Shown: one piece after another, positions 1 through 64,000 of the stretch
Position numbering within the stretch: position 1 is the stretch's first letter
How the letters are laid out: each line of letters starts with the position of its first letter
Translations under genes and position numbers: made by a program
Assembly (NCBI GenBank): GCA_963971285.1
Contig: OZ020253.1
Span: 20,410,528 to 20,474,527, forward strand
Reading direction: 5' to 3'
DNA: 64,000 nucleotides
Origin: Astropecten irregularis
Lineage: Eukaryota; Echinodermata; Asteroidea; Paxillosida; Astropectinidae
The notes under the pieces: model-generated
Database searches by the model: none
What the model saw: only the letters and a program-made list of their open reading frames with translations
Told to the model about the DNA's origin: nothing

Positions 1-2028
1 CCTCTCCTCCTCAGAAAACAATGGCTCTTACAATATCAACAAGACTCTTTCACTTCCTAAATTCATGGAAAATGGCTTGATTCATACTTTGTGTAGGATC
101 ATGAGACTGGTATACTGCCAGCACGCTATTGCATAGGAACAGTGCGTCTGTTATTGACACCGTTGACCCATAGATTCTCTGGTTACAATCTAACAGGACA
201 AGCATTCAGATGTACTGACTACATCCATCCTTGTATCCCTAGTAATGATAGTAGTCTTATCACAAAGTTGGACTTGATCAAATAAGTTCTGCAATTAGTG
301 TATATCACATGTTAACCCTGATATACAATGTACATATCACATACTACAGTAAATGATTAGATATCATTGTTTAATACTGCCAGCCTACTAAGGACATTCA
401 TAACTTGCAGTTTGACATTGAAGGCATGAACATGAATAAAAAATGACAAAAGTTTGATTCCACTCTCAGAAGAAAACTATTCCTTCCCCCAAAATTCCTC
501 TAATTACCATATTACACCAAAATGCTTCCGCAATCCAAGACATGACTCCTTACATAATAGTCGTACATGTGCATTTACACAGTGAGCAATTGTATGCACA
601 GTTATGTGTGTATTATGACTTCAGCCTTCTTGCATCACTGAGAATATAAATCTCCAATCTTCTTGTTCAAATATTCTGTAAATTGCCTCTCAAAACGCAA
701 TACAAGTCCATGTACTTTATACCAGTCACCTACCTGATTCATGACCAGTGTGTCAGGCATGTAAGGGCTGTGAAGAGTTCAAATATGTGCAGACAAACAG
801 AAGAAAAGCAAGAAATTCCCAAGCAAGATTTCCACAACACCACGGCAACGGCAGTGAAACCGCACATCTTCACTGGACGGGAGGCTGATTCTCAGTCCAT
901 ACTCTGCTTCTCCTCGAAGTCATGACTACCACTGACCATGGAGGTACACTTAGGAACACTTTACCTTCAGCAACTGACTTTCCGATGAGTCTGAGAAAGA
1001 AGCAACGCTGGTCAGAGTGCTTCCTCCCCCTGACTACCTCCATCCATTGGACAGTGGCAAATATCATGATGTATCTTAGAGTGAATGAATTGAATATGAT
1101 TGACAGAGTGGCAGGTGTTTTCCCTTCTCTTTCTCTTCCCTCAGAATTAATGAGGGATGAATCTTTTTATCACCAGATATCAATAGCAGGATGAACACAC
1201 CTCGTTTCACTGGATTAAGTCTAGCAGAAGAAAATACACGACAATTGGTTGTCAAGGTCACACCTCATGGATTTATTGAATAAGATGCAGTCTTGAAGGA
1301 AGAAGGGATGAGCCTATCAGTCTCCTGAGCAACTAACGATCTGATTGCAGACCCCTGAGGAAATACGATATTGCTCAGCGTCCATTCAGAGTCGCTGATT
1401 CCTCCTGTGTTTGTTTTACATTTAAAATTAATTTTAACGAAGCGGTATGGGTCAATTGCTAGTATTTGTTCAACATCACTGCTTTTTCCATCTAACCGAT
1501 ATGTGTACCTCAACATCCCTGAGGGTCATTTTCCATCCGTCAAAAAAAGCGTCAATTAAGAGGAATATTATCTGATGTTGACAAGCTGGAATTGAGAGTA
1601 TTTGTTTGGCAAATTCAAATTCCACAAGAGATGGCCATCAACCATTCAAGGATTCAGATGACTATCAGATTTTTTCAAATAAATATGAACGAGAAAAAAA
1701 GAAATGAGATTGAATTCCTGAATTGATTTTAACTGTACTCAAAGGGCCAAGGTTACATGTGTGCATGTACAGTGTATACATGCATGATCTATGCATTCTG
1801 TGCACATAATGTATGCATAATATATGCGCATAATAAGAATATTTGCATATTGTATGCTGATGAATAATGCATGCTAATATCTGCATAAATTTGTAACTTG
1901 TAAAAATTAAAATGGCATAAAATGTCCACATGAGGACTAAATCTCAGTCCACCAACAAACATACAACCATAACGAGGGCTTCGATTCTAAATGTGCACAT
2001 GTCAAAGATGAAGGAAACCAGATGAACA

Positions 2029-2270
2029 GGGGCCAATTTCACGGCGCTGCTAAGCACACAAATTTGCTTAGCACAAAAATGTCTTGCCCAATAAAACAAA
2101 CCACAGTTAAAAATTCGAATTAGATGGTCATGGTCTGTCAACAACAGCCAAAGAACAATCACAAGCGATGCACAACACATGGATATTTGGTTGTTAACCC
2201 TGTTTTTATTAAGAATGAAATGTCATGCTTAGCAAATTTTTGTGCTAAGCAGCGCCGTGAAATTGGCCCC
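2029..2270. repeat. Inverted-repeat (MITE-like) element, copy 1
   Basis: The two ends are near-perfect inverted repeats. It begins GGGGCCAATTTCACGGCG and ends in the reverse complement of the same sequence, followed inward on both sides by CTGCTAAGCAC-like words. The interior is AT-rich with no open frame. Related copies lie at 2654-2828, 3411-3586 and 18544-18786. The structure fits a small non-autonomous DNA transposon or foldback element. No target-site duplication is obvious by eye. Confidence 0.75.
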
Positions 2271-2653
2271 AGATGTGCAGACAGATTTCAAAATCAATCA
2301 GCCTGTAATCTTGGTACATGTATGTAATATGTCATATCACTATGGGTGAAAGATCTTATGACAACTACCATATGTAAAACCAACAGCATTACATGATGGC
2401 AATACATGATGGTATTCAGCATGTGTTTGAACAATCCCACAGCTGTATCCCATCAACCTCTGCTTTATACCATCATTCCATGGTCCAAATTCTTGCTGTT
2501 CTTGGGATTACTTGCCATAGAAACAGGTGGTTTACCAGCCAATCAAAGCTCATCCATTATCATCCCATCATCCACAGCTCATCACTGCTACATTAATTAG
2601 GGTGTGGTTTTTATGCAAGGTTGATAAACTCTCTACATGTATCAAACTCTCCA

Positions 2654-2828
2654 GGGGCCAATTGATTTCATAGACCTGCTAAGCACCAACATTTGTTGAA
2701 GCACCAAAAACCTTGGTAAATAAAATCAGTATGCCAGTCAAAACTCCTTGAGAATGTTTGATCAAGGAAGACTTTTTATGCATATAAACAAGTTTTATCC
2801 TTTTAAGCAGCTCTATGAAATTTGCCCC
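2654..2828. repeat. Inverted-repeat element, same family, copy 2
   Basis: It starts GGGGCCAATTGATTTCATAG and ends CTCTATGAAATTTGCCCC, an imperfect inversion of its start. It carries the family's CTGCTAAGCACC word near the left end and AAGCAGCTCTATGAAA near the right. It is more diverged than the copy at 2029-2270. Confidence 0.65.
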
Positions 2829-3410
2829 TGGGAATGCTAGCAAAAAATGGAGAAAACCAACTTGAGAAATGTCCAACAACTACAACATCGACAAGAAACC
2901 AACGAGAACAACAAACCACCAGTATCTAAACATAGCCCATGAAATGAGCAGTCAGCCCACAAACATGTTGCTTCAGTTTCCAAATATAGCCATAATGATT
3001 AGTCTCTTGAACAATTTAAACAAACTTGACATGTTTGTGTCTTTGTGACTCAGTTTACCACGGTACAATTATTAGAAAGATCGAGACCTGAATGGGACAG
3101 TTATTAATCATCTTTAAGAGAGGTAGGGGCCTATAGTTCCGTATCAGGTAGCCTACTTGTATGTTCTGTTTACAGAGCAGAGATAAAAAGTACAAATGTT
3201 TCAGGGGTTGAATAGGGGAGTCCCATATTCAGTCACTGATCTCTAGACATCCTGTTTGGGGCAACAGGTCACATGGCATCAGGTTCTCCTTCTTTCCCAC
3301 AAATTGAAAATGTTTTTGCCTCAACCTCAACTCATAAATGATTTAGAAGTTTCAGGGCTTAAAGGTAGAGTAGCCGGGGAATAACAGAGATGTGTGTTAG
3401 TTACACATCA

Positions 3411-3586
3411 GGGGCCAATTTCAATTTGCTAAGCATGACATTTCTGTCTTAATAAAAACAGGATTAACAACCAAATTTCCTTTGTTGTGTATCGCTTGTG
3501 AATGTTCTTTGGCTGTTGTTTTATTGGGCGAGACATTTTTGTGCTAAGCAAATTTTTGTGCTAAGCAGCGCCGTGAAATTGGCCCC
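3411..3586. repeat. Inverted-repeat element, same family, copy 3
   Basis: It begins GGGGCCAATTTCAATTTGC and ends CGCCGTGAAATTGGCCCC. The right half is almost identical to the right half of the copy at 2029-2270, and the left end is shortened. This suggests internal deletion of a common parent. Confidence 0.7.
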
Positions 3587-4896
3587 TGCTTAGACAATTT
3601 GCTTATAAATAAGAATTAATTCTATGAGTGATATGGTTCAATCAAACTATGTATGAATGACTAAAGAGGCAATCTAAAAGAAATAATATTAATAAGTTGA
3701 TTGCTGGGTAGGGTCACTCATATCATCTCCGCAAAGCATAGAATGGATACACCATGCTGTCTGTATGGATGGATATGGTGGATAACAATGCGTAATCTCA
3801 ATCTCATCTGACAACTTATATCCAAGCACGAGTCAGAAACCTTTTTGGAGAGAAGGGAACAGGGAATATAGAATGTTCCGGATTTCCTAGATTATTCCAT
3901 GATGCATGAATTGGTTTTATACACATCAAGCTGCACATGACAGATTTTCTTTGGAGACAGACGCACAAAAGAAACAAATAAATCCATTCATATAACCATC
4001 ACAACACATCGTGCAATACGCTAAAAACATTTTTTTTTTCATTCTGGCACGATCATCAGTAAAACAGCCCAGTCCACCATTCCAAGAATAAATTACCATA
4101 TTACTAAAATTGTTTTTAATAATCAGAACAAAGTGCTGCTCCCATTTGTATTTACGAAACCCTAGTAACGCAAGCAGTCACCATAACAACCAGCCCATTC
4201 TACCAAACAATGGTATCTACACAAGTTCTTTTGCAATGAACCGCTATACCCAAATAAACAACATAATCAATGGTAGAAATCACACCATACCAGGCCAGCA
4301 ACCATTGTATGGCATAACAATAATCCTCCATTGAGGTGCCACATATTGTAACTCCCCGATTTTCAATACCTTGGCAGTATGCCCAAACAGTTCAACTCAA
4401 CTTGAACGTGGCTAACATCACAAATTATAAAGACACCTCCATCCATTAGGAAACAAACATAATCTCGGATAGATATTTCAACAGATTTAAGCCGGTGTAA
4501 TGATCAGGGGCACTTTTTTCTCTATCCGCCCCCCCCCCCCCCCCCCCCTCCCTCCAAAAAAGGACTTTGACTTTGAACCCTTCGGTGAACAGGCCTATAA
4601 ATGAAACCTTCATAATTCATATACCACATGGTTGTACATGAAGACAGATGTTTCTATGGGTACAGACTATTGCCCTTCTATTGACCTTGCATCATTATAC
4701 ATGTTTACACCTGGTTTACACATGTACATATTATAGACACACAATACTCATTCACATTTTCATGTACTTCTTTTAACCCTGAAGAAACCAGGTGTTATTA
4801 TAAACATGTCGAGAATTAATAGCATTATTCTCAGATTTCAGCTTCAAGAGGAAGGTACGTAGCATCCTCCTACATTGCTGTATGAACAGCTTTGAT

Positions 4897-5048
4897 CCAG
4901 GGGTCGATTTCATGAAGTCCTACAATCAATAAATGAATCATAACTCGAGTTACGAAGGATAAACCATCATATCCTACATAGGGCTGCAATACATCATTAT
5001 TCGATAGTTAGTTACATGTACGACGAGTTTGGTGAAATCGACCCCTGG
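4897..5048. repeat. Short terminal-inverted-repeat element, second family
   Basis: A 152-bp element bounded by CCAGGGGTCGATTTCA and its reverse complement TGGTGAAATCGACCCCTGG (one mismatch). The terminal word resembles that of the GGGGCCAATTTCA family but differs from it, and the interior is unrelated. It has no coding capacity and is probably a MITE. Confidence 0.65.
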
Positions 5049-5810
5049 TCATTTTATTCTTGAGTAATAATTAATATACCATTAGCCCAAAAGTAGACCA
5101 TTTCTAAACTGTTCTTTCTGAATTTATTTGTGAAACAAAACTGCATTTGGTTGTCATCTGTGAATCTGTTGTTATAGATACGTGGTGTGCATCACATATT
5201 GGATGAGATATCTTGGTTTAGATGCTAGTTCCTGATCAGATTTATTGCTTTTTTTACTGGCATTCTGAACCACTGTAATTGAAAATAGGGAGGCCCATCA
5301 TAGGGCTGGATATGGTACGAAGGTGGAATAAATGGGTTATATGGCTGCAGACTGGTAAAGATAGTTCAGTATAACAGCCTTGACTATTTAGTTTCCATTA
5401 TACTAAGCCTGAATACCTGGATGGTAGCGTCATGGTAGGATAGTTTATGAGTTTTATGACTGACTGGTATTCTAAGCATTGGTAATTGACTATCTATAGC
5501 ATCTTTGTATTACATCTATAGGGAAGTCCTGTCCAATCAAAGTCAAGTTGTAACATTGGTATGGAATTTTATGCTTCCTGGAGCCAAGGCCCAATAATTA
5601 GGATTTCAGCTCAGGTGGTAACTGGAACATGTTTCGATCCATTCAGCAGTCATCTTGAGTCTGATTCAAAGATCAAGAAGAATTTCTCAGCTCACCCTTA
5701 AATCAGTGGACGTTATCAATGGCCAGTCATTTTGTCTTCTTTGTGAAATCAATCGCCAAATTTGAGCAATATTCTACATACTTGAATGCACCAGTTTATA
5801 AATGTTTATA

Positions 5811-5930
5811 AGAAAGATTTGAGGCTTTGCATGCTGGTGACAATTGGTATGTGGATCGGTTTTTGCGGAAACACCATGTAAGAATCGTTCGTATTTTCCC
5901 ACGACCGATCCACAAAACCGATCCACAATG
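5811..5930. repeat. Deletion derivative of the foldback element seen at 43.6-43.9 kb
   Basis: It shares the left flank AGAAAGATTTGAGGCTTTGC and the inner word TATGTGGATCGGTTT with the element at 43598-43885, and it ends in the inverted word ACCGATCCACA. The long central hairpin of the other copy is missing. Confidence 0.6.
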
Positions 5931-8900
5931 TTTATAATGTACATACTTTGTGTGATTTTAAGCAGAGATTATTTGTGCCCATCACCTTGTACGGCTGAAA
6001 AAGAAACAAACCTTAAGTAGCTCAAGTTTGATATTTGAACCTTGGGCATTTTTTTCTTAAAAGATAAAAAGTTATGGCAACTTACACACTGGACCAAAAA
6101 AAAATTCATGCAGTTCATGCGAATAAAATGACACGCGTGCATTTACGTGAGCAAACGCGAGCATGTTTCACTTATGGATTTTTCATCAAGACTTGACTGT
6201 TCACCGAGCCATGCCAATACAACTCGGAACGAGATAATAAAAAAAAAAACATGTGTAAAGTCTCATCCAGGGGTTTTCAGCTGTCCGGGCAGACATCTTG
6301 CTGCCAGAAGAGGAAATGACTTTGCATTATACGCACCAATACAAAGACATCAACTGCAATACAACGCAGCACCTGAACAATAATTACTACAGCCGTAAAC
6401 ATCACCACATCCAAACATCCTATTCTTAAACTCAGTAAGCGCCGCTGACGTGTTGTGTTTGTCAATGTCTCTAGTCCTGAATTGAATAGAAGGCAGAATC
6501 CTGTCCACAGTGAGTCTTACGAACAGGAGAATTTGTGATATAGGAAAGCATTGAAGCAGGAGGTGATGGAATTGATTAATCAATAGGATAGTTGTCTGGC
6601 TTAGCACGCATTTGCAGATACCTCATCATCTTATATCACTCTCCTATTGGCTATTTTCTTCTTATTCATGGTGAATGATTATAAATTTACATTACGTATC
6701 AGTACGTACAGCCCGGTTTTATCTTATTACCATTTGTCTGTAAATTGAATCATGAAGGATTATGTGTAGTTTCAGCAAAGAGTTCAAATGACCAAAAATC
6801 ATAAATATAATTATACAATTGTACAAGCCGAGAAAAACAAATGACTATAGAGGCAGAAGTAGTGAGAGGCCTGTCTGAAAAGGAGGTGTATCCTCGTTCC
6901 TCAGCATCTTTTTTTGGACAGCACCACCTTGTGGTCCCAGTACAGTTTAAGTGGAAAACCTGCTTACAAGACTAATGCCGATGGGTGCATTAGGAACTGA
7001 GCCAGCACGACGATACACCCCCTTTAAGATTCCAAAAGATTTTCATTAAAGGGAATTTTGCACCATCATTTGAAACTTAACATCGAATTTATGATATGAA
7101 ACTTCAAGCCTATTTTATGGATAATAATGTAATATGTACAATTCTGTCTGTAATATACCTTTAGCCTTTTAAGCTGCCCAAAATGAAAGCAAGAATAGAC
7201 CAGGAAGGATTAGGATTGTGGCATTGTACAAAGGAGATTAAATAAAGGATCAAACCCCTGGATGTCAATAAGTAGTTGTTGCTATGACAATGCTTCACAG
7301 GTGTTTTTATTCAAAAGAGACATCACAGCTAGTAGTGTGAAGCTGACAATCCCTACTAACCCCCACAAACCAGGCTGCGTCATGCCATTGTTGCCAGACT
7401 CATTCAGACTTGTTTACGGCTTTTTTCAACGAGGTGAGAAGCTGTATATCTCCTCTGAATGCTGTGAAATCAACCCTGATTTATCCTTTTATTGCCTCCA
7501 CAATAAAAATCTCATAAAATAAAATGAAAATACCAAAAATCTCCAAAGAAAGAATAATCTTGGTATTAATTGTTTCACATACAATGAGTATGGATTATGC
7601 TTCGGCATCAAAATGGCTTAGTTATATGACATTATATTAATGCTCATATTGAAAGGCTCATTGCTCCAACATGCATAGGGTACTTTTAATATAGACTTAG
7701 TAAGGGCATTCTGTATACATATGAATTGAATGTGCATGCCTACATGTATTTAAACATGGACTGGAGGTAGAAATAGACAAATGTCTACCTCCATCATTTA
7801 GTTGGTATATCATAAAGTCATAAAATCAACAGTGAATCAATGGATATTTAAAAGACCAATTTGGACAACAGGGAAAACAGTGTTTCTGCCAAAATATTAA
7901 GATGAACGTTGGGCTAGGGTTGGGCTAAGATCTTGAAAATTAAAATCAATCCATCTTGATGCCATGTATTTTTTAAAAGGCAAGTAATTTAACAGAGTTC
8001 TTTATCTTGCTGAATATGATGCAATTAGTCAGTAAAATGTAAGTTTAAGCTACAATATTTCACATTTTGGGTCAAATTAAGGCAAGATTACTTCCTATGT
8101 ATATGATGTACACAGGCACTAGAGTGCAACTAACTTAAGTGCCATCATTTTGCCAATCAGTTTACCTGGTAAGTGGTAATAACTGTGAAATATTGCCCAT
8201 AGACCCATGCTAAAAGAAGCTGACTATGTAGGGCCTATAAGCAATATAATCCATATTATAAAAGCAGAAAATATGATGAAATGACGATTGTCTATTCACA
8301 TGAATGTAGGACAGAGTGCACCTGACTTCAAGGCCCCAGTGTCGCAATATGAGTCTGCTTTTAAAGTGTATTTTAAACTTTCATGCATTTGGGAACCGTA
8401 CTTTGACACAGAGTTCCAAAAATGCCATGTAATATTGCCCAAAATAGAAACAAAATCCGTAGATAGACACTCACACAAAAAGAGTACCACTGTGAATCTA
8501 GAATGACAAATTGGAGACGTGGCAAAAGTCAAGTCTAAACTTTACCTTGTCTCTATTTCTCTAGTCAGGTAATATAGTATTTTGATATGAGCGGTTCTTT
8601 GAGTTCTTTACATCTATTCATTGCAGCCAGCAGATGGTGTCAAAAGTGGAACCTGGGAGTGTGATTTCCCTTCCCTACAATTTGAAAAACCTGCCACAAT
8701 CAAACTCCCATTAAAACCCCGCTCTTTTGTAAATACCACGAGCGGAACAGCAAGAACTTCAAACAGGAAAAGCGGGGAAAAAACAGGCAACAAGTGTTTG
8801 TGGGCCAAATAGTCAGAGCGCCTGTGAGTGTCGGCTGGATACTCACAGGAGAACAGTCAAGAAGTTCTTTTCTTAAAAGCACAAATAGAGGACAATGACC

Positions 8901-11900
8901 TGACATTTAGCAATGTGTGACTTTATAATCTGCAAGCAATTTATAAAATCACTCGGTGTGAAATGATGTCTGGTGTAAAATCCAAAATCATATTCACAGT
9001 AATTGCACAATAGTACAAATTGTGTATTAATCCATGCACCACCGAGCACTTTACCTAGCTTCCGATTTTCACACATGTACAAGTACACAATGTACACGTA
9101 GTCCACGTATACATACAAACTGCACGTCTGAGTAAGAGTAACAATTAGAGGGGAGTGTCTTAAACCCTCCTCCTACCACACTCAGCCACTCCCATTGAAT
9201 ACTGATCCCAAAGAAACTTTGACATCGTTCAGATGATCATGGTTTGTTCAGCCCAGGTTCTATTCACACTGCATCAATTCTCTTTCCTTAACAATCCGCC
9301 GAACAAAAACAAATCAAGTTCTCCACAAACTTTCCCAGACATTCATTTTAGTCATCAGATAATTTCAAATCCCATTAATTTAATTAAACCAAGACATTTC
9401 CATGGTAATTTAATATTTGAGATGAAGTACTGTACTTACAATGACACTCCACTGAGACGGAGCTCTGTACATTCTGCATTACTCTCATTAAACAGCCACT
9501 GCACCAACTGCTAGCTTGGTCAATACAGCCAACTCTACAATGCCTTAATTACTTTTTGACAGAAACCAAACACAAGTCTTTTCAATGACGAGATGCGTAT
9601 GTAGATGTATGGGTGCGTGTGTGCATTAAGTGAAGGAGAAAAACACGTTTCACTCCTCGTTAGTATGAGCTATTTGCTCATTACACACAAAAACATGACA
9701 ACTATACATGGAACATGGCTTATGTTTGATAACCCACGGCCATCTCATTAAAATTTAGATGTATAAGTTATATTTTAAGACATAGAATATCAAAAAAGTG
9801 AGATACAGTACAGTGAGATACATGTACATCATTATTTTTCTCACAAATAGGAACATAAATCGCTTTATTTTAGTAAAAGAATGAGTTAAAGCCAATGTGG
9901 AGAAATTATTATTTTTCAAACTAATAATGACATTCAATAATAGCAATCAATAAGAACAATAATTATGAACCATGCAGGGGTAATCTCACCTCAAATACTA
10001 TTCAATGAATAATTTTTAAAAATGATACCAAAAAGAGTGAAAACCAGCTCTGTAAAAGTGTAAATGTGTAGCCAATTAATAATGTGTACAGTATGTCTTG
10101 GCAAAAATAGGTGTATAGTCAACACAATTACCAATAATAATATTTTTCTAAAATGTATGATGTTTTCCATATGGTCAGATGGGAAGAAACCTGGACGATA
10201 AACAGGTTGAACTTTGTCAAAAGGGTTATTATTAGAACCACGGCAGTCTCCTATATGAGAAAAATGAAATATCTATTGCAACATTTGCAGGGTCACCAAG
10301 GCAACAGTGGCCCAGAGGCACCAAGCATGAAGTCAAAGTTCTGTCTCCATTGGCTCCATGAAGTTCAACCTCTGTACACCCTCCTAACCCCCCCCCCCCC
10401 CCCCCCCTTAGCTCTTTACAGTTGCAAGGACGAAGGAATACTCCACAATGTCAGGGTGGATTGCCAGGATCCAGCAGGGGTAAAGGTTAAATCAGTAATT
10501 CTTGAAATGGTTCAGATGGGGAGAATCTTGCCCACTTTATACAACTTGGACTTTAACCCTTGGTAAGTTTCTACTACATTGGTTAAATACCTAAAGACAA
10601 ATCCCTTGATGCCCTTACCAGGAAACCAATCTTTGCTCTATCAACCCCCCTCCCCCTTCCACCCAACTAACCATACATTCCAACATACACACATCATTTT
10701 GATATCTAGGAAGGAGTAAGGAGCCAAGAGTCCTTTATTCTCTAGGTCACTCACCCCCTAGCAGATGTTTGTTGTTATGTCCAGGAATCACAAATAACTA
10801 GCTTTAATTGGAGAATCCTGACCTTGTCAAGATAGAGGTCTTGGAGTTATACCCATGGGAAATGAAGACAGATATCAGGGCTTCCTTCAAGGACTTCAAC
10901 ATCTTGCAGAAGGGAGAAGACTTGGTTTGGCCACATGATGATAGTCTGAACATGTAGCTGTATATGTCATATGTAGCTGTCATGTTTAAAATTCATTCTT
11001 GTAAAAACAATACAACCCCCTTACAATGCATGTGATGACAAATCTATGTTTGGACACAAACAATATTTTTCAGACAACAAAACACTATTTGAACATGTGT
11101 GCATGTTTTTTCAGGTCCATGGGCTATAAAATGAATGAACATAAAAAGGAAAACGACTTCATTTCTAATGGTGGAATAAATATTCAAGATAACCAGTTCT
11201 TGGTTACCGTTCAAGTTCTTTTGAATCATTATGTACAAGCCTGCCCCAATGAACCTCTACTCCTCCAGTCCAGGATTGGCATCCATAGTGGTCAAAAGAT
11301 CACCAATGTATATATTCCTATGGATCATTACCCCTGCATGCAAGGCATTCAAAAATATAGAAAGAAACTGGTTGGCCTATTTGGTTCCAGCGACAAACAA
11401 GAAAACAAACGATAAAAAGAACTCATGAATACAAACAGCTAGTCCCAATTTGCTGTTTTGCTTCACTTTCATACAGGGGCTTAGCATCATTTCACGCTAG
11501 GCACAATCAGCTGAGAATCAACACAAAAAATGTCTTTAAAACTTGTGTAGGCTAGCCACATGAAGGCCTCTACCAAAAATCAACGGACTCCAAATACAAA
11601 GTGATTTTGTTTTTCTTTATTTCCCACTGGCATGCACAGGAAACTAATAGGTCTACATGTGAACGAACCCCTAAGAAGCCCAAAATATAACATTTCCAAG
11701 TCAGCGAATTCCAGACCAACAGGTAGAGGGGATTGTTTCTTCTTCTTAAGAGCGGGATCGGACTTGAGTCCCTCGGCAAGATTTATGGAATGGGGAAGTC
11801 CAAAAATGAGAACTAAAAGGCGGGAAAAAATACCACCAATTGCTGATGTTGTTGGAAATGATGGCATTTGCCCTATAAAATGTTTACTTTCATTCCTAGT

Positions 11901-13278
11901 CACATCAATGACAGCAGAATATCAGTAATGTTGACGGACGAGAAATAGAAGGAAACGAACAATAATGACATGGGTCTGTAAAACATTACTAACGGTGATT
12001 TATGCATGTAACAGCTGTTTAGGATAAAAGACAGAATTATGAAAACAATTTACTGTCCATGATATATTGTCCTGTACCTTGCTGGATGACAGGGTTGTGT
12101 AGATTGTATTTCCACTGAGAGTTTGACTCTCAGTATGGACAAATCATGACAGTGTAGCAACTCCATGAGCAATACACAACAGGGAACACTGGCCCAACCC
12201 TATGACATGCTGGACTTCAGCAAGGGTTTTTAAAAGGTCTTCAACAGGTCCATGGAATAACCATAAATCAAGTTCCTTGAATGCAGTTTGCTGGACAAGT
12301 TTCTCTACACAAGTTCAGAAATGTACAGTACTTCTATCAAGGGTCACTATACCAGCCATGATTGATTTCAACTCAGGTCAGTTATAACCGGGATTGGATC
12401 CTGACTAAAAACCATTAAATGTTCCATTCATTCTCTGAGTAAAAACTACATATAGGCCCAGGGTAAGTTCCGACTATGGTCAGTTTGGATTTAAAACAAT
12501 GACCCTGATTAGAGTCAACTTCAAATTGAAATATTAGAGGTTGGAAATACATATGTGTATAATGAGATCTCAATACAACTAATAAACGTAAGAGCCTTCG
12601 ATAAAGATCTTGCTAAGATTGAAACGTGTCAGGCTCCAAATATAGCCTAATGAGATCTCCATTTTTATTTCCATTTTCAGGTAGGTTCAACCCAGGTTTG
12701 TCTACAAATCAACTTATTCAAGTAAAAATTGTGAAACCAAGTTTTCTTCCTCCAGTATGTTAAACAAATCACCCCACAGCATGTCACATGGTAAACAATA
12801 TAGGCCTATAGGCCTACTCCATCTGAATGTACTTTTCTCAACTTAAGAGGAAGGAAACAAGACGTGTTGTAGATTATTTGCAATGAGATATCCTGAAATA
12901 TGCCAACTAGCTTCATGAAATCTACATGCTTGACTATCTGAGGAATTTGAGTGATTAAATAGCCATGTAGAAAGCTCTTACATTCTCAAGGTTGATGATA
13001 TGATTGGCATGAAACTTGTGGTCAGTTCAGTTTTGTTTTCGATCCGTGTTGTTTTGTCAATGCTGCAGTTCATTTAATTAATATTCCCAGGGAAGGAACA
13101 GGATTTCCTTTCGCATATTTTCTCTACTGGTTTCTTAAATAGACAACTTCTGGGATCACAGAAATGACATTATTCAAGCACGGAGTAAGGAACAGAACTC
13201 CATGATTCAAGTGACAACATCGAGTAAATGCACAAGAGTTAATGTGAGCTAGTTCAATTAATGAACCTGTTCATCTTA

Positions 13279-13500
13279 GGGGGTTTACGAAACAGAGACT
13301 CAGGCTCAGGCTCAGGCTCAGGCTCCATTTCGTGAATCCATTCTAAAATAATGGTTATCAAAATAGAGGCTTTTGGCTGAGTTTGAAAAGGAAAACAGAG
13401 TTTCAGCTTCAATGAAATTTCCAACCTACATTTTCAGCACATGTATGACAGAGCTGGAGCCTGAGCCTAAGCCTAATCCGCCTTTTCGTAAACGATCTAA
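13279..13500. repeat. Inverted-repeat element with terminal GGCTCA hexamer array
   Basis: It opens with GTTTACGAAA followed by about five tandem GGCTCA/GGCTCC hexamers, and it closes with GAGCCTGAGCCTAAGCC followed by TTTTCGTAAAC, the inversion of the start. The AT-rich middle includes AAAACAGAGTTTCAGCTTC. A diverged second copy starts near 63790 and runs to the window end. It is a non-coding MITE-like family whose termini carry a simple-sequence array. Confidence 0.65.
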
Positions 13501-15787
13501 GACAAATACAGATTTTGAATTTGAGAGACAGTACCATTCATTTTAAGTTCTTATGAGAAGCCTTTAAGCTAATGATGACCACAGAAGCTATTTTTATTTT
13601 CCAAAAACACAGTGTGTGAGTCAATCATCCAATCACAGCTGCATTGAATGTAATCTTATGATACCCAGCAGCAATAAATGAAGGAGGGTGGGACCAGTTG
13701 AACTCTATGGAATCTGAACGTGATAAGATGTCTACAATGGAAGGGTTATCACCTCTGTAACATGAAGGCCACTCAGTCAATGCACAACCATAGATCTAGG
13801 AAGAGAACCAACAGCATGGAAATGAACCATAGACTCAAGCGAACTGATCCTGGTATTTGGGTACAAACTAACGTTGGGGCTAACTAGTTATAGCTAGTTC
13901 TTAATTCCTGCATTCCATGCACACATACCAGCAGCCGACTTGCTAAATAATTTATGATGAAGACAAGGATAAGTTTACAACAATTTTACAAGATTTAGAT
14001 TCCATCTTATGAGTCCATTTTATATGGTTATTTTGACAGAATCTTAGAAATCCCTGTTTAACTAAATGATTGGTGTAAGGCCAAGAAATAATGTTACAAT
14101 TTGTTGGCATTAAACAGGAATGCAACTTGGACGTAACAAAAAATGAGGAAATTCCAATCTTTTACCATATTTTGTACAGTGTTTTTCACTTTTCGATGGC
14201 AAGAGTAACGCGAAAAAAAAGAAGAGGAAATCGGCTGATCCAAGGAAAAGTTGCAAGCCTGCATTAAACTTTAAAGGTCAACTCTAGGTTTTCAAATTTC
14301 AAGCATACAATTTGACGACCTTTGAAGTTTGATGTCAAGGGACAAAGATCCTTTAACCAAATCATGTAGGCCCTACACTTTAAATGCACTTTCTTTCTAC
14401 ACATCATTGTTGCTTAATAATCCAAATGTTGAATTTTATGTGAACATATTGAGCGACCACATGCACATCCATTGTAACACAATCTTTTTGCATTTTGAAC
14501 TTAAATGAAAAACATGAAGCAAATATTTTTTTAAAGAACATAAAAGAGTGTTACACCACAAAGGATTTTGTGCAGCTTACTGGAAGAAAGGATTTTAAAC
14601 TTTTGACAACCTTTTTGCTTAACAAGTAACAATATGAGATTTGTAGACCATGATCAAAGAATAGAATGTAATTCACAGTTCCAGTACGTGACTATGTGTG
14701 CACATTAATAGACATTATACATCGTTATTTTTCTCATTTCCTGTATTATTCTTTTACAGACAGAGAGATTGAATTCACAATAGAGCAAGAAAATCAACTA
14801 ATCACACAATATTAAATTGTGAAAGTCAACCCTGGCAAACAACCTATTGAAAAGACCCATTTAACTTTAAACTAGTTTTTAGACTAGCTCTAAGTATTTC
14901 CGTCACAAACCAGTGAATCTTTTGCTCGTCAAGTACAGTGCACTTTTGGATTCCGGCCATTTTCAAAGGACAACACACCGACAAACATCACAAGACAAAT
15001 GAAAAGCGGCGCTGCTCATGCATATAGGTTTATGGTTTGTGCAGGGGGGTGTGTAAGAGACAAGTGCAATGACACACTTTAACCCTGGAGGCAGTTAAAA
15101 AGCCAATCAATTAGCAGTGATGAACAGGTCTTATTGTGTCTGCATGTTAGCAGAAGCATGGACCGTGAAACAAAATCAAGACCATGACAGGTAGAGCCGC
15201 CAACAAAATGAAATGCAGAAATTTGTTTTTGATGACGGACAAAGATCAGCATGGTAGTATAGTTCATACACCATGCTAGACAAACACCCAGAAAAGAGAA
15301 AGAAAACCAAAGCTCAAGAGCTTGGAGTCAACTTCAGTCAGACAATCAGACATGTATTTGTGTAACTACGTTGCAAATTCATAGTTGCTGTATACAGGTT
15401 ACTGTTGCAGCACTGTACAACATCTCCCATCCCAAAATGAATTCATTCAGCTTAAATATATACCGGTACATATAATGTAAGGACTTGTACTCCCACCACA
15501 GAAGGAAGATAAAATAGTACTGCTATGTCCTGGTTTAATTCTGATGTATGTTTTCTAGAGAAGCAACCCAATTTCTTTCAACATAATTTCAATTTTCCAA
15601 ATGAGATCCCAGAATTTTGACTTGTCTAAGACTCAGATTGGATGAAGCTTTTGTTGAAAATCTTGAAATGAGTCTTGCTACAATTAGGCAAATATAGTTA
15701 TTTTAAATGATGAGGCATACATGCAGAAGAAGTCAGAAGGCAGACAGAATTAAGCTGTATTTTAATTTAAAAACCAAATCAACTTAC

Positions 15788-16200
15788 CTTTATTTTTACA
15801 ATAATCATCTTGTGGTAAGTACTCGGATCCAGCATATCCTATCGAGTAGTCTTGCTCTGATTTGATTCCAACATCTTCTGGCCCATTGGCCAAACCTTTG
15901 TCCGGTGTCTTGCCATTGGTCAGTGTCTGTCCATATGATGAAAGGGACGGCAGTTGGATGCCTTGACCATGTCCACCATTCTGGCTAGGCTCCTGCTTGA
16001 CCAAGTTGATATTGTTGCTTGGCACTGGGGTGTTGGCATTAGAGGGAGGGCAGGGTGTGCCACTCAGTACACGGATAGGCGGGATGGCACGATTATTCAA
16101 CATGGTGGCATTGACAGGTGTATTGACACCACTGTTAAGTTGGCTGTCACTATGGTAACCATCGAGTGGTGACCCACCATTCATCTTGAAGTTTTATATC
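15788..16200 (-). CDS. N-terminal coding exon of a probable transcription factor (thyroid-receptor-like candidate)
   Basis: The exon is bounded on the minus strand by a CTTTTTTAG acceptor at 16201-16202 and an AAAG|GTAAGT donor at 15787. Sixteen bases of 5' UTR precede the ATG at 16184, so a further upstream untranslated exon must exist. It encodes 132 residues plus the first base of codon 133 (phase 1). The protein is low in complexity and rich in Asn, Ser, Pro and Gly. It has two LVKQEP/IKSEQ-type acidic sumoylation-like motifs, as in disordered A/B regions of nuclear receptors and other regulators. The end reads YCKNKG, with the intron after the first base of the Gly codon. This resembles the A/B-to-DNA-binding junction of thyroid hormone receptors, where a Lys/Cys-rich stretch precedes a Gly-Tyr-Ile-Pro motif. 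That assignment is inference only: no zinc finger lies in the window, and the following intron exceeds 15.7 kb. Confidence 0.6.
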
Positions 16201-17888
16201 CTAAAAAAGATACAAAAGAATATGAGAAATAAAGTCAGAAATGAAATAACTTCACCACCAAGAGAAAAAATTGGCCTAAAACCTTTCCCTTTTTGTGTAA
16301 AAATGTACGTCTTAACATGCAAAAGCAAAATTGTAGGATTGACAACCAAAAAATAATAACCGGTTGTCGGCAAGTGCTGGTTCCCTTGAGACAACTGTAC
16401 ATGGATGATTCATGTTTTTGCTACTGAATGAGTGACTTGCATCTCCCCACAAAATTCCGACATCTGTCAACAAATTTCCTTTCAACAAACAGCATAGCAC
16501 CGTACACATAACGTCCCAGCACATGGCTGTACTTTCTGCAGAGTCTACGATCGATAAGCAACAACACAGACCTATTCCCTGAATCTATTCACATCTTCCT
16601 CCATCCATACGCTGACAGGAAGAGGTAGCAGTACAAGTATGTTTTTCAGGAATGGCACGGCAGTCAGGAAATTGACTTGCAGATAATTACCTGCACCAAC
16701 AAAAGACCCAGCCAACGGTGCAAGATACATCAGTCCAGAAACTACGTGTCATCATTGATTCAACCGGATCCATAGTACACCACTATCAATCTCAGATTCT
16801 AAGGTGAAATTTTTTATTTTGAAGGAGAACCGAAAACAAAACAAAACTAGGCCAGCCTTGAACTCTTGAAGTAAGAGCAAAATGTGAAACCCCAGTGCAT
16901 GGACCCATCACTGCCTGAGGGGAGGTGGCCATTTTCACTTTTAGGCGCATCAAACCATAAAGCAATTTCTAGCTATTTTGGCGGGTCAGAAACACTGGGT
17001 GCCTACGTGCACCGCAGTCATACATTTTTTGAAGGGGTGGGGTTATTGTGAGTTCAGAACAGTTTAAGGACACAAAACAACAAATAGGTTTCAGATTTTG
17101 TTGCGACACAAACAATAATTGTAAAGCGTTGTCTGGGTGTGAGGTGTTTAGCTCTGGGCTCTAAGCAACAATAATAATAATTTCTCTACTAATAATGGTG
17201 CCTTCCTTGGCCTTTTTTAATCTATCTCCTTCCACAAACAAAGTTTGTAGTATGATCAACAACGTCCAAGTTAAGGTGCATTGGTGAAAAGCATCTAAAG
17301 GGCTCCTACCCAATGCAATTAAATTCCACATCCACTAGCATAAATAAGGTTTGCCTGCTCATACAAGTTGGGTTATGGGTGCCCTCGAGAAGTAGATTGG
17401 GAAAAGTCTTCCAGGCCTAGGTACTTTAGGAGCAAAGAGCTGCATTTTATATTCAAACAATAGATATGAATTGGTCAACAAAGTATTCAAATCGTATAAA
17501 TGCCCAATTTTACAGCTAAGGAATTTTCTAGCTAATGGATTTTCTCACTGCAATCCACTGTACATGGCTTCACTGTAGTAAAGTTTGATTCAAATCAACA
17601 AGCAGGTGGCTACAAACCATAAATATTTAGGATCCAAATCAACAAACTCAAGGACAGCCCAAGCAGACACAGCGTCAACGTTTCTACATCAATCCTCTAC
17701 AAATTACAGCACATTCAGATCAAGATTATCCTACTTTTCAATGCAACCCTAAGGAATCTGAGCAATACATGTATCAAGCCAGGATTAGGGGGATTGCTTC
17801 TCCTTTGAATTCTGAAAGCCTAAGTATCGACCAATCTCGAGACCCTTGTCTAATTTATCAGTTTTTGAAAAGAGAACAAAGAAATATG

Positions 17889-17965
17889 TACTGTAGTGGG
17901 ATTCGAACTAGAGACCTCTGGGAATACTGTACTGGCGCTCTACCAACTGAGCAACCTAGCCCTAG
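17889..17965 (-). repeat. tRNA-derived SINE fragment
   Basis: On the minus strand it shows a type-2 RNA polymerase III promoter: a box-A-like GTTGCTCAGTTGGTAGAGC and a box-B-like AGTTCGAATCC, spaced as in a tRNA. The would-be acceptor stems do not pair, so it is not a functional tRNA gene. Similar sequences occur at 50488-50540 and 51102-51175, which supports a dispersed SINE family. Confidence 0.65.
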
Positions 17966-18543
17966 CCTATGTTAGTGGTTGCCAGGGTCTGACTTTTTAT
18001 TTTTCCTATGACACTGAAATTTCATAATATTGATGAAATACTCAGTCCCATACATGGCTACATTCATATTTACAAATCTTGTTTGCTTACTACTGTTTCA
18101 AGTACCGTAAGCTAATTTCTATTCTGATGTGATCCAGTTATAAAATTTCAACATTTTAAAAATCTTTTTATGGAACTCCTTTTTACAACCTACAGTGCCT
18201 AAAGCCTGGCAGCATTGACACAGATTCACAAGACCTCAACAATTTCACCTGTTTTCATTGATTCTTTTTAAATAGGTAGCAGAATGGCTAAAAGTACCGA
18301 TCATACAAATAGTTGATTTTGTAGTTTCCAAAAAAAAAGACCAAGCATTGTAAATCAGTGTGGACAAAAAACGGTGTGTAAGAAAATTGAATCCAATTCA
18401 TAAAAGAGTTCATGGTTGATTGCATGACCGGTAAACTACACTTTGCTGGGTTCATAGTCACCCTGGTACCTGGCGGAGATTTCTGGTTGTATTATAAATT
18501 TCTTTTTTAATTACTTGACTTGTGAATCAACACCTAATGACAA

Positions 18544-18786
18544 GGGTCCATTTTCATAGAGCTGCTTAAGCACAACAATTGCTTAAGCATGAAAAGTCTT
18601 CCTTGATCAAAAAGGATTACTGACCAAATTTCCATGTGATGTTTATTGCTTTTGACTTGTATTTGGCCATTGTTTGCTGAGCATTTACATTCACAAGGAG
18701 TTTGGGCTGGCATACTGATTTTGTTTACCAAGGTTTTTGGTGCTCAACAAGTTTTGGTGCTTAAGCAGCTCTATGAAATTGGCCCC
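18544..18786. repeat. Inverted-repeat element, GGGGCCAATTTCA family, copy 4
   Basis: It begins GGGTCCATTTTCATAGAGC with TGCTTAAGCACAACAATTGC inside, and it ends TTAAGCAGCTCTATGAAATT before GGCCCC. The left and right ends are inverted relative to each other. It belongs with the copies at 2.0-3.6 kb, in the TTAAGCA variant. Confidence 0.7.
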
Positions 18787-21700
18787 AGGCTGTGTGTGTG
18801 ATTAATGAACCATAACTAGAGTAGGAATTATCTGCCAACGATCATATCATATATTCAGGAAAATAAATCCTAGATCAGTCAGACACAAAACAATAGAACC
18901 ACGTGCACAATTATCAATAGTTTCATCTTCACACATCATTAAATTGCAGTTTCTACCAAAGTACCAATGTCTGTGATCGAATATTCAGGATCAGTATGTT
19001 CAAACGTAGCAAAGTTATTATTAAATTTTATTAGGGATGGATTAAGATTTAAGCAGACTTGGCTTTAGTCCAAAATATAATCTTATTGAGACATGAAAGT
19101 TATGGCAGCACTAGTCCCAGATTGTTACCTTTGGCTCAACTTTGCTAATTCACTGTTTCAGGTTGGAATAACTTACACTAATGCGGTGGAATTAGAGCAT
19201 CCTAACAGAGGATCAACTTAATATTTTGGATCATTACAACATTGATTGATGCCTTAATACCATAAATGGACCCCACCACAGGATCCCTTCTTTGTTACTC
19301 CACACCTGTTAATTACAACCTGTGTCAGCAGCGTTGGCATCTAACATACAGGTGGTTGTCATAGTATTAACATCTAGGTACTCCCTAAACTATAATACAG
19401 CAGTTTCCTCTGTGTGTCACCATGTCTATTTCTTCCTCCATGGTGTCACTGAGCTCACCAATCAAAAGGAAAATCATAGTGGTCAACCAACCAACACTAA
19501 ATTATTGTAGGTTGCTGTAAATGTAATGTACATGTACATTTGTATACTGTAATGAACTGTGTCTTTGCAATTTTGAACTTGACGAGAATCACTTTACCAT
19601 GGAGTACTGTACATCTGAGTTTGTTGAATGTTTTTCGTTTGAAGCAATGCAACATCAATGCCACGTTTAACTTAGATTTAGTAATGCAAACAGCATACAT
19701 TACACTTTATAAGTACTGTTCAAATGCACGTTAAATAATTAAACCAATAAAGCCAACATTGGCCAAATGGGTCTCACAATGCTATTTGCAATCACTATGA
19801 CAACTTTACAGAAAGGCTTTTCTACTTGGATAGAGGCTTTTCTCAAATTAGCCAAACATCAACCTCTCTCCCCAGCAAACACCACAGGTACAACTGAGAC
19901 ACAAAGATCAGCTCAATCAATGATCCCTGAACTAACAATACGGGGACAATAAAAGCAACTAAAGCTAGAGTCAGGATAATCTTCCACTGGTCAAAGCCTG
20001 CAGCTCATGCACACTTGAAGGACAGTTATATGCAGTGAGATATACTCAACAGTATACCATACATACAGGGAAGGAAAGCATGCACAGAAAGACTCAGTGA
20101 GCTTCAGATGAATGAACATGCACTACATGTAATCAAGACAGGTTTCTTCAGAAATTGAAAAGAGATGCCCTTAAAGTTCAACTAGTGCATTCTTCTAAAC
20201 CAGAAGACAGAATACCAAACCAAAACCTCTAGTTCCTCTGTCAATTTTAATAATAAATACAGTTTAAAAAAAAAAGATAAATCGATGATTACAACTCATC
20301 ATTTTGAGTTACCTTTGTTTTTGTCCATATGTGACTTATATTATATTTTATAAAATAATTACAAATGTTCCTGCATATAACAGATTCACACAATATTATA
20401 TAATAAAAAGTGGTTCATTTCTGTGAGTTTCTGGTGCAAGTCAAATCCAGTGCAGAGCCCTGTAGGATTAAGATCATTACACCATGTATGTGAACCTGTG
20501 TCTTATTTCTCCATGTGTGAACCCAATAAACTGGACTAAAATACACCTCTAAGTAATTTGAAGGACACTTCAACCATGCATCAACTAGTACCAATAGGAT
20601 AACTTACTTCAACCATAGAGCTCTATGCTTCAACCATGATACAGTATCCCACCTATAAATATACAAAGGAACACAACAATGAACAAGGCCAGTAAGTAAC
20701 AATCAAACAAACTAGAAGTCCCTCATTTTGTTTACAGAGCTTTGAGTTTACTTCTTGGATTATGTACTTTTCCAGGTAAATCATCCTAGACACAGAATGA
20801 TTCATACAACATTGAAACTCAGGAGAGATGGAATCAGTGGTTGTGTGATCTCAAATCCAGAGCACCACTCCCTAGCTCCCACTGGACAAACAAGGAACAT
20901 CCCCTTCTAAAATTGGCCAAAATTGATGACCACTACTAGTGCAAACATGACCAGGCTGAGCAGTGGCTGAAGTGCTGCAGCCACATGTTCCTATGGATCA
21001 ACATCCACTGATGAATTCTGAGAAATCTATAGATACTTTCAAAGGAAATCAAAGAACACAACTTGAGAGTGGACAAATGATTACTTCAAAGGTCAATGAA
21101 GGGGATGTGTAGAAAAAGCCAGTTATTCACTCAACATTATTTTCCTCCATGCTCATTATGAAATGTTAAAGCTACCTGTCGACATTGTCAGACATTGTCA
21201 TACATTGTCTGTTAGTAACATGAATGGTCAAGCCTTAGGGTGTTAGACATGGTCAGTGTGGCTGAAGTATCCCTGAATAGTCATGTGAACTAGGAAAGGT
21301 TGCCATTGTTGAGATGCTCCCTTACCAAGGAATTCCAGTTTGTCATGCCCGTTTGCACATCAATTCTGAGAAAAATCTGAGGGCTGGACATGACAATACC
21401 AAACACAAAGGATGTGCCCTTGGCTAAGTGGATTACATAACAGGTGCAATTGTCTGTAATTTTCATACATCACTTTACACCATAGAGTTGTTGTACTGGA
21501 CATGGACCTATTATATGTAGGCCTACCAGACATATTACGGATAATTTCAGTCACTTTGTCTGCCAGATACCCACAACAGCGAGGCAGAAAGTGGATATGA
21601 AACATCTTTCTCAAGCTTACTTTGTTCCTCTATTAAAATGTCACTTCATGGCTTCTAAATACTCTTTATGTTAATAAATTCCTTAAAAAAAACTCTTTCT

Positions 21701-24250
21701 TTCAAGAGAGCACTTGCTCCAATGATCAAGTTTTCAAAATAGATATTTCAATTCTAACCCCCCAAAAAACACATCAAAACTGGCGCTAACGCTTTCAAGA
21801 ATACAAACCGTACATGTGTGTGATTGGTTTCTTTTCATTAATTAAGTGAATTCATGTTCCTCTAGTGTTTTTAAATCTAAATTGTTGAAATTAATATCAG
21901 CCCAAAATTCTTTCTGACTTGAGAAATTAAGCGTGTGCATTTTTGTACGGCATTTCAACAAGAAGTACTCCACATTAAAATTTGATAAGAGCAACTACTA
22001 TAAAGACAAAGCCCTTTAATACTAGTTCTTGTGACATAACTTTATATCACCAATCTTGTGTTTCACTTGGTCATGACTTCAGTTGTCAGTATTGAGAGAA
22101 GTTTTAATGAGCCGTAACCTCCAAACACTCCAATGTTTTCATGACGTGGGCGTGGTTGAGTGGTTTACTACATGTATACTGTAAATCACAGAAACAAAAC
22201 TGTAAAATACATTCCATTTCAGTTGTGCCTGCTGATGTTACATATAACGGGACTTAAATTTGGTGTTTCAGATCTTGTCCACAATATAACATTGTCTTAT
22301 TAAACAATAAATGGCTTAAAATGTAACACCTGACACCATCACAAACAACATACAAACTCCATTGAATGACAGCATACCCATTATTGTAATTTTGATTTCA
22401 CTCATTTCAACAGCACTTTTTAAATGGAGCATGGTTGCTCATCGTTTACAGTGAATTCTAAGGGTTGCAGAGCCCCTTTAAGTCATGATTACCCAAGGCT
22501 ATCATACCAATGTGATCGCAACTGACCTATCCCAGTAATAACAGGCAAGTGGAATAACTGGTACACACCCAAATATAAGGTTACAATTCTGGATTACAGA
22601 CCTGTGTCTAGATCCAAGAGGCTGGAGTTTTAATTAAAACAAAACCTAAGCTCTGCACAGTGGCAATTTTTCTTCCTAAAGACTAAAGTTTCAGTCTTTA
22701 TGATATCAGCACTAGGTCAGGGCTGTGATTGCACTGGCATAAAAAAATCCTGAAAACGTTGTAAAAAATTATGAAAATCACATATATCTACTATACTTTT
22801 GTACTAGGAAAGTAGCGAAAACAAATCCTGAAATCAGGATTTTTACTGACAAATCACGCCCCTGCTAGGTGTCTGATGTTTAGATTTATTCAAGCCAGAA
22901 AAATAAGTACAATGTACACTGTTTATGCTTGTATGGCCATAAAATTACTCTTTACCAGCAAGATTTTCCAGTTAACTAACGATAATGAATCACATGCCAA
23001 CAACCACAACACCATTCCAGTAAACAAAACACCTATTTGAAGTGATTTTGCTGCTTTGAACTATACCTAATGGTTCCAAAGATCCATGCAAATACCATTT
23101 ACAAGTCCCCTATGAAGCACGGCTTATACTTGTACTTCAATATCATCCTGAGAATAAAAGGATTTAGCCTGAAAGAAAGTCTTTAATGGTTCTGGCAAAC
23201 AATAAATCAAGTAGCTCACAGAGTCTGTTTTTGAAAAGACAGCTCAAAAGTCATAAGATTATGATGAAACCTGTACCTTAGTCACACCCACTGTCATATA
23301 TACCTTGTACAATCAATTGAAGTAGAATGCACTTTGTCCATAGGTCACATAAGAAGAAAACACAGAGGACAGGATTGAAATTCAGCTACAAAGAACGTCT
23401 GCATACCTGAATTGATTTCCAAAATGTCTCAACATTTACAACGCAAGTGTTTATTTGATATGAATATTTTAGAATTACAAAAATACAAACGCAAATTTAT
23501 GCAAATTTTCCATTGCTTAAATACTGTTTGAAAAACATCCACAACAACACCCATGACAACCAATGACAACACAAGCACAAAACCAACAAATACCTCCACT
23601 AGGTAACCCAACTCTTTCTTAATTTTGTTCCTTTTCAAGCTCCTTGCACAGATCCAGATCTAATTTCTCAGTTTCTTCTTGAGCGAAATTAAACAAAGGA
23701 ATAAAACGTGATTCTGGAAATTACCAGTCAACCAGGAAATTGAGTACAGCTAGCATGGAGTATCTCATGACAGCAGCAATATTCTAGCTGTTAAAGGGGT
23801 GTCAGTATAACATTCCACTGAAATCATATGATTTAATATGCCTTCATCAAGGTTTAGAAATTGGAGTCAGTTTTACTGATGTACATCTAGGCCTTTCTTG
23901 ATATTATCCACCAACACTGTGTAGAATACCTATATGGCATATTTTTTCGACAATATAATATTACAATACAAGTTACAAGGACCACTAACTTAGTACTCCT
24001 TCAGCTTCAAAATCTTGCCATTCGTGCAATACACTGCCAAAAAATGGATTTGGGTTTTGGATAGATTAATGGTAATAAAAGTTAAATCTGCAGAACAGAC
24101 AATCTGACAATCAATGAATATATTAGAGATTAGTTATATCACGCACATGTATGTACACATAATTACAGTAACCATAACCTTACGATTCACACCCTTAATA
24201 ACTACGACTGTACGACATGCCACACAATGATATCATTTTCTTTTAGCCAT

Positions 24251-24357
24251 CAATAAAGATCCTGCTAGGATCAAAACGCATCAGGCCCTCCTAACTCCAA
24301 TCAATTGATAAATTTCAGGTCATTATTTTGACTGATGAGCAGTTTGTAGTAGTTTAA
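24251..24357 (-). repeat. Dispersed repeat (GCAGTTTGTAG / AGGCCCTCCTAACTCC family)
   Basis: On the minus strand this matches, with divergence, the units at 54097-54205 and 56311-56420. All share an AAACTGCTGCAAACTG-like start, a GGAGTTAGGAGGGCCTGA-like core and a GATCCTAGCAGGATC-like end. Shorter matches occur near 12591-12650 and 62868-62925. It is non-coding, and its class is unknown to me. Confidence 0.55.
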
Positions 24358-27300
24358 GCCTAGGCCTATTACTTGTATTCTTTGCTGTCATGAGTAACAC
24401 CTATATGTTCTGACAAAACATTCACACAGTTTAATGTAGTTTACCAGTACTACAGTAGTTTAGATACTAGACAAGTTTTTCAGCCATTGTCCAAGAACTA
24501 GTATAATGTACCTGTATGATGCCTTTAATCTGAGAGTCTGCTTTTGACTCAGCATGCTTTAGAACACCTAGTGACATTGACCTCAAGTTCGAATTCTCGG
24601 TTGTTTGTCTCAGTGTAGAACATGTGGCCGTCATGGTAATTCACTACCACCCTACAGGCCTACATTACTGTACCGATACCACTAGTACAGGCAATCTATG
24701 TACACGGATCAAGAACAAGCATACAGTTGATCAACAAACAAAAGCATTCCATCACACAATTTGGTCTTTACAACTCAATTCATTATCAAGAAATAATAAA
24801 ATATTACCAAATAATAATCTTCAAATATCTATGTAGGAAAATTTTGCAACTGATTGGAAAACAATATAGAATTTTGACAAAATGTAAAAAAAAATAAGAT
24901 ACACGCACAATTTATATAACTTAAAATTCCCAAAGACCTAAAAAGTTACTAAAGAAAATGGACTTAATGTCACAAACTACCCAAGTAACCCAACCATTTT
25001 AAGCAAAATTAATATTTTCAAATGCTTCACGAAGTTACCTTCCAACTTTCACAATCAATTTCATATTTTTCTCCCACAGAAAATATATTTCACAGATTTG
25101 GGTTTTTTTTTTTTGGGGGGGGGGGGGAATTGACCTAAATTTTGTCCGGGGTTCAAGTTACTTCATGCCTGAAAATCAGTTTAAAAAGTTGACATAAAAA
25201 AAAACAGAAGTTCTACGAAAAGAAAGTTCGAGTGAACTGCACCAGTTCCCCTCAACCATTTGAGTACTTTGGGAGTTTCAGAAATATGGCATTCCTACCT
25301 CAGGAGGCAGATACATCGTGTACAGGTATACAAAGACCATTTTCTAAACTTTAATCATTTAAATGCACTGAACATTACTTAAGCACATCCTCACAAGATT
25401 GTGTGATTTTGGTTTGATTAACTGGTGACCAAGCAGTTAACTGGGGTAAAAAAGAGAATCATCATTAATCAAGTGACTATAAAGAAAAACATTCTCATTT
25501 ATGCCTACTTAAATAATTCAAAATCATCAGTCATGACACATCCTTACCTCTGTAAAATCTGTGTAGTTATGATGAAGTTTGGATATAAAATCTTGACATA
25601 ACCTACAAACATGTGTACGTTACAGAGTGGGGACCTAAATTCAGTGCTCAAAGAGAAGTAATTGAGAGGTTTCAAGAGTTGTAGCCCCGGTGTCTGACTT
25701 GTGCTTTGGTTTCAAGCAAAATAAAATTCCACAGGATCCAACAGCAAGCAAAATACCTCCCGAAGTTCAGAACTTGTTGTAAAATGCTCAGAAGTGGCAG
25801 TACATCCAAGAACTTGTCAAAAGAGGATATTCATTGTGGATGTAGTCAGAAGATAATAAATTGTTCAGAGGCTCACGATATTGGCTAGAACTCAGTGAAT
25901 CTTTGCAAGCAATACTGCAGTGCAAATTTCCATAAGCACCGCTGTCTGCACATCAACATCAGTGCCAGGTCAGAGGCATCATGGTCTATGGCTCCCAAAC
26001 AATCTCCCGCCTTTCAGTCCATTCAAAAGTTCAAGTTTCAGCACTTCGAGCTTTTTACAAACAGACCCATCATAATTCATTCACTTCGGGCTCGTTGAAA
26101 TAAGGTTAGTATGACAAGCAACAATCCATTCACGATACTTAAAAGTTCCAGCCAATGTTCTCAAATTGAACAATTGTGTAAGGAATCTTTATTTGCACCA
26201 GTCCACTGTGATTAATCATTGATTCCACCTACAATTATCTCTAATGGAATCCTCATTGATGCCTTAAGCCTTTGCAGTTCTGACTATTAGTCTGCCAGGC
26301 TTGCTTACAAGTAAATGAAGAGTGAGGGTCCCTAAAATATTTGAATTATTCTCTAGTAATAGTTTGGCTGGCGGGCAAGTTAGTGCGAAGGTGAACTTTG
26401 AATTAATTACAGGTATTCCTTGTAAAGTTGTATAAAAGGCAGTGCATGATGGCAGATATACATGTAGAAGGGCAAGATGACAAAAGAGTCAGTAGCTGGG
26501 AGCATTACAGGGTGACAATTTGTCAATATTGGTACAAAGATTTGAACAAATAATTAATCTTTTTAACGAGCATTTAACAATGGCCACATGACTACGAGAT
26601 TATTAACCACATGTGACAAGGATGCTTCTTACTTTCTTTAATGCATCATTAGCTATCTAAAGTTTGAAACAATTTTGTACTACAGGTCCATCGAAAGCCT
26701 TTCATCACTCACTTGTATAGGTGGACAGTCTATTTCAGGTGCAGTTTTTGAATCTGGATGACCTGTTTGCAATGCTTTTAGCCAAATTAATAGACATCAT
26801 CACAGTTATAATAACTTTGTCAAATCCAATCCAACAACTCGGCCTACACTGAGGTAGGCCTACATTGTATAATGGTTCATGCAACTTCACATGCACTTTT
26901 AACAGCCAAAAACTCTTCAGTAAGTGACAAAAATGTAAAAAAACAATTAATGCACGTCATTACAAATAATGTTTCGTACTCGAGAATTGTCAATACTGAA
27001 TACTCCTTTGGAATTTAAAGTCAATTCAAGTACAACAACTGATAAATATTAATTTTAAAAGATACACAAACAATTGTTTGAAATGAAACTTTCAATTACA
27101 ACTTTAAATAAAGAATGTTTTTGCTTGTTGACAACAGACTTTATGAAAATGCTTGCGCCATTTGCATACAAGTCATTGCAAGAGAGCAGTTATTCATTTT
27201 CATTACCGTAACTTAACAGTAGATTTGCACACAAAAATTTAGACCATCCTCTTTGCAGTCAAAGAATCTTAATTGAGTTTGACCAGCTCTGCCTAAAAAA

Positions 27301-27407
27301 AATTAATTGGAAAGAAATCTGTGGACAGCCAGGGCTTTGGCCAAAGTTTTGACCCTCGTGGTGCAATGTAGACACCTATAAAGTCCTATTGTACAGTACC
27401 AAGAAGT

Positions 27408-27467
27408 ACTTCTACTGATTTAGAAGGCTTACTCCGGAGTAAGCCTTCTTAATCTAGAAGTAGAAGT
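27408..27467. repeat. Palindrome with 14-bp perfect arms and no loop
   Basis: Positions 27422-27449 form a perfect inverted repeat (AGAAGGCTTACTCC and its complement) centred between 27435 and 27436. It extends outward with a few mismatches through ACTTCTACT and AGTAGAAGT. No flanking gene explains it, and it could be the core of a foldback element. Confidence 0.6.
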
Positions 27468-28839
27468 AGTAACCAAGGAGCTAAGATTCGGTTTTCTTTA
27501 ATAATAATTAATAAGCATGTACCTAATGAATTAATGAGACTCAAAAAGACAAAAGTTAATGACTCAAACTTTCAAAGTGAACAAGTGAAGTACTGTACTC
27601 TTGAGCCCAAATGCCATGAAGTATCATTATGGAGGTGGGAATTAAGTTCCAATACTACACTATCCGTCATTCCAATCCAGCAAGTCATATGGGCAAAGTA
27701 ACACCACTCCTCCTCACCCCATTACACTTCAACCAAACACATTCTCAACTTGTTAGTGTTACCACCTTCCTCCGTGGTGTTACACATCAACCAACCAAGC
27801 ACTAACGACTAACGTGCATTCCGACATTTTTGCCATACAAAGCTCAGTACTTACCCCCACGTTACAGGCTACCAAATTCTGTGTATGTGTTCCATTCCAG
27901 GGCAGAAATGAGTCTAAATTAGACAAAATATCTCACGGTTGTATAGTGGTATTCGTGCAGAATTCCATTACGTTTAGTATACCTCCATCTGCTCAGAGAG
28001 TCAGTCCTCTTTGCTTCAGTGACTTCTAGACTTTGAAACTCTTCCAAAATAAACTTAACAACCTGTACGCGGTGTACCTGTCACGAACTGAAACTAACTG
28101 GTGTACAATGTGTGCATGTAACGCGTAAAGTAATGGAGAGGGTGCGAAGTACCAGTTTGTAAAAGTTCTAGGGTTTCAGTGCGTGTAAACGGTAACCACA
28201 CAACTGACTGGTGCAGGGTGGTTGAGGGGGGCGGGGACATTTGTAGGGGGAGGGGTGGGATAGGTGTTATTTTATCGGGACGGAAATCGTCTGAAATTAA
28301 GAATAACATCATAAAAGAATCCCAAAAGCTATAAATAATGATAATAATAATAATAAAGATTCCTTGTAAAATTCTAAATAAGAAAAGCAAAAAAGAAGCT
28401 TTAATCGGCTTTGGATTAAGATTTTTATCTGTATTTTGGCTTGATATTTTTGTTGTTTAAAAGATCTGGGTTAAATCTAAATAAATAGATAAATTGATTA
28501 AAGTTTGGGACAAAACAAAACACTGACACGAACTTCTCTGAGACGAAACGTTGGGCCCATTTTAAGTTATTAGCGTTCGTGGAGTGCGCAATTTTGATGC
28601 GCCAAACAGATTATCATTTAATTTAATTTTTTGTTCAATTCATATAAATTCATCTTGTCTATTATTGATCATACAAATTACATCAAAGATACAGGTACAT
28701 TATGATTGAAAATACATAATTCATCGCGACCATAACTATTAATTAACACAAATTAATGAAAAGAAAATAATACAGGAATCGAATATTAAATGATCTCGGT
28801 GACTGAAAATGATAAGTAATGATTTATAATTATGATTTA

Positions 28840-28925
28840 CAAATTCAATTTGTAAAGCGCATTGAGATTTTGCCTTGATCTAATCCGCTATATAAGGATG
28901 AATTATTATTATTATCAATACAATT
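28840..28925 (+). repeat. 3' end of a SINE/LINE-like retroposon with ATT-rich tail
   Basis: The word TTTGTAAAGCGCATTGAGA, followed by CGCTATATAAGGATGAA and then a run of ATT triplets, has the shape of a retroposon 3' terminus with a microsatellite tail, common in marine invertebrates. A weaker relative (TTGTAAAGCG, then AATAATAATAAT) is near 17115-17183. The class assignment is inference. Confidence 0.45.
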
Positions 28926-29460
28926 ACTAATATTGTAAAATTTAAAACAAATGGCTGAACTTTAAACTGAGTTTAGGAGACGAATGGACTGTGGGGATGA
29001 ATGATTTGAGGAATTGTAGTAGTGTTCTAGCCTAAATGGATTTCCACCGACGCCCACTGCTTAATTTCATGTAGTGTTCATTCAATGGATGGGAGGAATC
29101 AGTTGACAATTCAGATGCTTTTTGGAGCACTTTTCCTTCACAAATTCTGTCCAGATCTATGACTTTCTGTATGCCTTTTCTCCCGCTTGCTTTGTCATCT
29201 TTTCTTTCTTTTCATGAAAATAAAAAAAATATTTGCTTAGTGTCCTTTTGCCAGTCGATATTTATGCACAGTGCAGACATACTGATGTTTCAATGACGGG
29301 TGCGTAAACAATGTCATTGTTCTATCGTCATGGGAGCACTTCAGTTCCTGGAGAAAATAATAATATTTAAAAAAAATAAAAGCTTATTAAATAACCATAA
29401 GGAGAAATGACTGGATAATTTTTTTGTTAAGTCAATGAAAAGTGAATGAAGACAAAATAT

Positions 29461-30513
29461 TGTAACGAAATTGCGCTCGGACGGGCGCCCTCATGGTTAA
29501 GTTTAGTGTGCAATTATTTACTAGCGCTAGCTAGAGTGAAAGTGTTGTTTGTCCTGCGTCCGTAGTGTACGTGTGCGCGGGATTTGCGCGCGCGATGCGC
29601 GGCACACAAGATGTGATTGGTGCACTTGAATCCGGGCTAAGCTTTATAAGCCCAGTTTTTGGAGCGCACGACCTCTCTTTTTGGGCTGCGCTCCTGGCGG
29701 CCAGTGTGTGTTCGTTTGGACAAGCCGTCGTATCGCCTCTGGCACATATTCAGCCGATGGCTGGTGTGCCCTGGAGAGGCGATCGCATAGGAGCAGCACT
29801 TAAGGAGCAGCACGGGCGTTGACGCACAGAGGTGTCCGCCCACCAGGGAAGCGCATGGGAGCGGCTATAAGAGGCGTTGACGCACAGAGGCGTCCGCCCA
29901 CATAGCGCGAGCGCTAGGAGCTGCGTAAGAGGCGTTGACGCAAGAGGCGACCGCCCACAGAGGAAGCGCACACAGGGAGCGGCTATCAGAGGCGTTGACG
30001 CACGGAGGCGACCGCCCACATAGCCCGAGCGCTGAACCAGCCATACTAGGAGGCGATTGCTCGCGTAGCTGGCGCTCGAGGGAACATCGCGGTTTTATAG
30101 AGGCGCTTAAGGAAGCGCCAATTAAGGCATTATAACGGAAGGCTATTGGAGCCGAGTAGTTTAATTGCAAGAGAGAGGCGATTATTGTTAATTGTCATCT
30201 GAGTTATGCATACAGAGTTCCACCCACCACGCTGTTCGGTGGCGGGTCATTAAACCAGCAGAATTACATTTCATTGACCCCCCTTTTACATTATTCCCGT
30301 GTCATTAATTGTACACCCCTCCCCGTTGTCTGTCCCGTTCGTCCAGTACCCTGGTCGTGGATCCTGTCCGGCGGTGTGTCGGGTATTTTTGTAGGCGGTA
30401 TATTTCAGCCAAACGAACCCCCGTCTCCGGCCGCATCCTTGCGTGGGTTGCACCGGGGTTTCGGTCTCGTGCGGCGCGCCCTTCGTCTCACGTCGGGCGT
30501 GATTCCCGTCACA
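29461..30513 (+). repeat. 5' LTR
   Basis: It starts TGTAACGAAATTGCGC and ends TTCCCGTCACA. A TATA-like TTTATAAG near 29641 sits inside a partial GGGCT/AGCCC inverted repeat and is a candidate promoter. The middle carries four tandem units of about 58 bp. Short open frames inside it are identical in the other LTR and are not convincing genes. Confidence 0.93.
29817..30050 (+). repeat. Four tandem ~58-bp units within the 5' LTR
   Basis: Each unit starts CGTTGACGCA, continues with GAGGCG(T/A)CCGCCCAC and ends near an AGCGC/GGAGC-rich segment. Unit starts are at 29817, 29875, 29933 and 29993, giving periods of 58, 58 and 60. The same array recurs in the 3' LTR at 33065-33298. Repeated GC-rich units in the U3 region often act as enhancers; that role is inference here. 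Confidence 0.85.
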
Positions 30514-30515
30514 AA

Positions 30516-30533
30516 TGGTGGCAGCGGTGGGAT
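30516..30533 (+). other. Putative primer binding site
   Basis: TGGTGGCAGCGGTGGGAT begins 2 bp after the 5' LTR end. The leading TGG would pair with the CCA end of a tRNA. I could not assign the tRNA by eye. Confidence 0.6.
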
Positions 30534-30586
30534 TACTTTTGCTTGATACTGCCGCTGGATAGATTCACGGTCGGGTCTGGAAAGGA

Positions 30587-30790
30587 ATGGGACTTACGCT
30601 GGGAGTTCTTTTCGGGCTTTTAGTTGCGTCCCTGGCCATTTTGGGGATTATCTTATGTGTACAACTTAAACAATCGGGGAAAGTGCAAGCTCTCTGGCGG
30701 GCAGCATCAGAGACGAGGAGGAAACTCCAAAGGATAAATCAGTTAGCAAACAGGACACACGTAGCAGTGATTCTGCAAGGCTTCGAGTAG
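30587..30790 (+). CDS. Retrotransposon ORF a: small single-pass membrane protein
   Basis: A 67-residue open frame from an ATG shortly after the primer binding site. Residues 3-25 form one strongly hydrophobic segment (LTLGVLFGLLVAS then LAILGIILCV), followed by a basic, soluble tail rich in Arg, Lys and Gln. It ends at a TAG, 32 bp before the next ATG. I recognise no family. A membrane segment at the start of a retrotransposon interior is unusual; it could be a captured host fragment, a vestigial gag N-terminus or chance. Confidence 0.35.
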   Translation: MGLTLGVLFGLLVASLAILGIILCVQLKQSGKVQALWRAASETRRKLQRINQLANRTHVAVILQGFE

Positions 30791-30822
30791 AGGCAACTAT
30801 CACCAGAGGAGCAGACGGAACC

Positions 30823-31362
30823 ATGGCAAATAACGACCTTGTGAGGGGAGCTGGAGGCGACATGGTAGCCTCCGCACACGAGGAGCTGGTGCATCTGCGC
30901 GATGAGGTGGATAGCCTAAGGATCGAGGTGCAACATAAGGATGACCTCCTGCAGGATCTGTATGAGGAGAACGAGTGCCAGGAGGCACGCATTCGCTACC
31001 TGCAAAAGCGGATGGCCGATTTGGAGGAGCTCTGGCAGTCGACTCCTTGGTCAGGAGACGCCCGGGTAATAAATCCCAGGCAGGCGGCGAGCACGACTCG
31101 CCGCCGTCGACAGGAGGCTACTCCCGGAAATCTGGCCACTCCGGTGAAGGATTGGACTTGGGAGGCTCAACACAGGGAAGAGGCGACCATGGCGGGGATG
31201 GGTTTCCCATTCGAAAACCCCATCAAACCCTGGGTATCATGGCCGAATGTCCCTGAGGAGACCAGGACTGACCTGGAGGCTGCCGGAGCGAAATCGCCGC
31301 CTCCTGCATGCGTGATGCCAAGGGAGTCACGGACCCAGTGCCTCAGCAGTTGGGAGAGGTAG
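30823..31362 (+). CDS. Retrotransposon ORF b: gag-like coiled-coil protein
   Basis: A 179-residue frame from an ATG in the context ACCATGG. Residues about 18-66 have a heptad pattern of a coiled coil (HEELVHLRDEVDSLRIEV onward), followed by a basic patch with four arginines and a Trp-containing Pro-rich tail. An N-terminal coiled coil that could drive self-assembly fits a degenerate gag-like protein. No zinc knuckle or protease motif is visible. The frame closes about 90 bp before the first of two stem-loops. Confidence 0.45.
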   Translation: MANNDLVRGAGGDMVASAHEELVHLRDEVDSLRIEVQHKDDLLQDLYEENECQEARIRYLQKRMADLEELWQSTPWSGDARVINPRQAASTTRRRRQEATPGNLATPVKDWTWEAQHREEATMAGMGFPFENPIKPWVSWPNVPEETRTDLEAAGAKSPPPACVMPRESRTQCLSSWER

Positions 31363-31453
31363 ACACCGATCCCGAGATACAGGCCATCCCGGGGACGGGC
31401 TATTACCCAACCGAGGAGTCAGACCAAAACGGCCGGGAGAGTGTGAAAACACA

Positions 31454-31482
31454 TGGTGCAGCCTTAGAAGGAGGCTGCACCA
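31454..31482 (+). other. Stem-loop A of a covarying pair
   Basis: Ten perfect base pairs (TGGTGCAGCC with GGCTGCACCA) close a 9-base loop, TTAGAAGGA. The inner six pairs and the loop are identical to those of stem-loop B; the outer four pairs differ yet still pair. Confidence 0.8.
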
Positions 31483-31566
31483 CATCACCCGGCCGGAAGA
31501 AGGTTGGACTGCCTGCAGGCACCACAGGGAAGACGGACGGACTGGCCGTGGGACAAATGGAACACA

Positions 31567-31595
31567 CGATGCAGCCTTAGAAGGAGGCTGCATCG
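31567..31595 (+). other. Stem-loop B of a covarying pair
   Basis: Ten perfect base pairs (CGATGCAGCC with GGCTGCATCG) close the same TTAGAAGGA loop as stem-loop A, 113 bp downstream of it. The outer pairs differ from A with compensatory changes on both arms. Confidence 0.8.
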
Positions 31596-31714
31596 AATCG
31601 CACGGCCAGGAAAGATTTGAACGGAGCAGAGGTACCTCTACAAAAGAGGACAATACACGCGCTGGAGATACACGAAGGAACCAGCAGGAGCCGAGGAACA
31701 TACACGCCCGGAAG

Positions 31715-32095
31715 GTGGTTGTCCAGCCGCTGGAGGATGCCCAAACCTGGGGAGAGGCCATCCAGTTCCTCCAACAGGAGAGAGCCGCCCGGACCCCAGA
31801 GGCAACCGCCCCAGCCGTCGGAATTGCATTGACCGAACCCCCTCCGATGCCTGCCGTTCACCCCCCTCAGACCTCGGCGAGCGTACCCCCTCCCCCGTTG
31901 TCCCCTGCCCTACCGATCGATGACCAACTCCGGGCCGATTTGGAGCTGTCCAGCTACGACGACGAACCTGTGGAGCCGCCCAAGGAAGAACCGTCCGGCC
32001 TCACGCAAGGTGATAACCAGGAGAGGCCAGCCGAGTTGTCCCTCTCCCCGGTTTCCCTTGCCCTGCTGGAGGGGGAGCCCCAACCAGCCACTTAG
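31715..32095 (+). CDS. Retrotransposon ORF c: proline-rich acidic open frame
   Basis: A frame open from about 31715 to the stop at 32093-32095, rich in Pro, Glu and Ser (for example EPPPMPAVHPP and VPPPPLSPALP). No ATG opens it at this position, so it may be reached by frameshift from an upstream frame, be a decayed 3' half of the gag-like gene, or be non-coding GC-rich sequence. No domain recognised. Confidence 0.25.
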   Translation: MVVQPLEDAQTWGEAIQFLQQERAARTPEATAPAVGIALTEPPPMPAVHPPQTSASVPPPPLSPALPIDDQLRADLELSSYDDEPVEPPKEEPSGLTQGDNQERPAELSLSPVSLALLEGEPQPAT

Positions 32096-32690
32096 AGGGA
32101 ACCGTCGCCGGAACCAGAGAAGAGTGAACCGGTGGTGACAGCGTCCATTCTGGCCCATGGAGCTTGCCCCCCTTCCTCCGCGACCGAGTTGTCCGGGTGA
32201 TGGAACGCAAGAAGACCACTACTTACGAGCAGGGGACCATACTGTGTCATTGCCGAGGAAGAACGAGTTTACGATGTGGAGCTTCGGAACTGAACAGAAC
32301 TTTATTATTCCTTGTTTCAACTGTTGCCGCGGAAGGCCTGCCGAACTTGTAATGAAAGTTGCTGATTTGTTCTTAAATGTTTAAGGACTCCAGAATTTTG
32401 GAAGTGTGATTATCTTGTCAAGGTGGTTTAAAAATGGGGGCGAGCTGGACAATGCCTTTAGCATATTCCATCTCTCGCCTAGGAGGACTTGCCGAATTGT
32501 TGATCAAAGTTGTAAAACAATTGTGGTGAATGTTCAACCTGTTAAGAGTTAAAGGAGTTTGTGAACATCAAGTTGCAATAGTTTAAGGGGCGTGTTAAGA
32601 AACGCCTCAGTTTTTGAAAAGAGGTTTTGGCCCTCGCTTATTCCTTTTGTTTATTTATTGATTTGTATGCTGATTCTTACCGGGACGGTC

Positions 32691-32705
32691 AAGCAAAGAA
32701 GGAGG
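32691..32705 (+). other. Putative polypurine tract
   Basis: AAGCAAAGAAGGAGG, purine apart from one C, lies 3 bp before the 3' LTR, where plus-strand priming occurs in LTR elements. Confidence 0.55.
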
Positions 32706-32708
32706 CTG

Positions 32709-33761
32709 TGTAACGAAATTGCGCTCGGACGGGCGCCCTCATGGTTAAGTTTAGTGTGCAATTATTTACTAGCGCTAGCTAGAGTGAAAGTGTTGTTTGT
32801 CCTGCGTCCGTAGTGTACGTGTGCGCGGGATTTGCGCGCGCGATGCGCGGCACACAAGATGTGATTGGTGCACTTGAATCCGGGCTAAGCTTTATAAGCC
32901 CAGTTTTTGGAGCGCACGACCTCTCTTTTTGGGCTGCGCTCCTGGCGGCCAGTGTGTGTTCGTTTGGACAAGCCGTCGTATCGCCTCTGGCACATATTCA
33001 GCCGATGGCTGGTGTGCCCTGGAGAGGCGATCGCATAGGAGCAGCACTTAAGGAGCAGCACGGGCGTTGACGCACAGAGGTGTCCGCCCACCAGGGAAGC
33101 GCATGGGAGCGGCTATAAGAGGCGTTGACGCACAGAGGCGTCCGCCCACATAGCGCGAGCGCTAGGAGCTGCGTAAGAGGCGTTGACGCAAGAGGCGACC
33201 GCCCACAGAGGAAGCGCACACAGGGAGCGGCTATCAGAGGCGTTGACGCACGGAGGCGACCGCCCACATAGCCCGAGCGCTGAACCAGCCATACTAGGAG
33301 GCGATTGCTCGCGTAGCTGGCGCTCGAGGGAACATCGCGGTTTTATAGAGGCGCTTAAGGAAGCGCCAATTAAGGCATTATAACGGAAGGCTATTGGAGC
33401 CGAGTAGTTTAATTGCAAGAGAGAGGCGATTATTGTTAATTGTCATCTGAGTTATGCATACAGAGTTCCACCCACCACGCTGTTCGGTGGCGGGTCATTA
33501 AACCAGCAGAATTACATTTCATTGACCCCCCTTTTACATTATTCCCGTGTCATTAATTGTACACCCTTTCCCGTTGTCTGTCCCGTTCGTCCAGTACCCT
33601 GGTCGTGGATCCTGTCCGGCGGTGTGTCGGGTATTTTTGTAGGCGGTATATTTCAGCCAAACGAACCCCCGTCTCCGGCCGCATCCTTGCGTGGGTTGCA
33701 CCGGGGTTTCGGTCTCGTGCGGCGCGCCCTTCGTCTCACGTCGGGCGTGATTCCCGTCACA
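32709..33761 (+). repeat. 3' LTR
   Basis: Same length as the 5' LTR and offset by exactly 3,248 bp. The only differences noticed are two C-to-T changes in ACACCCTTTCCC, where the 5' copy reads ACACCCCTCCCC. It carries the same four-unit tandem array (33065-33298). It is followed by ATATATTGA, consistent with a 4-5 bp target duplication. Confidence 0.93.
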
Positions 33762-34339
33762 ATATATTGACTTCAAATCCCGCTCAAGTTAATTTTCAAG
33801 TTGATTACTGACGTTCAGTTGCCAGTCCTGTCGCATTCCCCCATCATGACTGAATACATGTCTGAATTTTTACATTCTCAACTACATCTGAATTCTAATT
33901 TCTTTCAGGACTTGCAGTTAATATTTTGTAATTATGACAACTTATTGATATCACAACCTGAAGACTAAAAAAGAAAAGCTTCTTAAAATGTACAAAATTC
34001 CTGCCGTCTGATGTCTTTTCTTTATAGGGTTAATTTAATTAGCAAACAAAATCATAGACAAATTGATCAAAACATGAGAATAATTCGACAGATTAAAGTT
34101 AAAATCACAATTTCCTTTACAGTCGCCAAACCTAAGATGCTAAGGGACTCTCAGGTAGGGGTAGGGGTAACGGTTGATTTTTGTACACCAAGGTAAAAAG
34201 AAGTTTAGTCAATTTTTCTTTGTTCACTTTTCAATGACTTAAAATAACTCAGTCAGTTTCCCTTGTGGTTATTTCACGAATATAAAAAGAAGTTTGTTAT
34301 AAAAGTGCAGTTTACCGGACGGTTTACCCACAAAAACTG

Positions 34340-34560
34340 GACACAGCGCCCCCATTGTCAGCAACAAACCTTTTTTTGCACGGGCAAGAAACTGTCCCAC
34401 AATGCATTTGTCCACTTCCGGCGTAGCGTGGATCGGGAGGGCGTTTGACCAAATTTATCGTGAATTTGATGCCACAAAGTCTGGACTGTCTCTGCCCCTC
34501 TCGATTCAGATTCCACTCCAGGAAGCATTTCATGGTGGCAACTGTAATCTGAAGATGTAA
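34340..34560 (+). promoter_or_regulatory. Candidate GIPC promoter and untranslated first exon
   Basis: An ETS-type CCACTTCCGG at 34412-34421, next to a CCCACAATGCA word, resembles TATA-less housekeeping promoters. Downstream, GAAGAT|GTAAGTAAG near 34556 offers a splice donor. The GIPC coding exon has its own upstream acceptor (35561-35564), so an untranslated first exon must exist; this is the best candidate. The transcription start is not determinable from sequence alone. Confidence 0.45.
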
Positions 34561-35564
34561 GTAAGTATGATTACAAAAAATTTAAATGAGGAAATGAAGT
34601 GACATTTTCTTGTTTATGGATCAGTGAGTAGGCCTAACATGATTAGGCCAACGTGTACTGTGTAATAACTGTTCATGCCTCTGCGAACACTATAGAGCCT
34701 CAGACTAACGTTAGAGGCTCCGGGCTCAGTGAGCATGGTGAGGGGTTTAGAATTAACATGATTAATTAACTGTTGTCCTATAAAAAGTACAAGTGTTCCG
34801 CTCCATGGACGTCTACTGCCCTGTCTAATTTAAATGTGGAAATTCTCCATGTCCATGGTCTAACTCTAAACAAAAACTACGGCCTAACCAACGAAAGATT
34901 GCATAATCATGGTCATACTGTGTCAGGGGCTGGGCGGATCCAGGATTTTGAAAATGGTGGGCGTGGAAATAAGAATATGCATGTCTAGCCTTGGTTGGCC
35001 AAACTGGCATAGCCGATGGATGCATTTCGGGTCCCGGCGATCAATTCAAAGCTAGCACTAGCAGGTTACATCACGTCTCTTCTCAGTTGATTCTCTCTCC
35101 CTCTCTATATTTTACATTTATTATTTTTTTTTGCTGAAAGAAGTTTTTTTTTTTTTTGGGGGGGGGGGGGGGGGGCGGCATACACCCCACGCCCCCACCC
35201 TGGATCTCCCCTAGTAGTTGAGGCATAATATTAATGAAGATAACAAGCCCTCAGCCCCACAAGTGAATTGGCAATGTAAACAACAGGGAAATACTTTTAT
35301 AAATTGTATTCCTCTGTTTTTCCATTGCATTATTATCTTGCCGGCTTGTTAATGTTTGCAAAGAAAGATTACCAGATTAGATAAGCCTTAATTCAATCCC
35401 TCTTTCATTTTTGGTTTTGATGATCGTATTGTATACAGGACTACAGGTATCTCAAGTATAAATTTATCATTTCACAAATGTTGATTGTCTAAGTCAGCAC
35501 GAGTTAGTGCTATCGTATGTCTAATGATTCTCTATTGTACATTTGTTTTTTTCCTGATTTGCAG

Positions 35565-38500
35565 GGTTAAGCTGTGGTCCTAAATCCATACCAAGGTTTC
35601 ATCTCTGCCACATTTTAAATCCATCCCACTCCGACATCATGCCGTTATTTCAAAAGAAGAAAGGTGACAAGAAACCCAAAGGGGGTTTGACTGAGTATGA
35701 GCAACATCCTGAGGATGATATGGATGTTCAGAATGAGGCTACTGCTCCATCTTCAGTTCCTGCTAACCAACCACAGTCCACTCCAGCTAATGATAGTCAG
35801 GTGCCTCCAACGGCTCAACGGAGACTGGTGTTTTATACTCAAATGGCTCATGGAAGCTCCACAGCACGGATTGAAGGCTTCACTAATGTTAGGGAGCTGT
35901 ACGAGCAAATTGCCAGAGCGTTTGATGTGTCAGCTACAGATGTACGTATTTATAACCAATTAATACAAATTTCTTTTGCAATTTGACTGAAATTTGTCAT
36001 ATTTTGGAAAATTAAAATGCACATGCATAAGAATTATGTGACATTGAAGTACATCTACCATTATTTTTCTTGTTGTCATACAGATTCTCTTCTGTACCCT
36101 CAACACCCACAAAGTGGACATGGAGAGACTACTGGGTGGCCAGATAGGCTTAGAGGACCTGATTGTGGCTCACATAAAGGGTCCTCCCAAGTCTATAGAA
36201 TTGATGAAATCTGAAGCCTCATTAGGACTGACCATCACAGACAACGGTGCAGGTTATGCCTTCATCAAACGTATCAAAGAGGCAAGCGTTATGGATGGTA
36301 TTGAGAATGTCCTGGTTGGTGATCATATTGAAGCTATTAATGGCAAGAGTATGGTTGGTGCTCGTCACTTTGAAGTCGCCAAGGAATTTAAGGAACTTCC
36401 TGTGGGAATCAAATTCAGCGTGAATCTGGTCGAGCCCCGGAAAGCTTTCAGTAAGTATATTAATTATGAATTACATGTATTAACAAAAACCTAAATATAC
36501 ATCCAGTCGGTGTAATTATAATCATGGAAATCGTCCTGTAGATATATACTGAATTTGCTTTCCAGAATCGGATGAATTTTTCCTTCATGATAGCCTTGAA
36601 AGGTTTGGAGGATCCGTACAATGTACTATCTCTTGTTAATAGCAAGATTGATAATCAAGATCATAGTGTGATAGGGAACCACAGACCTGTATTGAGTTGC
36701 ACCTGCCAAGTCCTTAATGTGAGGTTGGCTTGGTGATGTACATGGCAGAGTGCAGTTTATGTTGACATAAATAATGTTTTGTCCATTTGGGGTACCGCAC
36801 CGTATGTACTGTTCAGGGTGCCTTAATACACTTAGGAAGACACATTGTACCAGGGAAAGACTACCAATGCATTGTACATGTGCAATTGTATATTGCTTCA
36901 TGTAGATTATAATCTGGACAAAGTTCACAAGGGTGATAAACTGATAATAGCTGAAGCATTCCATTATGTATCATTTACATACATGTACATGCATATATGC
37001 ATACATCATTTACATAGTGTACATATGCAAACCATGGAGGTAGGTATTTCTACCTCCATGTGCAAACAAAGGGCCTCTATTGTAGGCCATAACTGTTGCA
37101 TTGTAGTATAGCGAATGTCAAATTAATTAGCAAATTGTAACAGGTTATTCCATTCCTGTCCAAAGTTATTGTTTTCTATCTGTAAATTTCTTTTTAGAAT
37201 TAAATTTCACTGTTCATACAGTGGAGAGTTCAATTATGATAGCACTCTGTACTCAAATGTTTCACATAATTATACACATTCACAGGATGTATAGATTTGT
37301 CAACCATTGTCAGAAATCTGGGAACTTTAGTAGCATCACCGATGAGCTAACTAGAACTCTTTTCTTCAAATTTCATAAATTGCACTTGGCTCATGTATGT
37401 GCCATAGGGTTCCCTTAATATCAGAGACCATTCTGTTTGACATCTTTATACATGCCTCATTGCCTCTTTATGAAAATCAGACTCATTTACTAGAGAATTG
37501 CTACATAGAGAACTTAATTTTATGATTTTTTTTTATTTATTTCATGAAAGATGTCATACTGTTCTTGTCTGGCAGCTTTCTATCAAGTCTCAAATTAATT
37601 TTCTTTGTGCAGCTAAAATTGCTCCCCGGTCAGCAACCCCAGTTATGTCTCAGCCAGTTGCCATGCCAACTGAAGATCAGATGAAGACAGGTAAAGAGAC
37701 ACTTCGATTACGCAGCGGTGGTGCAGCAGAAGTCGTCCAAGAGCAGGTTAGTAATGGCATAGTAGAACCAATGATTGGCAGTTGCAGAGTGAAAAATACC
37801 ATACTTCATGGAAATTTGAAATTAATACCTATTCAGTAACTGCTTTGGTTTGTAGGATAAGGATGGGGGCGGTGGCGTATGTACATGTCAGAGGTTCAGT
37901 GATTAGATATTAACATACTAGTACATATTGTCAGTAATAATTGCCTTTAAATGATGCAAATTTTGAGAGAAAAAACAAACTTGTTTGGGATTTTTATTAA
38001 ATTGGCACCTTCAGTTTACTTCTTGAATAATATGTCAATTACCGGTAATGTATAATTTTGTTTATGCTTACCATGTTTGTTTGTTTTTGTTTTATTTTCA
38101 GCCTAACACGTTTCAGACTGTGGCGATCACAAAATGTGACGACCTGTTGGAAAGTTACATTGGTATCAGAGATGAAACATTAGGTATGTGCAGTGTTCAT
38201 AATGTATTTTCTTATTGTATGTAACTCTAGTAGTAGGCCATGTCTGGGCATGATATACAGGTATGCATAAAAGCAGTGTTGTTGTTTTTTATCTCAAAAA
38301 CTACTTTTATCCTTACATTTAGAGTCCTGAGAAACCAATACTATTTACCTGCATTGCCTTTGTAAAAAGTAGGCCATAGAAATTTGTTTATAACTGCTAT
38401 GTATTAACCAGCTCTTTTCAGAGCTACCCCATACTCACAAAAGAGTTTACATATGTCACATGGTGTTACCAAAAATCCTATTACTTTATGTACTTCCGCC

Positions 38501-39474
38501 ATGCAACCTTAAATCCATGCTATGTATTAATCTGTTGGGTATTTTGATTTTACACAAAGTTTCACTGCCATGACTTCAAAGTTCATGGTGTAGAATTCTA
38601 CAAATTCAGCTACATGTAAATGCACCTTTCACCCTGGAAGTTTGATGAAGAAAATCACACAGAGAATACATGTACATGCACTGCACAGTTCAAAGTCTTA
38701 AGCTTGTGTTTGGGCTTTAACAATGAGATCTTTTGAAGAGGTCATAGTCCACGCAGTACTGACAACACACCTCAAATCTGGCCATTTACTGCCTAAACTC
38801 ATACTTTGCTTCATGTCAAAGGTTATGGTATATACGTGATATGGAGAAAATTACTGCAAGAATTTGTCCCACTTTTTGTCTCCTGACATTTAATTAAAAC
38901 TTAAGTAATCAATTTGTGCTTAAAGCATATAGGCTGATACATATGTTTGCTTGTTTGTTATTTTTTTTTTTACTCCTATGCAATTTACATAGTGTTATTG
39001 ATCTAAGCCAACTTGTGAGATACATATTTTTCTAATTTGTATTAGAAAAGTTTTCTGCTGTTGTTCATGTAGAGGAGAGGCACTGGGACAATTTTAAGGT
39101 TGAAAGCATTTTTTGCTGTTGACATGTTTGAGCAGTGTATTAAAATACGGCACAGGGTCATTTTCTCTAAACATCAAATATCTCCCAATATTTGGCTGCA
39201 TTGTTTATATTGTTTGTGGTTGGTACCCGTCTGTATCTTCTCTTATATCTAGTTTTCCTGTAGATAAGGAGCTCCATAGAACCTATATGATACACTTCTA
39301 ATTAATCATTTTGATTGTTTTATTGCAGCGGAAGCTCTGGTAAATCTGTTCAACAGTGACTTCAATGAGTTCATGAAAGCTGTAGAGGGGGAGTTAGGAG
39401 AACTAGACTTCCCTGAAGAATTCATCTTTGACCTGTGGGGCATGATGGGAGATGTTAAGAATGGTCGGATATGA
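35565..39474 (+). CDS. GIPC1: GIPC family PDZ-domain adaptor protein (343 aa)
   Basis: GIPC adaptors link the PDZ-binding tails of membrane receptors to myosin VI during endocytic trafficking and also bind RGS-GAIP; they act in the cytoplasm at vesicles. Coding exons: 35639-35941, 36084-36450, 37613-37746, 38102-38183 and 39329-39474, with 5' UTR from 35565. All junctions are GT-AG and keep frame. The protein has a basic N-terminus ([12 protein letters not shown]), a GH1 region at residues about 60-130 ([28 protein letters not shown]), a PDZ domain at about 138-222 with the binding-loop variant LGLTITDNG and AYGFIKR-like GYAFIKRI, a linker with GKETLRLRS, and the C-terminal GH2 myosin-VI-binding region ending [20 protein letters not shown]. 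Its length is close to the 333 aa of human GIPC1. Invertebrates usually have a single GIPC, so the vertebrate paralogue number is only nominal. Confidence 0.95.
36084..36450 (+). CDS. GIPC1: GIPC exon encoding the PDZ domain
   Basis: This 367-bp exon carries the second half of GH1 and the whole PDZ core. It is bounded by a CATACAG acceptor and a TTTCA|GTAAGT donor (phase 0 in, phase 1 out). Diagnostic words are [37 protein letters not shown] and [19 protein letters not shown]. Confidence 0.95.
37033..37060. repeat. Short hairpin in a GIPC intron
   Basis: CATGGAGGTAG and its perfect complement CTACCTCCATG flank a 6-base spacer. A looser relative, TGGAGGTAGA...TCTACCTCCA, lies near 7762-7794, which suggests a dispersed repeat. 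Confidence 0.5.
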
Positions 39475-42400
39475 ATGCAGTGTCTTCATAAAAACTGTGG
39501 TTGGTATTAAACTAAGGCTTGATATTACATGTGCATGTATTATGTGAACATGTAGAGTGTATGTGTCAGTGTGTCATGTATAATTGTATATGTTAGTTTG
39601 TTGGGTGTGTACAATTATATGTTTATCTTTACTTAAAGGTAACATCATACTTTGGGTTTTGTCAAAGAAATGCAGATTCTTGGGCAAAAATATCAAGGAA
39701 GATACAGTAAAAGTCATCTGTTTGTTCCCAGTCCCATATGGGGCCGGCTTTTTGAGAAAACGGTGAAAAAATGTGAAAAATATTTTCGGTCTTTATTTTA
39801 CTAATTTCTTGATAAATACAGCATTTCAGGCAGAACGGTATGTTTCTACCACCACCATTTTTATACCCTGTATGTTATTGGTCAATCTGTGAAGATTTCT
39901 GTATTGGTATGCTACCAAAGTATGATAGTACCTTTAATCTCATTAATAATCAATTTAAAGCCCTACTTCTTGTACTTATGGTTGTCTGTTGTTTGTTCTT
40001 TCCATCAGGTTTGACTGAGGAAACTGTGATTTGTTTGTGAATTCAGCGTTTTTTTCCCAGCTGATCTCCATAAATCAAGAGACTCCGCAACGTATTCCAG
40101 ATGTTTGTATATTTCTGATCCATGCTCCATTCATTGTCTTTATTTCTCAGTCAGCACTTTGTACATTTGTTTTGTTTTAATTTTCTCTGCGCATTTGTGT
40201 TACAAATGATTGTATTCTTGTAGTCGTATATGATGTTACAGTACTTGGTCATTTTCAGGTGATTAATGTAATTGGACAGATTTTGTTGTGATGATATTCA
40301 TAAACCAGATTTGTATTACACAGATTAATATTCATTCACCAACTCAGATTTCGGCATTGATATTATATATATATTTTTCTTGCAAACGATTTTAATTGGA
40401 ATCCACCAACAACCACCAAACCTGGGTACGTGTTAAGAGTATACAGTACACCTATACTTATGCAGGTGCTGTTTTTTAATTCACCATTGGGACAAGTGGT
40501 GACCAATGATCTGGTAATAAGGGCTTAAGCAGTGGGAGCACCATAGGAGATTTTCCCACGAGAACTTCATCTCGTTAAAACCTCCGTAATAGTCAAGAAC
40601 CATCAGATGTAAATTATAAAGGGAAAGATGGGAGGACCAATTCAAGCAGGTTGGCAGGTGGATTCATTGTAAATATAATGCACAATGAGAATCACTCAGT
40701 CAGAATATTGCAGTGTCTGATAGCAAGACAAGAACTACAAGTAACGGCCAGTATTAAAGCTCAGGCCAACTGCAGACTATGTGACTTTTCATAAAATATT
40801 CATCATTCCTGGTACTGTGCCGTCCTATTTTCTATAAAGCGTTCCAAGGGTTGTTTTAATGGGTGTGGGGTTCAAGCTTACACAGGTAAATTTAAATATT
40901 TACTTCATATTTGAATGAAAATTTAAACATTCGATTTAAAATGTAGTAACGGGGTGGTAATAGGATAGCAAGTGGCAGGCACAGCCTCAATGGTTTGTGT
41001 TTTTATACACAGTGCTCTCATTCTCAGTCTACATATATCTCATTGCCAACCAAAGATAGTATAGCACCGGCGCAAGACAGCCTACTCGGCCCCAAAAGTG
41101 AAGTATCATTCAGTCGCTATTTTAGTAAGCAACAGAGCTTTTTCTGATGTTATTTATGTCAAATGTTAACTGTTGTAAGACAGCTTTCACCCGAACAATT
41201 ATTATCATCATTATTTAGGTCTATTATTATTTATTTGGCCAGAATCGCACACCAAATGAAAACAGTAAATTTTACTTACTGAAATGGCCGCCTGTGCGTA
41301 CTTCCTCTGGTTGCGTGTGATTTTGAAAGAGTATGCTATCTTGCGCAGCTATAGGATCTTTGATGCTAACCACAGTGATTATTTGTATCAACATAACATA
41401 ATGCAGTCTTTGTGCCTTAGGTTTATTGGAAAGATACGTTGTCTTCAAACATTCCTACATCATTGAAATCACTCTCATTAAGAGTATAATCCAAATTGAT
41501 TGTACATGTACTGTAAGACATAGAGGATGTTTATTCAGTTCAATTCACCTCACTTATATTTTCATTCATATTCTTAGTTTTGTAGGTATTAATATGATAA
41601 TGTGCAATTAAATTTTACTCTTAATTAATTCAAATGAATAGATGTACTATTTTGTGCTATATTTTTCCAGCACTAATTATTAATCGTTAAATCATGCAAC
41701 TAGCAAGTGATTCCATTCATCAGTATATAATTTTGATTTGTAAAGTGTAGGACAGTAATGGATTGACTAATGGCAGTACTGTAGATTTTATGTAGGAATG
41801 GTTAAAAGTCTGATGTGTAAGAGGTGTAACAACCCTTATATGTATACATCTGATTATAATTATGCAAGCATTTTCTGTCTTCACAATTGATCAGTTATTC
41901 AATATATTTACATAATACACAGATTTTGCCAGTTATCCAGATATATTCATTTATACACATTAACAGATGTATCTTGTTTTCAACTGAAAAAATATGCATA
42001 TATGTATTTGTATTTTGCATTGGCATTTGACTTCTTGATATCACCAAAGTGCATTGACCCTATGTGTGTAAAGCCTGGAATCTAGTGTATACTGTGAATG
42101 ACATACATTCATATTCATCATGGACATAGAGATCTCAATGCAATCTACAATACTCTTCAATACCGGCAAATGAATTGGGACAGATGTGTCTTTCTTAAGG
42201 ATTTAAGGATGGGGTTTTATGTATTCGTGACCTGCTCTCACAGAATTAGAATAAAGTTGGGTACTTTGAAAATAAAGATTTTGGTGTTCAAAATTAAAAA
42301 AAGACTGTTTAGAGGAGAAATGTCCTCTATTTCTTCACAGTTTGCAAAACAAAAAATGAGATAATAAAAATACATTTTTAGAAAAAGAGTATTGGGAAGT

Positions 42401-44324
42401 TGTGAATTTTATTTGTATAAGAATGATGAACAAGATTAGTGATTGATTAAACGTTTTGATTGAATGAAATGGAACACCTCTTTGGATTTACGTGGCCTTC
42501 ACTGACATAAGCCTCATTCTGTAAGAGCAGGTCACATATTGGGAGTTGAGATATAAACTGAGCTTTCTATTAAATATTTCTATTTATGAATTATGGTCTT
42601 GTATTATAATCACCAACTGATTCTACGATTTCTTATGGCGAGTCTAATTATGCACCTGTACTAAGCTTATCTCATGGTTAGAGAAATGTATTTGTATAAA
42701 TGAGAAATATATTCAGATCTGTAAAATTGGATATTTTAGTAATTTAATGAAAACATGTGCTACCAGTAATAAGAGTTTGGCTTTGAAGTTCAGGTGTGGT
42801 CATTATTAATAAGTATAACCTTCCATTTGATATTGGGTTCAGACCTGACTCTGTTTATTTGACCCAAGGTTGTGATACTTGATGCTATTCGATTAGCTTA
42901 CGTAACCCTAGGTAAAGTCATATGATCACAGATGTAATGCTGATGTGCCTGTATGTATCTGTCCAATTTGTAAGTTAATAACCATTGCTTATTCATCTGG
43001 CTTGGAGATGTTTGTCCGCAAGGTGACTTGGGGTCACTTTATCTGGTCAAATAAAATTTATTTATACCTGGGCTCTATTCTTAAAATTCTAAGGTTGATC
43101 TTAACTTGCACATCAAACTTAACTGACGCTAAAGAAGAAACATAATATGATGCTGTTGACATCTCATCTTTTAACATTCTTCATCAAGCTTCATTAAAAT
43201 TGAGCTCATGTAGTATTTTCAAGGCGGTATATTTTTCTTAAAACCTGAGAAACTAGCCCATTTGACTTAGATCACAGTGAATGCCATTTAAAAAACATTT
43301 GTCATTTTGATCCAGATATTATCCCTCAAATTTCTAATAAAATCAAGCAAAGAGTCTAATCATCATTTTCTACAAATATTTATTTACCACACATCAGAAA
43401 AAGTACAGAATTAATACATTACAAAATAAGTAAAATTTCAATAATATTACAGCTCAACACTCCTGACTCTCAAAGGAATGTCAAACAGCAGAATCAAATA
43501 ATAGTTTGTTAAAAAGCTCTCCTTCAAATCACTTTTTGGCAAAGTACGCAACCAGAATCATTGACTTGTGTCAGTGCTGATTAATAATGACATTATTCTA
43601 AGAAAGATTTGAGGCTTTGCATGGTAACAATTGGTATGTGGATCAGTTTGCGGAAGCACCATTAAAGAAACTTTCGTACTGTAGCACTTCTAATTCCTTC
43701 GCATTTCTCGTAAGGTCTCAACATTTCGACTAGCCTGCTCTAGTCATCATCAGGAGACCGACTAGAGCAGGCTAGTCGAAACGTTGAGACCTTACGAGAA
43801 GTGCAAACGAAATACATAGTGTGAATGTGTGAAAGTATGAACGATTCTTACATGGTGTTTCTGCAAACCGATCCACATAATGACATTATTCTCTGCTCAA
43901 GATCGGTTGTACTTTTTGAAGTTTGCAAATTCCAAATCACTATGAAGTTCATACAGATTACCCTGTGTACGTTTATGTACACAGAGAGCAGCTATTGATG
44001 ACATTACTGAAGATAACTCAGATGACTAACTCGGATTTCGGCTATGAAAGGATGACCAACCAACCAACAGCAAGAAGTCCTATACATGTCTTTTAAAAAT
44101 CATTGTTAACGCATGAACAAACAATGACCTAAAGTTATTGGCCATTTTCATAGCAACAATACTTTTATGTGATGCATCATGTGTCATAGTGATTTGACTT
44201 GCTTGTGTCACATGCATCAAGCATGTTGGATAAAAAACAAAGCAATGGTCAATGCCCAGATGTCATGACCATGAACTGAGGCCTTTAGGGGGGGGGGGGG
44301 AGGGGGTTGGAAGGGGAAGAGAAA
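39475..44324. other. GIPC/GTF2F1 3' untranslated and intergenic region
   Basis: No further coding exon is visible between the GIPC stop and the GTF2F1 stop. The region is AT-rich and has several possible poly(A) signals. AATAAA at 43336-43341 (plus) and at 43379-43384 (minus) face each other and may end the two convergent transcripts. A foldback element (43598-43885) and a G-homopolymer near 44288-44306 lie within the presumed GTF2F1 3' side. Confidence 0.5.
43598..43885. repeat. Foldback element with 41-bp-arm hairpin core
   Basis: The outer termini TATGTGGATCAGTTTGCGG and CTGCAAACCGATCCACATA are inverted. Nested inside is a hairpin with arms 43705-43745 and 43760-43800 (41 bp each, one G-T mismatch) and a 14-base loop. 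The left arm begins TTCTCGTAAGGTCTCAAC. A shortened relative is at 5811-5930. No open frame. It is a non-autonomous foldback transposon or a MITE. Confidence 0.75.
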
Positions 44325-44532
44325 TCATTCCTTTATAAACCAGTAAGTCTTGTCCTTGATCTTTGTCTGTTTGGGGTTGAGTTTCCTCATAATTTCAGCC
44401 AATCGCTTCACAATCACATCCGGCTTGAGTCCAATCTTCTTTGATTTGAGTTTGTACAAGAGATCTTTGGTTGTCATGGGTTTCCGCATCAGGTAACGTC
44501 TTACAATGTCTTCTGTCAAGCCCACAGCCTCC
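44325..44532 (-). CDS. GTF2F1: GTF2F1 last coding exon: winged-helix domain
   Basis: A TGCAATCTAG acceptor opens the exon, which encodes residues about 469-537 and ends at a TGA. It contains the whole C-terminal winged-helix fold that binds FCP1 and TFIIB in the human protein, with the motif GLTEDIVRRYLMRKPMTTKD and the conserved LNPKQTKIKDKTYWF. Confidence 0.93.
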
Positions 44533-47500
44533 CTAGATTGCAAAAGAAAAAAAAAACAAGTTTTTTAGCTTGTTATCAAAAAGTGTCAACCCTTTTTCGG
44601 TTGAAACCATGTATGGGCATATGAATACATCCTCAAATCTCATGATACACTGCAGCACTGAACTTTTGTCATAAAATAACTTACTTTCCTGGTACTCTGC
44701 CTGCAGATGGATCTCCCTCAGTCCTTTGCCTCTTAGATGAAGACCCTTCCTCAGAACCTGGCCTTTTCAATGAAACTATAAAAGAAAAGGAGGAAATTTA
44801 GAGCTGCAGAGTTGATAAAAATGGTCATTGGTGTTGTAATATACCCCTAGTGATAGTACCTATGTGCCTAACTGGCCAGTAAGCTGGTGATACTGATCTG
44901 AGTCAGTGCCTAGTTGACCAATCATTGGTAAATCATTGGAAAATTGCCCTCTGGAAAAGTTTCCATTTAAAAGTAGCATATGGATATCATAATCTTTCAA
45001 ATATATCTCAGCATTTATTAGAGGCAAATAGTTTACAGAGAAACTTATTGTAGTATGAAATTTTTAAGCATTAAGGTTTCATGCCTAGACAACACAATGA
45101 TGTTTCTGATCCCCATTATTGCTAAGTGCTACATTGAAAGATTAAGTCCTGCAACAGGTGTAACAGGTGCAGAGATGACACTAACCTCTTTCCTGTTGTA
45201 ATTTATCTGCAGCATCTGACAGTGTGTTTGTTGTTGTGTTAGTATTAGCACTCTGTGTAGGTGTCTGAGGCCGGCTTGCGTTCCTACTGGCATTCTTTGA
45301 TGGTGTCTTCTGGCTCGGTGGGGTCCCTGGTCTCTTAGATGGTTTCTTCTGCTGCTCAATACACAACAATGATAAGAAGAAGGAGGTGGGCAAACATTCT
45401 AAGGAAAACCCTTTACATCTCAAGTTACAGAACATAGCTTGGTCTAAAGTAAAACTGGAACAAATGAGAACATCATCTTTAACAAATTCACTGTGCTGTG
45501 TGTAGGCGGTATAAGAAGAATTTTAAAAAGGTATCCATTAACAGATACTTACACAAGTTATACGGCATCACCTGTATCTGCTAAAGAAGCAATTATGACA
45601 CTAGAGGAAGACCATGTATTAAGTGACAAAACTCCAGTATAAGTGGAATATCTTGCAATCAAACTTACCTGCATTAACAAAGCTGACTGGATCTTGGTGT
45701 CATCTATATCACTTTCATCCGAGTCTGATCCACTGGAACTACTTGAATTGCCTTTGAATAAACATCGAGCACTCACAGCATTAAAGTCAACGACAAATTA
45801 ACTTTCCTTGACAAAAACATCTGGGCCACTCACAAGAATGTTTGGTAGAGTACATTTAATGCAAAGCATAAATTAGCAGAAAACCAGTTGTTAACCTCAA
45901 GCACTGAATGGGAATTTCATCGGTAACCATTGTCAGCAAGCCAAACCTAATTGCGCTAAACAAATTTATGAGTTGAGAAGCTTTATAAGACTGGACTCCA
46001 TAACTTACGTTCAGCTTTGCTTTGCTCCTCCTTCCCCTCCCCTGTGTCTTTAGTCTCCGCCCCTTCCTTTTCCGCTTCTTCCTCTTCTTCTTCTTCTTCC
46101 TCATCGTCAATCTTCTGCAGCTCCTCATCCAGACCTTTGATGTCGATTTTCTTCTGCTCTTCCTCATCATCACTGATTGACCAATCAGAACAGGTTGAGA
46201 TATCACACACACCAATCAGATTACAGCAAATTCGAAATTTCAATTTACTTTTACACTGCACTCACAATTATTATATATTTGTTGTATACAAGGTCAAGCA
46301 AAGTTTTTAAATACCAAGGCACCATACCTTGAGTCCTCTGATATATTGTCTAGTTCCCTAACTTTAAGGTCACACATGGTATCTGCTACATTACCAAGGC
46401 ACCATACCTTGAGTCCTCTTATATATAGTCTAGTTCCCTACCTTTAAGGTCACACATGATATCTGTTTAATTTCGAGGGCACCATACCTTGAGTCCTCTG
46501 ATATGTAGTCTAGTTCCCGGCCTTCAAAGTCACACATAGTATTTGTTTGATTTTGAAGGCACCATACCTTGAGTCCTCTGAAATGTAGTCTAGTTCCCGG
46601 CCTTCAAAGTCCCCTTCATCACTTTCCTCCTCGCCCTCATCATCTGACTCTTGTTTCCTTTTCTTTTTGTTTCTTTTCTTCCCGTCTTTTTTCTTGGACT
46701 TGGATTTAGCTGTGGTGGTAAATATAATTCAATAAACCATCTTAGGCTTTTTTGATGGATTTTTTTTTCAAGGGACAATCCAACACAGTTAAGGTAAAAC
46801 ATGACATGTATGAGAAGACGACTACTTCGACTTAAACTATTATAAAACTAATATTCTCCAGAAGCCAGGCTTTTATTGATTTTGAGCAGATCTAATGCAG
46901 TGAAATTCAGCGCTGATAAGACAATTTCAAGCCTGAAAGCCCAGGCCTGGCAAGGATTTTCAACGACTGGGTCCAACCAGTATTTCAGTTTCTCTCCCTA
47001 AAAGTTAATTGATATTGTTACAGTACAAGCATACTTACATGATTGTTCTTCTTCATCTTCGCTCATATACGCATCACTTTCATCTGATGTCATCAAATCT
47101 TGATAATCATCATCCTCCGTTATCCTCTGTCACAAATTAAAAGCGGATTGAACAAAAAATAACAGATTCAGAACATGTTGGTAATATTTTCTCTTTAGCG
47201 GTTCTGTACAGGTGGACCTTGGTTCTTATAGTTATGGAGCCTATAATCATTTAAAGTCTACTAGACTGATTTTTCATTGATTCTTCTCACCAAATGGTCT
47301 TTCTTCTTGCTCTTAGCAGTCTTAGCTTTCATCTCTTCCTCATCTTCTTTGCTTAGTTCCTCCCCAGCACTCTCTTTGAGACGCTTCTTGACCATCAGGG
47401 AGAAGAAGTTGAAAGTACGGTCTCTCCTGGGATATTCAAGCCAAAAGCAATTTTAAAATTCCACAGAATAAATGAGTCGGGTCATTGTGTCTTACAATGC

Positions 47501-49713
47501 CGCTAGCTTTTCAATACTCACCTGCCAAATTCTTCTTCAGCTTCCTCAGCATTTAGGGTCTTGTGTTTGGCAACAGCTGAGAAGCTGTACCAGGAATCAA
47601 CAGGTGTTGCTTCAAAAGATCCATCAGCTTGCTGCTTGAAGACATAGTAGCAAGAATTCTCACTAATTAGACCTTCTTTCTTGCCCTTGAACCTAGGACC
47701 ACACCCCCAAAAAGAAGAGTTCATGAATTATCATATTGAGAGTAGGTACAGCCAACAAAAATGTCAAAATGGAATAGTTTATGGCAACGTTTGAGTCTAG
47801 GCCAGGCCTCAGCTGCTCAGTTTTATAGATGACTGTGTGCTTAATTTCATAAAGTGGCTTAACATCAGGCACTTAGGCTTAACTCACCAACACTGAATGC
47901 TTGAAATTCATGGCAAAACAATGCAAATAAAGTGCGGAAATGCTAGTGAAATTAATCTATACTTCGCCTACTATTAAGTAGGTAACAGCTACAAAGTGGG
48001 ACCTGTATGGGAACAATCTATGACCTTTATATCAACAGAAGGCAAGACAGATACATGAACCACCTTGTCCATCTTGACTGCCTGTAAATACACTCACTTC
48101 TTTCCAGGTGCTCCTATCTGCTTCAGGATCCAGGGCTGATCTTCCTCTTTATATTTCTTGGCATGGATGCCATACTTCTTCCTCCTTGCTTCTTCTTTCC
48201 TCTCTCGTCCAAACTCACTACCAGCTCCAGAGGTGGGCATGTCTGGATTCAACATCTTAAACTCCTTCATGTTGTTCTCACGTTCCATCTTGGCCTGTTG
48301 GAAACAAAACAACAACAAGTCATCATGTGTGTTGACAAACAAATGACCTACTGAAACTGTGGAACAATACTGAATCCAATGAACTTGAAAGAATCTAAAA
48401 CAAATTGTTACCTGTTTCCATTTAGATAAGTCCACATTGTCTCCTCTGTTGAACTGCATAACACTGTACTTCCGGGATGGGTTACTAAGAAGGAAAAAGA
48501 TGAGAAGAAAAGAATTGGTTCAAGCTCAATTCTGTCTAATTTTCTGTCTAAGATTCTATTCAATAAAGAACGTCTCAACACTAATACCTAATTATATTAA
48601 GAGACTTACATTTGCACTTTGACGGCATGTTCTTTTGGTTGTGCAGCTCCAACTCCTGAAACTGAGGGTCGAGATGAACTTTTCAAATTCTGAAAAAAAA
48701 ATAAAATAAAATGATGATGAGTCGCATGATTTCTACAACTTGAGTTTAGGAAACAAAACGAAAGATGGACAGTTGAAAGTCAATCTATATTGCACTTGCC
48801 ATGTTTGTAGGAACAATGAAAGCAATCTACAAGTAGCCATGTGTTGGTCTCCAAATACACACAAATCATAAAAATTGATTTTTGCTCAAATTTAGAATGA
48901 TTTGAGTAATCCAAGGATTTTCTAGTGTCTTTATGTTCCAGTCATGGACAACAATAATATACATTTACTTCAAGAGAATTATTTGAGTCCGTTGTCACGT
49001 GTCGTGAGGTTTCTGTCTTTTGGGGACCCCATTCACTATCTAAACTTAACTTCACTGGGATGGTTGTAAAGAAGTTGGACATAATTCAGTAATCATGTTT
49101 GTTTGTCCTCCCATCACTCAGAAAGATGAACTAACTGCGATGATCGTATAAACCCTTGGTACGTTTCCTCCATGGTCATGATGACACAGACTTAATTGAG
49201 TACTTCTACTGTGAGCCTTCTACTAGTTCTACGTCAATGTACCTCGGACCTGTGTAGTGTGTTATGATCTTCACAGCTAACTTAGTCATCTTTCTGAGTG
49301 ATAAGCCTAAGCCAGGGTAAGGACAAACAACATATCAAAATTATCATTTGCAAAGAATATGCCCTGCTGGAACCAAACCCACTCCACCTCAGTCTACATT
49401 GAATAAATAAATCAGGGCTGCATTAATCAGATTCCTAGCAATCCTTTCCCCCATCTCCAATGCCCACTTCCCCCGCCCCCTGTCTAGTTCCTGTAGTCTG
49501 GTTCTCCTAAACTTCAATTTGATTCCAATACCAATGTTGGTTCGTTCAGGAACACGACTGATATTGACAAAATTGAAGTTACCAACAAAGAAAAACACAA
49601 CTTAAATCTTTTCAGGAAGTCATTCCATCATAAACATGAGGAAATGATAATGCATAAATCACCTTGATGGTGCACAATATGACGATAGTCATACTTACAG
49701 TTTTAAGAGACAT
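44325..49713 (-). CDS. GTF2F1: General transcription factor IIF subunit 1 (RAP74), 537 aa
   Basis: TFIIF alpha pairs with GTF2F2 (RAP30), recruits RNA polymerase II to the preinitiation complex and binds the FCP1 phosphatase. Coding exons, 5' to 3': 49699-49713, 48610-48689, 48412-48484, 48098-48294, 47522-47692, 47291-47426, 47039-47126, 46568-46709, 46009-46172, 45669-45751, 45186-45351, 44685-44775 and 44325-44532. All are GT-AG and sum to 538 codons with the stop. The N-terminal dimerisation domain (residues about 30-190) shows RKYSVMQFNRGDNVDLSKWK, SGAGSEFGRERKEEARRKKY, EDQPWILKQIG and HKTLNAEEAEEEFGR. The middle is highly charged with lysine blocks and a nine-glutamate run. The C-terminal winged helix (about 469-537) shows VRRYLMRKPMTTKDLLYKL and ends YWFIKE. 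Human RAP74 is 517 aa. The first exon codes only five residues. Confidence 0.95.
45351..45359 (-). promoter_or_regulatory. Tandem NAGNAG splice acceptor in GTF2F1
   Basis: On the minus strand the intron/exon junction reads TTGAGCAGCAGAAG, giving successive AGs spaced by 3 bp. Every choice stays in frame, so splicing could add or drop one or two glutamines before KKPSKRPG. The exon coordinates given for GTF2F1 assume the middle AG. Confidence 0.55.
46009..46172 (-). CDS. GTF2F1: GTF2F1 exon with acidic glutamate run
   Basis: The exon encodes SDDEEEQKKIDIKGLDEELQ and then a glutamate run made of GAG/GAA triplets (plus strand CTT/CTC repeats near 46079-46102), a likely site of length variation. 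The intron acceptor is CAATCAG and the donor CTGAAC|GTAAGT (phase 1 out). Confidence 0.9.
46314..46611 (-). repeat. 80-bp tandem array copying a GTF2F1 exon end and splice donor
   Basis: Four units with exact 80-bp spacing (the shared word ACCATACCTT starts at 46321, 46401, 46481 and 46561 on the plus strand). The unit at 46561 is the real 3' end of the exon 46568-46709 with its CTCAAG|GTATGG donor. The other three lie downstream in the intron and keep the donor plus degenerate copies of the last 40 or so coding bases. Reading through the first duplicate meets an in-frame stop soon after the normal junction, so the copies probably do not encode protein. Confidence 0.85.
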
Positions 49714-50211
49714 TATTTGAGGCTATCGCATGAACTTCGTGTACTGCATGCACGTACGACGTCTGTAGCTGTGCTCAATGACCGATTCCTCAATGACTGA
49801 CCTTATGTGACCCCTGTGTTTAGTCGAGACCATTTTGGGGGCGATGTTATTGTTTGAAAATTAGTTGTGTTCAGGCGTAAGAATTCCTTCATACCTAACA
49901 ATTTTCAGCTACAAACTTTATATATTTGATATCTCCATTTAAGTTTTTTGTCGAATTATAAAAACAAAATAAAGAAAAATGAAGGAATTTCAAGAAAACA
50001 CCCGATATTATTTCCAAGGCACCCCTATTTTTCACAATGGGTAGTTCCGTTTAAGACTGTGTATCTCGTTAGTTGAGCCGAAAGTTGGAAATGTGGAGTG
50101 AAAGTTTCACACTCGTCGAGCATTTTCCTCTGGTAGATTGTGATTATTTATAACTTTTAAGAGGTTTTTTTTTAAATTAGATACTACGAAATACAAGGAA
50201 CACTTCCCACC
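49714..50211. promoter_or_regulatory. Divergent promoter gap between GTF2F1 and the SLC25 gene
   Basis: The two start codons face away from each other and are 498 bp apart. No TATA box is evident for either. This fits a shared bidirectional housekeeping promoter. Transcription starts were not determined. Confidence 0.6.
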
Positions 50212-53200
50212 ATGACACACAGCGAGGACAGATCCCACTGGTTTAAAGAGGGGGCGATTGGTTTAGGAGGTGAGTGCATGATCTCAAATTATTGTCAAAC
50301 TTCCTTCAGGGCTTCAGTTCAGCCTGAAGTTCAGGGCCAGGGAGGTAGCTAAGCCTAGCCTCGATGCAGAAAGATTGATTGTTACTTAGCAACTACTGCT
50401 TGTGTTGTAAGTATTATTAATCATCAAATAACCACAAAGGAAACTGACTGAATTACAAATCATTGAAAATTGAACAAAGAAAAATTAACTGGAGCGGGAT
50501 TCGAACCAGCGACCTCCTGAATACGGCGATTGTGGGTTGACGGGATCCCAAAACACATTGATTTTTTTGGCTCTAAACTAACTTCTACTCCTCAAAAATG
50601 ATACTTTTGACTTTCAGCAAATGTTCCTGGGTCCTTAAAAGCCTAGATTGAAGAAATTTGTTTAACATTTCAGGGTTAAAATTCAATTTTCTTACGCGCT
50701 TCTTGTAAACTTTAAAACAGGCCGTCTGATCGCGTGAGGCCATTTTGTCTGGTCTGGTTAGTCTAATGCCCAGACCCAACATATCAAGAGTCCTCAAAAT
50801 GTCAGAGTGGAAACCAGACTATTCTCGTGTGCGGCCGTCCGTGCAGCGGTGAAATGTTACAATCTTGGTTACCGTTTTTACCCCATAATTTCCCTCAAAA
50901 ATCAAAGCCCTGCCCTCTTTCCAAAAAATTAACCTTGGTAATATAGAGGAGAAGACCAACAAAGTATATGTAGGTAAGTTACTTTTCAAAAAGAAGTTTC
51001 CTTTCCTTTATAGTTTTAGGACCCGTAAAGCTACAATCCCCCTGAATACTGTACAACCTACCAGTACTAGCCTACATACATGTACTGTACTAGGCCTACT
51101 TAGGCACGTCGCTCTCAGTTGGTAGAGTGCCTATATGGTATTCAGGAGGTCGCCGGTTCGAATGCCGCTACAGTCAATTTTAAAAATACATTAATAAACT
51201 AGGTCACGTGCAATATCACACTCATGATGATGTATTCACTATTTGATTTGTTTTCAATAACTTGACGTCCGTTTTGTTGCAATTAATTAGTTGGAGTTCT
51301 GTATGGGGTGACCAGTGTGTGTGTTGGTCATCCATTTGACACTATCAAGACCAAGATGCAAGCACAGGTTGGCTTTGAGAAGGATGGTATCTTCAGGACA
51401 CTCAGCAAGACCTTCAGATCACAGGGTCTCATTGGTTTGTACAGGTGAGTAATTACCAACTGGAGACTTAACATATAGCCTTAATCATGGTGCACCCATC
51501 TCGTGACCTTCCGTTATACCCGTTGGAAAAGATAACACTAATTTGAAAAAGAAAACAGGTACCAGACTACTTGGAATTCAAGCCTCGGGTTGATTGCACT
51601 GCTTTGAATGTAAGAAAACCAGGATTGATGCACAATGAATAAGGCGTATTGACTCAGTTTAAGCTGACAACAGACTTATCCATTTGTGCACGCACGAAGA
51701 CTCTGTTCCCATTGGAAAATATGGAAGTTTAAATATGCTTAAATAGTACAGTTTGGGGATTTACCCTAAAACAGTGAGGCCATTCACTGATTCAGTGATA
51801 ATGATACCACAAAAACTTTGACTACACGCTAGATTCAGTAACTGTAGCCCTATTATTCCTAGTTAACGATTTTGACATGATTGGTCGTGTCCTTAACAAG
51901 GAGTAATATGGCTACAGTTACTGGATCTACATTGTAATTGTATCTACAAACACAGAGTGTAGGCCATGTTAATCAATTCAGGATTCATTCTCTGTTAGAG
52001 ATGACGGGAGTGATGGTAGATAATGATTACATTCTGCAGGTATAACAACATCCACATCCAGTCGGGATATTTCTTGACTGTGTATTCTTGATATTCCACA
52101 GAGGTTCAATTCCAGTATTATGGGGATCAGGTATCTACAGATCCACTCAGTTTGGTGTTTTTGAATCAGTGTAAGTATTCATCTATAAAATTTCCAGTTT
52201 TATGTTTGAAGGAAAAACTGCTTATTTTCAAGGTTGCAGTGCAGCACAAACTGTATGAAATGTATGAATCACTTGGCAAATGAAACTTGGAAAAGCCACA
52301 TAATATGCACATTCAGTACAAAAAGGATAATTATAGAAAATGTGCCTATTAAAACAAGTAATGTCAACAAGCATTTACATATTTCAGTACACTATTCTTT
52401 TTTTGTTTTAGTATTTTGTAGCATTTTAATATTCTTTCCAGTTTATTGATTTGCTTTCATAATTATATTATTATTTTTCCTTGCAGATACACCTTTTTAG
52501 ACAATCCATTTTGTAAACAAGAGATCCCATTTACTGGAGGATTACAAATGTAAGTAAACAAAATAAAGCCCTTATTGATTCAAATGATTCATCCAAACAA
52601 ATTGTTTGTAAAAATATATTTACATTTATAAGAGATTCAAAATATATTGTGGAATTAAACCTGAGGCATCATAAAAGGCTAAAAGAAAATTGTGCAGTTG
52701 ATGTAGTTGGCCTTTGTTTGTGAAATGCTGTCTTTAGCTATTAATGTAGAAGGGTATCAATTAGTTTGCTTGATGTTTCTGCTATATTGATATGTTTGTT
52801 CTTTGATATATATTTGTGCCCTTAATATTTGTGTTTATTAATATTGGCAGTGTGTTGGAATAGAGTTCAATTGTGCTGATTTTGTACTTGTATGAAATTA
52901 TGATTGCAATGTATCTAAATGTTCACAGCTGTTAAATAGAAAAACTAAATAGCATTTTACAATGTATTTTGGTCTTGCAGAAGAGTAGTTCTTGCTGGAG
53001 CTTGTGGTTCATCAGCAAGGGCAATCATAGAATCACCTTTAGAACTTGCAAAGGTAACTTCCTTCTTCCTGTAACTTCCCAACCGTTTGTTGTTTAGATT
53101 TTAACTCAGAATTTCAGCTTTTTTGTTTTAAGATTTAGTTTTTGTGTGGCCACTCACATCCCTGTATTGATATCCAAAATACATTAATTTCTCCCTTTTT

Positions 53201-55021
53201 AATATGGAACTTTTGTTCTTAATTTAACTTTTTATTTCTTGACCATTTATTGACCATTTGGATGAATTCTCAATGCTTCTAAGATCAATCTAAGTGCCAA
53301 TGTGTTTGTGTACCGATAACAGTGATTTGATAAATTCAAATTTGAATTTAACTTATTCATGCAATCTTCATGTTTTTGTTTAGTGAAGGAATTGGCATAA
53401 CATAAAATTAATTGGCCTTCATATTTTGTTATCTCCATAGATTAGACGACAGACACAACAAACGTGGCAATTTAGAGGTCTATACAAGGTAATGTTAATG
53501 TTAAGGGATTAGTGACTTAATTTACATACGCGTATCTTGAGATTATTTTTAGCATGTTACATTGTGTTATGTTATGACTTGGATTTCTGATTGGCAGCCT
53601 ACACAAAGTTGGCAAAGAATCTTAAGATTAATTAAATTCCCATTTGTTGTTTTATGGCTAATAAGAGGATGTTTTTGATACCTTTTGTCTTTTTACCAGG
53701 GTTTTGGCATTCATTGGTGTCGGACGATGGGTCTCATGTGTACATACTTCATCCTCATTGACACACAAAGGAGGCATTTTCCTCAGGTGTTTAACACCAG
53801 CGTCATCGGTCCCTTCCTCGTGTCTGGAACTGCTGCTACATATCCTTTACTTGAATAAATCAATTGGGATTTATCCAAGACAATAGGAGGATTTATGAGA
53901 TTGATGATTTCAAGGAATGAATTCTATCTCTTACGTTGTGTACAACTCTCATCTAGAGGATATGGTTTTGGATTTGGACATAAAATTCCTTTCAAAGAGA
54001 TAAAGGCTGAATGTAATAAGGTTTACATCGTGATGACCTTGGTGTTCAAAATGTTGCTGCACTCAAAGATAAGTGAGGGTCCCGTTTGATTTTCAGCACA
54101 AGCAATAAACTGCTGCAAACTGCATATCAACCAAAATGATCTGAAATATCAAATGCTTGGAGTTAGGAGGGCCTGACTCGTTTCAATCCTAGCAGGATCT
54201 TTCTCAAATCTGATTTTCAGCATATTTGATGTACTATAATCTGCTCAAGATCAGTATTATAAATTGGTATTGTATCTTGTTATTGGAAATGTTATTTTAT
54301 TTACTGTTGTTGTTGCTGCTTTTAATGTTGTTACTGTTTATACTATTGTTGTCTCTGTTGCCCTACTGTTCCTTGACTTCTATGTACTTTAGCTTGGTGG
54401 ATGGTGTGGCCTTTGGAATACATGAAGTCTCAAGTGCAAGGAAACTACGGAAAGTAAGACACACATTTTATCAAGACCCAATCTCATAGCTGTGCTCAAA
54501 GTAAGATAAGAACACAGCTTAGTATAGCAAGACGCTATGGCAGTCTAAATTTATTAAGTTTTTGGCTTGGGTGCCTTCACCATTTCTTAAACCACATTTA
54601 TTAGTTATAAGATTATGAAAATCTCTGGATGAGAGATCTTGGCATGGCATGGTGATTGTAGTTGCAGAAATCTTGAGTCAGAAGAGCTAGCAGTGAAATG
54701 CCTGCCAATTAGGGCAGATAGCCCATGAGACAATGTGGCTTGTGACACATTCTCTCCTATCATTTATTCATTTGATGGAATGTTCTGCACACAAAGGCAT
54801 TATCATGACATTGACATGTGCTTCTTTTTATGATTGTGTATGATAGGGACATGCCGGTATTGACTCGTATGAAGCTAGTCATCAAGGAGCGAGGGGGTTT
54901 CTTTGCTCTGTATCGTGGCATTGGACCAGGAACTATCCGCAGTTTCATCTCTAATGGTACCAGTATGATCGTCATGGCCAATGCCCAAAAGAAGGTATCT
55001 GAATGGGGATTGAGAGGGTGA
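50212..55021 (+). CDS. SLC25-family mitochondrial carrier (281 aa), orphan substrate
   Basis: Coding exons: 50212-50269, 51291-51444, 52102-52170, 52487-52549, 52981-53053, 53441-53488, 53700-53839, 54388-54453 and 54847-55021, summing to 282 codons with the stop. SLC25 proteins are six-helix transporters of the mitochondrial inner membrane built from three repeats. All three repeat signatures PX[DE]XX[KR] are present: PFDTIKTKMQ (residues about 40-50), PLELAKIRRQ (about 134-145) and PLEYMKSQVQ (about 205-215). Each is followed by the second half-repeat, for example GLYRGSIPVLWG and ALYRGIGPGTIRS. The length is typical. The closest relatives I can suggest are the carnitine/ornithine/SLC25A45-48-like branch, but the substrate cannot be assigned. 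One intron, 53840-54387, is an AT-AC U12 intron; only AC splicing keeps the third signature in frame. Confidence 0.9.
50488..50540 (-). repeat. tRNA-derived SINE fragment in SLC25 intron 1, antisense
   Basis: On the minus strand it reads ATTCAGGAGGTCGCTGGTTC then GAATCCCGCTCCAGT, a box-B region nearly identical to the sense copy at 51102-51175. Confidence 0.6.
51102..51175 (+). repeat. tRNA-derived SINE fragment in SLC25 intron 1, sense
   Basis: A box-A-like GCTCTCAGTTGGTAGAGTGC and a box-B-like GGTTCGAATGCC occur at tRNA spacing. The ends do not pair as an acceptor stem, so it is not a tRNA gene. It is inverted relative to the fragment at 50488-50540. Confidence 0.65.
53840..54387 (+). other. 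AT-AC minor-spliceosome (U12-type) intron
   Basis: The 5' splice site is ATATCCTTT, the exact U12 AT-AC consensus. Near the 3' end, TTCCTTGACTTC matches the U12 branch-site consensus, with the likely branch A at 54376, and the intron ends TATGTAC. Using AC joins the exons in a frame that yields PLEYMKSQVQ; the nearby TTTAG acceptor would destroy it. Confidence 0.92.
54097..54205 (+). repeat. Dispersed ~110-bp repeat inside the U12 intron
   Basis: It opens AGCAATAAACTGCTGCAAAC, has the core GGAGTTAGGAGGGCCTGA and ends near TCCTAGCAGGATC. The copy at 56311-56420 is the closest in the window. Non-coding. Confidence 0.6.
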
Positions 55022-56700
55022 TGACTCAAAACACCTGCAGTGTCAACTAATTGGAAATGTCCTTGAACCTACAACTGCTTGACAGGTGTCTTTCTCTTAC
55101 TGCACAGTAGGATATGTGTCTAATATTGTTAAGTAGGAGCCAGGACATGGCTTTGTTACCTACCATTGCATAGTAGGACAGATGTCTGTTTGTCATTGTG
55201 CAATAGATGGTAAGATAGACTTATACCTACCATTGCACAGTAGGACAGATGCCCGTCTCTCATTGTGCAATAGATGGTAAGATAGACTAACCTACCACCG
55301 TAATTAAATCAAGACACTAAAGACAGGTGTTTCTTTTGTACTGCACAGTAGAAAAGACTCTTTGCATTGGTTTCAGTGGTTTGATTTAGGTTGAAAACTT
55401 CGGCCATGAACATTTTAGTTTAGTTTTTTGTTCCATTTTTCCATAATCAGCTTCCACATACATGTATTTTTAAATATGAAAGTTAGGGCTACGGCATTTT
55501 CCCCTAAATTCTGTTCCACCTGGCCTCCCGCCTATCAGATAATGTCAAACAGTTCATGCCACCGATTATGTGTCATAATATAGGACAGGGCAACTAATAT
55601 GCACAGTCAAGTCCATTTTTTCTTTAATATGCTACATGATTTGTAAGTAGAAAACATCATAAATTTTGTTTGGAATTGCTAATATTTGTAAAACCTTCAT
55701 TGCCATTGTTTTATCTCTCTCAGTGCACAAGATTTATACATGGTTTGCTCCCAAATGAGGTAACAATTAAAAAATTTCATCATCATTTTTATCAAATTTG
55801 ATGAGACTACTTTTTATCACAGTATTTCAAATATTTGTGAATATTTATATAAAAGTATTTGATGCATGTATGTGTGTATATTTTTAAAAAGAGTATTATT
55901 ATACTTAAGATTTTTTAATCACTAAATGTTTACATCCCAAGTCTGAAATAATCTGAGAAATAAATCTACACTTCCGAATTGCACAGAATTCACTGAAAAA
56001 CCTTCAAAGTTTCCTTTGAGCTTATGATGTTTTTACAAACTTGTTTTCATTTTTTTATGCAAAAAATCATGAGAAATTAATGTAAATTATTTTCAGTCAT
56101 GGGTACATATTTTTTTACAGGGTAGGCACAAGTGTACAATCAAATGTGCAGAGCAATTTTTTTTTGGCATGACCTTTTTTGAAGTGGGGATAAGTATTCA
56201 TAACTATTGTAATTCATTTGTCTATTCACAAGCTGCCCTTATTCCTAGTTGTATTTAAAGGCTACCTTATTATACCGAAACAATGTTCATGCTGAGTCTG
56301 CACATGAAAGAACAAGCAATAAACTGCTGCAAACTGCTCACCAACCAAAATATTGACCTGTAAAAAAAATATAAAATGCTAGGAGTAAGGAGGGCCTGAT
56401 GTTTCGATCCTTCCTCAAAGACTAGCCTATACTGAAGAATCAAATTGATATTTATATCAATATATATCAATTTATAAACACTACAGTATTACAGACCTTG
56501 AGAAATATAGTGCTTCTTATTGAATGATTAAATACTATGAAAACAACTTTCTTTGTGTAATGTGTCAGTTTTCCTAGATTTTACATCTGTTGAGCTTATT
56601 ATAATTATTCAGTGTTATTTTGTATGCACAGTTGCACTTGCTTACGGGCTAGGACTGATTTGCAGTCTAATGAATCTATAACATTTGTCGAATGAGGGCG
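55022..56700. other. SLC25 3' UTR and intergenic spacer before MYSM1
   Basis: AT-rich with no supported exon. Two imperfect 67-bp tandem units begin ACCTACCATTGCA at 55158 and 55225. A possible poly(A) signal AATAAA is at 55959-55964. A dispersed repeat occupies 56311-56420. Confidence 0.5.
56311..56420 (+). repeat. Dispersed ~110-bp repeat, second copy
   Basis: AACAAGCAATAAACTGCTGC at the left, GGAGTAAGGAGGGCCTGA in the core and a TTTCGATCC end match the 54097-54205 copy with scattered differences. Confidence 0.6.
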
Positions 56701-56719
56701 CTGTTGTATTTCATTTTCA

Positions 56720-56735
56720 AAAAAGAATGGCGGAC
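56720..56735 (+). promoter_or_regulatory. YY1-like element overlapping the MYSM1 start codon
   Basis: AAGAATGGCGGACG resembles the AANATGGCGGC YY1 site found at the start of many housekeeping genes, where the start codon lies within the site. It suggests a very short 5' UTR. This is a motif match only. Confidence 0.4.
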
Positions 56736-59700
56736 GAAGTAGAAGACGAAATTGACGTCGAAGGGTTCGATGATAGAGACGGGTAATTCAGCGTTTCACT
56801 TTGTTGTTAAGTATTCTTGTTAGTTGAAGACAGAACATTGAATTAAGCAGAATTTCCGGTTTGCATTGATATCCAGCTCAAATGGACATCAAGTGACGTT
56901 TTTATTAACAAGATGGGCATTATTTTGTGCAGCATCCTTTACGTGATAATCACCAAGCTCGCATGTCAAAAACCGACGACTGTCAAGTGTCATTATGTTG
57001 TATTTATTGAACTTGATAAGGCCTACGTACGTCAAGACTGTTAAATTATCTGTATTTTTTTCAAAGTTCCAGCAATCTTATAGCTAAGGATGCCGTCTCA
57101 TCAATTGAGGAATACAAGAGTCAAGAAGGTGTTGCATCTCAGATTTGGAATGAGGTAAATATGAATGATGTCACTTGTCAGTTCAACTAAAAATGTTTGA
57201 AAATTGATTACAGGGGAATTTACTACAACGTATTTGTTGAATGCCAGATCATTCTAACATCAACTATGAAACTGGCCCCATGTGCAAGAACCTTTTTAAA
57301 GCAAACACCTTCAGTTTAAAGAGGGGTTTCAGACTTTGGTGTTTAGTTTATCATTATTATTACTTCAGTTCAGACAAGGAGATAACAAGGGTTTAAGTTG
57401 AACACAATTACTTTTATACTTGGCTAACTTGTGATTTTATTTTATGATTTGTAAGCTTCTTATTTTGTGAAAGGAATTTACAATCTCCTCTTTCTTATGT
57501 TTTCTTTATCTTCTCGTGTACATGTAGTTTGGGGTACCGGTTTGTGATTGGTCTCTGGGTGAGATGGATGCGGAGAGCCGTCTAACCATCGAGAGCATGC
57601 TTCATGAAGAACAGTATCCTTTACTTTAACTGGTCAGCTTATAAGTTATAGTCTCAAGGTCATTTTGATGTGATTTATCCTTGGTTCAACAAGATTAATG
57701 GATTTAGAAAGAAGTTTGGGTCGCATGGTGTTGAACATCAAGTTAATACCTATTCTTTGAGAACCAAACTAGGTGGATTATCGAGTTAAAATACACTTAC
57801 AGGTCTACTAGTTTTACAGATAGATCTGCATTTCAATGGAATATTAACAATATGTAACACTTAAAAAATCCTTAATGATTATCTTCAGGAAATATTTGAG
57901 GTGCAAAAGCGAGCCTGTGTCAAAAAGGTAAACTAAACAGCATTTCTGCAATTTTGAAGAATTATGACAAGAACTGCATAGTAAATGTACAATTGTTTTG
58001 GATAGTAATGGGGAAACTAAGATGTTGTTCATTACTTGATTCAGGTCCAAGAAGAAGTCATCTTCATACTTAAGATGGACGCCCCAGGAGAGGCTTCAGT
58101 TTGAGAAAGGATATGTAAGTCATGAAGGAATATACTAGCTGTTAGCAATTGAATTATTCCAATAAGGTACACTGTAATATAATTCAATCCAAAATTGAAA
58201 GTGGAAGTACCATGTGGAGAAAAGGATGACAATATTGATCAGGCCTTACAAACGAACAAGCTGTTATTAAACTTTGTTTACAAAGATGAGGGTTGTTTTT
58301 GAGAACATTTATAAAGATATACAATTTAAGTACTTGGACTTGTCTTGTTGCCAGTTGTTCATAAATTCTATGCAACCCCAGTTGCTTTTTTTATACTAAT
58401 CTCATAATATTTATTTTTTTGATAACCCTTATTTTAAAATGATCATTACCACAAAAAAATCATGCAAATAATTTCTTTGCTACATTTATGACTTTTATGT
58501 CCTTCCAGTTAACACACATAGATGAATTCCATGTTGAATATGTGTTCTTGTATTTCTATAAATGCACCTGCAGATGAATTATGGAAACAGGTGGACTCAG
58601 ATAGCCAAGATGATTCCTACTAGGAGTCCATTACAGGTCAAGAACTATGCTAGATACTACTTCCCATCAAGAGTAAGTTCACCTCTCTCTGGGATTTGGT
58701 TTGGGGTTTTAGAGTCTGGGATTTGAGTGTAGGTTTACAATGACTGTTGACAAACTTTGATACAAAATTGTGCTTGCTGGTGATGAGCTGATCTGCCATT
58801 CCAGCATTCAAAGGTAGCATCTGGTGAGACTGCCTTGTATCATAAGCTAATTTCTTTTCTGTCATCGATTTTAATATTTATCTCAAGTTTGATTTTCTGG
58901 TATCACTTTTTATCACTGGTATCACTGCCTCTGAAGTGTTGCGGGAACCCGCTTTGTCGAAGTAAACATCCAGATCCTTATTTACAGAGAATCTTCAGTG
59001 CCATTCGTCTTCTTTTAGGAGTTTTTCCCATTAAGGTGTGAAATCCCTTGCATTAATTGAACATAACCTTTGTTTTTCATTGGACAGGGAAAGTCAGTGT
59101 CTAGTATAACTACTGACATCAAAGACCCAGACCTGGTAGATCAAGATATCATCCATTCCCATGTACCAGAGTCTCTGAGTACAGGATCACCAACCATCAC
59201 AACAAGGATTCGTCTTCCTAATGCACATCAGGTTTCCTATCCATCCAAGCGGCGACATTTCCAGAAGTTTGGATTCGCTAACCTAAGCTCATCACGGCTA
59301 CTGAAATCACGCTCTGGCAAAGAAGCCTTGTCCTCCTTGAAATTGTCCAAGAAAAGAACCAAATCAAAGGTGGACAAAGGTACTCCAGAGCATGGACGTA
59401 GGCTGAAGAAGCGGAGAGAGGCTCAGGCACAGAGGGTTAAGTCCATGACTGATGATGCAGCAGGTGTGATGAAGCATTGTGATGCTGACCAGAAGGAGAA
59501 GATGGAAGATGTAGAAGGAGGAGACATTACACCTGTACCATTTAAGCAAGGAGGTGGCATTGTCAGGATAAGACCAGAGAGTTCTGAGGATGAAGATGTA
59601 GATGTTGAAGATGATGAAGCTCCGGATAGCTCATTGATGGGTAAGATATTTCAATTTTTATCATTTGTCATTCTGCTGTTTCTGTCTTTTATTTATACCC

Positions 59701-62700
59701 AGCTACAAGTAGAACACAAAGCCAGTTGCCATGTTTAATTTGAAATCTTGACATAAGGAAAGGTATAGTCTCCTTGGATTTCATAATTTAACTGAATTCT
59801 GTTGTCACATTGTCATTTTGAAAGCCTTGATACATGTCAGGCCCAGTTCCCCTAAATGCTATAGAGTGTAACATCAATGATGGGAAAGTTTTTAATCTTT
59901 GGTTGTCCTGTTTTTTAAAGCAGATAATAACTCAGATAATATGATATTTTTCTCAGAGTTATTGATGCAATGACAGATTGCATTTTTATGTCAATTGTTA
60001 GTTTGTATTCGATATCCAAATTGAAAAATTGATATCCTTTTGTAGAAAGTTTAAAAGCTAAATTTATGTTTCTAATTCTTCTTGAACTTTGCAATCTCTT
60101 CTTTAATCAGGTTTGGCTGCCACCTGTGACCGCATCTACAGTAGCCTTATCATGCCATCCAACACCACAACCCAAAGTGCCTCTTCCACCACACCAACCA
60201 CTACCACTTCAACACCTGCACTCACTGACATCAAACACCCTCTTGTACAACCAAAGACCAGTGTCCACCCTCTGGAGGGTCTGAAGGTCAAGGATTATAA
60301 GGTCACTCAGGAGGGGCTTGTGATTCCAGGCCTGGCATGGAATGCTGACCACACCTACAGCATGTCTGCTAAGACACTTCATAAACTTGGTATCCTGACA
60401 AGAGTCAACAGTGAACCACTGGAACCAACGGAATCCACTTCTCTCTCAAAGTCCATCAAGGAATTAACTGAAACCATGGACATCGATTCCAGCATCAAAA
60501 TAGAAATGGTCATTACTGATGAATCGGAACATATTGCTGTAGGCAACTCGGGAAAGAGGAGCACTGTTTCTGCAGCTGCTCATCCCGATAAGGAAGAAAA
60601 TGTGGAAGATATAAAAAGTGAACCTTATGAAGATGATGTGTCTCTCCTTGAAGGTGGCATGTCTAGGTTTGACATCAAGCAAGAACTTGATGCTTCAGAT
60701 TTGAGTGATACAGATACCAGAGATCAAGTAATGGACATTACATCAGACATGCAAGACATTGTAGTTCCCCAAACTCCACTGGGGCAGAACCTGGACATCT
60801 ATTCCCCCAATACACTTGCTGGAGAAGAAGTGACCGGACCATTTCATAATGGAGAGTTTGAAAGTTGTCTGACCTCTGAGGAGGACCAGACTATCTCAGG
60901 AAGCCTGCTTGAGTTGAGGTCATCTACATCACCCTCCTCCGGTCCTGATGTCTCACTAGAGATGCAGTGTGAAACAGTTGAATCCAACCATGAAAAGGAA
61001 CATCTAGAAGAGGAAGAGGGACAAGAGGAATCAGACGCACCACAAGGTGAAGACACACTACAAGGAAGAATAGACGTGGCTACAAGGGAACTTACACTGA
61101 AGCTGGATGAGATCAATGATTGGGAGAAACAAGCCATCCCTGAATTCTTTCAAGGTGGACCCACCAAGACCCAGGACCGTTATCTCAAGATTAGGAATTA
61201 CATCTATGAACACTGGTCAGTTAATACCTGTCAGAAATCTATCACCATTTTGGTCATTTTGGTAATGCTTGATATGCTGACTAATAGTTGTTTTTTTCCA
61301 TTGTATGATATGGCTCATTCATACATTACTTCCCCTCTCTTTGTTCAGGTTACAAACTAAGCCCAATTATCTGAATAAGGCCTCTGTGCGGCAAGGGCTC
61401 CGGAGCTGTGGGGATGTCAACTCCATTGGCCGTATTCATCAAATACTGGAGACTTTTGGTGCTATCAACTTTGGAATCGGTAAGCAGTTTGCCTTCTTAC
61501 CATGAAATACAGGCATGGCATTGTTGTATAGATGCTTTGGTAGATTTGGTCTTGTGTTTTGAACATTAATCAAAGTGTTATTTTGTTGGTTTCTTATGTG
61601 ATGTGTTGAGAGTAATGTGTAATATGCATGAGCAAGGTTAGAATACCATTAGTTAACCAGTTAACAGGATTTTACCATGTGTGTGCTCACTGCTCGGACA
61701 CCTTGTGCAAGTATTCTTGTTGATTCTCTAGTTACCATTGGTTGGCATATAAATGTCAGAAATTGATAACCAGTCCATATCCTGTGTGTGACTTCTAAAT
61801 AGTCAACCACACTAACCCAAACCTGTTGCCTAGTTTGAATAGTAAAATTATTCCTACCATTGTATATAATGCCAAGGACACGACTGCACTTTACTTAATA
61901 AGTACTGTTCCCATCTTGATGTGCCATGTTGTTATCTTTTATTTGAATGTAGACAACCCATACAAGACAACCATAGACACCCGTGCTAATACAATGAAGC
62001 GACGTGTTACTTTAAAGCCTGACAAGCTGACAGCGTGTCGGGAGTCCAGGGTAAGACATCTCTCTGTCTTCTTAAAGTTTAACTTTTGATGAGAACCATG
62101 TGTCTGCATAGATTGATGTACTGGTACTGGACAGATAGTTGTAATCATACCCTGTGCACTCCAGCTACTGCTGTTTCCAGACAGACACAGCAGGCCTAAT
62201 TTTTTTTATACATCAGCTTCTCTGTGAGCAGAGTATTGCTGATGCATACTATTGCTGTTCTGTTCTTATGGTAGGCATATATCATAGATTTACGTGGAAT
62301 TTTAGCTTCTGCACATTCACAGTCATGCTCACATGTTCACTTTAAACTATCTGAGCTGTACGCTTTATTCTAAATCTTAAGTATGTCATTCTGTTAATGA
62401 TTGTGCCTATTGTTTACAATTAATTCCACTATATGAAGTTCTTGGGTGTGATACAAACATTCTTACTCTGTTTGTTTGTTTGTTTGTTTGTATGTTTCAG
62501 AGGAGAGTTTGTAAGATGAAGAATGTTGAGTCCAAATCAGACGCATTGCAGAAACCAGAGGAGGTCCCATCTCCTAGGAAGAGTAGTAGGTGAGTCATGA
62601 TAAGATACAAACCTCTGCATCTCCACTTTGTAGGAGTTAGTACTGTTGTACGTATTTACCTACCTTTTAGAACTGTTGTACGTATTTACCTACCTCCCAG

Positions 62701-63502
62701 TTCCTCTCAGACCCTTTCTTCTCCTCACCTCTGTTGTTGTCCATCTTTGATCTTAATATACCCACCCCACCCTCCCTATACCCCTCTTTTGTCCTGATCC
62801 TCTCCTCCATTTATGTGTATCTTTACTTGCATGTTCTTCTTGTCCTCTTGTCATTCAGGCTTTTAGAAAAATCCTTCCAGGATCAAAATGTGTCAGGCCC
62901 TCCTAACTCCAAGCATTTTATATATTTGTCTTGTTCCAGGACAGGGCATAGGAAGCCTAAGCCTGTTACCTACGATCCTTTCAAGCTAATTGAATGCTGC
63001 CGGTTCACTGAAGATAAAAATGTAAGCTCTTTCTGTATAAATCATTCCTCTTTTTCCTTCGACACCTCACTCCTTTCTCTTTAAAAGGATTAAAAGAGTT
63101 TATACTTGCATATTGTCTGCATTTAGATAATGGTACATTTATCTTTCCCTGTCTTTGTAGGCTCCATTTCATGTAAAGATACAGTCTGACTCCATGATCA
63201 TCATGGATGTGGTAAGATATAGCATGTCATCTACTTCCTGAATATGATCATTACATTAATTAAGCTTTATCACTACATGTATATAAAGTTCTCTTGTCTT
63301 TACTAAAATGTCCTGCATACATTTATAAGAGAAAACTCACACAGTTCTTCATCTTATCATTGACAGCACTCTCACATGTCATCGACTGAGGTGATTGGTT
63401 TACTTGGAGGCAAGTTCTTGAAGGAAGATCGTATCCTTGATGTTCTACAAGCTGTTCCATGTAATAGCATCAGTACTGGCATGCAGTGTGAGATGGATCC
63501 AG
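56727..63502 (+). CDS. MYSM1: Histone H2A deubiquitinase MYSM1, 5' part (894 codons in window)
   Basis: MYSM1 is a nuclear JAMM metalloprotease that removes mono-ubiquitin from histone H2A and supports transcription. Exons: 56727-56782, 57067-57154, 57528-57613, 57889-57927, 58045-58114, 58574-58672, 59088-59640, 60111-61215, 61349-61479, 61953-62050, 62501-62589, 62940-63021, 63161-63211 and 63367-63502; frame is kept across all junctions. An acidic start ([16 protein letters not shown]) is followed by a SANT domain at residues about 97-146 ([34 protein letters not shown]), then a long disordered acidic region. A SWIRM domain lies at about 666-742 ([42 protein letters not shown]) and the start of the MPN domain at about 833-894 ([18 protein letters not shown]). 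The window ends before the JAMM histidines. It is already longer than the 828-aa human protein because of a larger middle region. Confidence 0.93.
57614..57888 (+). other. U12-type GT-AG intron in MYSM1
   Basis: The 5' splice site GTATCCTTT matches the U12 consensus at all positions, and ATCCTTAATG lies 10-20 bp before the CAG acceptor at 57886-57888 as a U12 branch site. The next exon is only 39 bp (57889-57927). Its translation [12 protein letters not shown] aligns in character with the stretch before the SANT domain in vertebrate MYSM1. Confidence 0.85.
60111..61215 (+). CDS. MYSM1: MYSM1 large exon: disordered acidic middle and SWIRM start
   Basis: This 1,105-bp exon begins after a TTTAATCAG acceptor and ends at CACTG|GTCAGT. 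Its first two-thirds are Ser/Thr/Asp/Glu-rich with two sumoylation-like sites (IKSEP, IKQE). The last 30 or so residues enter the SWIRM domain ([18 protein letters not shown]). Its size explains most of the extra length over the human protein. Confidence 0.92.
62868..62925 (-). repeat. Partial copy of the 110-bp dispersed repeat in a MYSM1 intron
   Basis: TCCTTCCAGGATCAAAATG and TCAGGCCCTCCTAACTCCAA are the reverse complement of the right half of the units at 54.1 and 56.3 kb. Confidence 0.5.
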
Positions 63503-64000
63503 GTAAACTGATGGCTATTGTGCCACTGATTGTTATTCACTTTGTAAGTTGGTTCAAGATAAATGTTTTGGTAATTCTTCTTTTGATCTATAGCTGAGTA
63601 GAGATCCATAAACATAAAGTGGACTTTATCGCTTTTTATTTCAATCAACATTAGGTTGAGCAAAAGATTGTGCTTCACACACTGTCCAAGTACAAGGCTT
63701 TGTATTGTCTATTGTTCCCTGTACTTTGATATGCTCCCATAGACTTGGCACACGTTTGTCCATCCAAAGACAAATTTGAACCAGAGGCCCTTTTCCGAAC
63801 CTCGGCTCCGGCTCCAGCTCCAGCTCCATTTTGTGAATCCATTATAATTAATAACGGGTATCACAATAGAGGCTTTGGGCAACGGTTTGGAAGTAGATAC
63901 TCTATTTTTAACAAGAAAACAGAGATTCAGTTTCAATGAAAAGCCACAACCTATATTTTCAGCATATAGATGACAGCATCGGAGCTGGAGCCTTAACCGG
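63503..64000 (+). other. MYSM1 intron, truncated by the window
   Basis: A donor follows CCAG|GTAAAC, and no further exon is visible. From about 63790 to the end lies a diverged copy of the GGCTCC-hexamer inverted-repeat element seen at 13279-13500, sharing the interior words AAAACAGAGATTCAG and TATTTTCAGCA. Confidence 0.65.

Follow-up and report, generated by a model that had tools for sequence, protein, structure and literature searches.

The closest described systems include the direct repeats of Rous sarcoma virus (RSV), two hairpin-forming copies that act in the export of unspliced RNA and have been implicated in packaging (PMC9143442). The locus described here lies in a 64-kb window of the Astropecten irregularis genome, the window being the whole stretch of DNA that was analysed. 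It too has two copies of a structured direct repeat, but whereas the RSV copies flank src, these start 113 nt apart in the tail of pol and have a putative function. Structured RNA in pol is likewise the point of resemblance to the MPMV CTE and to a gammaretroviral CTE-like stem-loop, which works with NXF1, in cis on unspliced RNA (PMC4174252). The hairpins here, in contrast, are without an Rfam match at gathering score (a scan of 29000-34500 gave only mir-3130, at 21.5-27.7 bits against 95), and NXF1 is only a putative partner. The Cer1 element of C. elegans makes a protein, CERV, from a spliced mRNA; it is needed for export of the genomic RNA and its Cys loop is essential (PMC10309623). The present element is also Gypsy-related with an extra protein from a spliced mRNA, although here the splicing is predicted only, and that protein (ORF3) has a C2H2 doublet and is set beside CERV by description only. 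In the central polypurine tract of lentiviruses and Ty1 a purine tract is repeated inside pol (PMC1635064), whereas here there are two copies, each in a hairpin with a perfect 11-bp stem, and priming is putative. Finally, the MMTV packaging signal has a stem-loop that presents unpaired purines and is bound by Gag (PMC8096270); its purine loop is in a stem-loop with the dimerisation initiation site, while the loops described here are at the end of pol.

The two hairpins lie within a 4.3-kb non-autonomous LTR retrotransposon at 29461-33761 (Table 1). With its TG...CA LTRs, short target duplication, primer-binding site and polypurine tract it is a Ty3/Gypsy-type LTR retrotransposon, a placement at the level of Gypsy and not of a clade within it by tree; the tRNA matched by the primer-binding site is presumably tRNA-Leu. 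The window copy consists of the start of gag, a deletion, the tail of pol, a second deletion whose two sides overlap at about 31681-31696, and the C-terminal part of ORF3. Its ORF1, for which there was no Pfam match, is 96.3% identical over 510 bp to a longer element (locus L011), where the frame is gag-pol. A search of the genome (475.7 Mb in 168 contigs) identified three sister copies with the same short structure, on C1, C11 and C20 (17.8 Mb), and one longer relative at C20:6.54 Mb (overlapping loci L009 and L011) with an open gag-pol frame and ORF3. The frames of these two overlapping loci are open and in register, and in the L009 part, scanned for domains in two pieces, the pol frame encodes protease, RT, RNase H and integrase, in that order. 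All five insertions have 4-bp target duplications (GTAC, ATAT, ATAC and GTAT for the four besides the window). The two LTRs of the longer copy are identical over 1237 aligned sites, and those of the short copies differ at 2 of 1053 sites in the window, 1 of 1172 on C1, 1 of 1112 on C11 (5 gap columns) and 1 of 1063 at C20:17.8 Mb (8 gap columns). This near identity indicates that the insertions are young. The four short copies lie at different sites, have common internal deletions and no pol apart from its tail, as non-autonomous deletion derivatives do, and were presumably mobilised in trans.

Table 1. Features of the element and its two hairpin units, in window coordinates
Feature	Position	Strand	Details
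Target-site duplication ATAT	left 29457..29460, right 33762-33765	.	flanks the window element
5' LTR	29461..30513	+	TGTAAC...CACA, 1053 bp; LTR pair differs at 2/1053 sites
Primer-binding site	30516..30535	+	complementary to tRNA 3' end, read from sequence
ORF1, N-terminal gag-pol remnant	30823..31362	+	179 aa; truncated at deletion junction ~31322-31329
pol C-terminal tail remnant	31322..31696	+	holds both hairpins; 93.9% identity to longer copy
Hairpin unit H1	31429..31496	+	inner stem 31454-31465/31471-31482, loop 31466-31470, from folding
H1 outer helix	31430-31437/31488-31495		8 bp
H1 GA/UC pairs	31439-31440/31485-31486		
Copy in H1 of the 12 nt before the 3' LTR	31466..31477	+	loop and 3' arm; exact
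Hairpin unit H2	31542..31609	+	inner stem 31567-31578/31584-31595, loop 31579-31583, from folding
H2 outer helix	31542-31550/31601-31609		9 bp
H2 GA/UC pairs	31552-31553/31598-31599		
Copy in H2 of the same 12 nt	31579..31590	+	exact
ORF3 remnant	31658..32290	+	query aa 101-311, zinc fingers deleted; one TGA and one TAG inside
Polypurine tract	32695..32708	+	AAAGAAGGAGG plus CTG; directly adjoins 3' LTR
3' LTR	32709..33761	+	1053 bp

In the longer copy the counterpart of 31322..31696 is part of the pol frame, downstream of the integrase C-terminal domain (Integrase_p58_C), and both hairpins lie inside that frame, where they encode the repeated peptides THGAALEGGCTTSPGR and THDAALEGGCIASHGQ. 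They were thus inherited from the pol coding tail of a longer relative and not invented for capture, and the proposal in the earlier note that they let a non-autonomous element capture another element's machinery is conjectural.

That note had described two stem-loops 113 nt apart, and these are present at 31454-31482 and 31567-31595, with the same start-to-start distance. The ten perfect pairs that it gave to each are paired, but the stems are longer, with 12 pairs each (11 Watson-Crick and one U.G) and a loop of AGAAG. Of the outer four pairs, all said to differ with compensation, only two do so, T-A becoming C-G and G-C becoming A-T, and the remaining pairs are common to both hairpins; the changes are indeed compensated. 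Absent from that description was the outer helix, 8 bp in H1 and 9 bp in H2, which holds two more double changes. Between its inner and outer helices each unit has an internal loop of 13 nt on the 5' side against 2 nt on the 3' side, and each also has two GA/UC pairs and a purine-purine mismatch. The ninth outer pair of H1, 31429/31496, is open in the window (A31429, G31496) and closed in the longer copy (C, G), and in the window copy it is a one-sided difference between H1 and H2.

When perfect stems of 10 bp or more were sought around loops of 3-15 nt, four were counted in the element, representing the two hairpins at two loop sizes, as compared with a mean of 0.05 and a maximum of 2 in 100 first-order simulations. 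The 72-nt units of the window are predicted to fold as bipartite hairpins with z-scores of -8.0 and -9.8, with 0 of 200 shuffles as stable, and the two folded together give -9.2. They rank first and second in stability among the 75-nt windows of the element taken in 5-nt steps, the third (-38.3 kcal/mol) being at 31051. Dimerisation, one of the functions suggested previously, is unlikely to occur through a palindromic kissing loop, since the loop (AGAAG/TTAGAAGGA) is purine-rich and not self-complementary; an extended-duplex dimer of the hairpins is possible. Elsewhere in the window, the longest perfect stem found is a 22-bp perfect inverted repeat with a 14-nt loop at 43724-43781, and an open frame with a SWIRM domain is present at 60113-61360.

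Selection on the RNA structure of the hairpins, which the earlier note proposed, gains firmer support than that note could give from comparison of H1 and H2, which are paralogous repeats in the pol coding tail whose differences keep pairing even where amino acids change. In the longer copy they differ at 8 of 46 stem sites and at 16 of 37 unpaired sites. The eight are exactly four doubly changed pairs among the 23 (G-C/A-U, U-A/C-G, G-C/U-A and C-G/U-A), with no one-sided change. Random placement would pair all eight changes with a probability of 3.4e-5, and every pair was standard in 10 of 200000 simulations. Because paired letters changed together, the RNA shape itself appears to matter. Between the window and the longer copy, 22 substitutions over 31322-31696 (one single-base gap between the hairpins being excluded) include one among the 92 stem sites, none among the 10 loop sites and 21 among 273 others, a sparing of stem and loop (1/102 against 21/273) with a one-sided hypergeometric P of 0.007 (Fisher, 0.012); the sole stem substitution adds a pair in the longer copy.

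The covariation analysis is based on two paralogous units and two decayed relatives and not on many independent lineages. In the five distinct units that were aligned, pairing holds in 94.8% of 115 cells, falling to 33.0-50.4% when the partners are slid. Three of the shuffle controls on these units favour structure, being reached by 3, 0 and 0 of 500 shuffles (the zeros are for cells with a double change and for the covariation score). Two do not, namely the number of doubly changed pairs (69/500) and further pair types (464/500). When the decayed relative L044 is added, 5 of 23 pairs are doubly changed, 89.6% of 135 cells are paired, and the shuffle results are 0, 29, 0, 493 and 0 of 500, the 29 and 493 again being for doubly changed pairs and further pair types respectively. 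The invariant core could partly reflect gene conversion between the units.

The same comparisons bear on whether the selected feature is a protein repeat, with a duplicated pol-tail peptide (THGAALEGGC / THDAALEGGC) maintained and the palindrome arising incidentally from the codons used. In the longer copy the repeats keep the reading frame and align codon by codon, and L053 and L080, of a related lineage, have 66-nt tandem repeats coding a repeated peptide at the same place in the pol tail. We consider this reading very improbable, however, given that the complementarity reaches wobble positions and the duplicated outer helix, and that the compensating changes alter amino acids. In the longer copy all four of those on the 3' side are non-synonymous (T to A, T to I, P to H, R to Q), as is one of the four on the 5' side (G to D), and protein constraint therefore fails to account for the pairing. 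Moreover, the window copy keeps its stems even though its reading frame is shifted between the hairpins. Third codon positions differ between H1 and H2 in 0 of 7 core codons as against 10 of 24 outside, a difference that is not significant alone (Fisher, 0.066).

Paired changes might also arise by mutation without selection, if repair or template switching in an imperfect palindrome uses one arm as the template for its partner. Arm-to-arm correction yields exactly paired changes, and the decayed relatives L010, L012 and L044 have deletions that end in or near the hairpins, which suggests that the palindromes may be unstable. We nevertheless regard such an origin as unlikely, as the paired changes occur in two helices split by the 13-nt versus 2-nt internal loop, the mismatch at alignment columns 13/62 went from A-A to G-G and not to a complement, and at columns 29/57 L012 shows a U.G, which is midway between U-A and C-G.

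Pairing had also been expected to persist across copies of the element, and this holds for the five insertions with target duplications, all of which keep both hairpins, but not for the other relatives, none of the five having both. The exact core occurs 11 times in the genome, as two per insertion in those five and one in L012; three further matches carry 3 mismatches, and a backward control also gave 3. L012, one of two such relatives on C9, has lost H1, its outer helix has decayed, and its H2-like unit breaks 5 of 23 pairs and folds with a z-score of only -1.4 (20 of 200 shuffles as stable). L010 (C29) is broken in the H1 loop, L044 (C9) has H1 with loop letters lost and no H2 that we could see, the hairpin region is absent from L035 (C23), and no core was found in the loci examined among the fragments at C20:9.118 Mb. 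All five look decayed, and they provide little information on active copies; equally, the four short copies have the same deletions, so their retention of the hairpins counts as one event. A covariance model of the unit, searched over 22 sources, matched its four source units (window and L009), L012 (also in the model), an L010 half-unit (E 0.01) and L044, an old decayed relative (E 0.07), and gave weak matches at E 1.2-1.7, four of which are the antisense of these same stems.

The twin hairpin is not general to ORF3-bearing elements, being found in none of 12 other such loci, where there is no perfect 10-bp stem and only one locus with 8 bp; the ORF3 homologues there do without it. Only L041 among the 12 has a 75-nt window whose stability none of 40 simulations reached. 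The 66-nt repeats of L053 and L080 were considered as a parallel and rejected, as by eye they vary without clear compensation; the most stable window of L053 was matched by 5 of 40 simulations.

The loop and 3' arm of each hairpin also match exactly the last 12 nt of the polypurine tract, immediately before the 3' LTR. The sequence AGAAGGAGGCTG occurs three times in the 64-kb window (31466, 31579 and 32697-32708) and not on the other strand, and it is found at the corresponding three places in the longer copy. The 3' polypurine tract thus has an internal copy in pol, with 12 of 12 nt, twice. This exact match makes an internal polypurine tract a serious rival, in which the hairpins would form, at the end of pol, a second and duplicated origin for plus-strand DNA beside the tract expected to prime it at the 3' LTR, much as central polypurine tracts do in lentiviruses and Ty1, with the structure controlling or protecting the tract or, alternatively, pairing with the 3' tract. 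The 5' arms of H1 and H2 can indeed pair with that tract (-13.6 and -15.0 kcal/mol), and recurrence of any 12-mer from the 25 nt before the LTR is rare by chance: when the interior was simulated 3000 times at second order, it was seen in 18 runs (59 for 11-mers and 265 for 10-mers). We nonetheless think this reading unlikely. A tract needs no 5' complementary arm or outer helix, yet those covary, and the full 11-nt purine run before the LTR is not copied in the hairpins, which have 9 of the 11 nt. In addition, the match was noticed after the fact. At L053 the sequence before the putative LTR has no such purine tract and no 10-mer in common with its pol tail, and 9 of 14 other loci have some 10- or 11-mer, although no 12-mer, that is present both in the 700 nt preceding ORF3 and in the downstream part. 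The central polypurine tract of Ty1, moreover, is reportedly not essential for transposition.

ORF3 of the longer copy is an open frame of 311 aa with two C2H2 motifs; with Pfam zf-C2H2 it scores 19.7 bits, below the cut-off of 25.2, which is exceeded by three of seven other proteins scanned (L037, L043 and L040). A search of the genome with ORF3 gave at least 105 matches (127 of 767 candidates were scored), some of which could belong to zinc-finger genes of the host. Gypsy-type elements with a downstream ORF that has two C2H2 motifs form a broad group (loci L035-L059). The C-terminal end of ORF3 is similar by eye in L009, L037 and L043, and acceptor-like sites are present just upstream in several loci. 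At L040:811-3381 (C14, ~22.818-22.820 Mb) a single open frame (857 aa in the locus as extracted, 935 aa in the genome search) has three ORF3-like C2H2 doublets, and could be either a host gene that arose from ORF3 or a member of the host family from which ORF3 came. L051, L056 and L059, with 97.7-98.8% identity over 3.3 kb, have an aspartic protease frame that continues straight into ORF3 as a single 648-aa frame, with neither RT nor integrase in the middle. This is the reverse of the arrangement in the window element, where the pol tail is retained and the fingers are missing.

ORF3 is probably expressed by splicing, to judge from a 3' splice site-like sequence in the longer copy that ends 14 nt before the ORF3 ATG and 291 and 177 nt downstream of the two outer helices; a similar one is present in the diverged relative L012. 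A scan of the leader and ORF1 found no splice donor of consensus form except one weak site inside ORF1. SR-type proteins prefer purine-rich sequence, and the purine-rich loops and their position upstream of the acceptor-like site would be compatible with a role in which such proteins bind the loops and the hairpins tune splicing of the genomic RNA. We find this unlikely, as the short copies retain the hairpins although both the acceptor and the fingers have been lost from them, and the splicing is itself only predicted.

We give about even chances to the hairpins being a duplicated cis-acting RNA element on the Gypsy genomic RNA, in the sense orientation, for export or packaging; any function is read from their structure and position. 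Each hairpin would present an invariant purine loop (AGAAG, within TTAGAAGGA) and an asymmetric bulge to an RNA-binding protein, and two copies would double the binding site and so provide avidity. Lying upstream of the likely ORF3 splice acceptor, the hairpins would be present on unspliced genomic RNA and absent from the spliced ORF3 mRNA, and would therefore mark the genomic RNA for nuclear export, packaging or both. Candidate partners are an NXF1-type host factor, Gag and the ORF3 protein that the element itself encodes. The short copies would have to carry all of their signals in cis, and may have inherited the hairpin element in this capacity. It is also conceivable, but improbable, that both activities are combined, in that a hairpin-caged, duplicated copy of the polypurine tract marks unspliced RNA through its loop and also provides twin central polypurine tracts, the same 12 nt being selected for both.

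Within the limited literature searched, no paper turned up on a C2H2 ORF3 in Gypsy elements, nor any that linked the RNA transport element to IAP, NXF1 and a stem-loop. To our knowledge, the cis-acting RNA signals of Gypsy elements have been little studied in comparison with those of retroviruses and the yeast Ty elements. A compact doubled hairpin whose changes are compensated, passed on to a short mobile derivative, offers a defined sequence with which export, packaging and plus-strand priming could be separated, and the accompanying group of elements with a zinc-finger ORF3, apparently spliced, invites comparison with Rev-like and CERV-like export systems.
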